Below are positions 1 through 54,446 of a DNA stretch of 54,446 bases, one piece after another. The first letter of the stretch is position 1, and the number at the start of each line of letters is the position of its first letter. Source of the DNA: Clostridia bacterium (GTDB lineage Bacteria > Bacillota > Clostridia > Oscillospirales > QAKW01); assembly GCA_017560905.1 (NCBI GenBank), contig JAFZEA010000030.1, positions 1 to 54,446 of the forward strand, in the 5' to 3' direction. The notes under the pieces are model-generated. The model was not told the origin of the DNA. It made no database searches and saw only the letters and a list, made by a program, of their open reading frames with translations. The translations under genes and the position numbers were made by a program.

Positions 1-87
1 ATGAGGGATTTTCTCTCGCTCACCGAAAGGAAATGAGGACAAGCGTAAAATATATGGTAATCTACCACCAACGCATCCAACTAAAAA

Positions 88-124
88 CAAAACTGACACC
101 ACTCGAAAAGCGATGTCAGTTTGT
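88..124 (-). terminator. Terminator of the sulP-type gene
   Basis: An AAACTGACA/TGTCAGTTT stem is followed on the minus strand by a T-rich run, about 75 bases past the transporter stop codon. Nothing else recognisable was seen in bases 1-197. Confidence 0.6.
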
Positions 125-197
125 TGCTTAAAATTTAATTTTCCTACCATAGGGGTGTTTTTGTACTGTCCGCACAAAATGGGGCAGTTCATAAAAC

Positions 198-1856
198 TCA
201 TCTGCTCTTCGCGCTTTCAAGGGCATCGTCAATGTGGGAGCAGAAATTATCTGCGCCCACACGATCGTAAAATCCCGACTTTTGCATAACGCTCAAGGGC
301 TGGGGATTGACGTGGGAGAAAATCAGCCGCACACCCTTTTTCTCGCACTGCGCAAGCAGAGTTTCCAAAGAATTCATTGCCGTGGCATCCATAGCAGGCA
401 CCGCGCGCATACGGAGAATGAGCGTGTCGGTATACTCCTTAAACGTAATGTCCAGTATCTTGTCCGCGGCACCGAAAAACATAGGTCCGCTGATCTCATA
501 GACGCGCACGTTTTCGGGAATAACTTTGAGTTCGGTATTGTCCTTATCGTTTTCCGAGTCCACGTATTTCCAACCGGTAACGTGCGCTTCCTCGCTCATA
601 CGTTTCAAAAACAGCATAGCAGCCAGCACCATACCCACCTCAATGGCGATCACCAGATCAAACATCACCGTCAGAATAAAGGTAATGACCATAACCAAAG
701 AGTCGCTCTTGGGTGCGGTGTTGATCACACGGACAAAGCGCTTCCACTCGCTCATATTATAGGCCACTACAAAAAGAATGGCGGCGATGGTGGGCATCGG
801 GATCAAGCCTGCATACGGCATCAAAAACAACAATACCAATAACAGCACTACCGCGTGTACCATACCGGCAATAGGGGTACGACCGCCGTTTTTGGCGTTG
901 GCGGCGGTACGGGCAATCGCACCTGTGGCGGGAATACCGCCGAAGAAAACAGAGGCGATATTTCCGGCGCCCTGCGCTACCAATTCCATATTGGAGTTGT
1001 GACGGGAGGAAACCATCGTATCCGCCACCACGCAGGACAAAAGCGACTCAATAGCCGCCAGAATGGCAATGGTAAATGCATCGGGCAATACCGCCGAGAT
1101 CTTGGCAAAGCTTAAGTCCATAGCACCGAAATTCACCTGCGGCAAACCGACGGGAATATCATAAAGTTCGCCAATGGTGTTGACACCTGCATCCAGTCCC
1201 GGAATAAATTTGACCATTAAGGCGCCCACCACCACGGCGATCAGTGAGGCAGGCACTCTCTTTTCAAACTTAGGATAAACAATGAGAATGGCAAGGCAAA
1301 CGGCACCCACCAAAAATGCCTGCCAGCTGAAGGTGCCGATGGCATGGAAATTGGCCTCTAATTTTTCCACTGTTTCAACAGGGATGCTACCGTCGACATA
1401 TTGCAGGCCGAGAAAATCCTTGATCTGGCCGATGAGAATGGTAACGGCAATACCGGCGGTAAAGCCAGTGGTAATGGTATAGGGAATAAACTTAATGAGT
1501 GATCCCAGTTTGAACAGACCCATCAATATCAGCATAATACCTGCCAATATCGTGGCGATAAAAAGTCCGTCCATACCCTGCGTGGCAACGATACCCGCCA
1601 CCACGGTGGCAAAGGCGGCGGTAGGACCTGCAATCTGTATGCGACTGCCGCCCAAAAAGGACACCACAAAGCCTGCCGCAATCGCCGTATAGATACCGCA
1701 CTGTGGCTGGACACCGCTGGCAATCGCCAGTGCAATAGACAGAGGCAGCGCAATAATGGCCACGATGATACCCGCCACGATATCCTTGATGCACTGCTGT
1801 CTGCCATACTGTTTCATTACCGAAAAAAGTTTCGGCTTGAGATAAAACTTTTTCAC
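198..1856 (-). CDS. SulP family inorganic anion transporter with STAS domain
   Basis: A 552-aa membrane protein of normal SulP length. The N-terminal two thirds hold the multi-segment hydrophobic transport core, starting near residue 25 (DIVAGIIVAIIALPLSIALA) and containing the family-typical GGSRIQIAGPTAAF stretch near residues 69-82. The C-terminal ~110 residues form a cytoplasmic STAS domain (VYEISGPMFFGAADKI, then MRAVPAMDATAMNSLE). The family moves sulfate, bicarbonate or other anions by symport or exchange; the substrate cannot be read from sequence. Start is GTG at 1856, preceded by AAAGGAGAG. It has its own promoter and terminator, so it is monocistronic. The neighbouring pheT is separate. 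Confidence 0.93.
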   Translation of the reverse strand: MKKFYLKPKLFSVMKQYGRQQCIKDIVAGIIVAIIALPLSIALAIASGVQPQCGIYTAIAAGFVVSFLGGSRIQIAGPTAAFATVVAGIVATQGMDGLFIATILAGIMLILMGLFKLGSLIKFIPYTITTGFTAGIAVTILIGQIKDFLGLQYVDGSIPVETVEKLEANFHAIGTFSWQAFLVGAVCLAILIVYPKFEKRVPASLIAVVVGALMVKFIPGLDAGVNTIGELYDIPVGLPQVNFGAMDLSFAKISAVLPDAFTIAILAAIESLLSCVVADTMVSSRHNSNMELVAQGAGNIASVFFGGIPATGAIARTAANAKNGGRTPIAGMVHAVVLLLVLLFLMPYAGLIPMPTIAAILFVVAYNMSEWKRFVRVINTAPKSDSLVMVITFILTVMFDLVIAIEVGMVLAAMLFLKRMSEEAHVTGWKYVDSENDKDNTELKVIPENVRVYEISGPMFFGAADKILDITFKEYTDTLILRMRAVPAMDATAMNSLETLLAQCEKKGVRLIFSHVNPQPLSVMQKSGFYDRVGADNFCSHIDDALESAKSR

Positions 1857-1888
1857 TTTTTTCTCTCCTTTATTTTAAAAACACAGTA

Positions 1889-1917
1889 AGTATAACACTC
1901 TGAAAATATGTTTGCAA
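1889..1917 (-). promoter_or_regulatory. Promoter of the SulP gene
   Basis: On the minus strand, TTGCAA (1917-1912), a 17-base spacer, then TATACT (1894-1889), 33 bases before the GTG start. Confidence 0.65.
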
Positions 1918-1960
1918 GATTTTGATTATATTTTACTTGCAAAATCAGAAATTTTCATAT

Positions 1961-2233
1961 ATGATAAAGCCAATTGAAAAATGCGGTGAAGAAGTACTTC
2001 ACCTCGGCAGTGCGCCGCTCATCGTGGGCGGTAAAACGATGCTGTCCCTCACACGTGATAAAATCCAGAGCGGTCTGGGTGTCACCAAAGGCAATATGAA
2101 GGAGTATGAATCCGCCGGTGCCTGCAGCTACGGATTCGGCTCGGATATTGTAAGAAAAGATGCCATCAACGACGGCAACCGGGAGATCATAGAACAGTCT
2201 GCCCGCAGTTATGTAGAAATCGCCAAACAATAA
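1961..2233 (+). pseudogene. C-terminal remnant resembling KDPG/KHG aldolase
   Basis: A 90-codon ORF from ATG 1961. Its last ~55 residues (GVTKGNMKEYESAGACSYGF, then GSDIVRKDAI) resemble the C-terminal end of 2-keto-3-deoxy-6-phosphogluconate / 4-hydroxy-2-oxoglutarate aldolases, where a GGV...N..EY..AGA..VG.GS pattern forms the phosphate-binding end of the TIM barrel. The catalytic Lys region and most of the barrel are missing. The N-terminal third has no clear match. No good ribosome binding site precedes the ATG. I read it as a decayed gene fragment; a small expressed orphan protein is less likely. Confidence 0.5.
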
Positions 2234-2236
2234 TCG

Positions 2237-2270
2237 AACCCCTCTCACAAGAGATCCGTGAGAGGGGGTT
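2237..2270. terminator. Hairpin after the aldolase remnant
   Basis: A CCCCTCTCAC...GTGAGAGGGG stem lies right after the remnant's stop codon. It is the first of two tandem hairpins. Confidence 0.55.
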
Positions 2271-2277
2271 AAAAATG

Positions 2278-2332
2278 CACCCGAAAAGGGCGGCACTCCG
2301 CAGGAGTGCCGCCCTTTTCGGGTGCTTTTTTA
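2278..2332. terminator. Bidirectional terminator with 23-bp perfect stem
   Basis: The arms GCACCCGAAAAGGGCGGC (continuing ACTCC) form a perfect 23-bp stem with a 3-base loop. T-rich runs lie on both sides, so it can end both the rightward remnant and leftward pheT transcription. It abuts the pheT stop codon. Confidence 0.8.
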
Positions 2333-4747
2333 TCTCAAGGTAATGCCCATAGTGTGCTCGAGCTTGCGCAGAATCTTGTTTACATAGCCGTCCAGCTCTT
2401 CGCCGGTAAAGGCGTGGTCGGTGGGGGCAAAGGTCAGCGTAAAGGCCATACTCTTTTTGCCTTGTCCGATCTTGTCACTGCGGAATACGTCAAACAGAGT
2501 AACGTCACTGAGGAACTTGCAGCCACTCAGAATGGCGCTTTGCACCTCACCGCAGGTGACCGCTTCGTCCATGACCAGTGCCAGGTCACGCTTTTCGGAA
2601 GTAAACTTACTCAGAGGACGGTACACCAGTCCCGTATGAGGCAGGGCGCACAGCATCTCGTAGTCCAGCTCTGCCACAAAGAGCGCTCTGTCAAAAGCCT
2701 GCTCCTCACGTATCTCGTGGCTGACGGCACCCATCACACCCACGCACTTGCCCTGACAGAATATCTCAGCGCAAATGCCGGGATGCAGGTAGGTACGGGT
2801 CGAAGCGCGGTACTCAAAGCTCAGTCCCAGCTCCTCGGCCACGGCCTCGGTGGCCGCCTTGAAGGTAAAGAAGTCCTCGCCGTCACCGAAGGCCATCAGT
2901 GAGAGCATTTTGTGTTCATTGGGGTATTCGGTAAGCGGCTGACTGTCCGCCTCAAAGATATTTGCAATCTCAAAGAATCTGCCGTTCATATTGCCGCGGC
3001 GAAGGTTGCGCACGGCACAGCGGATCATGGAAGGCACCAGCGTGGTGCGCATCAGCGAAAGATCTTCGGAAATGGGATTCATAATGCGGATGGCATCTCT
3101 TTCAGGTGCGCCTTCCTCCAATTTCAAAAGATCGAGGTCGGCAGGCGAGAAAAAGCTGTAGAAAATAGATTCGTAGTAGCCCTGATCGCACAGCGCCAGT
3201 TTGAGAGCAAGCTCTCTCTTTTGCTCGGCGGTGCGGCCACCTGTCGTAACCTGTGCAGAGGGCAGGAAGGTGGCGTTGATATGCTCATAGCCGTAGCTGC
3301 GGATGAGTTCCTCAGCAATATCCTGCTCATGGCCGTCGATGTCCTCACGGTAAGGCGGTACCATCACCGTCAGCTTGTTGCCCCGGGTGGCGGGAGCAAA
3401 GTCAAGAGCGGAAAGATGGTAAAGTATCTTATCCTCGGGAATGGTGATGCCCAGAATCTCTTGAATCTTATCCAGTCGCAGTGTCAGAGGGGTGGGAGCG
3501 TAGTCGCTCTGCACGCTTGCCTCGTCCCTGGTCGCGGATACGGTACCGCAGCCAAGTTCCTCAATCAGATGCAACGCTCTGTCCATGCCCAGTCCTGTGG
3601 TATAGGCATCCACACCTTTTTCAAAACGGGCAGAAGAATCGGAACTTTGTCCCAACGCTCTGGCGGTGCGGCGAACATTGTCACGGGCAAATTTGGCCGC
3701 CTCGAAAAGTACCTCGGTGGTGTCCTCGGTAATTTCGGAATTAAGTCCACCCATAATACCTGCCAAAGCCACCGGCTTTTTGCCGTCGCAGATGACCAGG
3801 TGCTCGGGATTTAACGTAAATTCTTTTTCGTCCAGTGTGACGATCTTCTCTCCCGCATTGGCGCGGCGCACCACGATCTTTTTGTCCTCCAGCTGTCTGA
3901 GGTCAAAGGCGTGCATCGGCTGACCGAACTCTTTGAGCACGTAATTGGTAATATCCACGATGTTGGAAATACCGTGAATACCCACCAGAGCCAGACGGCG
4001 GCGCATCCAGGCGGGAGAGGGAGCAACGGTGATGTTGCTGACGTAGTGTCCGATATAGCGGGGACACAGGTCGGGTGCCTCTACGGTTACGGAAAAATCT
4101 ATGGTCTTGCCGCTTTCATTATAATTAAGAGCAGGCATTTTGAAGGGTTTACCCAGTGCGGCGGCTACCTCACGGGCAATGCCGATGATGCTCTGGCAGT
4201 CGGGGCGGTTGGCGGTAATACCGATATCAAAGATATAGTCATCCAGACCCACGATGGGCTTGACATCCTCGCCAAGCGGTGCGTCCTCGGGCAGTACCAG
4301 CAGACCGCAGTATCCTGCACCGGGATACAGATCTTCATTCAGACCGATCTCCACACCTGAGCACAGCATACCGTGGGACTCGTAGCCGCGGAGCTTGCCT
4401 TTTTTAATGGTCATCACGCCCTCCACGGTGACGTGGTCACGGGCTGTGGCATACACGGTGGCATCGGGCAGAGCTACGGGGTAAACACCGCCTGCCTGCA
4501 CGTTGTCCGCACCGCAACAGATCTGGTGGACACCCTTGTCGCCGCAGTCCACCTGACAGACGTGCAGATGGGTGTCGGGAATGGGTTCAAGAGAAAGTAC
4601 CTTGCCCACCACAACGCCGCTGATATCGGCGCCGACTTCGATAAGCTCTTCGACTTCAAATCCGGCATCAAACAGTTTTTTCTCAAGCTCAGCAGGAGAA
4701 ACGTCAATGTCTACATATTCTTTTAACCAACTATAAGGTGCAAGCAT
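2330..4747 (-). CDS. pheT: Phenylalanine--tRNA ligase beta subunit
   Basis: An 805-aa subunit of the alpha2-beta2 class II synthetase that charges tRNA-Phe. Domains in order: N-terminal EMAP/tRNA-binding domain (about residues 40-150, VVVGKVLSLEPIPDTHLHVC), B3/B4 editing domain (about 210-390, MGGLNSEITEDTTEVLFEAA), B5 domain (about 405-475), the non-catalytic synthetase-like core (RIMNPISEDLSLMRTTLVPS), and a C-terminal FDX-ACB anticodon-binding domain (about 710-805, LSKFTSEKRDLALVMDE). Length is normal. It starts 14 bases after pheS and is cotranscribed with it under the T-box leader. Confidence 0.98.
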   Translation of the reverse strand: MLAPYSWLKEYVDIDVSPAELEKKLFDAGFEVEELIEVGADISGVVVGKVLSLEPIPDTHLHVCQVDCGDKGVHQICCGADNVQAGGVYPVALPDATVYATARDHVTVEGVMTIKKGKLRGYESHGMLCSGVEIGLNEDLYPGAGYCGLLVLPEDAPLGEDVKPIVGLDDYIFDIGITANRPDCQSIIGIAREVAAALGKPFKMPALNYNESGKTIDFSVTVEAPDLCPRYIGHYVSNITVAPSPAWMRRRLALVGIHGISNIVDITNYVLKEFGQPMHAFDLRQLEDKKIVVRRANAGEKIVTLDEKEFTLNPEHLVICDGKKPVALAGIMGGLNSEITEDTTEVLFEAAKFARDNVRRTARALGQSSDSSARFEKGVDAYTTGLGMDRALHLIEELGCGTVSATRDEASVQSDYAPTPLTLRLDKIQEILGITIPEDKILYHLSALDFAPATRGNKLTVMVPPYREDIDGHEQDIAEELIRSYGYEHINATFLPSAQVTTGGRTAEQKRELALKLALCDQGYYESIFYSFFSPADLDLLKLEEGAPERDAIRIMNPISEDLSLMRTTLVPSMIRCAVRNLRRGNMNGRFFEIANIFEADSQPLTEYPNEHKMLSLMAFGDGEDFFTFKAATEAVAEELGLSFEYRASTRTYLHPGICAEIFCQGKCVGVMGAVSHEIREEQAFDRALFVAELDYEMLCALPHTGLVYRPLSKFTSEKRDLALVMDEAVTCGEVQSAILSGCKFLSDVTLFDVFRSDKIGQGKKSMAFTLTFAPTDHAFTGEELDGYVNKILRKLEHTMGITLR

Positions 4748-4761
4748 TTTTGTTCTCCTCC

Positions 4762-5787
4762 TTACTTCTTAAACTGCTCTGCAAAACGGGTATCCGATTC
4801 GTAGAGTGCCTTGATATTATTGATTCCGTACTTCAGCATTGCAATACGCTCCACGCCCATACCAAAGGCAAAGCCGGAGTATTCCTCGCTGTCGATACCG
4901 CAATTTTCCAATACGTGACGGTTAACGATACCTGCACCCAGCACCTCGATCCAACCGGTACCCTTGCACAGCTTACATCCCTTGCCGCCGCAGGCAAAGC
5001 AACTGACGTCTACCTCAACGCTCGGCTCGGTAAATGGAAAATAGGAGGGACGCAGACGAGTGTGCACGCCCTCACCAAAGATCTTTTCGGAGAAGGTATC
5101 CAGCATACCCTTAAGATCGCACAGGGTAATGCCCTTATCCACCACCAATCCCTCCATCTGATGGAACATGGGAGAGTGAGTGGCATCGTCATCGGAACGG
5201 AACACCTTACCGGGGGAAAGCATCTTAATGGGAGGCTTGCCCGACTCCATAGCGTGAATCTGACCGGTAGAGGTCTGCGTTCTCAGCAAAAAGTCCTCGC
5301 TGAGATAAAATGTATCCTGCATATCTCTGGCAGGGTGATCCTTAGGTGTATTGAGCGCGGTAAAATTATAATAATCGTTTTCGATCTCTCTGCCCTCTAA
5401 AATTTCAAAGCCCATACCGGCAAAAATATCGATCAGTTCGCCCGCCACGATGGTGTTGGGATGCAGACCGCCCACACTCTGTCCTTTGGCGGGCATTGTG
5501 ACGTCGACTCTCTCACTTTCATTTTTCTTTTGCAGCTCCAGAGCCTTAACTCTGGCTTCGGCAGCTTCAAACTGCGCCATAGCCCAGCCCTTGACTTCAT
5601 TGACAACTTTACCCATTTCAGGGCGCTTCTCCGGAGGCACGTCCTTCATGCCCTTCATCAAGGCAGGAATCTTACCCTCTTTGTTGTCCAGAAATTTTTT
5701 ACGGAACTCGTAGAGCGCCTCACCGGTCTCGTACTGACCGATACCACTCTCGATCTCCGCTTTAATCTGACGGATCTTTTCTTCCAT
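4762..5787 (-). CDS. pheS: Phenylalanine--tRNA ligase alpha subunit
   Basis: A 341-aa catalytic subunit of phenylalanyl-tRNA synthetase. An N-terminal coiled coil (about residues 1-90) is followed by the class II catalytic core: motif 2 region [20 protein letters not shown] and C-terminal motif 3 [17 protein letters not shown]. Two CxxC pairs ([12 protein letters not shown], near residue 260) occur in an insertion, as in other bacterial PheS proteins. First gene of the pheST operon; an RBS-like GAAAGGAG precedes the ATG. Expression should rise when uncharged tRNA-Phe binds the upstream T-box. Confidence 0.98.
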
Positions 5788-5817
5788 TGTATTTTCTACT
5801 CCTTTCGGATTTTTAAA

Positions 5818-6067
5818 ACAAAAAAGCCTTTCGCCCCAAATCAGGGCGAAAGGCTTTTGACTTTCCGTGGTACCACCTGAATTTCCGCTGATGCGGACAC
5901 TTCGGTTCAGCTGTAACGGGCTTACCCGTGCAGGACTACTCTTCTTCCCCCTGCCGACTCCAAAGCGAAACGCTCGTTTTCCCTTTTTTCGCTCCGCTCT
6001 CAGCCCATGGCGGCAGCTCTCTTAAGAAAAAAATCGGGAAACGGCACTCTTTTTCCTCGTCTTTTAC
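5818..6067 (-). ncRNA. T-box leader controlling pheST
   Basis: Read on the minus strand, the leader carries the conserved T-box AGGTGGTACCACG (5878-5866) and then a GC-rich terminator (arms at 5821-5857, AAAGCCTTTCGCCC, ending in T6). Upstream is a long Stem I region with AAGAGAG and GGAGTC elements. A TTC triplet (5969-5967) in GCGTTTCGC sits where the Phe specifier would be expected; this assignment is inferred. Uncharged tRNA-Phe would pair with the specifier and the T-box and prevent termination. Confidence 0.9.
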
Positions 6068-6073
6068 CCTATA

Positions 6074-6101
6074 ATTATATCATAGTTTTTAAAATTTGCA
6101 A
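6074..6101 (-). promoter_or_regulatory. Promoter of the pheST leader
   Basis: Minus strand TTGCAA (6101-6096), 16-base spacer, TATAAT (6079-6074), just upstream of the T-box RNA. Confidence 0.75.
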
Positions 6102-6169
6102 GAGCTTTTTTCCCGCTCTTGCGTTTTGGAATAGAATATGCTATACTTTCCCGAAGAAGGAGTGATCTC

Positions 6170-6529
6170 ATGAACGACAACAAGATCAAAACAATGTCGA
6201 CGATTTATTTTGCAGCTGCCCTTGCGGTGCTGATTTTTTGTGTAGTTGATGTATGTATTTACGGTCTGTTTGCCCCGGCGGTGGATATCACCCACGGTGT
6301 AGGGGTAGCGGCCATATGTGTGGTATGCCAGCTGGCACAGGTGGCTATGTTTATCATTTTAGGTCTTGATATGCTCCGCCAGATCACCAAGCAAACGGTA
6401 CAGACGGGCTTGCTGCTCATCATCGTTTCTCTGCTGACACTTGTATTCTGTCTGTGGGGCAGCTATATCATCGTTCCTGCGCTTATCGGCATAATTTTAC
6501 CGATCGTCACCGTATTTGTATTAAGATAA
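6170..6529 (+). CDS. Small integral membrane protein, unknown function
   Basis: A 119-aa protein with about four hydrophobic segments (near residues 9-35, 44-65, 75-97 and 99-117) separated by short loops, and almost no soluble part. I do not recognise the family. The ORF stays open upstream to a TTG at 6119, but ATG 6170 is the better start because GAAGGAGTGATCTC places an RBS 8-9 bases before it. A terminator hairpin follows, so it seems to be a one-gene unit. The tail SYIIVPALIGIILPIVTVFV is purely hydrophobic. Confidence 0.75.
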   Translation: MNDNKIKTMSTIYFAAALAVLIFCVVDVCIYGLFAPAVDITHGVGVAAICVVCQLAQVAMFIILGLDMLRQITKQTVQTGLLLIIVSLLTLVFCLWGSYIIVPALIGIILPIVTVFVLR

Positions 6530-6532
6530 TTG

Positions 6533-6571
6533 CAACCCCACAGAGTCCCGTGGCTCTGCGGGGTATTCTTG
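6533..6571 (+). terminator. Terminator after the small membrane protein
   Basis: ACCCCACAGAG pairs with CTCTGCGGGGT, followed by a short T-rich stretch. Confidence 0.55.
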
Positions 6572-6588
6572 AAAACGGAGAAAAATAT

Positions 6589-6931
6589 ATGATCACCATT
6601 CGTCACGGTGCGTTTTGTGCACAGATTGCAAAACGCGGCGGAGAATTGATCTCCCTATATCGCAACGAAAAAAATCTGATCCGGTGCCGTGACCTATATC
6701 CTGACCGATGCGGCACTGCAAATCGACTTTAGCATCAGCAATCGGGGACAGCAAGCCCTGCCTTATTCTTTGGGCGGCCACTGGGGTTTTGCACTAGAAG
6801 ATAATATCGAAAACTATGCCCTACAGTTTGACAAGCCCGTGGCGCTTAACCGTGAAGTGTTGGACGGCGCCTATATTTCGGGACCAAGAAGCTGGCCAAC
6901 CGTAACACACATTGTTGTTCCCATAATTTGA
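6589..6931 (+). pseudogene. Broken aldose 1-epimerase (mutarotase) gene
   Basis: Reading from ATG 6589, the first ~30 codons look like the N-terminus of LacX/GalM-type aldose epimerases (AQIAKRGGELISLYRNEKN). Around 6675-6690 the similarity jumps to another frame (LPYSLGGHWGFAL, then a DKPVALNREVLDG-like stretch), which belongs to the family's central region. About 90 residues between these parts, including the usual first catalytic His region, are missing, and the C-terminal third is gone. It is therefore a deleted and frameshifted relic. Intact members interconvert sugar anomers. No expression signal was seen beyond the upstream terminator. Confidence 0.65.
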
Positions 6932-6956
6932 CAGAAAATCTAAAATATGATAGGAT
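6928..6956 (+). promoter_or_regulatory. Promoter of prfB
   Basis: TTGACA (6928-6933), 17-base spacer, TAGGAT (6951-6956), about 33 bases before the prfB start. Confidence 0.6.
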
Positions 6957-6988
6957 AAAATATAATATATCTCAAACGGGAGAAATGT

Positions 6989-8110
6989 ATGATTATATTA
7001 GACGAAATCAAGATGGCGCTGTCCTCTAAGGAAGAGCAACTCCAAAACCTCAAAAAAGCCTTGGGTGTGGAAGCCGCCGAGAAAAAGCTGGCCGAACTCA
7101 ACAGCGCCAGTGAAGCCCCCGATTTCTGGGACGATCTTGAAACTTCACAAAAAGTTCTCAAGGAAATCAAAAATCTCAAAAACACCATTGAAGGCTATGC
7201 GGCACTGTACACCTCTTACGAAGATCTGCTCACGATGATCGAGCTGGCCGAGGAAGAAGCAGACGAGAGTCTGTACGCCGATATTCAAAAAGAGTACGAT
7301 GCCTTTGAAGCCGCCCTCAGCGAAGAAAGCCTCAAAGCCCTGCTCAGCGGCGAGTACGATCAGTGTAACGCCATTCTCACCTTCCACGCAGGTGCGGGCG
7401 GTACCGAAGCACAGGACTGGGCAGAAATGCTCTACCGTATGTACACCCGTTACGCCCAGCGCCACGACTTTAAGATCACGGTACTGGATTATCTGGACGG
7501 CGAAGAAGCGGGCATCAAGAGCGCCACCATTCAGATCGAGGGACAGTATGCCTACGGCTATCTTAAAAGCGAAATGGGCGTACACCGTCTGGTGCGCTGT
7601 TCGCCCTTTGATTCCAGTGGCAGACGACACACCTCCTTTGCCTCACTGGAAGTGGTACCTGAGCTTGAAAACGATGCCGACATCGAGATCCTCGATGACG
7701 ATATCCGTGTGGACACCTACCGTGCCAGCGGTGCGGGCGGTCAGCACGTCAACAAGACCAGCTCCGCCATCCGTATCACCCATTTGCCCACCGGCATCGT
7801 AGTCACCTGCCAGAACGAGCGCAGTCAGCACAAAAATCGTGATATGGCTATGAAAATGCTCAAAAGTAAGCTGTTACAGATCAAAGAAAGAGAGCATCTT
7901 GAAAAAATCGAGGACATCAAGGGCGATATGATGCAAATCGGCTGGGGCAGCCAGATTCGCTCCTATGTCTTTATGCCCTATACGCTTGCCAAGGATCACC
8001 GCACCGGTCATGAAAACGGCAACATCAATGCCGTTATGGACGGCGATCTGGACGCTTTTATCACCGCCTACCTCATTCATAAGCAAAACGGCGGAGCAGA
8101 TGCTGAATAA
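6989..8110 (+). CDS. prfB: Peptide chain release factor 2
   Basis: A 373-aa class I release factor that ends translation at UGA and UAA. The tripeptide anticodon SPF (residues 205-207, VRCSPFDSSGRR) identifies RF2 rather than RF1, which has PxT. The GGQ catalytic motif is at residues 250-252 (SGAGGQHVNKTSSAIRITH). The N-terminal helical domain is complete. The frame is continuous from ATG 6989: the CTT-TGA-C programmed +1 frameshift seen near codon 25 in most bacterial prfB genes is absent, with codons LKKALGVEAAEKK reading straight through. GGGAGAA lies upstream as the RBS. It is expressed from its own promoter. Confidence 0.97.
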   Translation: MIILDEIKMALSSKEEQLQNLKKALGVEAAEKKLAELNSASEAPDFWDDLETSQKVLKEIKNLKNTIEGYAALYTSYEDLLTMIELAEEEADESLYADIQKEYDAFEAALSEESLKALLSGEYDQCNAILTFHAGAGGTEAQDWAEMLYRMYTRYAQRHDFKITVLDYLDGEEAGIKSATIQIEGQYAYGYLKSEMGVHRLVRCSPFDSSGRRHTSFASLEVVPELENDADIEILDDDIRVDTYRASGAGGQHVNKTSSAIRITHLPTGIVVTCQNERSQHKNRDMAMKMLKSKLLQIKEREHLEKIEDIKGDMMQIGWGSQIRSYVFMPYTLAKDHRTGHENGNINAVMDGDLDAFITAYLIHKQNGGADAE

Positions 8111-8137
8111 ATTTAATTTTTATTCACATATAAAGTA

Positions 8138-8166
8138 TTGCAATTTTTATAAGATTGGAATATACT
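8138..8166 (+). promoter_or_regulatory. Promoter of the riboswitch-ATPase transcript
   Basis: TTGCAA (8138-8143), 17-base spacer, TATACT (8161-8166), directly before the riboswitch. Confidence 0.7.
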
Positions 8167-8171
8167 GGAAA

Positions 8172-8340
8172 CAGAATCCTGATGAGGGAGTAGCAACCGC
8201 AGCAGCGGAGCCACGCCAACAACCGATGTGTACTACATCTGGCCGGCTTTAAATTGCAAGACTCATGTATGGTTTGTACATGGGAAAAAGCACATATCTT
8301 ACCCGAGTACAGTCAAGACTATACTCGGGTGTAATTTTAC
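8172..8340 (+). promoter_or_regulatory. yybP-ykoY (Mn2+) riboswitch with terminator
   Basis: The conserved yybP-ykoY core is present: GAGGGAGTAG (8184-8193) and the partner CTACATCT (8233-8240) before GGCC. These form the two facing loops that bind Mn2+ in this family. ATGAG (8182-8186) and CTCAT (8262-8266) can close the outer stem. The expression platform is a terminator with arms ACCCGAGTA/TACTCGGGT (8301-8330) and a T-rich tail, 20 bases before the RBS of the P-type ATPase. High Mn2+ should favour readthrough. Confidence 0.85.
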
Positions 8341-8357
8341 CAAAGGAGAAAAAAAGT

Positions 8358-10979
8358 ATGAATTTCTACACGGAATCCTCCGAAAAAGTTCTCGACGAGC
8401 TGCAGTCAAGCGAAAACGGTCTGTCTGCCGGAGCGGCGACAGAGCGTTTGGAGAAAAACGGTCCCAACAAACTGGATGCCGCCAAAGGCAAAAGCATTTT
8501 CCGCCGCTTTATGGAGCAGCTGAGCGACCCGATGATCATCATTTTATTGGTAGCCGCGGCTGTCAGCGGTGTACTGGCGGTCAAAGAAGGCGAAGGCTTT
8601 GCCGACGTTATCATCATTCTGGCCGTAGTTATTATCAATGCAGTATTGGGCGTATATCAGGAAAGCAAGGCGGAAAAAGCCATTGAAGCACTGCAGGAAA
8701 TGAGTGCCGCTACCAGTAAGGTTATCCGTGACGGTATGCTGCAAATCGTCCCCAGCGAAAGTCTGGTAGTCGGCGACGTCATCGCACTGGAAGCAGGCGA
8801 TGCCGTACCCGCTGATGCAAGACTGCTGGAAAGCGCATCTCTCAAAGCAGAAGAGGCCGCGCTGACGGGTGAATCAGTGCCTGTCAACAAGATCGTCAAG
8901 GCACTGACCGCCGACACAGGCAGCGTGCCGCTGGGCGATCGCAAAAATATGGTCTATATGGGCGGCACTGTCGTGTACGGCCGCGGTAAGGCTGTGGTCA
9001 CTGCCACCGGTATGGACACCGAAATGGGTAAGATCGCCGATGCTCTCACCAAGGCTGAGGATGGTGAAACTCCTCTGCAGAAGAAACTGCATCAACTCTC
9101 CAAGGTACTGACCTGGTTGGTATTGGGCATCTGTCTGGTGGTATTTGCCGTACAGCTGTTGCGCCACAGTTTTGAACTTGACGTTATTATCGATTCCTTT
9201 ATGGTTGCGGTATCTCTGGCCGTAGCCGCCATCCCCGAAGGTCTGGCGGCAGTGGTTACCGTGGTTTTATCCATCGGTGTCACCAATATGTCAAAGAGAA
9301 ATGCGATCATCCGCAAGCTCACCGCCGTGGAAACGCTGGGCTGTGCGCAGATCATCTGCTCAGATAAGACCGGTACGCTGACACAAAACAAAATGACCGT
9401 GGTCGACTATGCCGGCGAAGATGAAAAACTGGCCGCCAAAGCAATGGCGTTGTGTTCCGATGCGGAAATAGATGACAAAGCAGAGGTCACGGGCGAACCC
9501 ACCGAAGCAGCACTGGTCGCTTGGGCCAACAGCCTCTCTCTCAACAAAAACGATCTCAAAGCCGCTTCTCCCCGTGTTGGTGAAGCTCCCTTTGATTCGG
9601 GCAGAAAGATGATGTCCACCGTTCATAGTGAAAACGGCAAACACATTCAGTATACCAAGGGCGGCACCGACGTACTTCTGGAAAGATGCACCCATTACCT
9701 CAAAGACGGTGAGATCTTGCCTATGGGTGAAGCGGAAAAAGCCGAGGTTATGCGTTCTGCCAAAGCAATGGCAGACAAGGCACTGCGCGTCCTTGCCTGC
9801 GCAATGAGAGAGCATAGCGACCGTCCCGACTGTGCGCCCGAAAACTTAGAAAAAGAGATGTGCTTTATCGGACTTGCCGGTATGATCGATCCCGTCCGTC
9901 CCGAGGTCAAGGACGCCATCAAGCAGTGCCGCAGTGCAGGCATCCGCGCCATTATGATCACAGGTGATCACGTCGACACTGCCAAAGCCATTGCCGATGA
10001 GTTGGGCATTCTCACCGAGGGCATCCGAGCCATCAGCGGCAAAGACCTCGATGAAATGGACGATGCCGCTTTTGAGGCCGAGTTCCGCAGTATCGGAGTT
10101 TATGCCCGTGTCCAGCCCGAGCATAAAACACGTATTGTAAACGCTTGGAGAAATGCAGGCTATATCACCGCTATGACAGGTGACGGTGTCAACGATGCCC
10201 CCTCCATCAAGAGCGCAGACATCGGCGTGGGAATGGGCATCACCGGTACCGACGTTACCAAAAACGTAGCAGATATGGTACTGGCAGACGACAACTTTGC
10301 CACCATTGTCGGTGCCGTGGAAGAAGGCCGCCGCATCTACGACAACATCCGCAAAGCTATTCAGTTTTTGCTGGGCAGCAATATGAGCGAAGTCATCGCC
10401 ATCTTTACCGCCACACTGCTGGGCTTTACCATATTGAAGCCCGTCCATCTGTTGTGGATCAATCTGGTCACCGATACCTTCCCCGCACTGGCGCTGGGGT
10501 TGGAAAAAAGTGAGCCAAACGTTATGTGCCGCGCCCCCAGAGATTCCAAATTGGGCATTTTCTCCGACGGACTGGGTTTTGACGTTGTCTATCAGGGCGC
10601 ACTGGTCGCCGTTCTTACGCTGGCTTCCTTCTTTATCGGTCACTTTATTGAATTCGGCACGCTCGGCTTTGCCGAAAGTGAGCACGGAATTACTATGGCG
10701 TTCCTCACCCTGTCACTGGCGGAGGTATTCCATTCCTTTAATATGCGCTCCCAGCGCCAAAGTCTGTTCTCCGTAAAACAGCAAAACAAGGCGCTGTGGT
10801 TAGCGGGACTGGGCAGCGTGCTGGTCACCGTACTGGTTTGTGAGTTGCCCTTCCTTGCAAATGCATTTGAGTTGAGCATAGTTTCTTTAAAAGAATACGG
10901 TATTGCCGCATTGCTCGCTTTTTCGGTCATCCCCATCGTCGAGATCATAAAACTCATTCAAAGAACTCTCAAAAAATAA
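8358..10979 (+). CDS. SERCA-like P-type cation ATPase, probable Mn2+/Ca2+ exporter
   Basis: An 873-aa P2A-type ATPase. Visible motifs: TGES in the actuator domain (residues 170-173), phosphorylation site DKTGTLTQNKM (Asp336), hinge TGDGVNDAPSIKSADIGVG (near 607-625). Transmembrane cation ligands resemble SERCA: PEGLAAV in M4, SNMSEV in M5 (Asn and Glu kept), NLVTDTFPALALG in M6, and an AEVFHSFN Glu in M8. Both Ca2+ sites could therefore exist, unlike one-site pumps. The start is ATG 8358 behind AAAGGAG; an in-frame upstream extension to 8265 lies inside the riboswitch and is rejected. The Mn2+ riboswitch suggests Mn2+ efflux as the regulated job; Ca2+ transport is the alternative. Confidence 0.92.
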   Translation: MNFYTESSEKVLDELQSSENGLSAGAATERLEKNGPNKLDAAKGKSIFRRFMEQLSDPMIIILLVAAAVSGVLAVKEGEGFADVIIILAVVIINAVLGVYQESKAEKAIEALQEMSAATSKVIRDGMLQIVPSESLVVGDVIALEAGDAVPADARLLESASLKAEEAALTGESVPVNKIVKALTADTGSVPLGDRKNMVYMGGTVVYGRGKAVVTATGMDTEMGKIADALTKAEDGETPLQKKLHQLSKVLTWLVLGICLVVFAVQLLRHSFELDVIIDSFMVAVSLAVAAIPEGLAAVVTVVLSIGVTNMSKRNAIIRKLTAVETLGCAQIICSDKTGTLTQNKMTVVDYAGEDEKLAAKAMALCSDAEIDDKAEVTGEPTEAALVAWANSLSLNKNDLKAASPRVGEAPFDSGRKMMSTVHSENGKHIQYTKGGTDVLLERCTHYLKDGEILPMGEAEKAEVMRSAKAMADKALRVLACAMREHSDRPDCAPENLEKEMCFIGLAGMIDPVRPEVKDAIKQCRSAGIRAIMITGDHVDTAKAIADELGILTEGIRAISGKDLDEMDDAAFEAEFRSIGVYARVQPEHKTRIVNAWRNAGYITAMTGDGVNDAPSIKSADIGVGMGITGTDVTKNVADMVLADDNFATIVGAVEEGRRIYDNIRKAIQFLLGSNMSEVIAIFTATLLGFTILKPVHLLWINLVTDTFPALALGLEKSEPNVMCRAPRDSKLGIFSDGLGFDVVYQGALVAVLTLASFFIGHFIEFGTLGFAESEHGITMAFLTLSLAEVFHSFNMRSQRQSLFSVKQQNKALWLAGLGSVLVTVLVCELPFLANAFELSIVSLKEYGIAALLAFSVIPIVEIIKLIQRTLKK

Positions 10980-10983
10980 TCTA

Positions 10984-11021
10984 CCGCCCAAAGTCATTTA
11001 GTGGCTTTGGGCGTTTTTTAT
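10984..11021 (+). terminator. Terminator of the P-type ATPase gene
   Basis: CGCCCAAAG pairs with CTTTGGGCG, followed by T6. Confidence 0.8.
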
Positions 11022-11039
11022 ATTCAAAATATATTTTAG

Positions 11040-11068
11040 TTGTATTTTTCATAAATTTGGTATATAAT
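11040..11068 (+). promoter_or_regulatory. Promoter of the RNase J gene
   Basis: TTGTAT (11040-11045), 17-base spacer, TATAAT (11063-11068). It implies a leader of about 165 bases before the start codon. Confidence 0.65.
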
Positions 11069-11074
11069 ATAATT

Positions 11075-11200
11075 GATTTCGTGTTCGTGGAAAAGAAGCG
11101 GGTCCCACTCCCCCGTTCTTTTCAAACTCAAAAATCTACGGAGGTACGGACCAAAATATCTCCGTTGCAAAGCCAAACAGACTAACCGTCTGTCTTTTTC
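11075..11200 (+). promoter_or_regulatory. Structured leader of the RNase J mRNA, possible attenuator
   Basis: Three hairpins can be drawn: GAAAAGAAGCGGG with CCCGTTCTTTTC (about 11089-11123), ACGGAG with CTCCGT (about 11138-11165), and ACAGAC-TAACC-GTCTGT followed by CTTTTTC (11177-11200), which looks like a weak intrinsic terminator. ACGGAC at 11146-11151 could pair with GTCTGT and compete with the last stem. It matches no leader family I know. Confidence 0.45.
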
Positions 11201-11240
11201 GATTGCAAAAAATAAACTTTGAAATATATTGGAGACTACT

Positions 11241-13070
11241 ATGCAAGAAAAAATCAAAAAGTCGGCAAACACACCTGCCAACCCCAAAAAGAAGACGAAC
11301 GCCCAAAAGCGCTCGCCCATCAAAAAAACAGCCGCTCCCAAAAAGAAAGCGCCCCCCAAAACCCCCGCCAAAAAGTCCGCCGCCAAGCGCCGCACCGCCA
11401 AAAATCTGCCTGCTTTGCCCACGGGCAAGCTGAAAGTCATTCCGCTTGGAGGACTGGATGAGATTGGCAAGAATATGACGCTCATCGAGTATGAAAACGA
11501 TATGATTCTTATCGACAGCGGTATGGCATTCCCCGACGAGGATATGCCGGGCATCGATCTGGTCATTCCCGATTTCAATTACCTCATCAAAAACAGAACT
11601 AAGCTCAGAGGCATCTTCATCACCCACGGACACGAAGATCATATCGGCTCTCTGCCTTATCTGTTGCAGGAGATCAACGTCCCCGTTTACGGCACCCGTC
11701 TGACACTGGGACTGGTGCGCCGCAAGCTCAGCGAGCACCGCATTGAAAAAAACTGTTCACTTATTGAAAAGCAATATGACGATATCGTTAAAATCGGCTG
11801 TTTTGCCGTAGAATTCATCAAGGTCAACCACTCCATTGCCGATGCCTGCGGCTTTGCCGTGCACACACCGCTGGGCGTGGTTATCCATATGGGTGACTTT
11901 AAGATTGACACCACCCCCATCCGCGGCAAAATGATCGATCTGGCACGCTTCGGTGAGCTTGGTAAAGAGGGCGTACTGCTTATGATGAGCGACTCGACCA
12001 ACGCCGAGCGCCCCGGTATTTCCATGAGCGAAAAAGCGGTGGGCAAAACCTTTGAGCAAATCTTCAACAACGCCGGTGACAAACGAATCATCGTAGCCAC
12101 CTTTTCCTCTAACATCCATCGAGTACAGCAGATCATCAATGCCGCCGTATCCCACGGACGAAAGGTGGCACTCAGCGGCAGAAGTATGGAAAGCGTGTTG
12201 CAGGTAGCGCGCGACTTGGGTCATATGACCATCCCCGAGGGCACCATCATTCCTTTGAGTGAGATCTCCCGCTACCCCGACCGCAAGACGGTACTCATCA
12301 CCACAGGCTCGCAGGGTGAGCCTATGAGCGCTCTGTACCGTATGGCGTTCAGCGATCACAAAAGTGTTGAGATCACGAAAAACGACCTCATTATCATCTC
12401 CGCCCGTCCCATCCCCGGCAACGAAAAGCTGGTCAACAATGTTGTCAACGAGCTGGAAAAGTTGGGTGCGGAAGTGGTGCAGGACGGCGCCATTCACGTA
12501 TCGGGACACGCCTGTCAGGAAGAGCTGAAAATTATGCTCTCTCTCATTCGTCCCATGTATTTTATGCCGGTGCACGGTGAATATAAGCACCTGCTCTCTC
12601 ACAAGCATCTAGCGCTCGAAACCGGTATTAAGGAAGAGAACATCTTTATTTCGGAAAACGGAAAAGTACTGGAAATCTCCGCCGCCGGCGCTCGCTTTAA
12701 CGGCACGGTGCCCTGCGGCAGAATCTTTATCGACGGCAGAGGCGTAGGCGACGTGGGTAACATCGTGCTGCGTGACCGCAAGCATCTCTCGGAAGATGGC
12801 ATCATTGTCGCCGTTGCCACTATTGACGACTACACCCGTACCATCGTATCGGGACCCGACATCATTTCCCGCGGATTTGTTTATGTTAAAGACAACGAGG
12901 AGTTGATGGGTCAGGCCCGTGAACTGGTAGGCAACTGCCTGATCAAAAGCATTAACAAAGGTCGCGACCGCGCCACCATCAAAAACGATATCCGTGAAGA
13001 ACTGGCCCGCTTTATTTTTGCCCGTACCGGCAAGCGGCCGATGATTTTGCCCATTTTAATGGACATATAA
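11241..13070 (+). CDS. rnj: Ribonuclease J
   Basis: A 609-aa metallo-beta-lactamase/beta-CASP ribonuclease with 5'-3' exo- and endonuclease roles in mRNA decay and rRNA maturation. Key residues: HGHEDHIG (His129, His131, Asp133, His134), the GDFKID and SDSTNAERPG signatures, TGSQGEPMSALYRMA in the beta-CASP part, and HVSGHA with PVHGEYKHL toward the C-terminal side. Residues 1 to about 55 form an extra Lys/Pro/Ala-rich, histone-like tail with PKKK and AAKRR runs before the conserved LKVIPLGGLDEIG. ATG 11241 follows GGAG with a 6-base gap; TTG 11229 is in frame but lacks an RBS. A single RNase J gene appears here; J1 versus J2 was not decided. Confidence 0.95.
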   Translation: MQEKIKKSANTPANPKKKTNAQKRSPIKKTAAPKKKAPPKTPAKKSAAKRRTAKNLPALPTGKLKVIPLGGLDEIGKNMTLIEYENDMILIDSGMAFPDEDMPGIDLVIPDFNYLIKNRTKLRGIFITHGHEDHIGSLPYLLQEINVPVYGTRLTLGLVRRKLSEHRIEKNCSLIEKQYDDIVKIGCFAVEFIKVNHSIADACGFAVHTPLGVVIHMGDFKIDTTPIRGKMIDLARFGELGKEGVLLMMSDSTNAERPGISMSEKAVGKTFEQIFNNAGDKRIIVATFSSNIHRVQQIINAAVSHGRKVALSGRSMESVLQVARDLGHMTIPEGTIIPLSEISRYPDRKTVLITTGSQGEPMSALYRMAFSDHKSVEITKNDLIIISARPIPGNEKLVNNVVNELEKLGAEVVQDGAIHVSGHACQEELKIMLSLIRPMYFMPVHGEYKHLLSHKHLALETGIKEENIFISENGKVLEISAAGARFNGTVPCGRIFIDGRGVGDVGNIVLRDRKHLSEDGIIVAVATIDDYTRTIVSGPDIISRGFVYVKDNEELMGQARELVGNCLIKSINKGRDRATIKNDIREELARFIFARTGKRPMILPILMDI

Positions 13071-13078
13071 ATATTCTC

Positions 13079-13112
13079 AAGAGGTCTTCTGAGCGAAGAC
13101 CTCTTCATTTTA
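13079..13112 (+). terminator. Terminator of the RNase J gene
   Basis: AGAGGTCTTC pairs with GAAGACCTCT, followed by a T-rich tail. Confidence 0.75.
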
Positions 13113-13127
13113 TGTTTGTATAATGAA

Positions 13128-13156
13128 TTGACATTTGCCAATACATATAATATAAT
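13128..13156 (+). promoter_or_regulatory. Consensus promoter of the yybS-ftsH operon
   Basis: A perfect TTGACA (13128-13133), N17, TATAAT (13151-13156). It is the only strong promoter seen before a run of seven same-strand genes. Confidence 0.8.
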
Positions 13157-13195
13157 AATATATTACTAAATATATTGGAGTATATTAATATTACT

Positions 13196-14203
13196 ATGAC
13201 ACAAAACCATTCTGAAAAATCCGGCGGTAACACACTGTGGCTGATCGTCATTATGGCGACAGCCGCGGCGCTGCTTTCCTTTGCCGGCTGTGTAGCCCTT
13301 CTTCCGGCACTGCTGTTGGGCGCACTGACAGCACCGCTCACAGCGGCGGTATTACGTCAGTTAACCCTCGGCAAACAGCTACTGTTGTTACTGGGGTTGA
13401 GCGCTGTGAGTCTGTTGCTCTGCCCGTCCACTGCCATTGCCCTGCTGTACATCTTCGTGTGGTACGGCGGCGCCTTTCTGTCAGTCACCGTCGCAAAATT
13501 CACCCCCGACCTCTTCTACATTATGCTGTACGGCGGATTCGGTTTTCTGGTGCTGACGGCACTGGGCATGGCTGTTGTCATCAAAGAGCAAAGCGGCGTA
13601 TGGGATCTGATGAGCATTTATACCACCATTGAAAATGCGCTGCTGACCTCACTGGATACCATGGAAACCACTTACAAGGAACTGCTCGGTGAACAATTCA
13701 ATACCCTGCAGCCGCTCTTGCAGACTCTGCGCAACAATGCGGAAGCGTTTGTTTATCAGATTCTCTCTTTGTTTGTCACGTTGTTGCTCGGCCTGTATCT
13801 CTTTACCATCAAAGTAGGACAGTGGATCAGCCGCCGTCTTTCAAAGCCGATCGAAGTGATGCCGCTGATATTTTACGCGGTACCCAGAGAGATCACCTTT
13901 TGCTATCTGATCATCTGTGTTATCAGCCTGTTTGTGGCCAGCGACACCTATATCTATGCACTGGATATTGCCGATACGCTGATGAGCTGGCTATTTGTAC
14001 TGGCAGGCATCGGTTTTGTTGAAGCTTTTACCGTCAAAAAGTTTTCGCTTTTCTGGCGCCGATTTCTTAAAATCGCTTTGGTTGTCGGCGCGTTTATCAG
14101 CGACAACTTTTCCATGGGTATTGTATTTATGCTGCTGAGTGTGGCAGGTATGTTCGTCAGCATGACACGCCGCATCATCATATTTAAAGGAAACGAGAAA
14201 TGA
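13196..14203 (+). CDS. YybS-like (DUF2232) membrane protein
   Basis: A 335-aa polytopic membrane protein with about eight hydrophobic segments, the first at residues 10-45. The YybS/DUF2232 call rests on topology, length, and position: yybS directly precedes gdpP-rplI-dnaB in Bacillus and many clostridia. No catalytic motif is visible. It overlaps gdpP by 4 bases (ATGA), so the two are translationally coupled. The start is uncertain: ATG 13196 has GGAG 15 bases upstream, which is too far. An in-frame TTG at 13175 lacks an RBS, and an in-frame ATT at 13190 would have ideal spacing. Molecular function is unknown. Confidence 0.85.
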   Translation: MTQNHSEKSGGNTLWLIVIMATAAALLSFAGCVALLPALLLGALTAPLTAAVLRQLTLGKQLLLLLGLSAVSLLLCPSTAIALLYIFVWYGGAFLSVTVAKFTPDLFYIMLYGGFGFLVLTALGMAVVIKEQSGVWDLMSIYTTIENALLTSLDTMETTYKELLGEQFNTLQPLLQTLRNNAEAFVYQILSLFVTLLLGLYLFTIKVGQWISRRLSKPIEVMPLIFYAVPREITFCYLIICVISLFVASDTYIYALDIADTLMSWLFVLAGIGFVEAFTVKKFSLFWRRFLKIALVVGAFISDNFSMGIVFMLLSVAGMFVSMTRRIIIFKGNEK

Positions 14204-16185
14204 GTAAACACACTAAATTTTTAAAAAACATACGACCTACCGACAGTTTATCCCTCATACTGCCGCTGATATTTATTTCGATGAGTGCCGTATCCCGTAT
14301 GTGGTGGTTGGTCGGTGCGCAGTGCGCATTGTTGCTGATCTACTATATTTTCCGACTGATCCGTCGCATTCGTTACAACAAACAGCTCTACGGTTATCTC
14401 AAGAGTATGACGGATATGCTGGACAACGCCAGCAGAGAAAATCTCACGCTGTTCCCCATGCCCATCACTCTGCTTGATCACAGGGGCAATCTGTTGTGGT
14501 ACAACGAACTCTTTTACAACATTCTGCAAGAAAACAACGTTTCCTCCCTGTTCGGCGCCAACATTACCGCGCTGTGCGATACCATTCAGCCCGAGCAGAT
14601 CGCCAAAGGCAAACACGTCTTTGACATAGCCTATCTCGGCAAATACTACACCGTCTACGCAATGCAGCAAAAGCAGTCGGATGACAGAGAATCCTTTTAC
14701 GTGCTGTACTGGATGGACGACGACGCACTGAAAAAAGAAAATCAGCGCCTTAAAGCGGAGCGGTTGTGTATGTGTTATATTATGATCGACTCCTACGACG
14801 AGATCCCCACCGACGTTTCGGAGATCCGCCGTTCTAATTTCGTCACCAAGATTGATGTCAAAGTGCGCAATCTCGCCCGCAGTGTCGACGGCGTGCTCAA
14901 AAAACTGGAAACCGACAAATATCTCTTACTCTTTGAGCGCAAAAAACTACCCATTCTGGAAAAGAGTAAATTCAACATTTTGGAAGAGGTCAAAGATATT
15001 TCCATTGACGACCGCGTACACGCCACGCTTTCCATTGGTGTATCCAAAGTAGAGGGCGACTTCCGCACGCAGGACCACGCCGCCAGAAGTGCGCTCGATA
15101 TGGCGCTTTCCCGCGGCGGTGATCAGGTAGCCGTCAACATTGGTGACAAATACACCTTCTACGGCGGCAAAACCCAAGCCGCAGAAAAGCGCAAGCGTGT
15201 CAAGGTGCGCATTGTGGCAGAAGCTTTTGCCACGCAGGTCAGTGCCTCTGACCGTGTACTCATTATGGGTCACAAGTTTGCAGATCTTGACTGTGTGGGC
15301 AGCGCCATTGCACTGGCGCACTGTGTGGGAATTCTGGGTACGCCCGTCAACATCGTTATGCACCCCAAGGAAAATCTGGTGGGCAATATGATCGAGAACA
15401 TCACCAAAAACGAAGAGTACAGCGATGTATTCATTGATCCCGCCAGAGCGATGAAGCTCATCACAGACAATACACTGCTGGTCATCACCGACACCCATTC
15501 TCTTGGATATATGGAAAGCGATAAGCTTTATCACGCCGCAAAACGCGTGGCATTGATTGACCATCACCGCAAGGTGGTAACGGGCGCAGTGGAAAACACA
15601 CTGATCCAGTTCCACGAGCCGGGCGCTTCTTCCTGCTGTGAAATGGTCACCGAGCTCATTGACAATCTGCCCGGCTGTCGCATCAGCAAAACCGAGGCAA
15701 ACTGCCTGATGGCAGGCATCATTCTGGATACCAAAAACTTCACCGAGCGTACCGGTGTGCGCACCTTTGAAGCAGCAGCCTACCTCAAGGGCAAGGGCGC
15801 TGACAGCGGTGAAGTGCAAAAATATTTCAAGAGCGATATCGAAACCTACAAGCGGCAACTGGAAATTATGTCGGGCGCCACTCTCTACGGAGATATTATG
15901 GTAGCCACCTATGACGGTGCGCCGTTCCACGGCATTAAGATGATCGCCGGTAAGACCGCTGATGAGCTTTTAGGACTCAAGGGCGTTCACGCTTCTTATG
16001 TGCTCTTTTTTGACGAAGGGCAAACCCACATTTCCGCCCGTGCAGAGGGTGAGAGAAATGTACAGACCGTTATGGAAGCTATGGGCGGCGGCGGACATCG
16101 ATCTGCCGCAGGCGCACAGCTAAATACCGATCTGCAGACCACACTTGAACAACTCATCAGCATTATACAAAAGGAGGACGAATAA
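14200..16185 (+). CDS. gdpP: c-di-AMP phosphodiesterase GdpP (YybT, DHH/DHHA1)
   Basis: A 661-aa membrane-bound enzyme that hydrolyses cyclic di-AMP. Two N-terminal transmembrane segments (about residues 18-50) lead to a PAS-like domain (about 80-175, LLDHRGNLLWYNELFYNILQ), then a degenerate GGDEF domain (about 185-325, ending SRGGDQVAV), then the DHH domain (GHKFADLDCVGSA; DHH at 454-456 in LIDHHRKV), and a C-terminal DHHA1 domain with GGGGHRSAAGAQ. All metal-binding residues of the family appear intact. It lies between yybS and rplI, as in other Firmicutes. Its stop codon directly touches the rplI start. A role in osmotic and cell-wall homeostasis is inferred from the family. Confidence 0.96.
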   Translation: MSKHTKFLKNIRPTDSLSLILPLIFISMSAVSRMWWLVGAQCALLLIYYIFRLIRRIRYNKQLYGYLKSMTDMLDNASRENLTLFPMPITLLDHRGNLLWYNELFYNILQENNVSSLFGANITALCDTIQPEQIAKGKHVFDIAYLGKYYTVYAMQQKQSDDRESFYVLYWMDDDALKKENQRLKAERLCMCYIMIDSYDEIPTDVSEIRRSNFVTKIDVKVRNLARSVDGVLKKLETDKYLLLFERKKLPILEKSKFNILEEVKDISIDDRVHATLSIGVSKVEGDFRTQDHAARSALDMALSRGGDQVAVNIGDKYTFYGGKTQAAEKRKRVKVRIVAEAFATQVSASDRVLIMGHKFADLDCVGSAIALAHCVGILGTPVNIVMHPKENLVGNMIENITKNEEYSDVFIDPARAMKLITDNTLLVITDTHSLGYMESDKLYHAAKRVALIDHHRKVVTGAVENTLIQFHEPGASSCCEMVTELIDNLPGCRISKTEANCLMAGIILDTKNFTERTGVRTFEAAAYLKGKGADSGEVQKYFKSDIETYKRQLEIMSGATLYGDIMVATYDGAPFHGIKMIAGKTADELLGLKGVHASYVLFFDEGQTHISARAEGERNVQTVMEAMGGGGHRSAAGAQLNTDLQTTLEQLISIIQKEDE

Positions 16186-16629
16186 ATGAAAGTTGTATTG
16201 CTCGCCGATGTCAAAGGACAAGGCAAAAAAGGAGACACCATCAACGTTGCCGACGGATACGGACGCAACTTTTTGATTGCTAAGGGGCTGGCCGCACCTG
16301 CCGATGCCCAACTGCAAAATGATTTTGCCGGCAAAAAGCAAAGTGAAATCTTCAAAGAAGAACAGGCGGTTGCCGCCGCCAAAGCCATCGCTGAAAAACT
16401 GGATGGCAAGATCTTTACCCTGCCCGCCAAGGGCGGTGACAGTGGTAAACTGTTCGGCAGTCTGACCACCAAGGAGATTGCCGCCGCACTCAGCCGTGAG
16501 ATCGGCACCGAGATCGACAAAAAGAAGTTGGTCATCGAAACCGTCAAAGCCTTCGGCCAATACCCCTGCACTGCCAAGTTGCACAAGGGTGTTGCCGCCA
16601 AATTTACGGTATCCGTAGTCAAGGAATAG
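16186..16629 (+). CDS. rplI: 50S ribosomal protein L9
   Basis: A 147-aa ribosomal protein. The N-terminal domain binds 23S rRNA ([17 protein letters not shown] and [11 protein letters not shown] are diagnostic), a long connecting helix covers about residues 40-75, and the C-terminal domain carries [17 protein letters not shown]. Its ATG directly follows the gdpP stop, with AAGGAGG inside the end of gdpP, which indicates translational coupling. Full length. Confidence 0.98.
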
Positions 16630-16637
16630 CCGTAACC

Positions 16638-16698
16638 GAACAATGAGCACAACTTTTTTGAAGAAAAAAGGACCAAAGCCATTCTCTGCTCACCGTTC
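16638..16698 (+). promoter_or_regulatory. Possible stem-loop between rplI and dnaB
   Basis: GAACaaTGAGCA (16638-16649) can pair with TGCTCAccGTTC (16687-16698), leaving a small internal mismatch. A shorter CTTTTTTGAAGAAAAAAG hairpin lies inside. It fills the 96-base gap. It could tune dnaB relative to the upstream genes; no function is established. Confidence 0.3.
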
Positions 16699-16725
16699 AC
16701 TTTAAAAAACTGGAGGTTTTTCACC

Positions 16726-18057
16726 ATGGAATTTGACGCCTTAAAACAAATGCCTCATTCCCTGGAGGCGGAGCAATCAGTCATCGGATCGCTGATCATC
16801 GACCCCGCCTGCCTGGATAAGATCGGAGGCTTTTTAAAGCCTGAGCATTTTTACCACGATAAGTACGGCAAGATTTTTGAGATCATTTTGTTTATGTCCA
16901 TTGACAATGAACAAATCGACTTCGTCACCGTACTGGAAAAAGTGCGTCAGGCCAAGATCTATGATGAAGAAGAGGGCAAGCAGGTGCTCTACGAGCTTGC
17001 ACAAGCGGTACCCACCACCGCCAATGCCGTAACCTATGCCCATATCATCGAGCAAAAGGCTAAACTGCGCCAACTCATCCGTGCCTGCGAGGACATCACG
17101 GAAGCGTGCTACTCTCAGAGCGAGGAAGTGGGCAACATTCTCGATATGGCCGAAAGCCGTATCTACGAGATCATGCAAAGCCGTACCAATACCGAACTGG
17201 TCCACATCAAGACTGCCATTCTGCAAGCCTATGATAATCTGTCACAGTTGGCACAGAACAAAGACAAATTTCAAGGTCTTCCCACCCGCTTTTCGGGACT
17301 TGACAATTATCTGCTGGGTCTGGGCAAGAGTGACCTGGTGCTCATCGCCGCCCGTCCCGGTATGGGTAAGACCGCCTTTGCACTGAATATTGCGGAAAAC
17401 ATCGGTCTTAAAGACAAAAGAACCATCGCTGTATTTTCTTTGGAAATGAGCAACGAACAGTTGGTCAACCGTCTGCTGTCCTCTCATTCGGGCGTGCTCA
17501 ACACCAAGTTCCGCAGCGGTGATCTGGTAGACAACGAGTGGATCCGCCTCAATCAGTCGGCAGAGATCTTATCCAAGACCAATATCTATCTTGACGATAC
17601 TCCCGGCATTACCGTTCCTCAGATCAAAGCCAAACTCAGACGTCTCAAAGACGTAGATCTTGTTATTATCGACTATCTGCAGTTGATGGAATCCCCCAAA
17701 AAGACAGACGGACGAACCCAAGAGGTTTCCGAGATCTCCCGTTCCCTCAAACTGATGGCCAAGGAATTCGGTATCCCCGTAATCACGCTGTCCCAGCTGT
17801 CCCGTGGACCCGAGAGCCGTCCCGACAAACGTCCGCAGATGAGCGACCTGCGTGAATCGGGCGCCATCGAGCAGGATGCAGATATCATTATGTTGCTTTA
17901 CCGCGACGACTACTACAATAAAGAGAATTCCGAGACCCCCGGTGTTTGCGAATGTATCATCGCCAAAAACCGTCACGGCTCCACCGGCACAGTATCGCTT
18001 GCCTGGTCGGGCGAGAATACTCGTTTCTCGGATCTGGATGTTCACCATGAGGGATAA
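16726..18057 (+). CDS. dnaB: Replicative DNA helicase DnaB (DnaC in Bacillus)
   Basis: A 443-aa hexameric 5'-3' helicase of the replication fork. The N-terminal DnaG-interacting domain begins MPHSLEAEQSVIGSLIIDP. The RecA-like motor has Walker A ARPGMGKTAFALN (near residue 210), Walker B DLVIIDYLQLM, and the GAIEQDADIIMLLYRDDYY stretch; the C-terminal end holds AKNRHGSTGTVSLAW. Length is normal and no intein is present. A GGAGG RBS precedes the ATG. It overlaps tilS by 11 bases. Confidence 0.98.
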   Translation: MEFDALKQMPHSLEAEQSVIGSLIIDPACLDKIGGFLKPEHFYHDKYGKIFEIILFMSIDNEQIDFVTVLEKVRQAKIYDEEEGKQVLYELAQAVPTTANAVTYAHIIEQKAKLRQLIRACEDITEACYSQSEEVGNILDMAESRIYEIMQSRTNTELVHIKTAILQAYDNLSQLAQNKDKFQGLPTRFSGLDNYLLGLGKSDLVLIAARPGMGKTAFALNIAENIGLKDKRTIAVFSLEMSNEQLVNRLLSSHSGVLNTKFRSGDLVDNEWIRLNQSAEILSKTNIYLDDTPGITVPQIKAKLRRLKDVDLVIIDYLQLMESPKKTDGRTQEVSEISRSLKLMAKEFGIPVITLSQLSRGPESRPDKRPQMSDLRESGAIEQDADIIMLLYRDDYYNKENSETPGVCECIIAKNRHGSTGTVSLAWSGENTRFSDLDVHHEG

Positions 18058-19282
18058 AGTCCGGGAAACGCTGCTGTCCCACTGCGGTGTTACGCACGGA
18101 GATGCTGTCACGATAGCGCTGTCCGGCGGGCAGGATTCGGTGGTACTGACCGAACTACTGTTATCGCTGAGGGAGGAACTGGAGCTGGAGTTGTCTGCGC
18201 TGCACATTCACCACGGACTTAGAGCGGCCTCCGACAGCGAGGAACTGTGGGTCAGAGAATATTGCCGTCAGCATCAGCTGCCCTTGACGGTGCATCATCT
18301 GCATCTGGGGCAAAGCAGTGAAGCCGAGGCCCGTGAAGCACGGTACCGCATTTTTGCGCAGTACGATAAGGTAGCCACCGCTCACCATCTGGATGACTGT
18401 ATGGAAACCTTTTTGATCAATCTGTGCCGCGGCAGCGGCAGTAAGGGACTTTCTTCCATCCCCCATCGCAGAGAGGGCATTATCCGCCCTATGCTTGACA
18501 TTTCAAAGGATGACATCTGCGCCTATGCAAAAGAGCATAACCTATGTTGGGTAGAGGACGAAAGCAATTCCGACACCTATTATCTGCGCAACTTTATGCG
18601 CCATCGGATTCTGCCCGAACTCAAGGCAAGAGAGGATATCTCCTTTGTAAACGGATTTGCCGCTAGCCTCAAAAACCTCAGACAAGAGGCAGAATGTCTG
18701 GACACGCTGGCCGCTTGCTATCAGAGCCAGCAGCGTGCCGATATCCTTGCCACACTCCCCCGCCCGCTACTGTGGCGTGTGCTAAAAAAACGATGTCCCG
18801 CCCTCAACCGCGAGCGATTCGAGGTCATCGCCACCCGTCTGGGGCAAGGCGCTTTTACCGAGCAGATTGCAGGCGAAATATTCGCCCGCGTGCACAAAAA
18901 TAAACTGCACTTTATCACCAAACTGCCCCCCATCGAGCTGACAGAACTGCGCGACACCGTGGAACTGGAAGACAAAACCGTTGAAATCCGTGAAATTTAC
19001 AGTCAGTTTACACATTCGGATATTGATTGTGATACAATAAAGGGCAAGTTGTATCTGCGTTCCAAACGATCAGGCGACCGTTTCTGCCCCGCAGGACATC
19101 AAACCGATATGACTCTGGGCCGTTATTTTCAGAAAAAACAAATTACAGATAAAGACCGTCGTGTGGTCATCACCGACGGCGAAAGAATACTGTATGCCGA
19201 AGGTCTGGGCGCGCACAAAGACGTAGCTCCCACCTCACAAACCAATAAAGCCTTGCGCATTATAATTAGGAGAAAAATATGA
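18047..19282 (+). CDS. tilS: tRNA(Ile)-lysidine synthetase
   Basis: A 411-aa N-type ATP pyrophosphatase that changes C34 of the CAU-anticodon tRNA-Ile to lysidine, giving it AUA specificity. The PP-loop SGGQDSVVL starts at residue 26, followed by IHHGLRAASDSEE, and HHLDDCMETFLINLCRGSG matches the conserved second motif. The C-terminal substrate-binding domain ends with a TSQTNKALRIIIRRK-like stretch. ATG 18047 lies in the last codons of dnaB; ATG 18038 is also in frame and cannot be excluded. The stop overlaps the hpt start by 4 bases. Confidence 0.95.
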   Translation: MRDKVRETLLSHCGVTHGDAVTIALSGGQDSVVLTELLLSLREELELELSALHIHHGLRAASDSEELWVREYCRQHQLPLTVHHLHLGQSSEAEAREARYRIFAQYDKVATAHHLDDCMETFLINLCRGSGSKGLSSIPHRREGIIRPMLDISKDDICAYAKEHNLCWVEDESNSDTYYLRNFMRHRILPELKAREDISFVNGFAASLKNLRQEAECLDTLAACYQSQQRADILATLPRPLLWRVLKKRCPALNRERFEVIATRLGQGAFTEQIAGEIFARVHKNKLHFITKLPPIELTELRDTVELEDKTVEIREIYSQFTHSDIDCDTIKGKLYLRSKRSGDRFCPAGHQTDMTLGRYFQKKQITDKDRRVVITDGERILYAEGLGAHKDVAPTSQTNKALRIIIRRKI

Positions 19283-19824
19283 AATTACACAAGGATGCTG
19301 AAAAAATACTCATTTCAGAAGCAGAACTGTCTGCCAAGGTCAAAGAGCTCGGAGAGCAGATCACCCGTGACTTTGAGGGTAAAAACCCCGTATTGGTCTG
19401 CATTCTCAAGGGCAGTGTCGTATTTATGGCTGACCTGATGCGTGCCATCGATCTGGACGTCGACATTGATTTTATGGTCGTCAGCTCTTACGGCGCAGGC
19501 ACCTCATCTAAGGGACACGTTAAAATCGTCAAGGACCTGTCGGTGGATATTCACAACAGACACGTCATCATCATCGAGGACATTCTGGACAGCGGCAACA
19601 CGCTGAGCAACCTGATCAAGCTACTGGATTGCCGTGGCGCCGCCTCTATCCGTCTGTGCGCTCTGCTCAACAAGCCCGACCGTCGCACCGCCGACGTAAC
19701 ACTGGACTATGAAGGCTTTGTGATCCCTGACGAATTTGTTATCGGATACGGACTTGACTACAACGAAACCTATCGCAATCTGCCCTATGTGGCGATACTG
19801 AAAGAAAAAATTTACGCAAAATAA
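19279..19824 (+). CDS. hpt: Hypoxanthine phosphoribosyltransferase
   Basis: A 181-aa purine-salvage enzyme making IMP or GMP from the free base and PRPP. The PRPP-binding motif VIIIEDILDSGNTLSNL lies near residues 94-110, with the flexible-loop SSYGAGTSSKGHVKI before it, and VIGYGLDYNETYRNLPYV closes the fold. It starts inside the tilS stop (ATGA), and ftsH follows after 20 bases. The tilS-hpt-ftsH order is widespread in Firmicutes. Confidence 0.97.
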   Translation: MKLHKDAEKILISEAELSAKVKELGEQITRDFEGKNPVLVCILKGSVVFMADLMRAIDLDVDIDFMVVSSYGAGTSSKGHVKIVKDLSVDIHNRHVIIIEDILDSGNTLSNLIKLLDCRGAASIRLCALLNKPDRRTADVTLDYEGFVIPDEFVIGYGLDYNETYRNLPYVAILKEKIYAK

Positions 19825-19844
19825 TCTATTGCAAAGGAGTAACC

Positions 19845-21707
19845 ATGAAGAAAAATAAAAGACGAATGAGTGGATTGGTGATCTACCTCCTCATCTTCGC
19901 GCTGATCGTGGTAGGTCTTTCCTACTTCTCCAAAGGCAAAGCCGAGGATAAAAACGTCACCTTCTCCCAACTTGTCACACTGTTTGAAGAGGACAAAGTG
20001 GCAAGCTTTACTTTAGAGGGGTCACTTGTCACTTGCAAACTGACTGACGGCAGTGAAAAGACCCACACACTGCTCTCGCTGGGGTTGTTTGATGAATACG
20101 TAATGCCTCTGGTGGTTGAGTCGGAAAATTGCACCGAGTATAACTTTAAGGAGGGCTGGACGGCGCCGTGGTGGCTGTCGCTTCTGCCCACGTTGATTTT
20201 GATCGGTATAGTGGTGATCTTCTTTGTTATCTCCACCCGCCAGATGAACGGCGGCAAAGCCCCCACCTTCGCCCGTGCTCGTGTGCGCCGCGGCGATGAG
20301 GAGGCAGAGCAAAAGACCTTTGCCGACGTGGCCGGTGCCGACGAAGAAAAGCAAGAACTGGCCGAAATGGTAGATTTTCTCAAAAACCCAAACAAATATA
20401 TGGCACTGGGTGCCCGTATTCCCAAGGGTGTTCTGTTGGTAGGCCCTCCCGGAACGGGTAAGACCCTGCTGGCAAAAGCCACAGCAGGTGAAGCAGGCGT
20501 TCCCTTCTTTACTATCAGTGGTTCGGACTTTGTGGAGCTCTATGTCGGTGTGGGCGCCTCGCGTGTACGCGATATGTTTGAACAAGCCAAAAAAGCCGCT
20601 CCCTGCATTATCTTTATCGACGAGATCGACGCTGTCGGCCGTCAGAGAGGTACGGGACTGGGCGGCGGTCACGACGAGAGAGAGCAGACCCTCAACCAGT
20701 TGTTGGTTGAGATGGACGGCTTCGGCAGAAACAGCGGTATTATCGTTATGGCGGCCACCAACCGTGCCGACGTACTGGATCCCGCTCTGTTGCGCCCCGG
20801 TCGCTTTGACCGTCAGATATATGTAGGTCGTCCCGATCAGAAGGGCAGAGAAGCCATCCTGCACGTTCACGCCAAGGATAAGAGCTTTGACCCCGAAGTC
20901 AACTTTGAAGCAGTTGCCAAGGAGACCATCGGCTTTACCGGTGCGGATCTTGAAAACCTGCTCAACGAAGCGGCTCTGTTGGCCGCCCGTAACGATCAGA
21001 AGGCGATCACCAACGCCAATATTCAAGATGCTGTGATGAAAGTGGTCTGTGGCCCCGAGAAGAAATCTCGCAAGATCGTCGAAAAAGAGCGCCGTCTTAC
21101 CGCTTTTCACGAAGCAGGTCACGCGGTGGTCAGCAAATATCTTCCCACTGCCGATCCGGTACACGAGATCAGCATTATCCCCCGCGGCGGCGCAGGCGGT
21201 TACACGATGCACCTGCCCCAGGAGGATCAGTCCTACTCCACCCGTAACGAAATGTTTGAAGAAATCATTATACTGCTGGGCGGCCGCGCCAGTGAAAAGA
21301 TCACATTGGACGACATTTCTACCGGCGCCTCCAGCGACATTCAGCGTGCCACATCCATTGCCAAGGCAATGGTGACCAAGTATGGTTTTTCCGATCTTCT
21401 GGGTCCCATTCTTTACGGCAATGATCAGCAGGAAGTATTCCTGGGACGTGACTTTTCTCAGCAGAACAAGTGGTCCGAAAAGACCAATGCCGCCATCGAC
21501 GGCGAGATCAAAGCGTTGATGGATGCCGCTTACCAAAAGGCGCTGGATCTGCTGACAGAGCATCGTGACCAGTTGGATGCCGTAGCCGCTTATCTCTTAG
21601 AACACGAAAAGATGACCGGCGAAGAATTTGAAAGCATTATGAATCCTCAGCCCGAGATCGAAGACAAACCCGAAGCCAGCCCCGACGCTGAAACCCCCGA
21701 AGAATAA
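19845..21707 (+). CDS. ftsH: ATP-dependent zinc metalloprotease FtsH
   Basis: A 620-aa membrane-anchored AAA+ protease for quality control of membrane and regulatory proteins. Two transmembrane segments (about residues 10-27 and 108-128) flank an extracytoplasmic domain. The AAA module has Walker A GPPGTGKT (about 200-207), Walker [16 protein letters not shown], and the second region of homology [20 protein letters not shown]. The M41 zinc site is HEAGH (422-426). The pore motif appears as [13 protein letters not shown]. The acidic tail ([15 protein letters not shown]) is typical. Last gene of the operon; a terminator follows. Confidence 0.98.
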
Positions 21708-21712
21708 CCTTT

Positions 21713-21762
21713 ATTAAAAAAGTGCAAGGCAAAAATGTCTTTGTCTTGCACTTTACTTTTTT
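21713..21762 (+). terminator. Terminator of the yybS-ftsH operon
   Basis: AAAAAGTGCAAGGC pairs with GTCTTGCACTTT, followed by ACTTTTTT. The hairpin covers the apparent N-terminal extension of the next ORF, which supports the later start chosen there. Confidence 0.8.
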
Positions 21763-21781
21763 AGATCAAGGAGCTCATTTG

Positions 21782-22675
21782 ATGAAGAATATTTTAAGAC
21801 AGTTTGTCAGCATCCTCAGTGAACTGCGACTGAAAAACCTGTTGCTGTTGACGGTAGCAGGCTGCATCAATGCCTTTGGTGTTACTGTGTTTCTCACACC
21901 GGTCAAGCTGTACGACAGCGGCATTTCCGGTACCTCTATGCTGCTCAGCCAGCTGACCCCCGAATGGCTGACACTGTCAATATTTTTGCTTGTACTCAAC
22001 ATCCCGTTGTTTTTATACGGACTGAAAAAGCAGGGCTGGACCTTCACCCTCTACTCCATCTACACCGTAACCATCTACTCACTGGGCGCCTGGCTGATCA
22101 CCGATGTTTTGCCGATCGACGTCAGCATCGTTTCTCCCTTGGCGGGCGATGATCTGCTGTTGTGCGCACTGTTCGGCGGTCTGATCAGCGGTGTGGGCAG
22201 CGGTCTTACCATTCGCTACGGCGGCGCCATTGACGGAATTGAAGTTATGAGCGTCATCTTTGCCAAGCGGCTGGGGCTGACGGTCGGCACCTTTGTTATG
22301 ATCTACAATGTCATTTTGTATATCCTCGCAGGCATTGTCCTGCGCAGCTGGATACTGCCCCTCTACTCCATCGTCACCTACTACGCAGCGCTCAAGACCA
22401 TTGACTTTATCGTCGAGGGTATCGACCGCAGTAAGAGTGTAATGATCATCACCGAACACGCCGACACCATATGTGAGTCACTGATGACCACCTTCGAAAC
22501 CGGCACGACCAAGATTGCCGCCACCGGCGGCTACAGCGGTATGGATAAAACCGTCATTTACTTTGTGGTCAACCGTTTTCAGATCTCAAAGCTCCGCCAC
22601 ATCGTACATACCATCGACCCCGCCGCTTATGTGACAGTCAGCGATGTAGCCGATATCATTCATCCTATTAAATAA
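21782..22675 (+). CDS. YitT family membrane protein (DUF2179)
   Basis: A 297-aa protein with five to six transmembrane helices in residues 20-190 (GCINAFGVTVFLTPVKLYDS is typical of the YitT family), then a C-terminal cytoplasmic DUF2179 domain (residues ~210-295, with TGTTKIAATGGYSGMDKTV). YitT proteins are common in Firmicutes; their transport role is unproven. ATG 21782 follows AAGGAG; an in-frame GTG at 21722 is inside the terminator and is rejected. Convergent with the aldo/keto reductase gene and separated from it by a shared hairpin. Confidence 0.9.
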   Translation: MKNILRQFVSILSELRLKNLLLLTVAGCINAFGVTVFLTPVKLYDSGISGTSMLLSQLTPEWLTLSIFLLVLNIPLFLYGLKKQGWTFTLYSIYTVTIYSLGAWLITDVLPIDVSIVSPLAGDDLLLCALFGGLISGVGSGLTIRYGGAIDGIEVMSVIFAKRLGLTVGTFVMIYNVILYILAGIVLRSWILPLYSIVTYYAALKTIDFIVEGIDRSKSVMIITEHADTICESLMTTFETGTTKIAATGGYSGMDKTVIYFVVNRFQISKLRHIVHTIDPAAYVTVSDVADIIHPIK

Positions 22676-22729
22676 AAAACGTGTTGAACAAATTTTTAAG
22701 GGTCATAAAATAGTTTTCACAAATAAAAA

Positions 22730-22773
22730 GAAGAATACCATATTTCGCTTGAAATATGGTATTCTTCTTTTTT
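22730..22773. terminator. Bidirectional terminator with 19-bp perfect stem
   Basis: AAGAAGAATACCATATTTC, loop GCTT, then its exact complement and a T run. It lies between convergent genes. Its ATACCATATTTC arms recur in the hairpin at 31508. Confidence 0.85.
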
Positions 22774-22815
22774 AAATATACTTTTTTACATTTCGGACTA
22801 TTTTTTAGCCCCTCT

Positions 22816-23886
22816 TTATTCAAAGATTTCAGATGCCTTTTTAAGAGTATCAACAATGGGCAGATGCTGCGGGCAAGCGGTTTCGCAGGCGCCGCAGGCA
22901 ATGCAGGCAGAGGCGGAGTTTTTGTTTTCAGTAACCTTGTTATATTTGGCCTTGCCGTCGGAGCTTAAGATCTCTCTGTTATACGCCGAGAAGATCTTAG
23001 GGATGGGAATCTCCATGGGACAACCCTTAACACAGTATCCGCAAGCGGTACAACCCACTACGGGACTGTCCAGCAAAACATTTGCCACTTTTTTGAGTGT
23101 ATCCTGCTCTTGCTCTGTCAGCGGCTCGGCTGCATCAAAGGTGGCAAGGTTCTCCTCCATCTGTGCCTCATCCGACATACCGGAAAGCACCATCATCACA
23201 CCCTCCAGTCCCATAACAAAGCGCAAAGCGTAGCTTGCAGGAGAGCGTGTATCATCCAACAGCGCTGCGGCCTCAGGCTTAAGGCTTGCCAACGTACCGC
23301 CCTTAACCGGTTCCATAATAATGATGGGTTTGTTATGACGGCGGCAGATCTCATAGCACTTGCCGGAAGCGATCACACCGTTGTCCCAGTCAAGATAATT
23401 GATCTGAAGTTGTACAAAATCAAGGTCGGTGTTATCACTCAGCAGTTGCTCCAGCACTTGAGGACTGCCGTGGAAGGAAATGCCGAAATTACGGATCTTT
23501 CCCTCGCTTTTGAGCTTGCGACAGAAGTTCCAGCAATCATATTTGTAGAGATCCTCCACCTTATCGTCGGTAATGGAATGAAGCATATAATAATCAAAAT
23601 AATCCACACCGCACCGCTCAAGAGAGGTATCAAATATTTTTTGCGCATCTTCTGCGCATTTCATACACCATACGGGCAGTTTGTTGGCCAACAGATATTC
23701 CGAACGTTGATGACGCTCTGCCACCGCCTTGCGGAAGGCCACTTCCGAGCCGTTGTATACATAGGCCGTATCAAAATAGGTGTATCCTCTCTCCAAAAAG
23801 CGATTTGCCATTTGCGCAGAGCGCTCAATGGCGATCTGCTCCTGCTCTTTAGGCAAGCGCATCAGTCCAAAACCGAGTTTTTTCAT
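22816..23886 (-). CDS. Aldo/keto reductase with C-terminal 2[4Fe-4S] ferredoxin domain
   Basis: A 356-aa oxidoreductase. The N-terminal TIM barrel begins KLGFGLMRLP, with YTYFDTAYVYNGSE carrying the catalytic Asp-Tyr pair, and MEPVKGGTLASL inside. The C-terminal ~75 residues hold two cysteine clusters: CTACGYCVKGCP (near residue 280) and CIACGACETACP (near 332), expected to bind two [4Fe-4S] clusters. The family uses NAD(P)H or iron-sulfur electrons on unknown carbonyl substrates and is common in anaerobes. It sits 21 bases downstream of the MATE gene and is probably cotranscribed with it. Confidence 0.93.
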   Translation of the reverse strand: MKKLGFGLMRLPKEQEQIAIERSAQMANRFLERGYTYFDTAYVYNGSEVAFRKAVAERHQRSEYLLANKLPVWCMKCAEDAQKIFDTSLERCGVDYFDYYMLHSITDDKVEDLYKYDCWNFCRKLKSEGKIRNFGISFHGSPQVLEQLLSDNTDLDFVQLQINYLDWDNGVIASGKCYEICRRHNKPIIIMEPVKGGTLASLKPEAAALLDDTRSPASYALRFVMGLEGVMMVLSGMSDEAQMEENLATFDAAEPLTEQEQDTLKKVANVLLDSPVVGCTACGYCVKGCPMEIPIPKIFSAYNREILSSDGKAKYNKVTENKNSASACIACGACETACPQHLPIVDTLKKASEIFE

Positions 23887-23907
23887 GATCTAAAGTTCCT
23901 TTCTATA

Positions 23908-25299
23908 TTATAATTGTCTGTATTTCTCCCATTTCTTTCCCTTCAAGCGGATCAAAAACAGAATACCTCTCACACAAAGTTCCAGTGCCATAGCCACCCA
24001 TACACCAACCAATCCGTATCTCGGTGCCAGAAAGGCCGCAAGCGGCAACCTCACCAGCCACATACTGCCGAAATTCATCAAACTGGGCAACAGTGTATCA
24101 CCCGCGCCTCTGAATACGCCCAAGGCCACGATAGATGCGCCGTACAGTCCTTCTGCGAAGGCCTCGATGCGCAGGACCTGTGTGCCCAAAGCAATGACTT
24201 GCACATCAGGTGACAGCATCGCCATCATCCACGGGGCCGCCAGATACATCAGACCACCCGAAATGATCATAATCAACATACCCAGCAGTGTTGTCAGCCA
24301 TCCCAGTTTCCGTGTAAGATCCCGTCGGGCGGCGCCCACACTCTGCCCGATAATGGTAGTGGCGGCAGAGCCGATGCCGTATCCCGGCATATAACACAAG
24401 CTCTCCGCCGTAATGGCAAAGCTGTTGGCAGCAATGGCGATATTGCCCAGCGGCGCCACGATGATGGTAAACATAATATAAGCGCCGCAGGTAATGCACT
24501 GCTCTACCGCAACGGGCAGTGCCAATCTGACACCACGAGTAAGACAGATCTTGGAAAGAGTAAATCCCTCACCCTTTCGCAGATGCAGTGCGGGAGAGCG
24601 CACCAATAAACAAAACATCATCACCACGGCAATGACCACTTGCGAGAGCGCCGTACCCAGTGCGGCACCTGTAAGTCCCAGATCTGCACCCGGTAACCTT
24701 ACAACGCCGATTTCGAGCTTGGGAAAAATCAAAAAAGCATTGAACACCACGTCAAGACCGCACATCAGCGCATAGAGCATTCCCGGTGTTTTCATATTGC
24801 CGCTGGCCTGCAAAAAAGCGTGACTGATATTGTTGAGCTGTACGACGGGTAACGACAGCGCATACACCAAAAAGTATCTGAAGGCACCCTCGGCAATTTT
24901 CTCACCGCCGCCCAGCCATATCGGTAACTGCGGACTGATCAACGCACCGATCAGACACAGCAAGCAAGCCACGGCGCTCGCCGCAACAAAGCCTTGTTTT
25001 ACAACACTGCGGGCCTCTTTACGGTTATCCGCACCGATTTGTTGCGCCACCTGTATACTGAAACCAATGACCGCCGCATTGCACAGCCCGTTAAACAGCC
25101 ACGTACTGCTGGCCACAAGACCGATGGAAGCCGAGTCGTTGGCGCCCAGGCGACCTACCATAGCGGCATCAATATATTGCATTACGATACTGGAAAGTTG
25201 CGCCATAATGGCAGGTAAGCTCAAGCGCAGTATGAGTGCGATCTGATCACGCAAACGAAGTTGTTTCCCACTTCTCAACGGCGCCAGTAAATCCGCCAT
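23908..25299 (-). CDS. MATE family efflux transporter
   Basis: A 463-aa protein with about 12 transmembrane helices in two homologous halves. The first helix region reads LSLPAIMAQLSSIVMQYIDA, typical of MATE, followed by AAMVGRLGANDSASIGL; the second half repeats the pattern (CYMPGYGIGSAATTIIGQSV). These proteins export cationic drugs or metabolites using Na+ or H+ gradients; substrate unknown. The ATG 25299 has GGGAG 7 bases upstream. Transcribed from a promoter that overlaps the promoter of the divergent hydrolase. Confidence 0.94.
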   Translation of the reverse strand: MADLLAPLRSGKQLRLRDQIALILRLSLPAIMAQLSSIVMQYIDAAMVGRLGANDSASIGLVASSTWLFNGLCNAAVIGFSIQVAQQIGADNRKEARSVVKQGFVAASAVACLLCLIGALISPQLPIWLGGGEKIAEGAFRYFLVYALSLPVVQLNNISHAFLQASGNMKTPGMLYALMCGLDVVFNAFLIFPKLEIGVVRLPGADLGLTGAALGTALSQVVIAVVMMFCLLVRSPALHLRKGEGFTLSKICLTRGVRLALPVAVEQCITCGAYIMFTIIVAPLGNIAIAANSFAITAESLCYMPGYGIGSAATTIIGQSVGAARRDLTRKLGWLTTLLGMLIMIISGGLMYLAAPWMMAMLSPDVQVIALGTQVLRIEAFAEGLYGASIVALGVFRGAGDTLLPSLMNFGSMWLVRLPLAAFLAPRYGLVGVWVAMALELCVRGILFLIRLKGKKWEKYRQL

Positions 25300-25315
25300 T
25301 TTCGCACTCCCTTTC

Positions 25316-25345
25316 TTGACAAAATCACAATAAATAGTATATAGT
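25316..25345 (+). promoter_or_regulatory. Promoter of the alpha/beta hydrolase gene
   Basis: TTGACA (25316-25321), 18-base spacer, TATAGT (25340-25345). It interleaves with the opposing MATE promoter. Confidence 0.55.
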
Positions 25346-25364
25346 ATTTTTAGATTTTCGTCAA
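25336..25364 (-). promoter_or_regulatory. Promoter of the MATE-reductase unit
   Basis: On the minus strand, TTGACG (25364-25359), 17-base spacer, TATACT (25341-25336). Its -10 box overlaps the -10 box of the rightward promoter. Confidence 0.55.
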
Positions 25365-25377
25365 GGAGGCGGAAGAG

Positions 25378-26343
25378 ATGTGGATAATTGTTGCCATGAT
25401 CGGCATCGTTTTTTTTGGTAGTTTGACCGCCTATTTATACACATTTTTTAATTTTAGTAAAAAAGAAGAACCGCACACTTTGCCCAAGGGCGATGACTAT
25501 CAGACCGACGGAGCAAAGATGCACGATCTGATCTGTGAGATGGAGACCATCCCGCCCACACAGCGCATCCATCTGATCTCCTATGACGGCACGCGTCTTA
25601 ACGCTCGTTATTATCACGTTGCTGACGGAGCGCCCCTGCACATTCAGATGCACGGCTATCGCGGTAACGGCATCCGTGATTTTTGCGGCGGAAACAAGTT
25701 GGCCAGAGAGATGGGGCATAACACCCTCGTGGTCGACCAGCGCGCTCACTGCGCCAGCGGCGGCCGCACCATATGCTTTGGTATCAAAGAACAATATGAC
25801 TGCAAGGCGTGGGTAGAATACGCCGCCAAGACTTTTGGCGTTAACACCCCTATCTTTTTATCAGGCGTTTCTATGGGAGCCGCCACCGTGGTTATGGCCG
25901 CCGCTTTGCCGATGGCCGCCAATGTCGTGGGTGTGATTGCTGACTGTCCCTACGACTCCCCTAAAAACATTATTCAAAAGGTAGCGCGTGATATGCACCT
26001 GCCGGCGAGCCTGCTGTGGCCTTTTGTATGGCTGGGAGCCTTGTTATTCGGCAGACTGGTCATTCGGGGCGGTCCTGAAAGCTCTGTTAAACGTGCCCGC
26101 TTCCCCATCTGTCTGATCCACGGCGAAGCAGACAAATTCGTTCCCGTGGAAATGAGTCGCCGCATTGCCGATGCAAACCCCGCGTTTTGTCAGCTGCACA
26201 CCTTTGCCGATGCGGGACACGGACTGAGTTTTATCAAGGATTTTGACCGCTATCGCCGTATATCCCGTGACTTTATCTCCCGTTGTTTGGAAAATAACCG
26301 TAAAAAGCGTGAAACTTTGGTTGCATTTTCTGAGCAAGAGTGA
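25378..26343 (+). CDS. Membrane-anchored alpha/beta hydrolase
   Basis: A 321-aa serine hydrolase-fold protein. Residues 1-22 form a transmembrane anchor (IIVAMIGIVFFGSLTAYLY). The oxyanion region is MHGYRGNG, the nucleophile elbow is GVSMGAATVVM (GxSxG), the acid appears in IHGEADKFVP, and the His in DAGHGLSF. All triad positions are present. Family members are esterase- or thioesterase-like; the substrate is unknown. GGAGG precedes ATG 25378. The purA promoter lies across its 3' end. Confidence 0.88.
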   Translation: MWIIVAMIGIVFFGSLTAYLYTFFNFSKKEEPHTLPKGDDYQTDGAKMHDLICEMETIPPTQRIHLISYDGTRLNARYYHVADGAPLHIQMHGYRGNGIRDFCGGNKLAREMGHNTLVVDQRAHCASGGRTICFGIKEQYDCKAWVEYAAKTFGVNTPIFLSGVSMGAATVVMAAALPMAANVVGVIADCPYDSPKNIIQKVARDMHLPASLLWPFVWLGALLFGRLVIRGGPESSVKRARFPICLIHGEADKFVPVEMSRRIADANPAFCQLHTFADAGHGLSFIKDFDRYRRISRDFISRCLENNRKKRETLVAFSEQE

Positions 26344-26349
26344 TATACT
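26321..26349 (+). promoter_or_regulatory. Promoter of purA
   Basis: TTGCAT (26321-26326), 17-base spacer, TATACT (26344-26349), overlapping the end of the hydrolase gene. Confidence 0.6.
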
Positions 26350-26391
26350 TATGGTGTATGAATATGTATAAATCAGAAAGGAATGTTTCAA

Positions 26392-27666
26392 ATGGTTAAA
26401 GCTGTAGTCGGTGCCAACTGGGGCGACGAAGGAAAAGGCAAGATCACTGATGTACTAGCTCGCGATGCACAGATCGTTGTGCGCTTTCAGGGAGGTGCCA
26501 ATGCCGGACATACCATTAAAAACAAATACGGCAAATTTGCCTTGCATACTCTGCCCAGCGGCGTATTCAATGACGGTGTTATCAACTGCATCGGTAACGG
26601 TGTAGCACTGGATGCCGAAAAGCTTATGAAAGAGTATCAGAGTGTTGTGGATGCAGGTGTCCCTGCACCTCGTCTGATGATTTCCGAGCGTGCTCAGTTG
26701 GTTATGCCCTATCATGTATTGCAGGACGTATATGAAGAAGAGCGTTTGGGTAAAGCCAGCTTCGGCTCCACCAAGAGCGGTATCGCACCTTTCTATTCCG
26801 ATAAATATGCAAAGATCGGCTTTCAGGTCTGCGAGCTGTTCGACGAGGACAGACTCAAAGAAAAGCTGGAGCGTGTTCTGGAAGTTAAGAACATCCTCTT
26901 TAAAAATCTTTACAACAAGGAGCCTCTGGATGTAGACGAGGTCTTTGCCACCATGCTGAAATGGCGTGACGGCATCGCCCCCTTTGTGGGCGACGTCAGA
27001 AAGCTCATCTGGAATGCCGAAAAAGAAGGTCAGACCGTACTGCTGGAAGGTCAGCTCGGTTCTCTCAAGGACACCGATCACGGCATCTATCCTATGGTCA
27101 CCTCCTCCTCCACTGTTGCAGGCTTCGGTGCCATCGGTGCCGGTGTACCCCCCTATGCGATCAAGGAGATCTATACCGTTATCAAGGCCTACTCTTCCGC
27201 TGTCGGTGCAGGCGCATTCGTCAGTGAGATTTTCGGCGAAGAAGCTGATAAGATGCGTACCAACGGCGGTGACGGCGGCGAATTCGGTGCCACCACAGGT
27301 CGTCCCCGCAGAATGGGTTGGTTTGACTGTGTCGCCACCCGTTACGGTTGCGAAGTACAGGGCACTACCCACGGTGTACTTACCGTTGTAGATGCACTGG
27401 GCTATCTCGACGAGATCAAGGTCTGTGTCGGTTACGAGATCGACGGCAAAGTGACCAAAGATTTTCCCGTCACTCCCCTGCTTGAAAAAGCCAAGCCCGT
27501 ACTGCTCACCCTGCCCGGTTGGAAGTGTGACATCACAGGTATTACGGAATACGACAAGTTGCCCGAAAATTGCCGCAAATACATTGAGTTTATCGAAAGT
27601 GAGATCGGTTTCCCCATCACCATCGTTTCCAACGGTCCGGCCAGAGAAGACATTATTTACAGATAA
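26392..27666 (+). CDS. purA: Adenylosuccinate synthetase
   Basis: A 424-aa GTP-dependent enzyme joining IMP and aspartate, the first committed step to AMP. The N-terminal P-loop GANWGDEGKGKITD carries the catalytic Asp; GGANAGHTI has the catalytic His. GSTKSGIAPFYSDKYAKIG and TTGRPRRMGWFDCVATRYG are further family signatures. ATG 26392 follows AAAGGA with 9-base spacing; ATG 26383 is in frame but touches the RBS. A strong terminator follows, so it is a single-gene unit. Confidence 0.97.
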   Translation: MVKAVVGANWGDEGKGKITDVLARDAQIVVRFQGGANAGHTIKNKYGKFALHTLPSGVFNDGVINCIGNGVALDAEKLMKEYQSVVDAGVPAPRLMISERAQLVMPYHVLQDVYEEERLGKASFGSTKSGIAPFYSDKYAKIGFQVCELFDEDRLKEKLERVLEVKNILFKNLYNKEPLDVDEVFATMLKWRDGIAPFVGDVRKLIWNAEKEGQTVLLEGQLGSLKDTDHGIYPMVTSSSTVAGFGAIGAGVPPYAIKEIYTVIKAYSSAVGAGAFVSEIFGEEADKMRTNGGDGGEFGATTGRPRRMGWFDCVATRYGCEVQGTTHGVLTVVDALGYLDEIKVCVGYEIDGKVTKDFPVTPLLEKAKPVLLTLPGWKCDITGITEYDKLPENCRKYIEFIESEIGFPITIVSNGPAREDIIYR

Positions 27667-27678
27667 CAAAAACATCAT

Positions 27679-27720
27679 AAAAAATCTGCAACTCCGGATT
27701 CCGGAGTTGCAGATTTTTGC
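27679..27720 (+). terminator. Terminator of purA
   Basis: AAAATCTGCAACTCCGG pairs with CCGGAGTTGCAGATTTT around a short loop, followed by a T-rich tail. Confidence 0.85.
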
Positions 27721-27745
27721 TTTGCTTTAGGTTTGAAAGTGAGAA

Positions 27746-28135
27746 TTATTTTTTTAAAGAAGCGATGATTTTACTTGCCGGTCGCTCATAGCCTTCCGGC
27801 AGATAATGTACACCGGCCCTCATCAACGCTTTGGCCAAGCGGACAAAATGAGCTTCGTCTTTGATCTTTTCTTGGGTGAGGATAGCCGTAAAAAGCTTAG
27901 CCTTATCACTGCCGTGATAGTCAGTGCCTGCAGTTTTGAGCAAACCGTAAAAGTCAGCATACAGCTTCGCCATTTCGTTTTCCTCGGGCGTGCAGGCGCC
28001 CTTCTGTCACAGTTTATATTACCGCACAAAAAATAATTGGCAATAAACACACCGTCATAGCCATTACTCTTATAAACTTCCAAAGTTCCCCGCACTGTTT
28101 TTTGCGCACTTGCTTACAGGATAAGTGTGCAGATG
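27746..28135 (-). pseudogene. Decayed PHP-domain phosphoesterase gene
   Basis: Three pieces in different minus-strand frames line up with one PHP-family protein: HLHTYPVSKCAKN near 28130-28090 (the HxH metal motif), EVYKSNGYDGVFIANYFLCG near 28080-28020, and LLKTAGTDYHGSDKA in 27973-27746 (the late Asp-x-His motif). Frames change at least twice, and the central ~120 residues are missing. Intact PHP proteins are metal-dependent phosphoesterases. It occupies the whole purA-GNAT gap. Confidence 0.6.
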
Positions 28136-28152
28136 GGTCTAATATTTATATT

Positions 28153-28620
28153 TCAAAGAATTTCCTCCATATATACTTTTTGCGGCAAAAGCCCCATTTT
28201 CTCATAAAACCTCATTGCTCCGGGGTTACACGTCCAGACGTTGAGGGTGATGTTGTAGCATCCCTCTTTTTTGGCATAATCTTTAATAAATGCATACATC
28301 TGCTGACCGATTCTCTGCCCCCGTACCGTTTCATCCACACAGAGATCATCTATGTAAAGCGTTTTTCTGTCTGCAAGACAGCTTTGCCCTTGCACCATCT
28401 TCAAAACGCCAAATAAGTGCGCCAAAATCTTGTTTCCCAGCACACCTACAAATATCGGGCGGCTGTTGTCCGCTATGATCTTTTGGAGTTGAACATCGGT
28501 ATATTTTTTGGCATTGGGGCGAAAGATATCCGGTCGTCCTTTATGATGCACCCCCGCCACCTGATACAGCAACCTGTTGATCTGCGCTATATCCTCGACT
28601 GTCGCTCTTCTAATTTCCAT
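28153..28620 (-). CDS. GNAT family N-acetyltransferase
   Basis: A 155-aa acetyltransferase. MEIRRATVEDIAQINRLLYQ is a typical GNAT opening. The acetyl-CoA loop VRGQRIGQQMYAFI matches motif A (R/Q-x-x-G-x-G/A), and NPGAMRFYEKMGLLPQ matches motif B. The acceptor cannot be predicted. AAAGGGGAG precedes ATG 28620, and a TATAAT box lies just upstream on the minus strand. Confidence 0.92.
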   Translation of the reverse strand: MEIRRATVEDIAQINRLLYQVAGVHHKGRPDIFRPNAKKYTDVQLQKIIADNSRPIFVGVLGNKILAHLFGVLKMVQGQSCLADRKTLYIDDLCVDETVRGQRIGQQMYAFIKDYAKKEGCYNITLNVWTCNPGAMRFYEKMGLLPQKVYMEEIL

Positions 28621-28688
28621 ACGCTCTCCCCTTTGAATTTTTCTTTTATTATAGCAGACTTTTTTTCATTTGAAAAGAGGGAGTATTC

Positions 28689-28717
28689 TTGACTTACATC
28701 GTCCGGCATACTATAAT
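28689..28717 (+). promoter_or_regulatory. Promoter of the PhnP-like/ABC exporter unit
   Basis: TTGACT (28689-28694), 17-base spacer, TATAAT (28712-28717). Confidence 0.65.
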
Positions 28718-28746
28718 AATTATATATTCAGAAAGGAGCAATTAAT

Positions 28747-29580
28747 GTGAAGCTTCAATATCTTGGCACCGCAGCGGCAGAGGGCATACCTGCCATTTTC
28801 TGTACCTGCGAAACCTGCCGTCTTGCCCGTAAGACGGGAGGCAAAAATATCCGCACACGTTCCCAGGCATTGATAGATGATCAGCTGATGATCGATTTCC
28901 CTGCCGACACCTATTTGCACTGTACGGCCCACGGCATCGACCTGACAAATATACATCATTATCTCATCACGCACACGCACGCAGACCACCTCTATCCGAT
29001 GGACCTGCATATGCTGCGCCGTGGCTTTGCAAACTTGCCTGCGGATCATCCCCCTTATCACTTCTGGGGCGGCAAGGAAATGGTTGAAATGCTGCAGCCT
29101 TATGTCGACATCGACAGAATGGACGGCAGACTGATTCTTCACGAGTTGACCATCGGCGTTCCGACTATGGTCGGTGAGCATTTGGTCACCGCTTTCCCCG
29201 CTCAGCACGGCACTGTCAGCCCCTATATTTACCTGATCGAGAGAAACGGTAAGTCTTTGCTGTATGCCAATGACACGGGCGCACTTTTGCCCGATGTATG
29301 GGACTATCTCTTTAAAGCGCGTCAACATCTGAGTGCCGTCAGTATGGACTGTACCCACGGCAATAAGCTTGTAACCAAAGAGGGCGCAGGCCATATGGGA
29401 TTTGTCAATATTCAGGAGATCTGTGCCACCTTGGAGCAAAAGGGTCATATCGACTTTTTGACCAAGCGTATCGTCAACCATTTTTCGCACAACCACCCGC
29501 AAGTCAACTACACAGACCATGCCGTCTATGAGGACAAAGGATATATTATGTCCTATGACGGCTTGGTGGTAGAAATTTAA
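28747..29580 (+). CDS. MBL-fold metallohydrolase, PhnP-like
   Basis: A 277-aa metallo-beta-lactamase-fold protein. Metal ligands: ITHTHADHLYPMDLHM (HxHxDH), later DCTHGNK, and FSHNHPQVNYTDH near the C-terminus. CTCETCRLARKTGGKN near residues 19-34 adds a Cys pair as in PhnP-type phosphodiesterases. The natural substrate is unknown; PhnP itself acts on cyclic phosphate esters, but no other phn gene is nearby. GTG 28747 has GGAG 8 bases upstream; an ATG two bases earlier would stop at once. The stop codon overlaps a possible ATG of the ABC gene. Confidence 0.9.
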   Translation: MKLQYLGTAAAEGIPAIFCTCETCRLARKTGGKNIRTRSQALIDDQLMIDFPADTYLHCTAHGIDLTNIHHYLITHTHADHLYPMDLHMLRRGFANLPADHPPYHFWGGKEMVEMLQPYVDIDRMDGRLILHELTIGVPTMVGEHLVTAFPAQHGTVSPYIYLIERNGKSLLYANDTGALLPDVWDYLFKARQHLSAVSMDCTHGNKLVTKEGAGHMGFVNIQEICATLEQKGHIDFLTKRIVNHFSHNHPQVNYTDHAVYEDKGYIMSYDGLVVEI

Positions 29581-29618
29581 TGCGGGCCCGCGGATACGGA
29601 GCCCCGCCGGGAGTAGAA

Positions 29619-31505
29619 ATGCGGGACAAACTCCGACCTAAACCACCCCAAAACTTAAAAGACGTACCCCGTTATCTTAAGGAGACCATCGGCGGCACCT
29701 TGTACCGCTTGTTTTACATCTTTTCTCTGGTATGGGAATGCCGTCCCTTTACAATGATCTTTATGATCGTTATGATGATCATTGACGGTGTTATGCCCAC
29801 CATAGGTACATTGATCACCGCCAATCTGGCAGGTAGAGTTGTAGAGAGCTTTTCACAGCCCGTCAACCTTTTATTCCCGTTGGCGCTTCACTTTGGCTAC
29901 ACCTTTGTCAACTCTGCCTTGAGCAATCTGAATAATATGATCACTACGCTGACAGGTGAAGCGGTCGCCAACCATATCAAAGTTAAAATTATGAACAAGG
30001 CCAAAACCGTTGACGTAGCCTCCTTTGATATGCCCGAATTTTATGCCCGTCTGGAAAACGCCAACCGTGAAGCCAGTATGCGCCCTATCAATATTCTGCG
30101 CTCTTCCTTCAATCTGGTCAGCCGCGTCATTTCTATGGTAAGCTACGTTGTACTGTTGACCGGTATTATCGGACGCCTACCCTCTATCAGCTATCTTTTG
30201 CTGGTGCTCTGCGTTGTTTTCAACGGAGCCTCTGCTCTGGTCAGCTTTTTCTACAAAAAGAAATATCACTCCTATATGTTCCACCGTTCCAAGGATCGCC
30301 GTCAGATGAGTTATTACAGTGATCTGATGGTCAACAAGGATATGGTCAAGGAGATTCGTTTGTTTGACCTGTCTGATCTTCTGATCGGTCGCTACCGCAA
30401 CGTTTTTAAAGGATATTATCAAGGTCTTCGTAAGCTGACCATTCAAGAGAATATTGCTCACATACTGATGACGATCACCACCACTGTTGTCAACGGTTTT
30501 CTCTTTTATCTCATTGCCACCAACGTCAATCTGATGGAGGAATACACAGCCTATACCGGTGCGCTCAACTCGCTGTCCACTGTGCTGGCCGGCTTTTTGA
30601 CCAGCGTCACCAGTATTTATGAGGGCTCACTGTTTATCGAAAATATGATTCTCTTTATGAAAGAGGAGCAAACGGTCAAGCCCTCTGTTCCCGATCCCGC
30701 CATTCCCACGGCAGGCATCGGACACACCATCGAATTGCGTAATGTTTCCTTCCGCTATCCCGGCACAAATCGGGACGTACTTAAAAATCTGAATTTCACC
30801 TTTTCGGCCGGTAAAACGGCGGTGCTTGTCGGTTTGAACGGTGCAGGAAAAACCACACTCATCAAGCTGATCACCCGTCTGTACGACCCCACTGAGGGCG
30901 AAATTTTATTGGATGGCAAGGACATTCGACAGTACGACCTCAAAGCGCTGTACCGTCTGTACGGCATCATCTTCCAGGATTTCGGGAAATACGCCGAAAC
31001 GGTCAACACCAATATCATCTTTGGTCAGTTGGATGTTTCACCCGATGAACAGCACATTTTAGAGGCCGCCAAAGCCTCGGGTGCCGATGACTTTATCAGT
31101 CGCTTGCCGCTGGGTTACGAAACTCCCTTGACTCGTTTCTTTGAGGAAGGCGGCATTGAGCTCTCCATCGGTCAGTGGCAAAAGCTCAGTATCGCTCGTG
31201 CCTTTTATTCCGAGGCCGATATCCTTATACTGGATGAGCCCACCGCCTCGCTTGATCCTATGGCAGAGCAGGAAATTTACAACCAGTTTGATCGTCTGCG
31301 CAAGGATAAAACGAGTGTATTCGTATCACACCGCCTGTCCTCCGCCACCACAGCAGATGTCATTGTGGTACTGGAAAACGGTGAGATCGTTGAAAGTGGC
31401 TCTCACGAAGAGCTGATGGCTCTTAGCGGAAAATATCACAAGTTATTCTCCACCCAAGCCGCCCGTTACCAAGAAAATCGAACACTTACACCTGCAGAAA
31501 ACTAA
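29619..31505 (+). CDS. ABC exporter, fused permease and ATPase
   Basis: A 628-aa half-transporter that probably works as a homodimer. Residues about 30-330 hold five or six membrane segments (IFMIVMMIIDGVMPTIGTLI). The nucleotide-binding domain has Walker A GLNGAGKTTLIK (near residue 405), Q-loop IIFQDFGKYAET, signature LSIGQWQK (Ile replaces the usual first Gly of LSGGQ), Walker B ILILDEPTASLDP, and H-loop VFVSHRLS. ATG 29619 follows GGGAG at 5 bases; ATG 29580 overlaps the previous stop and gives 13 extra residues, so either may be used. Substrate unknown. Confidence 0.9.
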   Translation: MRDKLRPKPPQNLKDVPRYLKETIGGTLYRLFYIFSLVWECRPFTMIFMIVMMIIDGVMPTIGTLITANLAGRVVESFSQPVNLLFPLALHFGYTFVNSALSNLNNMITTLTGEAVANHIKVKIMNKAKTVDVASFDMPEFYARLENANREASMRPINILRSSFNLVSRVISMVSYVVLLTGIIGRLPSISYLLLVLCVVFNGASALVSFFYKKKYHSYMFHRSKDRRQMSYYSDLMVNKDMVKEIRLFDLSDLLIGRYRNVFKGYYQGLRKLTIQENIAHILMTITTTVVNGFLFYLIATNVNLMEEYTAYTGALNSLSTVLAGFLTSVTSIYEGSLFIENMILFMKEEQTVKPSVPDPAIPTAGIGHTIELRNVSFRYPGTNRDVLKNLNFTFSAGKTAVLVGLNGAGKTTLIKLITRLYDPTEGEILLDGKDIRQYDLKALYRLYGIIFQDFGKYAETVNTNIIFGQLDVSPDEQHILEAAKASGADDFISRLPLGYETPLTRFFEEGGIELSIGQWQKLSIARAFYSEADILILDEPTASLDPMAEQEIYNQFDRLRKDKTSVFVSHRLSSATTADVIVVLENGEIVESGSHEELMALSGKYHKLFSTQAARYQENRTLTPAEN

Positions 31506-31507
31506 AC

Positions 31508-31545
31508 AAAAAATACCATATTTCAAATGAAATATGGTATTTTTT
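31508..31545. terminator. Bidirectional terminator, repeat of the 22730 hairpin
   Basis: AAAAAATACCATATTTC, loop AAAT, then the exact 17-bp complement ending in T6. It lies between convergent genes, and its core arms match those at 22730-22773. Confidence 0.85.
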
Positions 31546-31609
31546 CGTTGTGTGAGCCTTCTTTTGTAGGCCGCCTTTTTATGTTTAGGACTGTCTGTCC
31601 CCTATTAAT

Positions 31610-31999
31610 TTATTTTTCTGCGAAAAATTCAACTTCCTCACCCAACACGCCTCTGCAAAATGCGATGCGCGCAGGATAGGGCGGCTCGGAGCCTATCACA
31701 ATATCTTTCGGCTCCATGATGATCTCAAAGCCCGCATTTCGAACTTTTTCAATATGTCCGTCTACGTCATCGGTCGCAAAAGCGATGTGGTGCACGGCTC
31801 CCACCGTCGGCTTCTCTGCGGCGTCGGCAAAAATCTCCAGCAGTCCTGCGCCTGTGTCAAGCATCACGATCGGGCTTTCCTCGCTGCCCCAGCGACGGAC
31901 TTCTGTGAGTCCCAACAGCTCACCGTAAAAATACAACACTTTGTTAAACTCATCGACTCCTTGCGCCTTGATGGCAATATGATGAATACCGGTAATCAT
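31610..31999 (-). CDS. VOC (glyoxalase-like) superfamily protein
   Basis: A 129-aa single-module VOC protein. It opens ITGIHHIAIKAQGVDEFNKV, has FYGELLGLTEVRRWG, AVHHIAFATDDVDGHIEKV, and ends with a GEEVEFFAEK metal-site Glu. The His-Glu-His-Glu metal layout of the fold looks intact. Possible roles include lactoylglutathione lyase-like or epimerase activity; the family is too broad to choose. ATG 31999 follows AAGGAG; an in-frame extension to 32023 enters the neighbouring terminator. Confidence 0.88.
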   Translation of the reverse strand: MITGIHHIAIKAQGVDEFNKVLYFYGELLGLTEVRRWGSEESPIVMLDTGAGLLEIFADAAEKPTVGAVHHIAFATDDVDGHIEKVRNAGFEIIMEPKDIVIGSEPPYPARIAFCRGVLGEEVEFFAEK

Positions 32000-32021
32000 A
32001 GTCGCTCTCCTTATCTTGTTC

Positions 32022-32056
32022 AAAAAGCCTCTGACATTGTCAGAGGCTTTTTGTGT
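32022..32056 (-). terminator. Terminator of the first SLH gene
   Basis: AAAAAGCCTCTGAC pairs with GTCAGAGGCTTTTT. It ends leftward transcription of the SLH gene just before the VOC gene. Confidence 0.8.
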
Positions 32057-32058
32057 AA

Positions 32059-35000
32059 TTACTTAATGTAGTTTACGTAGAAGTTCATAATGAGCTTTGC
32101 TGTTTCAGCGCGGGTTGCCGTATCAATGGGACGGAATGTACCGGCCGAATCACCGTTTATAATAGCGGCACGCTGGCAGGTATATACATCCTTCTTAGCC
32201 CAAGTAGCGATCTTGGCATCGTCTTTAAAGGTCTTCTTAACTTCTTTATTCTCCAACTCGATCTCTGCAAAATCCGCATAGGAAATGATCATCTTACACA
32301 TTTCCTGTCGGGTGATGGCGCGGTCGGGCTGGAATACATAGTTGCCTGTACCCTGAACGATACCGCTGACTCTTGCCCACTCAATATAGCCGAAGTAATA
32401 AGCGTTGTCCTTAACATCCTCGAAGTAGGCGTTGGTGTACTGGCTGGCATCAACACCGGTCAGTCTGCCCAGGATGGTTACAAACATACCACGGCTGGTG
32501 GTCATATCGGGAGTGAAGTGAGTTGCATCTGTTCCGTTTACCAGACCGGCGTTATACATAAAGTTAACAGCCTTGGCATACCAGATATTTGCAGGTACGT
32601 CTACGAAATTGTTGCCCTGATCGATCAACTGCTCAAGAATGTCGGTCTTCAGTACGATGCCGCAGTCCACACATTCCTTGACACGCTTGCCGCTGGCAAG
32701 AGTGGTAGCGATCTTGGTGATCTTCCACTTGCCTGCGGTATGGCCGGTAGCGGCATAAGCTTCCGTGCGGTCATAACCGCAAACGGCACACTCATATACA
32801 CGCTCGCCGTCTTCTGTGCAGGTAGCGGGAGTAGATGTGACAAATACATCTCTATGACCCAACTTGGTCAGTACCTTGCTGTCAACCACGTCACCGCACA
32901 TCCGGCAAATGTACTCACTGTAACCGTCGGTATCACAACCGGCAGGTACAACAACGACCCAAACGTAGCTGTGAGAGATGGTGGGCAGTGTATCGCTGGC
33001 CAATACCTCAAGGCAGACTGTACAGCTTCTGGTCTTGTAACCAACGTCTTCGCAGGTGGGATAAGCATCAGTGTGCCATATGCCCATCACATGACCGGTG
33101 GCATAAATGGTTTCTACGCCACTCTGTCCGCAGTTCAGACAATATATACCCATAAGACCGTCAGTGGTACAAGTAACGGGAGTCAGAATTCCGGTTTCAA
33201 TGTTGTTATGAGGCAGTTTTACGATTATAGAGCTGTTGCAGATGTCACCGCAATCGGCACAGATCTGATACTTAACACCGTCCTCCAGACAGTCAGGCTC
33301 AACCTCTACGAACCATTCGCCTGTAGTGTTTTCGTGTGTACAGTATCCGATGCTGATCAGCTCAGTATCCTCGGCACCGCAGTACCGGCAGTAATGTGCC
33401 TTAAATCCTTCGATAGTGCCGGTGGCAGGGATGACCACGATGTAGTCCTCAGACCAGATGTGCTCGATAATTGCGATTGGCTCTTGATCGACAGCTCGGC
33501 AAAACGTACAATTACGCTCGCGCAGACCCTCGGAAATACAGGTAACATTAATGATGTTGGTCCAGCTATCCCAAACGTGACCGCCCCTGTTTTCAAGAAC
33601 CTGAACGGATTCGGCGCCGCAAACGGAGCAGTAGCTGGTCATAGCGCCGTCTTCGGTACAGTTGGGATAAACAGTGATAACGCCATCTCCATAGCTATGG
33701 TTGCCGCGACCCGGAATGATCTCGGCAATAACCTCGTTGTTGTTGGGGCAGTAATACTTGATGTAACCGTCGCCGCAGGTAGGATCCTTAACATCAAAAG
33801 GTGTTTCGGACAGATAGCAATCTGTATGGTCACAGTAAGGACGGATATTGAGTGCATAGGTAAGACCGTCAGCAGTTTCGCCATTGATCTTGATGATCTC
33901 AAGCTCAGCGGTAGCAAAGCCTGCGGTCATGGGAACTGCGTTGTAGTAAACGTCTTGACCGACGGTAACCTTGAACATCATACCATAAGCGGTATTGAGG
34001 TAGTAATAAGCGTCTGTGGTGGTAGTAGTTAGATATTCAACTACATCTGTAGACTCGACCACTGCTTTGTCACTCAGGATATTTTCCAGAGCAAACTCTT
34101 CGTCAACGTAGTTTGCAGCATACTCAACACCGCCGATCACTACGGTAGAGTAATTGTCGCCATTTGACAACAGTACGGGCACGTTGCCGTTGCTGTAAGC
34201 TACGATGCTGCCCAGTGCGTAGTCGGTGTTACCAAAGTTGTAGTCAAAGCCATTAAAGGTATTGTTCTCGGAAGCATCTACCAGACCAGCGTTCTGATTC
34301 TGAATTGCATAAGCAAGCGTAGCAGCATCGTTGGTGTCAAAGGTGTTGTTCTTCAGAGTAATGGTCAGTTCTTCCTGACCTTCCTTTTCGCCGGTAACAA
34401 TGTAGGCATTACCTACTGTACCATCGGCAATAGCAAAGGTATTGTCAGAGAATACGATATCGGCAGTGGCTACGGTAGCACCCACGCCGGCAGTGCTTAC
34501 GAAATCGCCGATATAAATCATATCGGAACAACCGTCAAGCAGGAAATCGTTGTTATCCACTTCGATGCTGACGGGAATATCAGCCGCAGTGGCCATATCG
34601 GTAAAAGTAACCTTGCCGACAATGGTGTTGTTGTAAATATTCAGATCAAGGCCGGTGGAATAGGTTGTTGTGCTGCCGTCGTTGCCCAGAGTAAGATACA
34701 TAGCGTTACTCTTGTCGTTATCGCACAGCATAACGTTGTTGTAAATGTTAACGTCCTCCAGATGTCCGGCGGTGATGATGTTGCTGGCATTGGTAGAAGC
34801 CAGTTCAAAGAAGTTGTCAGCAACTTCGATATTGGTTCTGACACCGTTCTTGGAACCGATAAACTGATCGTTGATATCGGTCAGCTTGATGGGATTTAGA
34901 ATATCGGTGACAGAATTTACAACCTTGACCAGACTGCTGTAGCCTCTCAAATTGGCAGCAGTATTTACGATCTTGGTCATGCCGGCAAAGGCAACACCAT

Positions 35001-37419
35001 CTACAATGATGCCATTCTGATAGTCGGTCTGTACGATGTGATTCTTCCATACCGTTTCCTTGGTCATATCAGTACGGGCAGGATTGATGGCATCGGCAAT
35101 ATCGTCACCATCAGTATCGGTCACACCGCTGACACCTGCCTGTGCGCCGTAGAAGTAGTTGTTCACACCGTGGCTGTCCGCAGAGCCGATCAAAGCGGGA
35201 GTGCCGGTATACTCTTTGGCGAACATATAGATGTGACGTTCGTTGTTTACAACAGGAATATCTTTGATCTGAGCAAAGAGATCGGTACCTACGGTAAATT
35301 GTACCAGAGTGGGTGTACCGTTAATATCCAGTGTGTAGGTAACGCTGCTGCCCTCTGCTGCAGTCAGAGCATTGTCATAATAGTATCTGCCGCTGTAAGC
35401 GGTATCTTTCAGATACGTAGCACCGGGGAGCAGACCCTTGATCAGCAAGGAGAAAGTTACGCTCTTGCCGGTGAGGGCATGGGTTGCGGTCAAGGTATAA
35501 ACATCACCCAGAATTACAAGACCCGTAACATCCGCATCACCACTTTTGATGGAGGTAGCGGTAACATTGGGAGAGAAGAACATCAGCTCACTGATGATCT
35601 GCTCTGCGGTCAGCGAGCCATTCTGCTCTACGGAAATAACGCAGTCACCGCTGATGTCGTCATAAATCTCAGTACCGTCATTGTCAAAACCAAACTCGCC
35701 GCTGAGAACACCACCGGAAACCGGGATGAAGTCGGAGAGCTTAGCGGTCATATCGCCGTTGAGCATAACACTCGTCTGTACTGCGCTACCACCAAGCATG
35801 GGAGCTACGGCAGAACCGTCCAGATCGAGATAAGCATTGTCGGAAACGTCTACGGTATCATTCATACCGGAGAACAGTTCACTCTTGATACCGTAACCGG
35901 TAAAGACGTTGCCGGAGATATCCACTTTGTTAAATGTACCTTCACCGGGCTGCAGAATCTGGCCGTTGGAGATGGTATCGGTATAGTCGGGATACTCGGT
36001 AGCGGTAACAGTATTATCTGTAAAGATCAGATCGGTCAGGCCGAGAATGGTCGCATCAGGAGAGAAGGCAATATAGAGAGCATCACGGTCTGCACTGCTG
36101 TTAGCACCCTTCAGACCGCAGTTCTGCATAATGTTATTGTCAAAGCGGATCTCAATACCGGAACGGGTCTCAGAGGTAATATCGGAAGTACCCTCATAGT
36201 AAACACCGAACAGATAACTGTTGGGCAGGTTGAGATAGCTGTTGTCACAGGTATAGCTGATACCGTGCTTGGCGGTATAGTTGGTGCCCTTGGTGGGGTT
36301 GATATAGAAGCCCATACTGTCCCTGGTAATATCGCTTCTGTTGCTCTTAATAACGGAACCGTCGATGTGGATCTCGTCCAGAATCACTTTACCGAGATAC
36401 AGATCGTTGGTATCCGCTGCCGCGTTCTCAATGTAGCTGTCGTTAATGGACAGGGTCATATACATCTTGACCTTGTTGTTAGCGGGGTTAACACCGACAG
36501 AACCCTGTGCGGCGGCTGCCTTAAAGGCAAACAGACCGTGTTCACCTACGTCATAGTCCTGCAGCAAGGCATTGTTGATGACAAAGTCCGCCTTATTGGC
36601 ATTGCTGTGAATCTTAGACGCTTGAGTAGCATTGACATAAGTACCGAAGTTTACAGCACCGGTACCGGCAATACCGTCGATCACTACGCTGTCGCCATCA
36701 TCCAGAATACCATTGGTATAGAACACGCTTGCGCCAAAAACTGCCTCGGTACCGCTGGTGATAGAACGGGTGGCTGCACCGGTGGTGGTGTTACCGGCTG
36801 CTACGCCTGCGTGAGGACCGAGCACCAAAACATCTTCGAAATCCTTGTAGCCGATAACAAAGTTGCTATTATGTGTGCTGGATGTGCTGTATACCGTATT
36901 ACCGGAAGCAACAAAGCCGGTCGACGTGCTGTATGTACCGGGGAACATCACGATGGTAGCCGCCTGAGAGGTATTACACTGATACAGGTTGGATGCGGTC
37001 ACACCGTAGGTCAGCTTATAAATAATACCGGTGGTGGGCATCTTAGCATAAAACTCGGTACCTACCACAAGTTCTTTACGGTCACCCCTTTTTTCGCCGG
37101 CCGCGGTGGGAGTAGTTGTCTCCAGATTGGAGGAGATAGAACCCGAAAGTGTGGTCAGTGAGGCATCGGTATAAGCATACTCCGTCCAGTCAAGGGCAAT
37201 GAAAATAAAGTTATCTTCTCTGCCGTTGGTACGGGCTGCATACTTATCCTGTGTGGCCAGGTCAACATAGGTTTCGTCACCAACAGGTGCCAGACCTACT
37301 TCAGACCAGATGGCAGGAACAGTTTCAGCTGATACGGTGGGAATGACAAAAGCAGTCAACATGCTCATTGTCATCAGTACAGCCAAAACGATGCTCATCA
37401 AACGTTTTGCTTTTAACAT
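32059..37419 (-). CDS. Giant SLH-anchored surface protein with beta-helix and Cys-rich repeats (1786 aa)
   Basis: A secreted cell-wall protein. Residues 1-31 are a signal peptide (ends PTVSA). Two beta-helix-like halves follow (about 60-560 and 680-1100), rich in DNTF/NNIM turns. Each half opens with a related block: LGPHAG...R...EAV...VVIDG (200-249) and YGAQAG...R...ETV...IIVDG (757-808). Residues about 1195-1600 hold ten degenerate ~35-residue Cys repeats of the type TCTEDGERVYECAVCG...GH. Three SLH domains end the protein (1603-1786, with TSRG, TRQE and TRAE), which should bind secondary cell-wall polymer. AAAAAGGAGAG precedes the ATG. It is paralogous in design to the gene at 40409. Ligand or substrate unknown. 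Confidence 0.9.
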   Translation of the reverse strand: MLKAKRLMSIVLAVLMTMSMLTAFVIPTVSAETVPAIWSEVGLAPVGDETYVDLATQDKYAARTNGREDNFIFIALDWTEYAYTDASLTTLSGSISSNLETTTPTAAGEKRGDRKELVVGTEFYAKMPTTGIIYKLTYGVTASNLYQCNTSQAATIVMFPGTYSTSTGFVASGNTVYSTSSTHNSNFVIGYKDFEDVLVLGPHAGVAAGNTTTGAATRSITSGTEAVFGASVFYTNGILDDGDSVVIDGIAGTGAVNFGTYVNATQASKIHSNANKADFVINNALLQDYDVGEHGLFAFKAAAAQGSVGVNPANNKVKMYMTLSINDSYIENAAADTNDLYLGKVILDEIHIDGSVIKSNRSDITRDSMGFYINPTKGTNYTAKHGISYTCDNSYLNLPNSYLFGVYYEGTSDITSETRSGIEIRFDNNIMQNCGLKGANSSADRDALYIAFSPDATILGLTDLIFTDNTVTATEYPDYTDTISNGQILQPGEGTFNKVDISGNVFTGYGIKSELFSGMNDTVDVSDNAYLDLDGSAVAPMLGGSAVQTSVMLNGDMTAKLSDFIPVSGGVLSGEFGFDNDGTEIYDDISGDCVISVEQNGSLTAEQIISELMFFSPNVTATSIKSGDADVTGLVILGDVYTLTATHALTGKSVTFSLLIKGLLPGATYLKDTAYSGRYYYDNALTAAEGSSVTYTLDINGTPTLVQFTVGTDLFAQIKDIPVVNNERHIYMFAKEYTGTPALIGSADSHGVNNYFYGAQAGVSGVTDTDGDDIADAINPARTDMTKETVWKNHIVQTDYQNGIIVDGVAFAGMTKIVNTAANLRGYSSLVKVVNSVTDILNPIKLTDINDQFIGSKNGVRTNIEVADNFFELASTNASNIITAGHLEDVNIYNNVMLCDNDKSNAMYLTLGNDGSTTTYSTGLDLNIYNNTIVGKVTFTDMATAADIPVSIEVDNNDFLLDGCSDMIYIGDFVSTAGVGATVATADIVFSDNTFAIADGTVGNAYIVTGEKEGQEELTITLKNNTFDTNDAATLAYAIQNQNAGLVDASENNTFNGFDYNFGNTDYALGSIVAYSNGNVPVLLSNGDNYSTVVIGGVEYAANYVDEEFALENILSDKAVVESTDVVEYLTTTTTDAYYYLNTAYGMMFKVTVGQDVYYNAVPMTAGFATAELEIIKINGETADGLTYALNIRPYCDHTDCYLSETPFDVKDPTCGDGYIKYYCPNNNEVIAEIIPGRGNHSYGDGVITVYPNCTEDGAMTSYCSVCGAESVQVLENRGGHVWDSWTNIINVTCISEGLRERNCTFCRAVDQEPIAIIEHIWSEDYIVVIPATGTIEGFKAHYCRYCGAEDTELISIGYCTHENTTGEWFVEVEPDCLEDGVKYQICADCGDICNSSIIVKLPHNNIETGILTPVTCTTDGLMGIYCLNCGQSGVETIYATGHVMGIWHTDAYPTCEDVGYKTRSCTVCLEVLASDTLPTISHSYVWVVVVPAGCDTDGYSEYICRMCGDVVDSKVLTKLGHRDVFVTSTPATCTEDGERVYECAVCGYDRTEAYAATGHTAGKWKITKIATTLASGKRVKECVDCGIVLKTDILEQLIDQGNNFVDVPANIWYAKAVNFMYNAGLVNGTDATHFTPDMTTSRGMFVTILGRLTGVDASQYTNAYFEDVKDNAYYFGYIEWARVSGIVQGTGNYVFQPDRAITRQEMCKMIISYADFAEIELENKEVKKTFKDDAKIATWAKKDVYTCQRAAIINGDSAGTFRPIDTATRAETAKLIMNFYVNYIK

Positions 37420-37500
37420 AACATTTCTCTCCTTTTTCCGACTGATCCATATACTTATATATTATAATATAAAAGAGTATAATAGCGCAGTCTATTACTC

Positions 37501-37528
37501 ACTATATATTTTACATTATAATTGTCAA
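37501..37528 (-). promoter_or_regulatory. Promoter of the first SLH gene
   Basis: Minus strand TTGACA (37528-37523), 16-base spacer, TATAGT (37506-37501), giving a leader of about 75 bases. The leader contains TAATAGACT, which also lies upstream of the second SLH gene. Confidence 0.6.
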
Positions 37529-37588
37529 AAATGCAAGTGTAAGCATTGGACTGTTGTGCCAAAAACAAAGTCATTTTTTTGTGCAACA

Positions 37589-37990
37589 TCAACAAAGTTC
37601 TTCAAAGGTCCGACGGTGCAAATAGCGTGCCGCCATTTTGCGTACCGACTCGGCGGTATTTCCGCCGCCTGCATGGGCCGCCACCTGTTGCCAACTATAA
37701 CCATCCACATATTTTCGGGTCAAAATAACATATATGTACTGGTCTTCGATCTCGTCAAAAAACCGTTCCACATCACGACGGGCATCCTTCGTTTTTTCCA
37801 GGTGAAAGTTCGCCAGGAGCTGTCTGTCTTTTATTTCTTCGTACCTTTGGATCGCCCACTGAGAGTCCGCTCCCTTAACGATCATTTCCTCCAGATTCTT
37901 TTTCGCCTGTTCTAATTTTTCAAGTGTCCGCTCTGCTCTGTCGCAGCAGCGCGCCAGTTGTATTCTCGCTTTCAGATCTCTGCCTGTCAC
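37589..37990 (-). CDS. Phage-type transcriptional regulator-like protein (ArpU/DUF1492-like)
   Basis: A 133-aa protein. Residues ~10-90 are charged and helical, with coiled-coil character. The C-terminal part (ILTRKYVDGYSWQQVAAHAG, then NTAESVRKMAARYLHRR) reads as a sigma-region-4-like helix-turn-helix, resembling small late-gene activators of Firmicutes phages (ArpU, RinA, DUF1492). Family placement is by pattern only. The start is GTG 37990 behind AGGAGGG at 6 bases. It follows the zinc-ribbon gene by 17 bases in the same leftward operon. No clear terminator separates it from the SLH gene downstream. Confidence 0.72.
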   Translation of the reverse strand: MTGRDLKARIQLARCCDRAERTLEKLEQAKKNLEEMIVKGADSQWAIQRYEEIKDRQLLANFHLEKTKDARRDVERFFDEIEDQYIYVILTRKYVDGYSWQQVAAHAGGGNTAESVRKMAARYLHRRTFEELC

Positions 37991-38007
37991 TTGTATCCCT
38001 CCTTACA

Positions 38008-38166
38008 TTATTCCCAACGATCATCACACTCCCCTGCCTTATGAAACATTTCCGGTGCCTTACAGCAGGGGCAGGCATAGTAGTACTCACCACCGTAATC
38101 GGGATACGGATGAAAGTAGCGCCTGGGGCGGGTAAACACACAATTACAATTAAAACAATAATACAA
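38008..38166 (-). CDS. Small phage-like zinc-ribbon protein (52 aa)
   Basis: A 52-aa protein with YCFNCNC near the N-terminus and ACPCCKAP near residue 32, so four cysteines can form one zinc ribbon; the tail is acidic (AGECDDRWE). Similar short CxxC...CPxC proteins are common early genes in Firmicutes phages. I start it at TTG 38166 because AGGAGG lies 7 bases upstream; a longer ORF to TTG 38229 has no good RBS. It is the first gene after the consensus leftward promoter. Confidence 0.65.
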   Translation of the reverse strand: MYYCFNCNCVFTRPRRYFHPYPDYGGEYYYACPCCKAPEMFHKAGECDDRWE

Positions 38167-38236
38167 TTTCTTTCCTCCTGTCCGTTTTTTGTCCCCGTAA
38201 ATGCGGTACCATAATTTACAGTAGGACAAATTTCTT

Positions 38237-38335
38237 TACTACCTTTTGTAGTATGTATATATTATACTACCACTTTTAGTAGTTGTCAACCACTTTTTTT
38301 AGTTTTTATGTTGACTTTTACTATGATATGTAGTA
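38237..38335. promoter_or_regulatory. Operator set of the phage-type repressor
   Basis: Three dyads of one type: TACTAC-N5-GTAGTA (38237-38253, perfect), TACTAC-N8-GTAGTT (38265-38284), and TACTAT-N5-GTAGTA (38319-38335). The first covers the expected start of leftward transcription, the second fills the spacer between its -35 and -10, and the third lies before the repressor gene. They are predicted binding sites of the repressor encoded at 38371. Confidence 0.75.
38261..38289 (-). promoter_or_regulatory. Perfect consensus leftward promoter under operator control
   Basis: Minus strand TTGACA (38289-38284), exactly 17 bases, TATAAT (38266-38261). It drives the zinc-ribbon and regulator genes and is overlapped by operator dyads. 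Confidence 0.8.
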
Positions 38336-38370
38336 ACCTTATATCAAACAAAAGGGGATGGGAATTTAAT

Positions 38371-38679
38371 ATGTTAGAAATCAGACTTAAAGAATTGCGA
38401 GCCAAAAACGGACTGAGTCAGAAAGCGCTGGCAGAAATGCTACACGTCAGCCAACAAACGGTAGGCAAATGGGAAACCGAGGGAGCCACGCCCAATCCCG
38501 ATATGCTGTCCCGCATAGCAGATATATTTGAGGTTACGGTAGACTACCTCATCGGACACAGTGACAGCGAATACGACGATACCGCACTAAAGTTCGCATT
38601 ATTTGGCGGTGATGTTGATGACGAAATTTTGGAAGAGGTCAAACGATTTGCAAAATATGCCCGTGACAGAAAGAATTAA
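38371..38679 (+). CDS. Cro/CI-type (ImmR-like) helix-turn-helix repressor
   Basis: A 102-aa regulator. Residues 1-65 form an HTH_3/XRE domain: LKELRAKNGLSQKALAEML, recognition helix HVSQQTVGKWETEGATPNP, then MLSRIADIFEVTVDYLIGHS. A short acidic helical tail follows, where ImmR-like repressors are cut. ATG 38371 begins the conserved domain; an in-frame ATG at 38308 would place 21 extra residues over the operator region and is rejected. The next gene is an ImmA-type peptidase, so relief of repression by proteolysis is likely. It should bind the TACTAC dyads upstream. Confidence 0.88.
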   Translation: MLEIRLKELRAKNGLSQKALAEMLHVSQQTVGKWETEGATPNPDMLSRIADIFEVTVDYLIGHSDSEYDDTALKFALFGGDVDDEILEEVKRFAKYARDRKN

Positions 38680-39115
38680 TAGAACAAACCACAGAGATGT
38701 GCCTATGTCAGTTGCCGCACTGTATGAAATGGCGGAAAGGCGAAAAATACCCGTATATTCATTTCCCTTCAAAAAGTTGCCTTCGCTGAGTATTATGGAC
38801 GATGACGGTGACTGCGCCATCGGGCTTCAAAACGAATTACGGGGCCCACAAGAGCACGTGTGCCTTGCTCATGAGATGGGGCACTGTCTGACCGGCGCCT
38901 TTTACCGCCGTACCACTTCCGGTGCTGTCCGTGGCAAGTGTGAATACAAGGCGGACAAATGGGCCTTTTACCGTCTGGTGCCGCCCACCGTCTTGGAGAA
39001 GCTGCTCATTGAGGACAGCCTATCCGTCGAAGAAATAGCTGAACATTTTGACGTAACCATAGACTTTTTACTGCGGGCGATGGACTATTACGCCTGCGTA
39101 AAGCCAATGAAGTAA
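38648..39115 (+). CDS. ImmA/IrrE family metallopeptidase
   Basis: A protein of about 155 aa with the zinc-protease motif CLAHEMGHCLTGAF (HExGH) and a downstream CEYKADKWAFYRL, where the Glu/Asp-x-x-A-D/N-x-F pattern supplies the third ligand. The C-terminal SVEEIAEHFDVTIDFLLRA is an HTH-like helical end, as in many ImmA proteins. The start is unsettled: TTG 38648 has AGAGG 9 bases upstream, ATG 38657 and ATG 38705 are also in frame. It overlaps the repressor gene, consistent with an ImmR-ImmA pair in which the peptidase cleaves the repressor. Confidence 0.85.
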   Translation: MQNMPVTERINRTNHRDVPMSVAALYEMAERRKIPVYSFPFKKLPSLSIMDDDGDCAIGLQNELRGPQEHVCLAHEMGHCLTGAFYRRTTSGAVRGKCEYKADKWAFYRLVPPTVLEKLLIEDSLSVEEIAEHFDVTIDFLLRAMDYYACVKPMK

Positions 39116-39142
39116 TGTATCCCGCTCGACAAAATTAAGACA

Positions 39143-39180
39143 AAAAAATTCCCGAGTTGTCACAACTCGGGAATTTTTTT
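39143..39180. terminator. Terminator shared by ImmA and beta-lactamase-family genes
   Basis: AAAAAATTCCCGAGTTGT pairs with ACAACTCGGGAATTTTTT between convergent genes. Confidence 0.85.
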
Positions 39181-40306
39181 ATGAATTTAAAAGAATATCG
39201 TAAATCTTATCCCTTACCTCGGGGAACAGTGTAAAATAAGAAAATTTGCTTCTCCCGACTTGAATCAGATACACCATAGCAATCTGATTGTCCGGATCGA
39301 TAAAGGAAACACTGCCGGCGGCGCCATCCCAGCCAAATTCCCCCACAGGGCTTTTGGCACCTGCTTTTTCGGGATATTTCATAGTACGGACACCCAAGCC
39401 ATAGCTGTATCCTTGCTCAAATTTTGAAAACTCACCCTCCAGTATCTCATCGCTGACCTGCGGGGTTCGCATCAGTTCAATCGCCGCCTGCCCCAGTATC
39501 GGGTGCTCGTCGTGAAATGCTGTGGACATGGCGGATACAAACTTGCCATAATCCTCTGTAGAAGTGATCAGTCCCGCACCGCCGGATTCATATGCCTGCG
39601 AAACCACAAACCCGTTACGAAAATCAATCGGGTAAATCTTGTCTTTCACATCATCACGCCTGAATTGTGCCGCCAGATTGCGACGAATGGCAGGGGTTTC
39701 ACGGAAGGTAGTGTCATTCATACCCAAAGGCGCAAAAATATGCTCCTGCAAATACTCGCCAAATGTCTTACCGGTAACCACTTCCACCACTCGTGCCGCC
39801 ACATCGTGACTCAAAGAATACTTATACTTTGTTCCAGGCTCAAAGCGGAGCGGATCGGCCGCAACAGCATTAATAAATTTTTCAGTGGTAAGCATCGGGT
39901 CACGCATTGCCTCCAGTCTGGACGGACTGTCCAAACGGTAGTCAAGGCCCGATGTCATGCTGAGCAGGTGCTTGATCTTGATTTTCTTTTTTGCAGGGCG
40001 AACTGTCCCATCTTTTTCCAACACCTTCATATCGGAAAAAGCAGGAATGTAGTTGGCAACGTAGTCCTCCAACCAGATTTCTCCTCGTTCCACGCACTGC
40101 ATAACCGCAGTCATCGTAATGGGCTTGGTCATCGAATAAATGTAATACCGTGTGTCCGGCGAAACGGATTTACGGCGCAGGTAATCGCAGGTACCGTTCA
40201 TACAGCGGTACACCTCTTTGCCCTGATGAAACACCATCAGATCAATACCGGGAATCTGATTGTCCGGCAGAGAACGTATATATTTTGTCAAATCATCAAA
40301 ATTCAT
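39179..40306 (-). CDS. Beta-lactamase family (class C/PBP4*-like) serine hydrolase
   Basis: A 375-aa serine hydrolase of the AmpC/EstB/PBP4* group. The SxxK nucleophile motif is SMTKPITMTAVMQ (near residue 55), the Tyr motif is YKYSLSHDVAARV (near 163), and IKHLLSMTSGLDY is the usual helix after the first motif. No signal peptide is seen, so it is probably cytoplasmic. Members act as esterases, D-amino-acid peptidases or transesterases; resistance to beta-lactams is not implied. It sits between the phage-type switch and the second SLH gene, with no visible link to either. Confidence 0.88.
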   Translation of the reverse strand: MNFDDLTKYIRSLPDNQIPGIDLMVFHQGKEVYRCMNGTCDYLRRKSVSPDTRYYIYSMTKPITMTAVMQCVERGEIWLEDYVANYIPAFSDMKVLEKDGTVRPAKKKIKIKHLLSMTSGLDYRLDSPSRLEAMRDPMLTTEKFINAVAADPLRFEPGTKYKYSLSHDVAARVVEVVTGKTFGEYLQEHIFAPLGMNDTTFRETPAIRRNLAAQFRRDDVKDKIYPIDFRNGFVVSQAYESGGAGLITSTEDYGKFVSAMSTAFHDEHPILGQAAIELMRTPQVSDEILEGEFSKFEQGYSYGLGVRTMKYPEKAGAKSPVGEFGWDGAAGSVSFIDPDNQIAMVYLIQVGRSKFSYFTLFPEVRDKIYDILLNS

Positions 40307-40363
40307 AAACCATCCTCAACGTTTCTATTCTCATCGAATATCTTCATTTACTATAAATAGTGT

Positions 40364-40397
40364 TAAAAAGCGGAAGCTTGCACTTCCGCCTTTTTAA
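40364..40397 (-). terminator. Terminator of the second SLH gene
   Basis: AAAAAGCGGAAGC...GCTTCCGCTTTTT-type stem, with a T run on the minus strand. Confidence 0.75.
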
Positions 40398-40408
40398 GAT
40401 ACAGTTAC

Positions 40409-43400
40409 TTAAAGAACGTAGTCTTCCATAAAGGTGACCAAGATCTTAGCGGTTTCTGCACGGGTAGCGTTTGCGTGAGGAGCAAAGTTGTTGCCCGGTC
40501 TACCGCTGACAAGACCAGCCTTCTGACAACGTGCCACGCTCTTCTTGGCAAACTTTGCAATAGAAGCATCATCAGCAAAGGTGATGGCCTCGATGTCTTG
40601 CTTCAGAGCAATGTCTGCATAGTCAACGTAACGAACCAGTACCGTGCACATTTCCTGACGAGTGATGTCACCCTCGGGATCAAAGGTATCTTCGTCGCGA
40701 CCGGAAACGATTTTGTTCTGCTCGGCCCAAGCAACGGCACCATTGTACCAGGCTTTGACAGGCACGTCAGCAAACTCTTTGGTGCTGTACTTTGAGGTCT
40801 TGACACCTGCAACACGGCTGATCATAACAACAGCCTCAGCACGGGTAACAAAGTTGCCGGGACGGAAGGTCTGATCTTCGTAACCGGTGGTTATGCCGTA
40901 AACAGCTGCCATATTGACATAGTCAGCGTACCAAGCGTCGTCCTCAACGTCGGTGAAAGCAGTGCTTCTGGGCAGCAGTTTAACCAGTTCGGTCTTGACG
41001 CAAACGTTACAAATCTTTTCGATCTTACCGGTCTGATTGATGGTAGCGGGAGTGATAACGTTTTTGAAATCATGAGCACCTGTTACGCAGGTATTATCTT
41101 CATCAGTGTCAACAAAACCACAGAGATCGCAGGTTCTTTCCAGTTCTTTGGCGTGCAGGCAGTCACCCTCAACAGTTACCTTCCAATCCTCGGTGTAACG
41201 GTGGAATTCACCGGAGGCAGGAATGATGGCACGGGTAGAATCTTCAATGCCGTAGCAAGCCTTACAGAAGCGCTGGGTCACACCGTCGGTTTCGCAGGTA
41301 GCTTCGTTGGTAACGAAGTTGCCCCAGTTATGAATACCGGTAGCAAGCAGTGTCTCGGTCAAAGTTTCGTCAATGTTACCGCATTTGGTGCAGGTATACT
41401 CAACCTTACCGTCGACAGCACAGCCGGGTTCGGTGGTTGAAGCCTTATGATTGTGGCCAAGGGCCGTGATGGGCAGAGTTTCAACTGCATCGCAGTTGGC
41501 GCAACCTCTGCACTGCTCACCATTGAGCGTACATTCAGCTGCTACAACAACTTCCCAATCGTTCCATTCGTGACCGGGAGCGGGTTCCGCTTTTTCATCC
41601 ACATATCCGCAGCCTCTTTCGCAGGTACGATGGTAAATGGCGTCGTGTGTGCAGTCGCCCTCAAAAAAGATTGCCCAATCCTCTTCGTCATAGTCGTGAC
41701 CCAGAGCGGTTTCCTTATACTCAATACCGCTGATCTGTTCGCTGCAACGAACGCAGAATACGTACTCACCGCCGTTTTCGGTACAGGTGGCATGTACGAT
41801 GGTGGGATTGGCTTCCTCAACATGGCCCAATGCGGGGCGAACCACATTTTCATCGAGTTTACACAGAGCGCACTCACGGGTATCGGTACCGTCATCAGTA
41901 CAGGTTTCGTTGAGGGAGATGAAATACTCGCTCCAATTATGAGCCGCGTGAACGGAGGTGGTTACGGTAAATACAACCTCGACATTCTCGATCTGTGCCA
42001 AAACATAAAACTTATCAACGGTTACCGTGCCCGTAATTTCATTGGTGCAAGCCTTATCGCTGTAAAGGCCGACAACGGTAACGCCCTCTGCGCCGGCAAA
42101 CAGCTCGGGCTCAAATTCATCCAGACCGCAGATCAAATTGGCGTCCACAGCAAAGTCGGGTAAAGTAGTCAGCTCATAGTCAGCAGAAAGTTCTTCCAAA
42201 TTAAATTTAAAATCAGTATCCTTAACCGTCTGTTCGCGGTTCATATAGTACCAATCGCTCTTGCTGACATTTTCAGATTCTTTGGCAACGATAGCGGTAA
42301 CAACCTCTTTGCCGCCCACGATGGTGGCGAAATAGTTTTCATCCAGACTGGTAATAGCCGCATCTACATCGCTCTGGCTCAGACGAACAGGCTCAGTGAA
42401 GTTAACGAATACGTTACCGGAAACCTCGGCGTCGGTATAAGCGTTTGCGCTTCCGGTACCGACGGCGTAGATAAAGGGTTTGGTTGCCTTGGCATTTTCG
42501 GTAACGGTATTGTTGGTAAATACCATAGAAGTGTTATCCATCTTAGAAGGAACGCCCAATCTCAGAGCATAACCCCTCTCTTCGCAACCGGAGGACATGA
42601 CGTTCTCGAAGGTGTTGCCGTCAAAGGTCTGCTGAATGCCCTTGGGGAAGTATTCGCCGGTACAGTGACCGGAGTTACCCCAGCTGGCGGTGGGATATTC
42701 AACGTAGTTGGTATAGATAAAGTTTTTATCCTCAGTGCCCCAATCCTTGATATAGCAGTTTGTCATTTCAAAGCCGCAATAGTCGGGGGACAGACGCATC
42801 TGTCTGCCGTCGGGCATTCTCGTAATGACAAGTGCACCGATACCGCCGGTGGCATATACCCTGTCAAGCTTGATATCATACAGACCGGAGGAAATCAGGG
42901 AATAACCGTTGGCCTTATTGATAACGGCGGTGTCACTGAGATACAGCGAACGCTTATTCTTGGATTCCAGAAAAGCATCACCGGAGGAAATTCCGTCAAA
43001 GGCGTGGTTGGACAGGCCGTTAAAGAAGGTATTCTTCATAATGGTGGTAACGTTGCCGCCGCCGGAAGCCCAGTCGTGAGTCGGCTTGGCATCGTCCATG
43101 GAGATGCGGAAGGATTCGGAGATCACACCGTCTACTGCCAGAGTGGTATTGTAATGATATACAACGATTCCGCCCTTAAGAACAGCCTCTTCGCTTGCAT
43201 CTGCCGTATAATTCAAGCCGCTGCCGCTGATTCCACGATCAGCAGTGTTGACACTCATATCCTTGTTAAGAGGAGAAATGCCAAACTTGGGACCAACCAT
43301 AATAGTGGGATAATCGTCAATACGGTCGGCGGTACTGCCCGAAGAGGTATATCCGGAGAGCCGATGCTCGCCGGGCAGGAATACCCATACCTGACGGCTC

Positions 43401-45529
43401 GTCTTAGCCGCATCCACGGTAGTGGCAACGCGGTTGTCGTCATTAAGGGTATATGCTGTGCCGTTGAAAGTATAGGAGGTCTTGGAGTCGGTGGGATCGA
43501 TAAACAGCATATCGTCGGCATCGGCGATTTTGATGTTGTAGGTTACGGTACAAGTAGTCTTACTGCCCTTATAAGTGGCGATCATCGTGGCACCGTTCAG
43601 GTCAGAGGGCTTGGCCTTGGCGAGCTGAACACCGGTGCCGTCATACAGGGCTACAAACTCGACATCATTACCGCGGAAAGTAAATATCTCTTCGACAGGA
43701 TAGCTCTTCTCGGTAAGATAAGGAACGATAAGCACGTCAGCGGTAGGCTCGGCAGGAACGGTGGTGGTGAAGGAAGAAACCTTGCTGACCATTCCCATAT
43801 CCTTACCGTCGGTCAGTGTGAACATTTCAACGATACCGCCGGCAAAGTCGTCGCCCGCATAACTGTCAAAAGCATGATCTTTGACATCGTATCCACCGGT
43901 TGCATAGTTCATAACCGTGCCGTTTTCATCCATAACAAGCATAGAAGACGTATCGACATATTTTATATTTCTATTGAACAGTACCAGAGGAGAGCTGAGG
44001 TTATGCTTGAAGAGGATCATCTTGTTGTTTTTGAAATAGAAGTCATGCTTACAGGAAGTGGTGTTCAGATCGGTACTATTGGCCTCTGAGAAATTGATCA
44101 GCGCACCGCCACTGGTCTTTGCCTTAGTATAGGAATCGGTGGTATGATCGTAGCTGTCGCTGAGTCCGGCCTTGGTATACTGAATGGTATTATTGATAAA
44201 ATTAAAATTCAGCGCACCGCTCGTAAGATCAAAAGCCCAGTCATCCTGGAAGGAAATGGTATCTGTGATGCTGGCGCTGTCAGACAAAGAGCTGGCCGTC
44301 ACGCCGCCGTAAGTGGTGCGCATAGTATCACCGCAGTTATAGAAGGTACAACCGTCAAAAGTGATATTGATGGAGTCTGCGGGAGCTTCGGCATACTCAG
44401 AATGGTCGAGATAAAATCTCATCCAGTTTGCTTGCTTGGAGTTGTTGACAACAACATTGCGATAGGTGTACTCAGCAGCTGTCACACCATCACCCAGCCA
44501 GCCCTCGGCAATACGCTCGGCAGGCTGCGGATAACAGCGCATCATATAGCCTATGTTGTTCTGAGTGGCATTGTAAAGGAGCTCTGTACAGTCATAGTAC
44601 ACATTGTCCTCAAGAAAACGATCCACGGACATATTCCAGTTAGTGCCGGACCAGTTGGGCGTATGCTTGTAGTCTAAGTAGTAGTCATGCATCTCAAAGT
44701 TAGCAGACATCCAGCTCAGAGAATAACGGAACAGACCGTTGGAATACTCAGAATCAAGCACATGGTAGATATTCTTCAGAACGGTAGAGGTATAGGGATA
44801 AGCCGCGGTGAGACTGTTTCGGTAGAAGTTTGTGTCGCCTCTGAGGGCAAAGCCGTCGATTACCACCTGCCCGTTTCTGGGAGACCAGATGGTAGAGGTG
44901 GAAACAGCTTCTTTGGTATTATCGACACTTCTGCCGTTCTGTGCCACAGGCCTGGCGTGATCGATATCCTCGGTAACGGGGTTCTTACCTGCCTGGGGAC
45001 CCAGAATGGTGTAAGAAAACAGTTCAAAGTAAGCAGGATCGACGATCACCTTGCCCGTAGCGGAATCGATGGGCAGATCAAAAGTGGGGCTGGCCTTATT
45101 CTGGAAGGTATGGCTGCCGTAGGTGCCGGGAGCCACAATAACGGTATCGGGGCCGGTATAGTTCTCCACCGAAGTATTGGCCGCATTCCAGGTGTCCTGA
45201 ATAAGAGTAACTGCCTCATGCACCTGTTCAAAGGCGTTAACGCCCATCGTCAGACGATAGGTTACACCGGTACCCCAGTTTTCGCCATCACCGTAGGTGT
45301 AATCAAAAGATTCGCCGGATGCGGCGGTAAATTTGGGACTGGTAAACAGTACCTTACTGCCGGGCAACCATACGTCACCCTCAATAAGAGTGGGTTCGAT
45401 CACTGCATAGGGATCGACAACCGCGCTATCCTCCGCGGCCACTACCGTGACAGCAAAAGAAGACAGCATGGAAATGCACATCACTACGCATGCAATCAAT
45501 GCAATTAACTTCTTGCTCTTCTGTAACAT
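40409..45529 (-). CDS. Giant SLH-anchored surface protein with beta-helix and Cys-rich repeats (1706 aa)
   Basis: Same layout as the protein at 32059. Signal peptide 1-31 (ends VTVVA). First beta-helix-like half about 90-590, opening with VIVAPGTY, then LGPQAG...R...EAV...VVIDG (176-226). Linker with an Ig-like look (about 595-670). Second half about 675-1130 with VGPKFG...R...EAV...LAVDG (745-801). About eight Cys repeats lie in residues 1230-1515 (TCTENGGEYVFCVRCSEQ, ECTLNGEQCRGCANCD). Three SLH domains occupy 1525-1706 (TRAE, TRQE, TRAE). It should be displayed on the cell wall. The two proteins are too divergent to be a recent duplication. Function unknown; adhesion or glycan binding is possible. 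Confidence 0.9.
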   Translation of the reverse strand: MLQKSKKLIALIACVVMCISMLSSFAVTVVAAEDSAVVDPYAVIEPTLIEGDVWLPGSKVLFTSPKFTAASGESFDYTYGDGENWGTGVTYRLTMGVNAFEQVHEAVTLIQDTWNAANTSVENYTGPDTVIVAPGTYGSHTFQNKASPTFDLPIDSATGKVIVDPAYFELFSYTILGPQAGKNPVTEDIDHARPVAQNGRSVDNTKEAVSTSTIWSPRNGQVVIDGFALRGDTNFYRNSLTAAYPYTSTVLKNIYHVLDSEYSNGLFRYSLSWMSANFEMHDYYLDYKHTPNWSGTNWNMSVDRFLEDNVYYDCTELLYNATQNNIGYMMRCYPQPAERIAEGWLGDGVTAAEYTYRNVVVNNSKQANWMRFYLDHSEYAEAPADSINITFDGCTFYNCGDTMRTTYGGVTASSLSDSASITDTISFQDDWAFDLTSGALNFNFINNTIQYTKAGLSDSYDHTTDSYTKAKTSGGALINFSEANSTDLNTTSCKHDFYFKNNKMILFKHNLSSPLVLFNRNIKYVDTSSMLVMDENGTVMNYATGGYDVKDHAFDSYAGDDFAGGIVEMFTLTDGKDMGMVSKVSSFTTTVPAEPTADVLIVPYLTEKSYPVEEIFTFRGNDVEFVALYDGTGVQLAKAKPSDLNGATMIATYKGSKTTCTVTYNIKIADADDMLFIDPTDSKTSYTFNGTAYTLNDDNRVATTVDAAKTSRQVWVFLPGEHRLSGYTSSGSTADRIDDYPTIMVGPKFGISPLNKDMSVNTADRGISGSGLNYTADASEEAVLKGGIVVYHYNTTLAVDGVISESFRISMDDAKPTHDWASGGGNVTTIMKNTFFNGLSNHAFDGISSGDAFLESKNKRSLYLSDTAVINKANGYSLISSGLYDIKLDRVYATGGIGALVITRMPDGRQMRLSPDYCGFEMTNCYIKDWGTEDKNFIYTNYVEYPTASWGNSGHCTGEYFPKGIQQTFDGNTFENVMSSGCEERGYALRLGVPSKMDNTSMVFTNNTVTENAKATKPFIYAVGTGSANAYTDAEVSGNVFVNFTEPVRLSQSDVDAAITSLDENYFATIVGGKEVVTAIVAKESENVSKSDWYYMNREQTVKDTDFKFNLEELSADYELTTLPDFAVDANLICGLDEFEPELFAGAEGVTVVGLYSDKACTNEITGTVTVDKFYVLAQIENVEVVFTVTTSVHAAHNWSEYFISLNETCTDDGTDTRECALCKLDENVVRPALGHVEEANPTIVHATCTENGGEYVFCVRCSEQISGIEYKETALGHDYDEEDWAIFFEGDCTHDAIYHRTCERGCGYVDEKAEPAPGHEWNDWEVVVAAECTLNGEQCRGCANCDAVETLPITALGHNHKASTTEPGCAVDGKVEYTCTKCGNIDETLTETLLATGIHNWGNFVTNEATCETDGVTQRFCKACYGIEDSTRAIIPASGEFHRYTEDWKVTVEGDCLHAKELERTCDLCGFVDTDEDNTCVTGAHDFKNVITPATINQTGKIEKICNVCVKTELVKLLPRSTAFTDVEDDAWYADYVNMAAVYGITTGYEDQTFRPGNFVTRAEAVVMISRVAGVKTSKYSTKEFADVPVKAWYNGAVAWAEQNKIVSGRDEDTFDPEGDITRQEMCTVLVRYVDYADIALKQDIEAITFADDASIAKFAKKSVARCQKAGLVSGRPGNNFAPHANATRAETAKILVTFMEDYVL

Positions 45530-45549
45530 AACTTTGCTCTCCTTTTTAC

Positions 45550-45573
45550 AGACTTAGTCTATTATACAGACTA
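45550..45573 (-). promoter_or_regulatory. Dyad-flanked -10 region of the second SLH gene
   Basis: TATAAT (minus, 45566-45561) sits between TAGTCT and AGACTA half-sites (45555-45573), with another AGACT at 45550-45554. No good -35 is seen. A repressor site overlapping the promoter is possible. Confidence 0.4.
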
Positions 45574-45662
45574 ATCATACTATATTTCCTCGAAAAATGC
45601 AACCGCTATTATAGTAAAATATATTAAATATTTTTTGTATATATTGCACAAAGGGCCAAAAA

Positions 45663-45702
45663 ATTCCCGTCCGACAAAAGCGGACGGGAAAAGCTTTATT
45701 TT
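45663..45702 (-). terminator. Terminator of typA
   Basis: TTCCCGTCCG...CGGACGGGAA stem, then T6 on the minus strand. Confidence 0.8.
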
Positions 45703-47516
45703 TTTCGGTTGACGTACTTAAGTCGTTCAACGTTGCTCATGATCTGCTTGCGCAGACGGATATTGAGCGGTGTCACCTCGATAAGCTCATCTTCTTTGAT
45801 AAACTCGATGCACTCCTCCAGACTCATCTTTTTGCAAGGAATCAGTCGCAGGGCATCGTCACTGCCGGAGGCACGGGTATTGGTGATATGCTTTTTCTTG
45901 CAAACATTGACGGCAATATCATCTCCCTTGGGATTGCAGCCGACGATCATACCCTCATACACAGGCGTACCCGCCTCAATAAAGAGCTGACCTCTCTCCT
46001 GCGCATTAAACAGACCGTAGGTAACGGCCGTACCCGTTTCAAAGGCAATCAGAGAGCCCACGCCACGTTCGGGAATATCGCCCTTAAAGGGTTGATAGCA
46101 CTCAAAGATCGAACTCATAATGCCCTCGCCCTTGGTGGAGGTGAGAAATTCATTCTTATAGCCGAACAGACCTCTGGAGGGTACCAGAAATTCTATGCGC
46201 ATACGGCTGCCGGAGGGCTCCATTTTTTGCATTTCGCCCCGACGAGCGCCCATCTGTTCCATAACAGGTCCCATATATTCCTCGGGTACGTCAACCTCCA
46301 TACGCTCGATGGGTTCACAGCGCACACCGTCGATCTCTTTATAGAGAACCTTGGGGTTGGAAACGGAAAACTCGTACCCTTCGCGGCGCATCGTTTCGAT
46401 CAGAATGGACAGATGCATCTCACCGCGCCCTGCAACATAGAAGCACTCGGCAGTCTCGCCGTCGCGAACCTTGAGCGAAACGTCCTTGAGCAGCTCTCTC
46501 TGCAGGCGGTCGCGGATATGACGGGAAGTTACAAACTTACCATCCTGTCCCGCAAAGGGAGAATCGTTGACGGCAAAGCGCATTTCGATGGTGGGCTCAC
46601 CGATCTTTACAAAGGGAAGTGCTTCGGGGAAATCCTTGGCGCACAAGGTTTCGCCGATGGTAATATCACTGATGCCGCTAAAGCATACAATGTCGCCGAC
46701 CTTGGCGCGCTCGATGGGTACACGGCGCAATCCTTCAATGGCAAACAGCGCAGGCAAACGACCGTTTCTCTTGACTTCGGGATTGTGAAAATCGGTAACA
46801 CAGACATCCATATTCAGCGAGATCTCGCCTCGGGTGATCTGCCCGATGCCGATACGTCCCACGTAATCGTTATAGTCAATGGAAGACACCAGCATCTGCA
46901 GCGGTGCCTCAGCATCACCCTCGGGAGCATCGATATGCTCAATGATCTTTTCAAACAACACACTCAGATCCCGTCCCTGTACGTCGGGTGACAAAGATGC
47001 AGTGCCCGCTCTGCCCGAGCAAAATACCACGGGGCTGTCCAGCTGCTCGTCAGTGGCATCCAGATCGATCAGCAACTCCAGCACCTCGTCCAAAACCTCG
47101 TGAGGACGGGCATCCGGCTTGTCCACCTTATTGACAACAACGATGATCTTGTGTCCCATTTCCAGTGCTTTTTGCAGTACAAAACGGGTCTGCGGCATAG
47201 GACCTTCCGCCGCATCTACCAGCAGAAGTACGCCGCTGACCATCTTCAGAATACGCTCCACTTCACCCGAAAAATCCGCGTGTCCGGGAGTGTCAACAAT
47301 ATTAATTTTCACACCTTGCCACGCAGCAGATGTGTTTTTAGCCATAATGGTAATACCCCGCTCTCTTTCCAGATCGCCGGAGTCCATCACACGATCCTCA
47401 ACTTCCTGACCGGCACGAAAAACTCCGCCCTGCTTGAGCATCTCATCTACCAGTGTGGTCTTACCGTGGTCAACGTGTGCAATGATAGCAACATTTCTCA
47501 AATCTTTTCTAAGCAA
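45696..47516 (-). CDS. typA: Translational GTPase TypA/BipA
   Basis: A 606-aa ribosome-binding GTPase involved in 50S assembly and stress or cold responses. G motifs: [14 protein letters not shown] (about residues 13-26), [25 protein letters not shown], and CSGRAG. EF-G-like domains III and V follow ([39 protein letters not shown]), then the BipA-specific C-terminal domain ([19 protein letters not shown]). Translation starts at TTG 47516 behind AAAGGAGAG. Full length. Confidence 0.97.
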
Positions 47517-47543
47517 GTTAATCTCTCCTTTTCACAAACGATT

Positions 47544-47572
47544 AGTATATCACACATTTCTTCAAAAGAAAA
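47544..47572 (-). promoter_or_regulatory. Probable typA promoter
   Basis: Minus strand TTTTCT (47572-47567), 17-base spacer, TATACT (47549-47544). The -35 box is weak. Confidence 0.4.
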
Positions 47573-47634
47573 CATTTTTTTGAAAATTGTATAAAAAAAG
47601 AATCCGAAGACAAACTATTTCCGAGGTGAAAACT

Positions 47635-48402
47635 ATGAAAAAAACCGTGATCCGCAGTCTGTTCTACATCATTTTACCGACAATATTAGTGTCGCTTCCC
47701 TATGCGTTTGTCAACAGCAAAGCCCCCTCATACGATTACTATTTCAAGGCAGTCGAGGGCAATCAGCGCCCCGAAGTATGTCCCGAAGCCGCAGAGCTTC
47801 TCGAGCATAAAGACATCATCACCATAGGTCCCGATGAGAAAAAGATCTACCTGACCTTTGATGCCGGCTTTGACAACGACAATATGGGAAAAATACTGGA
47901 TACTCTTAAGCAAAAAGGTGTCAGTGGCGCCTTTTTCGTTGACGGCAATTTTGTGAAAAGTCAGCCCGATCTTGTCAATCGCATCTGCAGCGAGGGGCAC
48001 ATCTTAGGCAACCATACCCTTTCTCACGCCGATATGAGCACTCTGTCGGATTTTGAAAAATACAAGACTCAGGTCGTCAGTTGGAACGATCTTGTCACCG
48101 AAGTCGGCGGTACGCCGACCGAATATTTTCGCTTCCCCTGCGGCAGATTCAGCGAGACCGCACTTCAGTACAACGAAAAGCTGGGTCTTAAGACCGTGTT
48201 CTGGAGCTTTGCCTATTACGACTGGGACGTAAACGACCAACCCGACACGCAAGCCGCTCTGCAAAAGATTCTATCGCGCACCCATAACGGTTGCATTATG
48301 CTGCTGCACTCGGTCTCCAAAACCAATGCCGAGCTGCTGCCCACTCTCATCGACCGTCTGCAGCAGCAAGGCTATACTTTCGGCTCTTTGAGCGATTTTT
48401 AA
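47635..48402 (+). CDS. pdaA: PdaA-like delta-lactam-biosynthetic polysaccharide deacetylase
   Basis: A 255-aa NodB-fold deacetylase with an N-terminal membrane anchor or signal (VIRSLFYIILPTILVSLPYA). Active-site motifs: TFDAGFDNDN (catalytic base; the PdaA-type FDAG replaces the usual TFDDG), GNHTLSHADM (metal His pair), FRFPCGRFSE, FWSFAYYDWDVNDQ, and MLLHSVSKTNAE. The FDAG and YxDW patterns match PdaA, which makes muramic-delta-lactam in the spore cortex. This suggests an endospore-forming lineage; other peptidoglycan deacetylase roles are possible. ATG 47635 follows GAGG; a longer frame to 47587 lacks an RBS. Confidence 0.88.
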   Translation: MKKTVIRSLFYIILPTILVSLPYAFVNSKAPSYDYYFKAVEGNQRPEVCPEAAELLEHKDIITIGPDEKKIYLTFDAGFDNDNMGKILDTLKQKGVSGAFFVDGNFVKSQPDLVNRICSEGHILGNHTLSHADMSTLSDFEKYKTQVVSWNDLVTEVGGTPTEYFRFPCGRFSETALQYNEKLGLKTVFWSFAYYDWDVNDQPDTQAALQKILSRTHNGCIMLLHSVSKTNAELLPTLIDRLQQQGYTFGSLSDF

Positions 48403-48411
48403 CAAATTATC

Positions 48412-48440
48412 TTTACTGCATCAAAAAAATAGTGTATACT
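48412..48440 (+). promoter_or_regulatory. Promoter of the CapA-family gene
   Basis: TTTACT (48412-48417), 17-base spacer, TATACT (48435-48440). Confidence 0.55.
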
Positions 48441-48463
48441 AAAGAACAACGGAGGTGTTCACT

Positions 48464-49753
48464 ATGAAATTTACTGCGGTAGGAGATATGCTGATCCAAA
48501 GACGGATCCAAGCCGATTTCGAAGGCTTTGCAGAGCTCGGCCCGTTTATAAAGCAGGGCGATGCCAGTTTTTTTAACCTCGAAACCACACTCAACCGTGA
48601 GGCCGAAGCCTGTGCTTCTCAGTTCAGCGGCGGCACCTATCTTCGTGCCGATCCTAAGGTTTTGGGTGATATCAAGTCATTTGGCTTTAATATGACGACC
48701 TTTAACAACAATCACGCCTTAGATTTCTTTTACACCGGATTTGAATCCACGCTCAAGGCACTGGATGACAGTGGTATGGTACACGCCGGTGCGGGCAGAA
48801 ACCTGGGGGAAGCCTCGGCACCCCGATATCTGGAAACAAGCAATGGCCGCGTGGCACTGATCTCTGTATCCCTGAGCTTTTCACCCTCTATGATGGCGGG
48901 CGAGCAAACGCCCCGTATCCCCGGCAGACCCGGCATCAACGGCATCCGCATTGAAACACACGTAGAGCTTCCCGCCGAAGAGTTTGAGCATATCAAAAGG
49001 ATTGCAGACATCACCCACATCAACGTGGCCAAAGAGATCTCCCGTCAAGAGGGTTACTCTATTCCGCTGGAAGAAAACGTCTGCGAACTGGGCGACCTCA
49101 GATTTATCTTAGGTGACACCCCACGGGTGGTGATGAGTGCCCCCGAAAAGGACATTCATCGTGTTATGCGCGCCATCAGAGAAGCACAGCTGCAAGCCGA
49201 CTACATCATCATTTCCGTTCATTCCCATCAGCTCAGCGGCACTGACAGGGAAAACCCCTCTGAGTTTTTAAAGGATTTTGCGCACCGTTGCATAGACGCA
49301 GGTGCCCACGCCATCGTCGGTCACGGTCCGCATCTGTTGCGCCCGATAGAAATTTATAAAGATTGCCCCATTTTCTATTCACTGGGTGATTTTGTTCTTC
49401 AACTCTATAATATCGAAGTGGCACCGGAAGAATTTTACACTCGTTTTGGTCTGCCCTTCACTTCCACCGTTCGTAAATTGCTTCAGACTCGTTCCAAAAA
49501 CTTTACGGTAGGCTTGATGACCGATCTGCGGATGTTCCTGTCAGTCATTCCCTGCTGGGAGACCGAGGGCACCAAGCTCAAAAAGCTCACACTGATGCCC
49601 ATCGAAATGAAAATGACAGGACACAAATCGGAAATCGGACTGCCGCGCCGCAGCTACGATCCGAACATTGCCGCCTATCTTGCGGAAATGTGCGAGCCTT
49701 ACGGCACCAAGATCAGCTTCGGAGAGGATGGGCTGATCACCTGCGAGTGGTAA
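48464..49753 (+). CDS. CapA/PgsA family metallophosphatase-like protein
   Basis: A 429-aa protein of the poly-gamma-glutamate CapA (PGA_cap) family, a calcineurin-like fold. It opens FTAVGDMLIQRRI, then FFNLETTLN, FNMTTFNNNHALDF (family NxH), IIISVHSHQ, and AHAIVGHGPHLLRPIE with the late metal-binding His. No signal peptide is seen, unlike membrane CapA, so a cytoplasmic hydrolase role is likelier than capsule export, and no capBC genes are nearby. GGAGG lies 8 bases before ATG 48464; an upstream GTG at 48455 overlaps the RBS. Confidence 0.88.
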   Translation: MKFTAVGDMLIQRRIQADFEGFAELGPFIKQGDASFFNLETTLNREAEACASQFSGGTYLRADPKVLGDIKSFGFNMTTFNNNHALDFFYTGFESTLKALDDSGMVHAGAGRNLGEASAPRYLETSNGRVALISVSLSFSPSMMAGEQTPRIPGRPGINGIRIETHVELPAEEFEHIKRIADITHINVAKEISRQEGYSIPLEENVCELGDLRFILGDTPRVVMSAPEKDIHRVMRAIREAQLQADYIIISVHSHQLSGTDRENPSEFLKDFAHRCIDAGAHAIVGHGPHLLRPIEIYKDCPIFYSLGDFVLQLYNIEVAPEEFYTRFGLPFTSTVRKLLQTRSKNFTVGLMTDLRMFLSVIPCWETEGTKLKKLTLMPIEMKMTGHKSEIGLPRRSYDPNIAAYLAEMCEPYGTKISFGEDGLITCEW

Positions 49754-49762
49754 AGTATAAGA

Positions 49763-49803
49763 AAAGTGCTGTCTCACCAAAAAGCGAGACAGCACTTTTT
49801 ATT
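49763..49803. terminator. Terminator after the CapA-family gene
   Basis: AAAAGTGCTGTCTC pairs with GAGACAGCACTTTTT between convergent units. Confidence 0.85.
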
Positions 49804-50038
49804 ATTTCTTTGCAACAACACTGATGCCGTCGGAGATATCGCGCAGACGGGGTGTACCGATGAGGCAGGTCATCGCCTCTGCGACAAGTTCAGCCTCCCC
49901 TTTGAGCGGTTGATAGGAATGGAGATGGCTCTCCAGCACACCTACCAGAAGCTCCTCTTCAAAAGAGCCCTTCATTTTGCCTTGACGTAAGAAAAATATA
50001 TATCTTTTATCTTTTCCTCCTGTTATTTCACGCTCCAC
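49802..50038 (-). CDS. Small hypothetical protein, start uncertain
   Basis: A frame of up to 78 codons directly after the substrate-binding protein gene. I do not recognise it. The conserved-looking part is SFEEELLVGVLESHLHSYQP, then EAELVAEAMTCLIGTPRL. A perfect AGGAGG (50021-50016) sits inside the frame, but no ATG, GTG or TTG follows at usual distance; the first ATG is 49975 (57 aa) with only AAGG before it, and GTG 50038 overlaps the previous gene. Either the start codon is unusual or the gene has lost it. Confidence 0.4.
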   Translation of the reverse strand: MEREITGGKDKRYIFFLRQGKMKGSFEEELLVGVLESHLHSYQPLKGEAELVAEAMTCLIGTPRLRDISDGISVVAKK

Positions 50039-51525
50039 GCTTCCAGTTGTCCCAAGGGATTGGAAGCACTGACATTGCCGCCGGGCTCTACGCCCTGGGT
50101 ATAGTACACGGAGTTTTTAATAAATGCAATGGGAAGTATGGGACACTCCCGTTCAAACTGTGTCAGAAAATCACTCATCGTGATCTCTCCCGTGCTCAGC
50201 TGTATATGCGCTTTTTCCAGTGACGGCAGAGATACGCCGCCGTAATTATAGTCACTGCCGTCGGTGTACAGTGGCGAAGGATCAATGTTTTCGCTGAGCG
50301 CATACCGTGCGATATACAACTCGAAATTACCGTTTTTAAGTCGGTTTAAAAAGGTCTCTTCATCTACGGCTTCTATGGTGATGTCCATACCCACCGCCGT
50401 TGCGGCAGAACGAATCTTCTCCGCCGTTGCCACCTGCACCTTGCTGCTCTCACAGACCAATATCTCAAAATCGGGGCGCTCCCCCGAGGCGGTAAACAGT
50501 TCACCGTTTTCCGAGTGCAGTCCCGCCGCCGTAAACAGTTCGATAATGCGGTTTTTGTCCGCTGTTTCAAGCTTTTCCTCGGGCAGTTCACTCCAGTAGG
50601 GGTAGAACGGACGTGCCGTAGCAACGCCTTTGCCCATCAACACGCTTGCCAAAATATCCTCTCTGGGGATCAGCGCACCGAGCGCGCGGCGCATAGCATT
50701 GCCCAGTGTACTTTCTCTTGTGTTGATGCCCACGTACAGCATCGTGTTGGTCAGGTACTCCACGCTCTCATATTCTCTTGACAGCGACAGTTGTCCTGCC
50801 ACCATCAGATCCTCGGGCAGGGCATCCAGCACGCCGGAATTGAACATAGCTGCCAGCGCCGACTCACTGTCAGGCTTCAACAGTACAACAGGTGCTTCCA
50901 CAGGCGTTGTTTTGGCATAGTGGCTGGTCAGCAGGGCAGGCTCATCACGGTATTTTCCGATCATATAGTTGCCGCAGCCGTAATATTTACCATCCTTTTC
51001 GTGCACGACGGGGATGTCCATACAATAAAGCGCACCCTTGTCCTCTCGCTTTAAGTTGATAATGAGGTTGCCGCCCTGCGTCGTCACGCTCTCCACAACG
51101 GATAAGCGGCGATAATAGGGCGAGGACGGATTCTTCAGGACAAATCGAAAGCTTTTTGCCATAAGCTCGGCGCTCAGGCGTGTGCCGTCGGAAAAGTGCC
51201 GTCCCGTATCAGGTGATACAGTAATGCGGGTACCGCTCATTTGAACATCCATAGCGCAACCATAGATAATATTCAGCCGTTCATCAAAGGTAAAGGCAGG
51301 CTCGTACACCACCGTATGAATCTTCTGATTGGCTACCGACGTATCCAGCAAAGGATGCTCCCCTTTCTCAAAATACACCAGCGCCAACTCCTCAAGCGTT
51401 GTCAGTCGCTCCTGCTCCTCACTGCCGCCACCGAGCTCACTCTCTGTAAGATTGTCCGTCAGTTCGCAGGCGCAGAGGGGCAGGGCAAGGAGCAGTATTA
51501 AAAACATTGTGAGTATTTTTTTCAT
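50023..51525 (-). CDS. Peptide/nickel-type ABC substrate-binding lipoprotein
   Basis: A 500-aa extracytoplasmic family 5 solute-binding protein. The signal peptide ends with lipobox ALPLCAC (lipidated Cys20). Family stretches include RHFSDGTRLSAELMAKSFRF near residue 108 and NTMLYVGINTRES near 262. The C-terminal lobe carries LYIARYALSENIDPSPLYTD. Members bind oligopeptides, nickel or sugars and deliver them to an ABC importer. No permease or ATPase genes are adjacent, so it may work with a transporter encoded elsewhere or act as an orphan sensor. An AAGGAG RBS precedes the ATG. Confidence 0.88.
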   Translation of the reverse strand: MKKILTMFLILLLALPLCACELTDNLTESELGGGSEEQERLTTLEELALVYFEKGEHPLLDTSVANQKIHTVVYEPAFTFDERLNIIYGCAMDVQMSGTRITVSPDTGRHFSDGTRLSAELMAKSFRFVLKNPSSPYYRRLSVVESVTTQGGNLIINLKREDKGALYCMDIPVVHEKDGKYYGCGNYMIGKYRDEPALLTSHYAKTTPVEAPVVLLKPDSESALAAMFNSGVLDALPEDLMVAGQLSLSREYESVEYLTNTMLYVGINTRESTLGNAMRRALGALIPREDILASVLMGKGVATARPFYPYWSELPEEKLETADKNRIIELFTAAGLHSENGELFTASGERPDFEILVCESSKVQVATAEKIRSAATAVGMDITIEAVDEETFLNRLKNGNFELYIARYALSENIDPSPLYTDGSDYNYGGVSLPSLEKAHIQLSTGEITMSDFLTQFERECPILPIAFIKNSVYYTQGVEPGGNVSASNPLGQLEAWSVK

Positions 51526-51632
51526 ATAAACTCCTTAAATTTATTCTTTGGGTACAAACCATTTCGTCATCGGCACCGCCTCAAAAAGTGAGGAGTAGCG
51601 TCATACAACAAGAATTTGTTTCTGCCAACCGT

Positions 51633-52439
51633 CTATCTGTTGCCGGTTAACTGAATAATTCCTGCCATATTGCCCCGTTTGCCCCCAGTAGCACGGTGAG
51701 AAAACAGAAGATCCGGATTGCAGGAGGTACATTCATCAGTAATATAAATCTCCTCCACACCCGCTCTCTCCAGCACCTGTCGGTTGGCCCCTTTGAGATC
51801 AAAATGATACTTCTCCCCCTTGGGGATAAATAAATGCTCTGCATCCCAATCTGCAAAAGCATCTTTAAAATCCTGACCCACTTCGTAGCAATTCTGACAA
51901 ATACAGGGGCCCAGCACGGCAATGACATTTTTAGCCTCAGTGCCAAACTGTTCTTTCATTTTCTGCAGCGCTTTGGCCGCTATACCGCCGTGTGTGCCGC
52001 GCCAACCGGAATGTACGGCCGCCACCGCACCGCCCACTCTGTCGCAGAGCAATATCGGTGCGCAGTCTGCCACAAATACCGCCAGCGGTGTTTCGGGCAG
52101 ACAGGTCATCAATCCGTCAATATCCTTGATATCACTGTCTTTGGCGATTCCCATTCCGGCAGTACGTTCATCCACCAAGCGGACAAACGTTGTATGCGTC
52201 TGGTCTGTCAGCGTCATTCTTTCAAAGCAAAAGCCCTCTGCCTTACACAATCGTCGCCAGTTTTCCGTCACGTTTTCTTTGTCTTCTCTGGAAAAGGACA
52301 GATTCATCGTAGCAAGGTAGCCCTCACTGACTCCGCCCCTACGGGTGGTAAAGCAGTGACGGACACCGGGTACACTGTCCAGTGCTCTGCAGTGTAGGGT
52401 GACAACGCCGTCGGTTTCTCTATAATAAAAATCGTTCAT
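51633..52439 (-). CDS. pgeF: Peptidoglycan editing factor PgeF / laccase-domain protein (YfiH)
   Basis: A 268-aa member of the COG1496 family. Metal-binding residues: VHSGWRGTHGGIAAKAL (His), LGPCICQNCYEVG (Cys), and DECTSCNPDLLFSHRATGG near the C-terminus. Family members have purine-nucleoside phosphorylase or deaminase activity and, in E. coli, edit muropeptide precursors. ATG 52439 follows GGGAG at 8 bases; an in-frame extension to 52454 is weaker. Confidence 0.92.
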   Translation of the reverse strand: MNDFYYRETDGVVTLHCRALDSVPGVRHCFTTRRGGVSEGYLATMNLSFSREDKENVTENWRRLCKAEGFCFERMTLTDQTHTTFVRLVDERTAGMGIAKDSDIKDIDGLMTCLPETPLAVFVADCAPILLCDRVGGAVAAVHSGWRGTHGGIAAKALQKMKEQFGTEAKNVIAVLGPCICQNCYEVGQDFKDAFADWDAEHLFIPKGEKYHFDLKGANRQVLERAGVEEIYITDECTSCNPDLLFSHRATGGKRGNMAGIIQLTGNR

Positions 52440-52528
52440 GGATACAACTCCCAAAGATCATATATAGTTATTATACTATATCTTACCGAAAAAATAAAGA
52501 GTAAAAAAACGAAATCTCATTCTTTGCC

Positions 52529-52567
52529 AAAAGCGGGCAAGCAAAAATGCCGCTTGCCCGCTTTTGG
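52529..52567. terminator. 16-bp perfect palindrome
   Basis: CCAAAAGCGGGCAAGC, a 9-base loop, then the exact complement. No long T run is directly attached on either side, so terminator function is uncertain. Confidence 0.45.
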
Positions 52568-52641
52568 CGCCATATTAGTTGCAAAATTTTGGGGACGCTC
52601 CTCTCGCCGTGGCGCAAGGGGCAATAACAAGTGTTTTTACA

Positions 52642-52670
52642 TTGACAACAATAAAGAAAAATAATATAAT
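52642..52670 (+). promoter_or_regulatory. Consensus promoter of mnmE
   Basis: Perfect TTGACA (52642-52647), N17, TATAAT (52665-52670), 30 bases before the start. Confidence 0.75.
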
Positions 52671-52700
52671 TATAGTTTAGAAAGCAAAAGGAGTGATTCC

Positions 52701-54041
52701 ATGTCCACGATCTGCGCCCTGTCCACCCCCAGAGGTGTAGGCGGTATTGCCGTCGTCCGTGTCAGCGGAGAACAAGCGATCAATATTTGCGCCGCACTGG
52801 TGCGCCCCATCAAGCAAAGACTGGAACAGGTCGGCTCCAATCGCACCGTCTTTGCCAAGGTATACGACGACGAGAAAACGCTGGACGAAGTGATGGTCAC
52901 GGTATTCCGCGCGCCCCATTCTTTTACGGGGGAGGATACCGTGGAGATTTCCTGCCACGGCGGCATATACATCACCGAACGCTTGCTGACACTGCTGTTG
53001 GCACAAGGCTGTGTTATGGCGGCGGCGGGCGAATTTACCAAACGAGCCTATCTGAACGGCAAGCTTGATCTGGCGCAGGCCGAAGCGGTCATAGACCTCA
53101 TTCACGCACGCAGTCCCCTGCAGGCCCGTAACGCCTTGGGACAGCTGGACGGACGTCTGTCACGTAAGGTCAGCGCTTTGCGTGCCGCCCTTTGCGAGAT
53201 CGGCACCGAAATTATGGCATATGTAGATTATCCCGAGGAAACCATCGGTGAGATCGACGAAGCTTCTATTACGCAAAGACTTAGCCAAAATGCAACTTCT
53301 CTTGAAAAATTATTGCGATCTTTTGATATGGGACATCTGATCCGTGAGGGCATTCCCACCGCCATCATCGGCAAACCGAACGTCGGCAAAAGTACACTGA
53401 TGAATGCCCTGTTGGGCAAGGACAAAAGCATCGTTACCGATATTGCAGGCACCACACGTGACACGGTAGAGGAAAGTGCGCTGGTGGGCGATATGGTACT
53501 GCATCTGATGGACACCGCAGGCATCCGCGAAACAAGCGACACGGTAGAAGCCATCGGCGTAGAGCGCGCCCGTGCCGCCGCAGAGAGCGCAGCGCTGGTC
53601 ATCGCACTGATCGACGGCTCCCGTCCGCCGGATGACGAGGACAAGGCCATTTTGTCCATTGCCAAAGAAAAAAGATCGATCTTAATTATCAACAAAAGCG
53701 ATCTGCCGCAACAAGCAGAGCTTACCGATCTTGCCCCCGTGATCCGCTTGTCGGCCAAAAACGAAGATGGGCTGGAAGCCCTGCACCAAGCGATCAGAGC
53801 TATGTTCAAAACCGAAACCGTTGAGGGTGAAAGCCTCAACAATCTGCGGCAACGGCAAGCGGTCAGTGAGGCGCTTGTCTTGGTGCAAAGTGCGCTGAGC
53901 GCTATGGAAAGCGGTCTTGGTGCCGATATGGCGGGGCTGGACGTGACCTCCGCTGCAGAAGCACTGGCAACGCTGACGGGTGAAAGCGTCAGAGAGCAAA
54001 TGATCGAAGATATTTTTTCCCGCTTTTGCGTTGGAAAATAA
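52701..54041 (+). CDS. mnmE: tRNA-5-carboxymethylaminomethyl-2-thiouridine GTPase MnmE
   Basis: A 446-aa GTPase that, with MnmG, modifies the wobble uridine U34 of several tRNAs. The N-terminal THF-binding domain (1-~120) opens TICALSTPRGVGGIAVVRVS. The G domain, inserted in a helical domain, has GKPNVGKSTLMNALL (near residue 223), GTTRDTVEE, DTAGIRETSD and IINKSD. The C-terminal FCVGK provides the conserved C-x-GK cysteine. AAAGGAG precedes the ATG. mnmG follows, but a gap of 187 bases with its own hairpin separates them. Confidence 0.97.
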   Translation: MSTICALSTPRGVGGIAVVRVSGEQAINICAALVRPIKQRLEQVGSNRTVFAKVYDDEKTLDEVMVTVFRAPHSFTGEDTVEISCHGGIYITERLLTLLLAQGCVMAAAGEFTKRAYLNGKLDLAQAEAVIDLIHARSPLQARNALGQLDGRLSRKVSALRAALCEIGTEIMAYVDYPEETIGEIDEASITQRLSQNATSLEKLLRSFDMGHLIREGIPTAIIGKPNVGKSTLMNALLGKDKSIVTDIAGTTRDTVEESALVGDMVLHLMDTAGIRETSDTVEAIGVERARAAAESAALVIALIDGSRPPDDEDKAILSIAKEKRSILIINKSDLPQQAELTDLAPVIRLSAKNEDGLEALHQAIRAMFKTETVEGESLNNLRQRQAVSEALVLVQSALSAMESGLGADMAGLDVTSAAEALATLTGESVREQMIEDIFSRFCVGK

Positions 54042-54167
54042 ATGAAATTATGCGGCTCCGCCCGCCTACTGTTTTGGTTTGCACTCGGCAAGTGCGAAGT
54101 ACAGATGCCGGTGCCGAAAGCGAGAGGTTGCGCCCCCAAGAGCCCTAATCTTTCGCAGGTCACTTGA
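54042..54167 (+). CDS. Possible 41-codon ORF between mnmE and mnmG
   Basis: An ATG directly after the mnmE stop opens a 41-residue frame ([20 protein letters not shown], then [20 protein letters not shown]) that ends just before a terminator-like hairpin. It has three cysteines and a hydrophobic patch but matches nothing I know, and the RBS is weak. The same bases can fold as RNA (54120-54156), so coding is doubtful. Confidence 0.25.
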
Positions 54168-54175
54168 AGGAAAAT

Positions 54176-54210
54176 ACAAATGGAACCGTGTTTTTTCTCC
54201 ATTTGTTTTT
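54176..54210 (+). terminator. Terminator-like hairpin before mnmG
   Basis: ACAAATGGA (54176-54184) pairs with TCCATTTGT (54198-54206), followed by T4. It sits 19 bases before the mnmG start. Confidence 0.6.
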
Positions 54211-54228
54211 CCAAAGAACGGAGTTACT

Positions 54229-54446
54229 ATGTACACACTAAACGAACAATTTGATATTATCGTCGTCGGTGCGGGACACGCCGGTATCGAGGCAGGACTG
54301 GCCGCCGCCAGACTGGGCTGCAAAGTGGGCGTGTTCACCATCCAACTGGATGCGGTGGGCAATATGCCCTGCAATCCCTCCATCGGCGGCACGGCAAAAG
54401 GTCATCTGGTACGGGAGATCGATGCGCTGGGCGGACAAATGGGTAA
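54229..54446 (+). CDS. mnmG: tRNA uridine modification enzyme MnmG, 5' part
   Basis: The first 72 codons of the FAD-binding partner of MnmE; the window edge cuts the rest. [20 protein letters not shown] is the dinucleotide-binding fold with GxGxxG-type glycines, and [20 protein letters not shown] is a strongly conserved MnmG signature. CGGAG lies 6 bases before the ATG. Confidence 0.95.

What the first reader, a model, noticed from the sequence alone, without database searches (positions are those of the whole stretch)
32059..45529. Four copies of an apparently undescribed beta-helix entry block in two giant SLH proteins
Each protein opens both of its beta-helix-like halves with the same pattern: a pGTY-like strand or its variant, then [LYV]G-[PA]-x-[AF]-G, a 15-25 residue loop with an Arg, E-[AT]-V, and then [IVL]-x-VDG or VVIDG. 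Positions are 200-249 and 757-808 in the 1786-aa protein, and 176-226 and 745-801 in the 1706-aa protein. The loops are unlike each other while the anchors are kept, which suggests a modular ligand-binding or capping element. I know of no named domain with this signature.
Basis: partly seen in the sequence, partly recalled or inferred. Interest (0 to 1): 0.7.

Follow-up and report, generated by a model that had tools for sequence, protein, structure and literature searches.

The report
Ordinary first coil of surface beta-helices
The four look-alike blocks are real, but they are the standard first turn of a very common spiral-shaped (right-handed beta-helix) protein fold, here in a drifted, long-looped form used four times in two big cell-wall-anchored proteins of an uncultured gut bacterium.

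Summary
The four blocks lie at the stated residues in two SLH proteins, and eight-plus copies occur in this genome. An HMM built only from other genera finds three of the four (4.5e-8, 4.5e-8, 2e-5; best decoy 0.077). P1-N scores only 0.34 there and is reached through its paralogue. "Undescribed domain" is not supported. [quoted passage not shown] All 12 genomes of the same taxonomic family have it. The same signature, G[PA]xAG[IV][DN]PN...R...E[AT][VI]...DG, occurs in several other phyla and an archaeon. NCBIfam's NosD model starts on it in 11 of 16 representatives and in another protein of this genome. Profile-profile comparison with NosD-type openers gives 98.1%, against 0.2% or less for shuffled controls. 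Low-confidence models match beta-helix enzymes and adhesins from the block onward. The loops are not unrelated: an Arg and a Glu recur across phyla. Likely role: first rung and cap of each helix, inside wall-anchored, probably glycan-associated surface proteins. Interest low.

The parts
32062..37419 (-). P1: 1786-aa secreted surface protein: signal peptide, two beta-helices, Cys/His repeats, 3 SLH
36637..36972 (-).
   Evidence: block profile hit 1.9e-27 with a model that includes it; 0.34 with the out-of-genus model
34954..35298 (-).
   Evidence: out-of-genus HMM 4.5e-8
35680..36996 (-). P1 N-terminal beta-helix, residues ~142-580
   Evidence: low-pLDDT model matches right-handed beta-helices, Z 10-12, rmsd ~4-6 A over 200-270 residues
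40412..45529 (-). P2: 1706-aa secreted surface protein of the same layout
44813..45157 (-).
   Evidence: out-of-genus HMM 4.5e-8
43085..43444 (-).
   Evidence: out-of-genus HMM 2e-5
42236..43399 (-). P2 C-terminal beta-helix, residues ~711-1098
   Evidence: model part matches right-handed beta-helices, Z 16-20, rmsd ~4 A over ~270 residues, alignment starting at the block
32062..32631 (-). P1 three SLH repeats (cell-wall anchor)
   Evidence: PF00395 8.5e-26
40412..40978 (-). P2 three SLH repeats
   Evidence: PF00395 9.6e-35

Best explanation
[quoted passage not shown] The strands are the GtY strand, the LxG strand, the E[AT]V strand and the VxIDG strand. GPxAGxxPN...R...E is the turn between the second and third strands, enlarged to a long loop in this lineage. 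The small residues and turn Gly/Asp close the first rung; the conserved Arg and Glu in the loop probably hold it over the end of the hydrophobic core (inferred). The proteins are exported, sit on the wall through three SLH repeats, and display the helices. By analogy with relatives fused to CE2 carbohydrate acetylesterases, the helices probably contact polysaccharide (inferred, weaker). Shown: position, conservation, homology to the known opener, SLH repeats. Inferred: Arg/Glu capping, glycan contact, non-enzymatic role.
For: Blocks occur in 12/12 genomes of the same family, usually paired 511-581 residues apart in 1.6-1.8k-aa SLH proteins. Same signature with a short loop (GPNAGIDPNTGxRGPEAVI...VTIDG) in other phyla and an archaeon. 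NosD model positions 1 onward match representatives, 11 of 16, and own-genome C39:22523 (1.5e-4), where the block profile also hits (2.7e-10). DUF1565 spans the block in L142, 23.4 bits against cut-off 20.3. hhalign to NosD openers: 98.1% over 75 columns (A3), 96.4% (61 blocks), controls at most 0.2%. Profile A6 finds pectin methylesterases in the PDB at their N-terminal opener, E 0.0017. Structure matches are nearly all right-handed beta-helices and begin at the block. CE2 esterase fusions.
Against: Both AlphaFold2 models have low confidence (pLDDT 39 and 45), so the fold rests on sequence links plus weak models, and no superposition of the four halves was possible. The eight own-genome blocks alone give only 4.4% against NosD openers; the link needs intermediates. 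P1-N is the weakest (0.34). No direct data on ligand.
Confidence: 0.9

Rival explanations
1. The block is a distinct lineage-specific module whose variable loop binds ligands, inserted in front of each helix.
For: No Pfam or NCBIfam model hits the window copies. Loops of 19-33 residues in this lineage against 10 in other phyla.
Against: The same block continues without a break into the common opener of beta-helix proteins in many phyla. Anchors in the loop (PN, Arg, Glu) are conserved, as expected for structure, and in many Clostridia the loop has a fixed motif (DPNV...DWT.NP.RG.GEAV).
Confidence: 0.07
2. The helices are polysaccharide lyases or hydrolases and the block contributes to a catalytic site.
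For: Best structural matches include PL6 alginate lyases (several with two tandem helices) and RbmB; relatives are fused to CE2 esterases.
Against: No catalytic-family Pfam hit. In the nine-protein alignment A4 the invariant columns are mostly Gly/Asn/Asp plus some hydrophobic or small residues; the only invariant Glu is in the block and no Lys, Arg or His is invariant. The structural matches also include non-enzymatic adhesins (PfbA, SRRP).
Confidence: 0.12
3. The resemblance among the four blocks is chance or low-complexity convergence of Gly/Thr/Asp-rich secreted proteins.
For: Pairwise identity of the blocks is mostly only about 20-30%; phmmer of the halves finds no cross-match.
Against: Out-of-genus HMM scores against composition-matched decoys; family-wide conservation and spacing.
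Confidence: 0.01

Closest known systems
NosD-type beta-helix opener (TIGR04247 NosD_copper_fam)
   Same: FsTIqxAi..GdtI.v.pGtY.E.i.I.K.l.L.Gp...g.aiI.......vtIdG order of strands; profile-profile 98.1% over 75 columns for A3
   Different: The window copies lack the clear F-TI-A helix and carry a 19-30 residue loop after LxG; they are not NosD proteins (no match in the window proteins)
PF07602 DUF1565 / PF13229 Beta_helix
   Same: DUF1565 spans the homologous block in relative L142
   Different: No hit in the window proteins even at E 1
Pectin methylesterases (PDB 2nsp, 1qjv, 5c1c)
   Same: N-terminal opener aligned residue by residue with the block profile
   Different: No pectinesterase catalytic domain match in the window proteins
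PL6 alginate lyases with two tandem beta-helices (5gkd, 7o77, 7dmk)
   Same: Two right-handed beta-helices in tandem; whole-model match, Z ~19-20 but rmsd ~25 A
   Different: 8-13% identity; no sign of the lyase site
ChiW CBM54 of Paenibacillus (PMC5132251)
   Same: SLH-anchored surface protein with a right-handed beta-helix of a family that binds cell-wall glycans
   Different: ChiW carries GH18 catalytic domains; sequence relation not tested

Membership tests
Right-handed parallel beta-helix (pectin lyase-like) superfamily | Canonical N-terminal strand order and sequence of the helix opener | tested here: met
   hhalign 96.4-98.1% against shuffled controls at most 0.2%; NosD model on 11/16 representatives; pectinesterase openers E 0.0017. 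Met through intermediates, not by the eight own copies alone (4.4%)
Right-handed parallel beta-helix (pectin lyase-like) superfamily | Helical fold of stacked coils starting at the block | tested here: inconclusive
   Top structure matches are such helices and start at the block (P2-C Z 16-20, P1-N Z 10-12), but pLDDT is 39-45
NosD (TIGR04247) | Whole-protein score above 300 bits | tested here: not met
   No NosD hit in the two window proteins; only the opener is shared in relatives
DUF1565 (PF07602) | Score above the gathering cut-off | tested here: not met
   Not in the window proteins nor in the own genome; met in cross-phylum relative L142
SLH-anchored surface proteins | Signal peptide and three SLH repeats | tested here: met
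   PF00395 x3 in both proteins; hydrophobic N-terminus seen in the sequence, no signal-peptide predictor run
Polysaccharide lyases/pectinesterases (enzymes) | Family catalytic residues | tested here: inconclusive
   No catalytic Pfam hit and no invariant Lys/Arg/His in A4; the alignment is shallow and 16-23% identical to P1
CBM54 | Sequence match to CBM54 and glycan binding | not tested
   Known only from PMC5132251

The most novel reading that the evidence does not exclude
The long Arg/Glu-anchored loop of this lineage (19-33 residues against 10 elsewhere) is a real functional elaboration of the first beta-helix coil, diversified between the four helices to give each a different glycan or partner specificity, or to dock one helix onto the end of the preceding one.
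Probability: 0.12. Interest if true: 0.4.

Novelty: new member of a known kind. Interest (0 to 1): 0.15.

Why it matters
It shows that large, unannotated surface proteins of an uncultured, mostly herbivore-gut Clostridia lineage are probably tandem beta-helices on SLH anchors. It also gives a signature, G[PA]xAG[IV][DN]PN-x(n)-R-x(n)-E[AT][VI]-x(n)-DG, that marks helix starts where Pfam sees nothing. That helps annotation; it does not change what is known of the fold.

Tried and rejected
Single-sequence Pfam, NCBIfam and PHROGs scans of the window proteins (only SLH-related hits). PDB search with the eight own blocks (none). A DNA pattern search for the motif (uninformative). Viral-contig scan with A3 (62 pattern hits, none confirmed). 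tblastn against plasmids (none). The G407 hit was inspected and rejected: not the motif. Literature search for the motif string gave only unrelated hits.

Full report
What was checked. The two proteins are P1 (window 32062-37419, minus, 1786 aa) and P2 (40412-45529, minus, 1706 aa).

Is it more than chance? The window lies in an incomplete MAG of 1.0 Mb. A profile of the blocks (A1, then A2) finds eleven places in this genome, eleven in its genus-mate and one to seven in every other held genome of the same taxonomic family, 12 of 12; outside the family, in the order, only three weak hits among about 380 genomes. An HMM trained only on other genera finds P1-C (4.5e-8), P2-N (4.5e-8) and P2-C (2e-5), with the best decoy at 0.077. 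P1-N scores only 0.34 but is 51% identical over 494 residues to helix c of the paralogue P3, which belongs to the set. In family members the arrangement is the same: two openers 511-581 residues apart in a 1.6-1.8k-aa protein ending in SLH repeats, plus single-opener proteins of about 1.05-1.26k aa with SLH.

What it is. In relatives less diverged than the window proteins the block reads, for example, 'SPVILLCAGTYTETITITSAVTLLGPNAGMDPNVKTSEKDQAWSLSTERGSEAIIKSNVIV...ITIDGLRF' (L084/L108). A scan of named genomes with six such sequences returned 36 loci. Besides gut Clostridia these include Gimesia, Isosphaeraceae, Phycisphaeraceae, Spartobacteria, Dyadobacter, Anaerolineaceae, Calditrichaeota, Solirubrobacterales and a Methanomassiliicoccaceae archaeon. 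In those that the block HMM confirmed, the motif is 'LLGPNAGIDPNTGTRGPEAVI...VTIDG' with a 10-residue loop. NCBIfam's NosD model matches the block in 11 of 16 representatives. The same model hits the own genome at C39:22523-22636 (1.5e-4), the very place where the block profile scores 2.7e-10. DUF1565 (above its cut-off) covers the block in L142. Profile-profile alignment with NosD-type openers collected from the same phylum gives 98.1% over 75 columns for A3 and 96.4% for all 61 blocks, while twenty column-shuffled controls stay at or below 0.2%; the eight own-genome copies alone give 4.4%, so the link depends on intermediates. In the PDB the best sequence matches of the profile are pectin methylesterases at their N-terminal opener (E 0.0017; marginal with A3).

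Structure. AlphaFold2 with a shallow nine-sequence alignment gave weak models (pLDDT 39 and 45). With that caution, P2 model residues about 637-1020 (protein 711-1094) match right-handed beta-helices at Z 16-20 with rmsd about 4 A over about 270 residues (RbmB, PfbA, tailspikes, SRRP, PL6), and P1 model residues 33-470 (protein 142-579) at Z 10-12. In both cases the match starts at the opener. Tandem-helix PL6 alginate lyases match the whole P2 model only loosely (rmsd about 25 A).

The loop. Across 82 distinct blocks, 65 keep an Arg shortly before the Glu of E[AT]V, in proteins whose Arg content is only 2.9% (a regular-expression count, a few rows of which are off register). Loop length runs from 10 (other phyla) to 19-33 (this lineage and other gut Clostridia). 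So the loops vary in length and residues but are not unrelated, and their fixed points are what one expects of a structural turn. That the Arg and Glu cap the first coil is inference.

Function. Shown: hydrophobic export signal by eye, SLH repeats, two openers per protein. In gut Clostridia, six relatives carry the same opener in front of a CE2 carbohydrate acetylesterase (L115, L117, L118, L122, L128, L131), and L132 carries it after the esterase; in this genome a protein cut by a contig end has CE2 followed by the block. This makes contact with polysaccharide the most likely role, as known for the beta-helix CBM54 of SLH-anchored ChiW (PMC5132251). Invariant positions in the nine-protein alignment are mostly Gly, Asn and Asp with some hydrophobic or small residues; no Lys, Arg or His is invariant, which speaks against a conserved lyase site but does not exclude it.

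Verdict. A correct and well-drawn observation, with an ordinary explanation: a drifted copy of a widespread beta-helix start. The element that is specific to this lineage is the longer loop, and nothing here shows that it binds anything.

Noticed in passing
L022:2277-9758 (own genome C9) and L079 (genus-mate C55): A 2493-aa paralogue has four helices whose order is P2-N, P2-C, P1-N, P1-C like, the transcription order of the two window genes: a fusion of, or ancestor to, the P2-P1 pair. It has no SLH repeats detected.
   Followed up: partly
window 32635-33867 and 41000-41962: Tandem Cys/His repeats (about 45 aa; TC...DG...C..CG...GH..) between helices and SLH in both proteins, not covered by Pfam; look like small metal-binding modules and recur in other surface proteins of this genome.
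   Followed up: no
L023:3-2000 (own genome C19), L115, L117, L118, L122, L128, L131, L132: Recurrent fusion of this beta-helix opener with CE2 carbohydrate acetylesterase domains in gut Clostridia.
   Followed up: partly
L025 (own genome C20:1-4531) and L022: A 720-aa open fragment at a contig end starts with a stretch nearly identical to the interior of P3, then diverges into Cys/His repeats: a recent duplication or an assembly break between repeats.
   Followed up: no
window 39179-40306: A beta-lactamase-fold (PF00144) serine hydrolase lies between the two SLH genes on the same strand, with typA (45696-47516) upstream.
   Followed up: no
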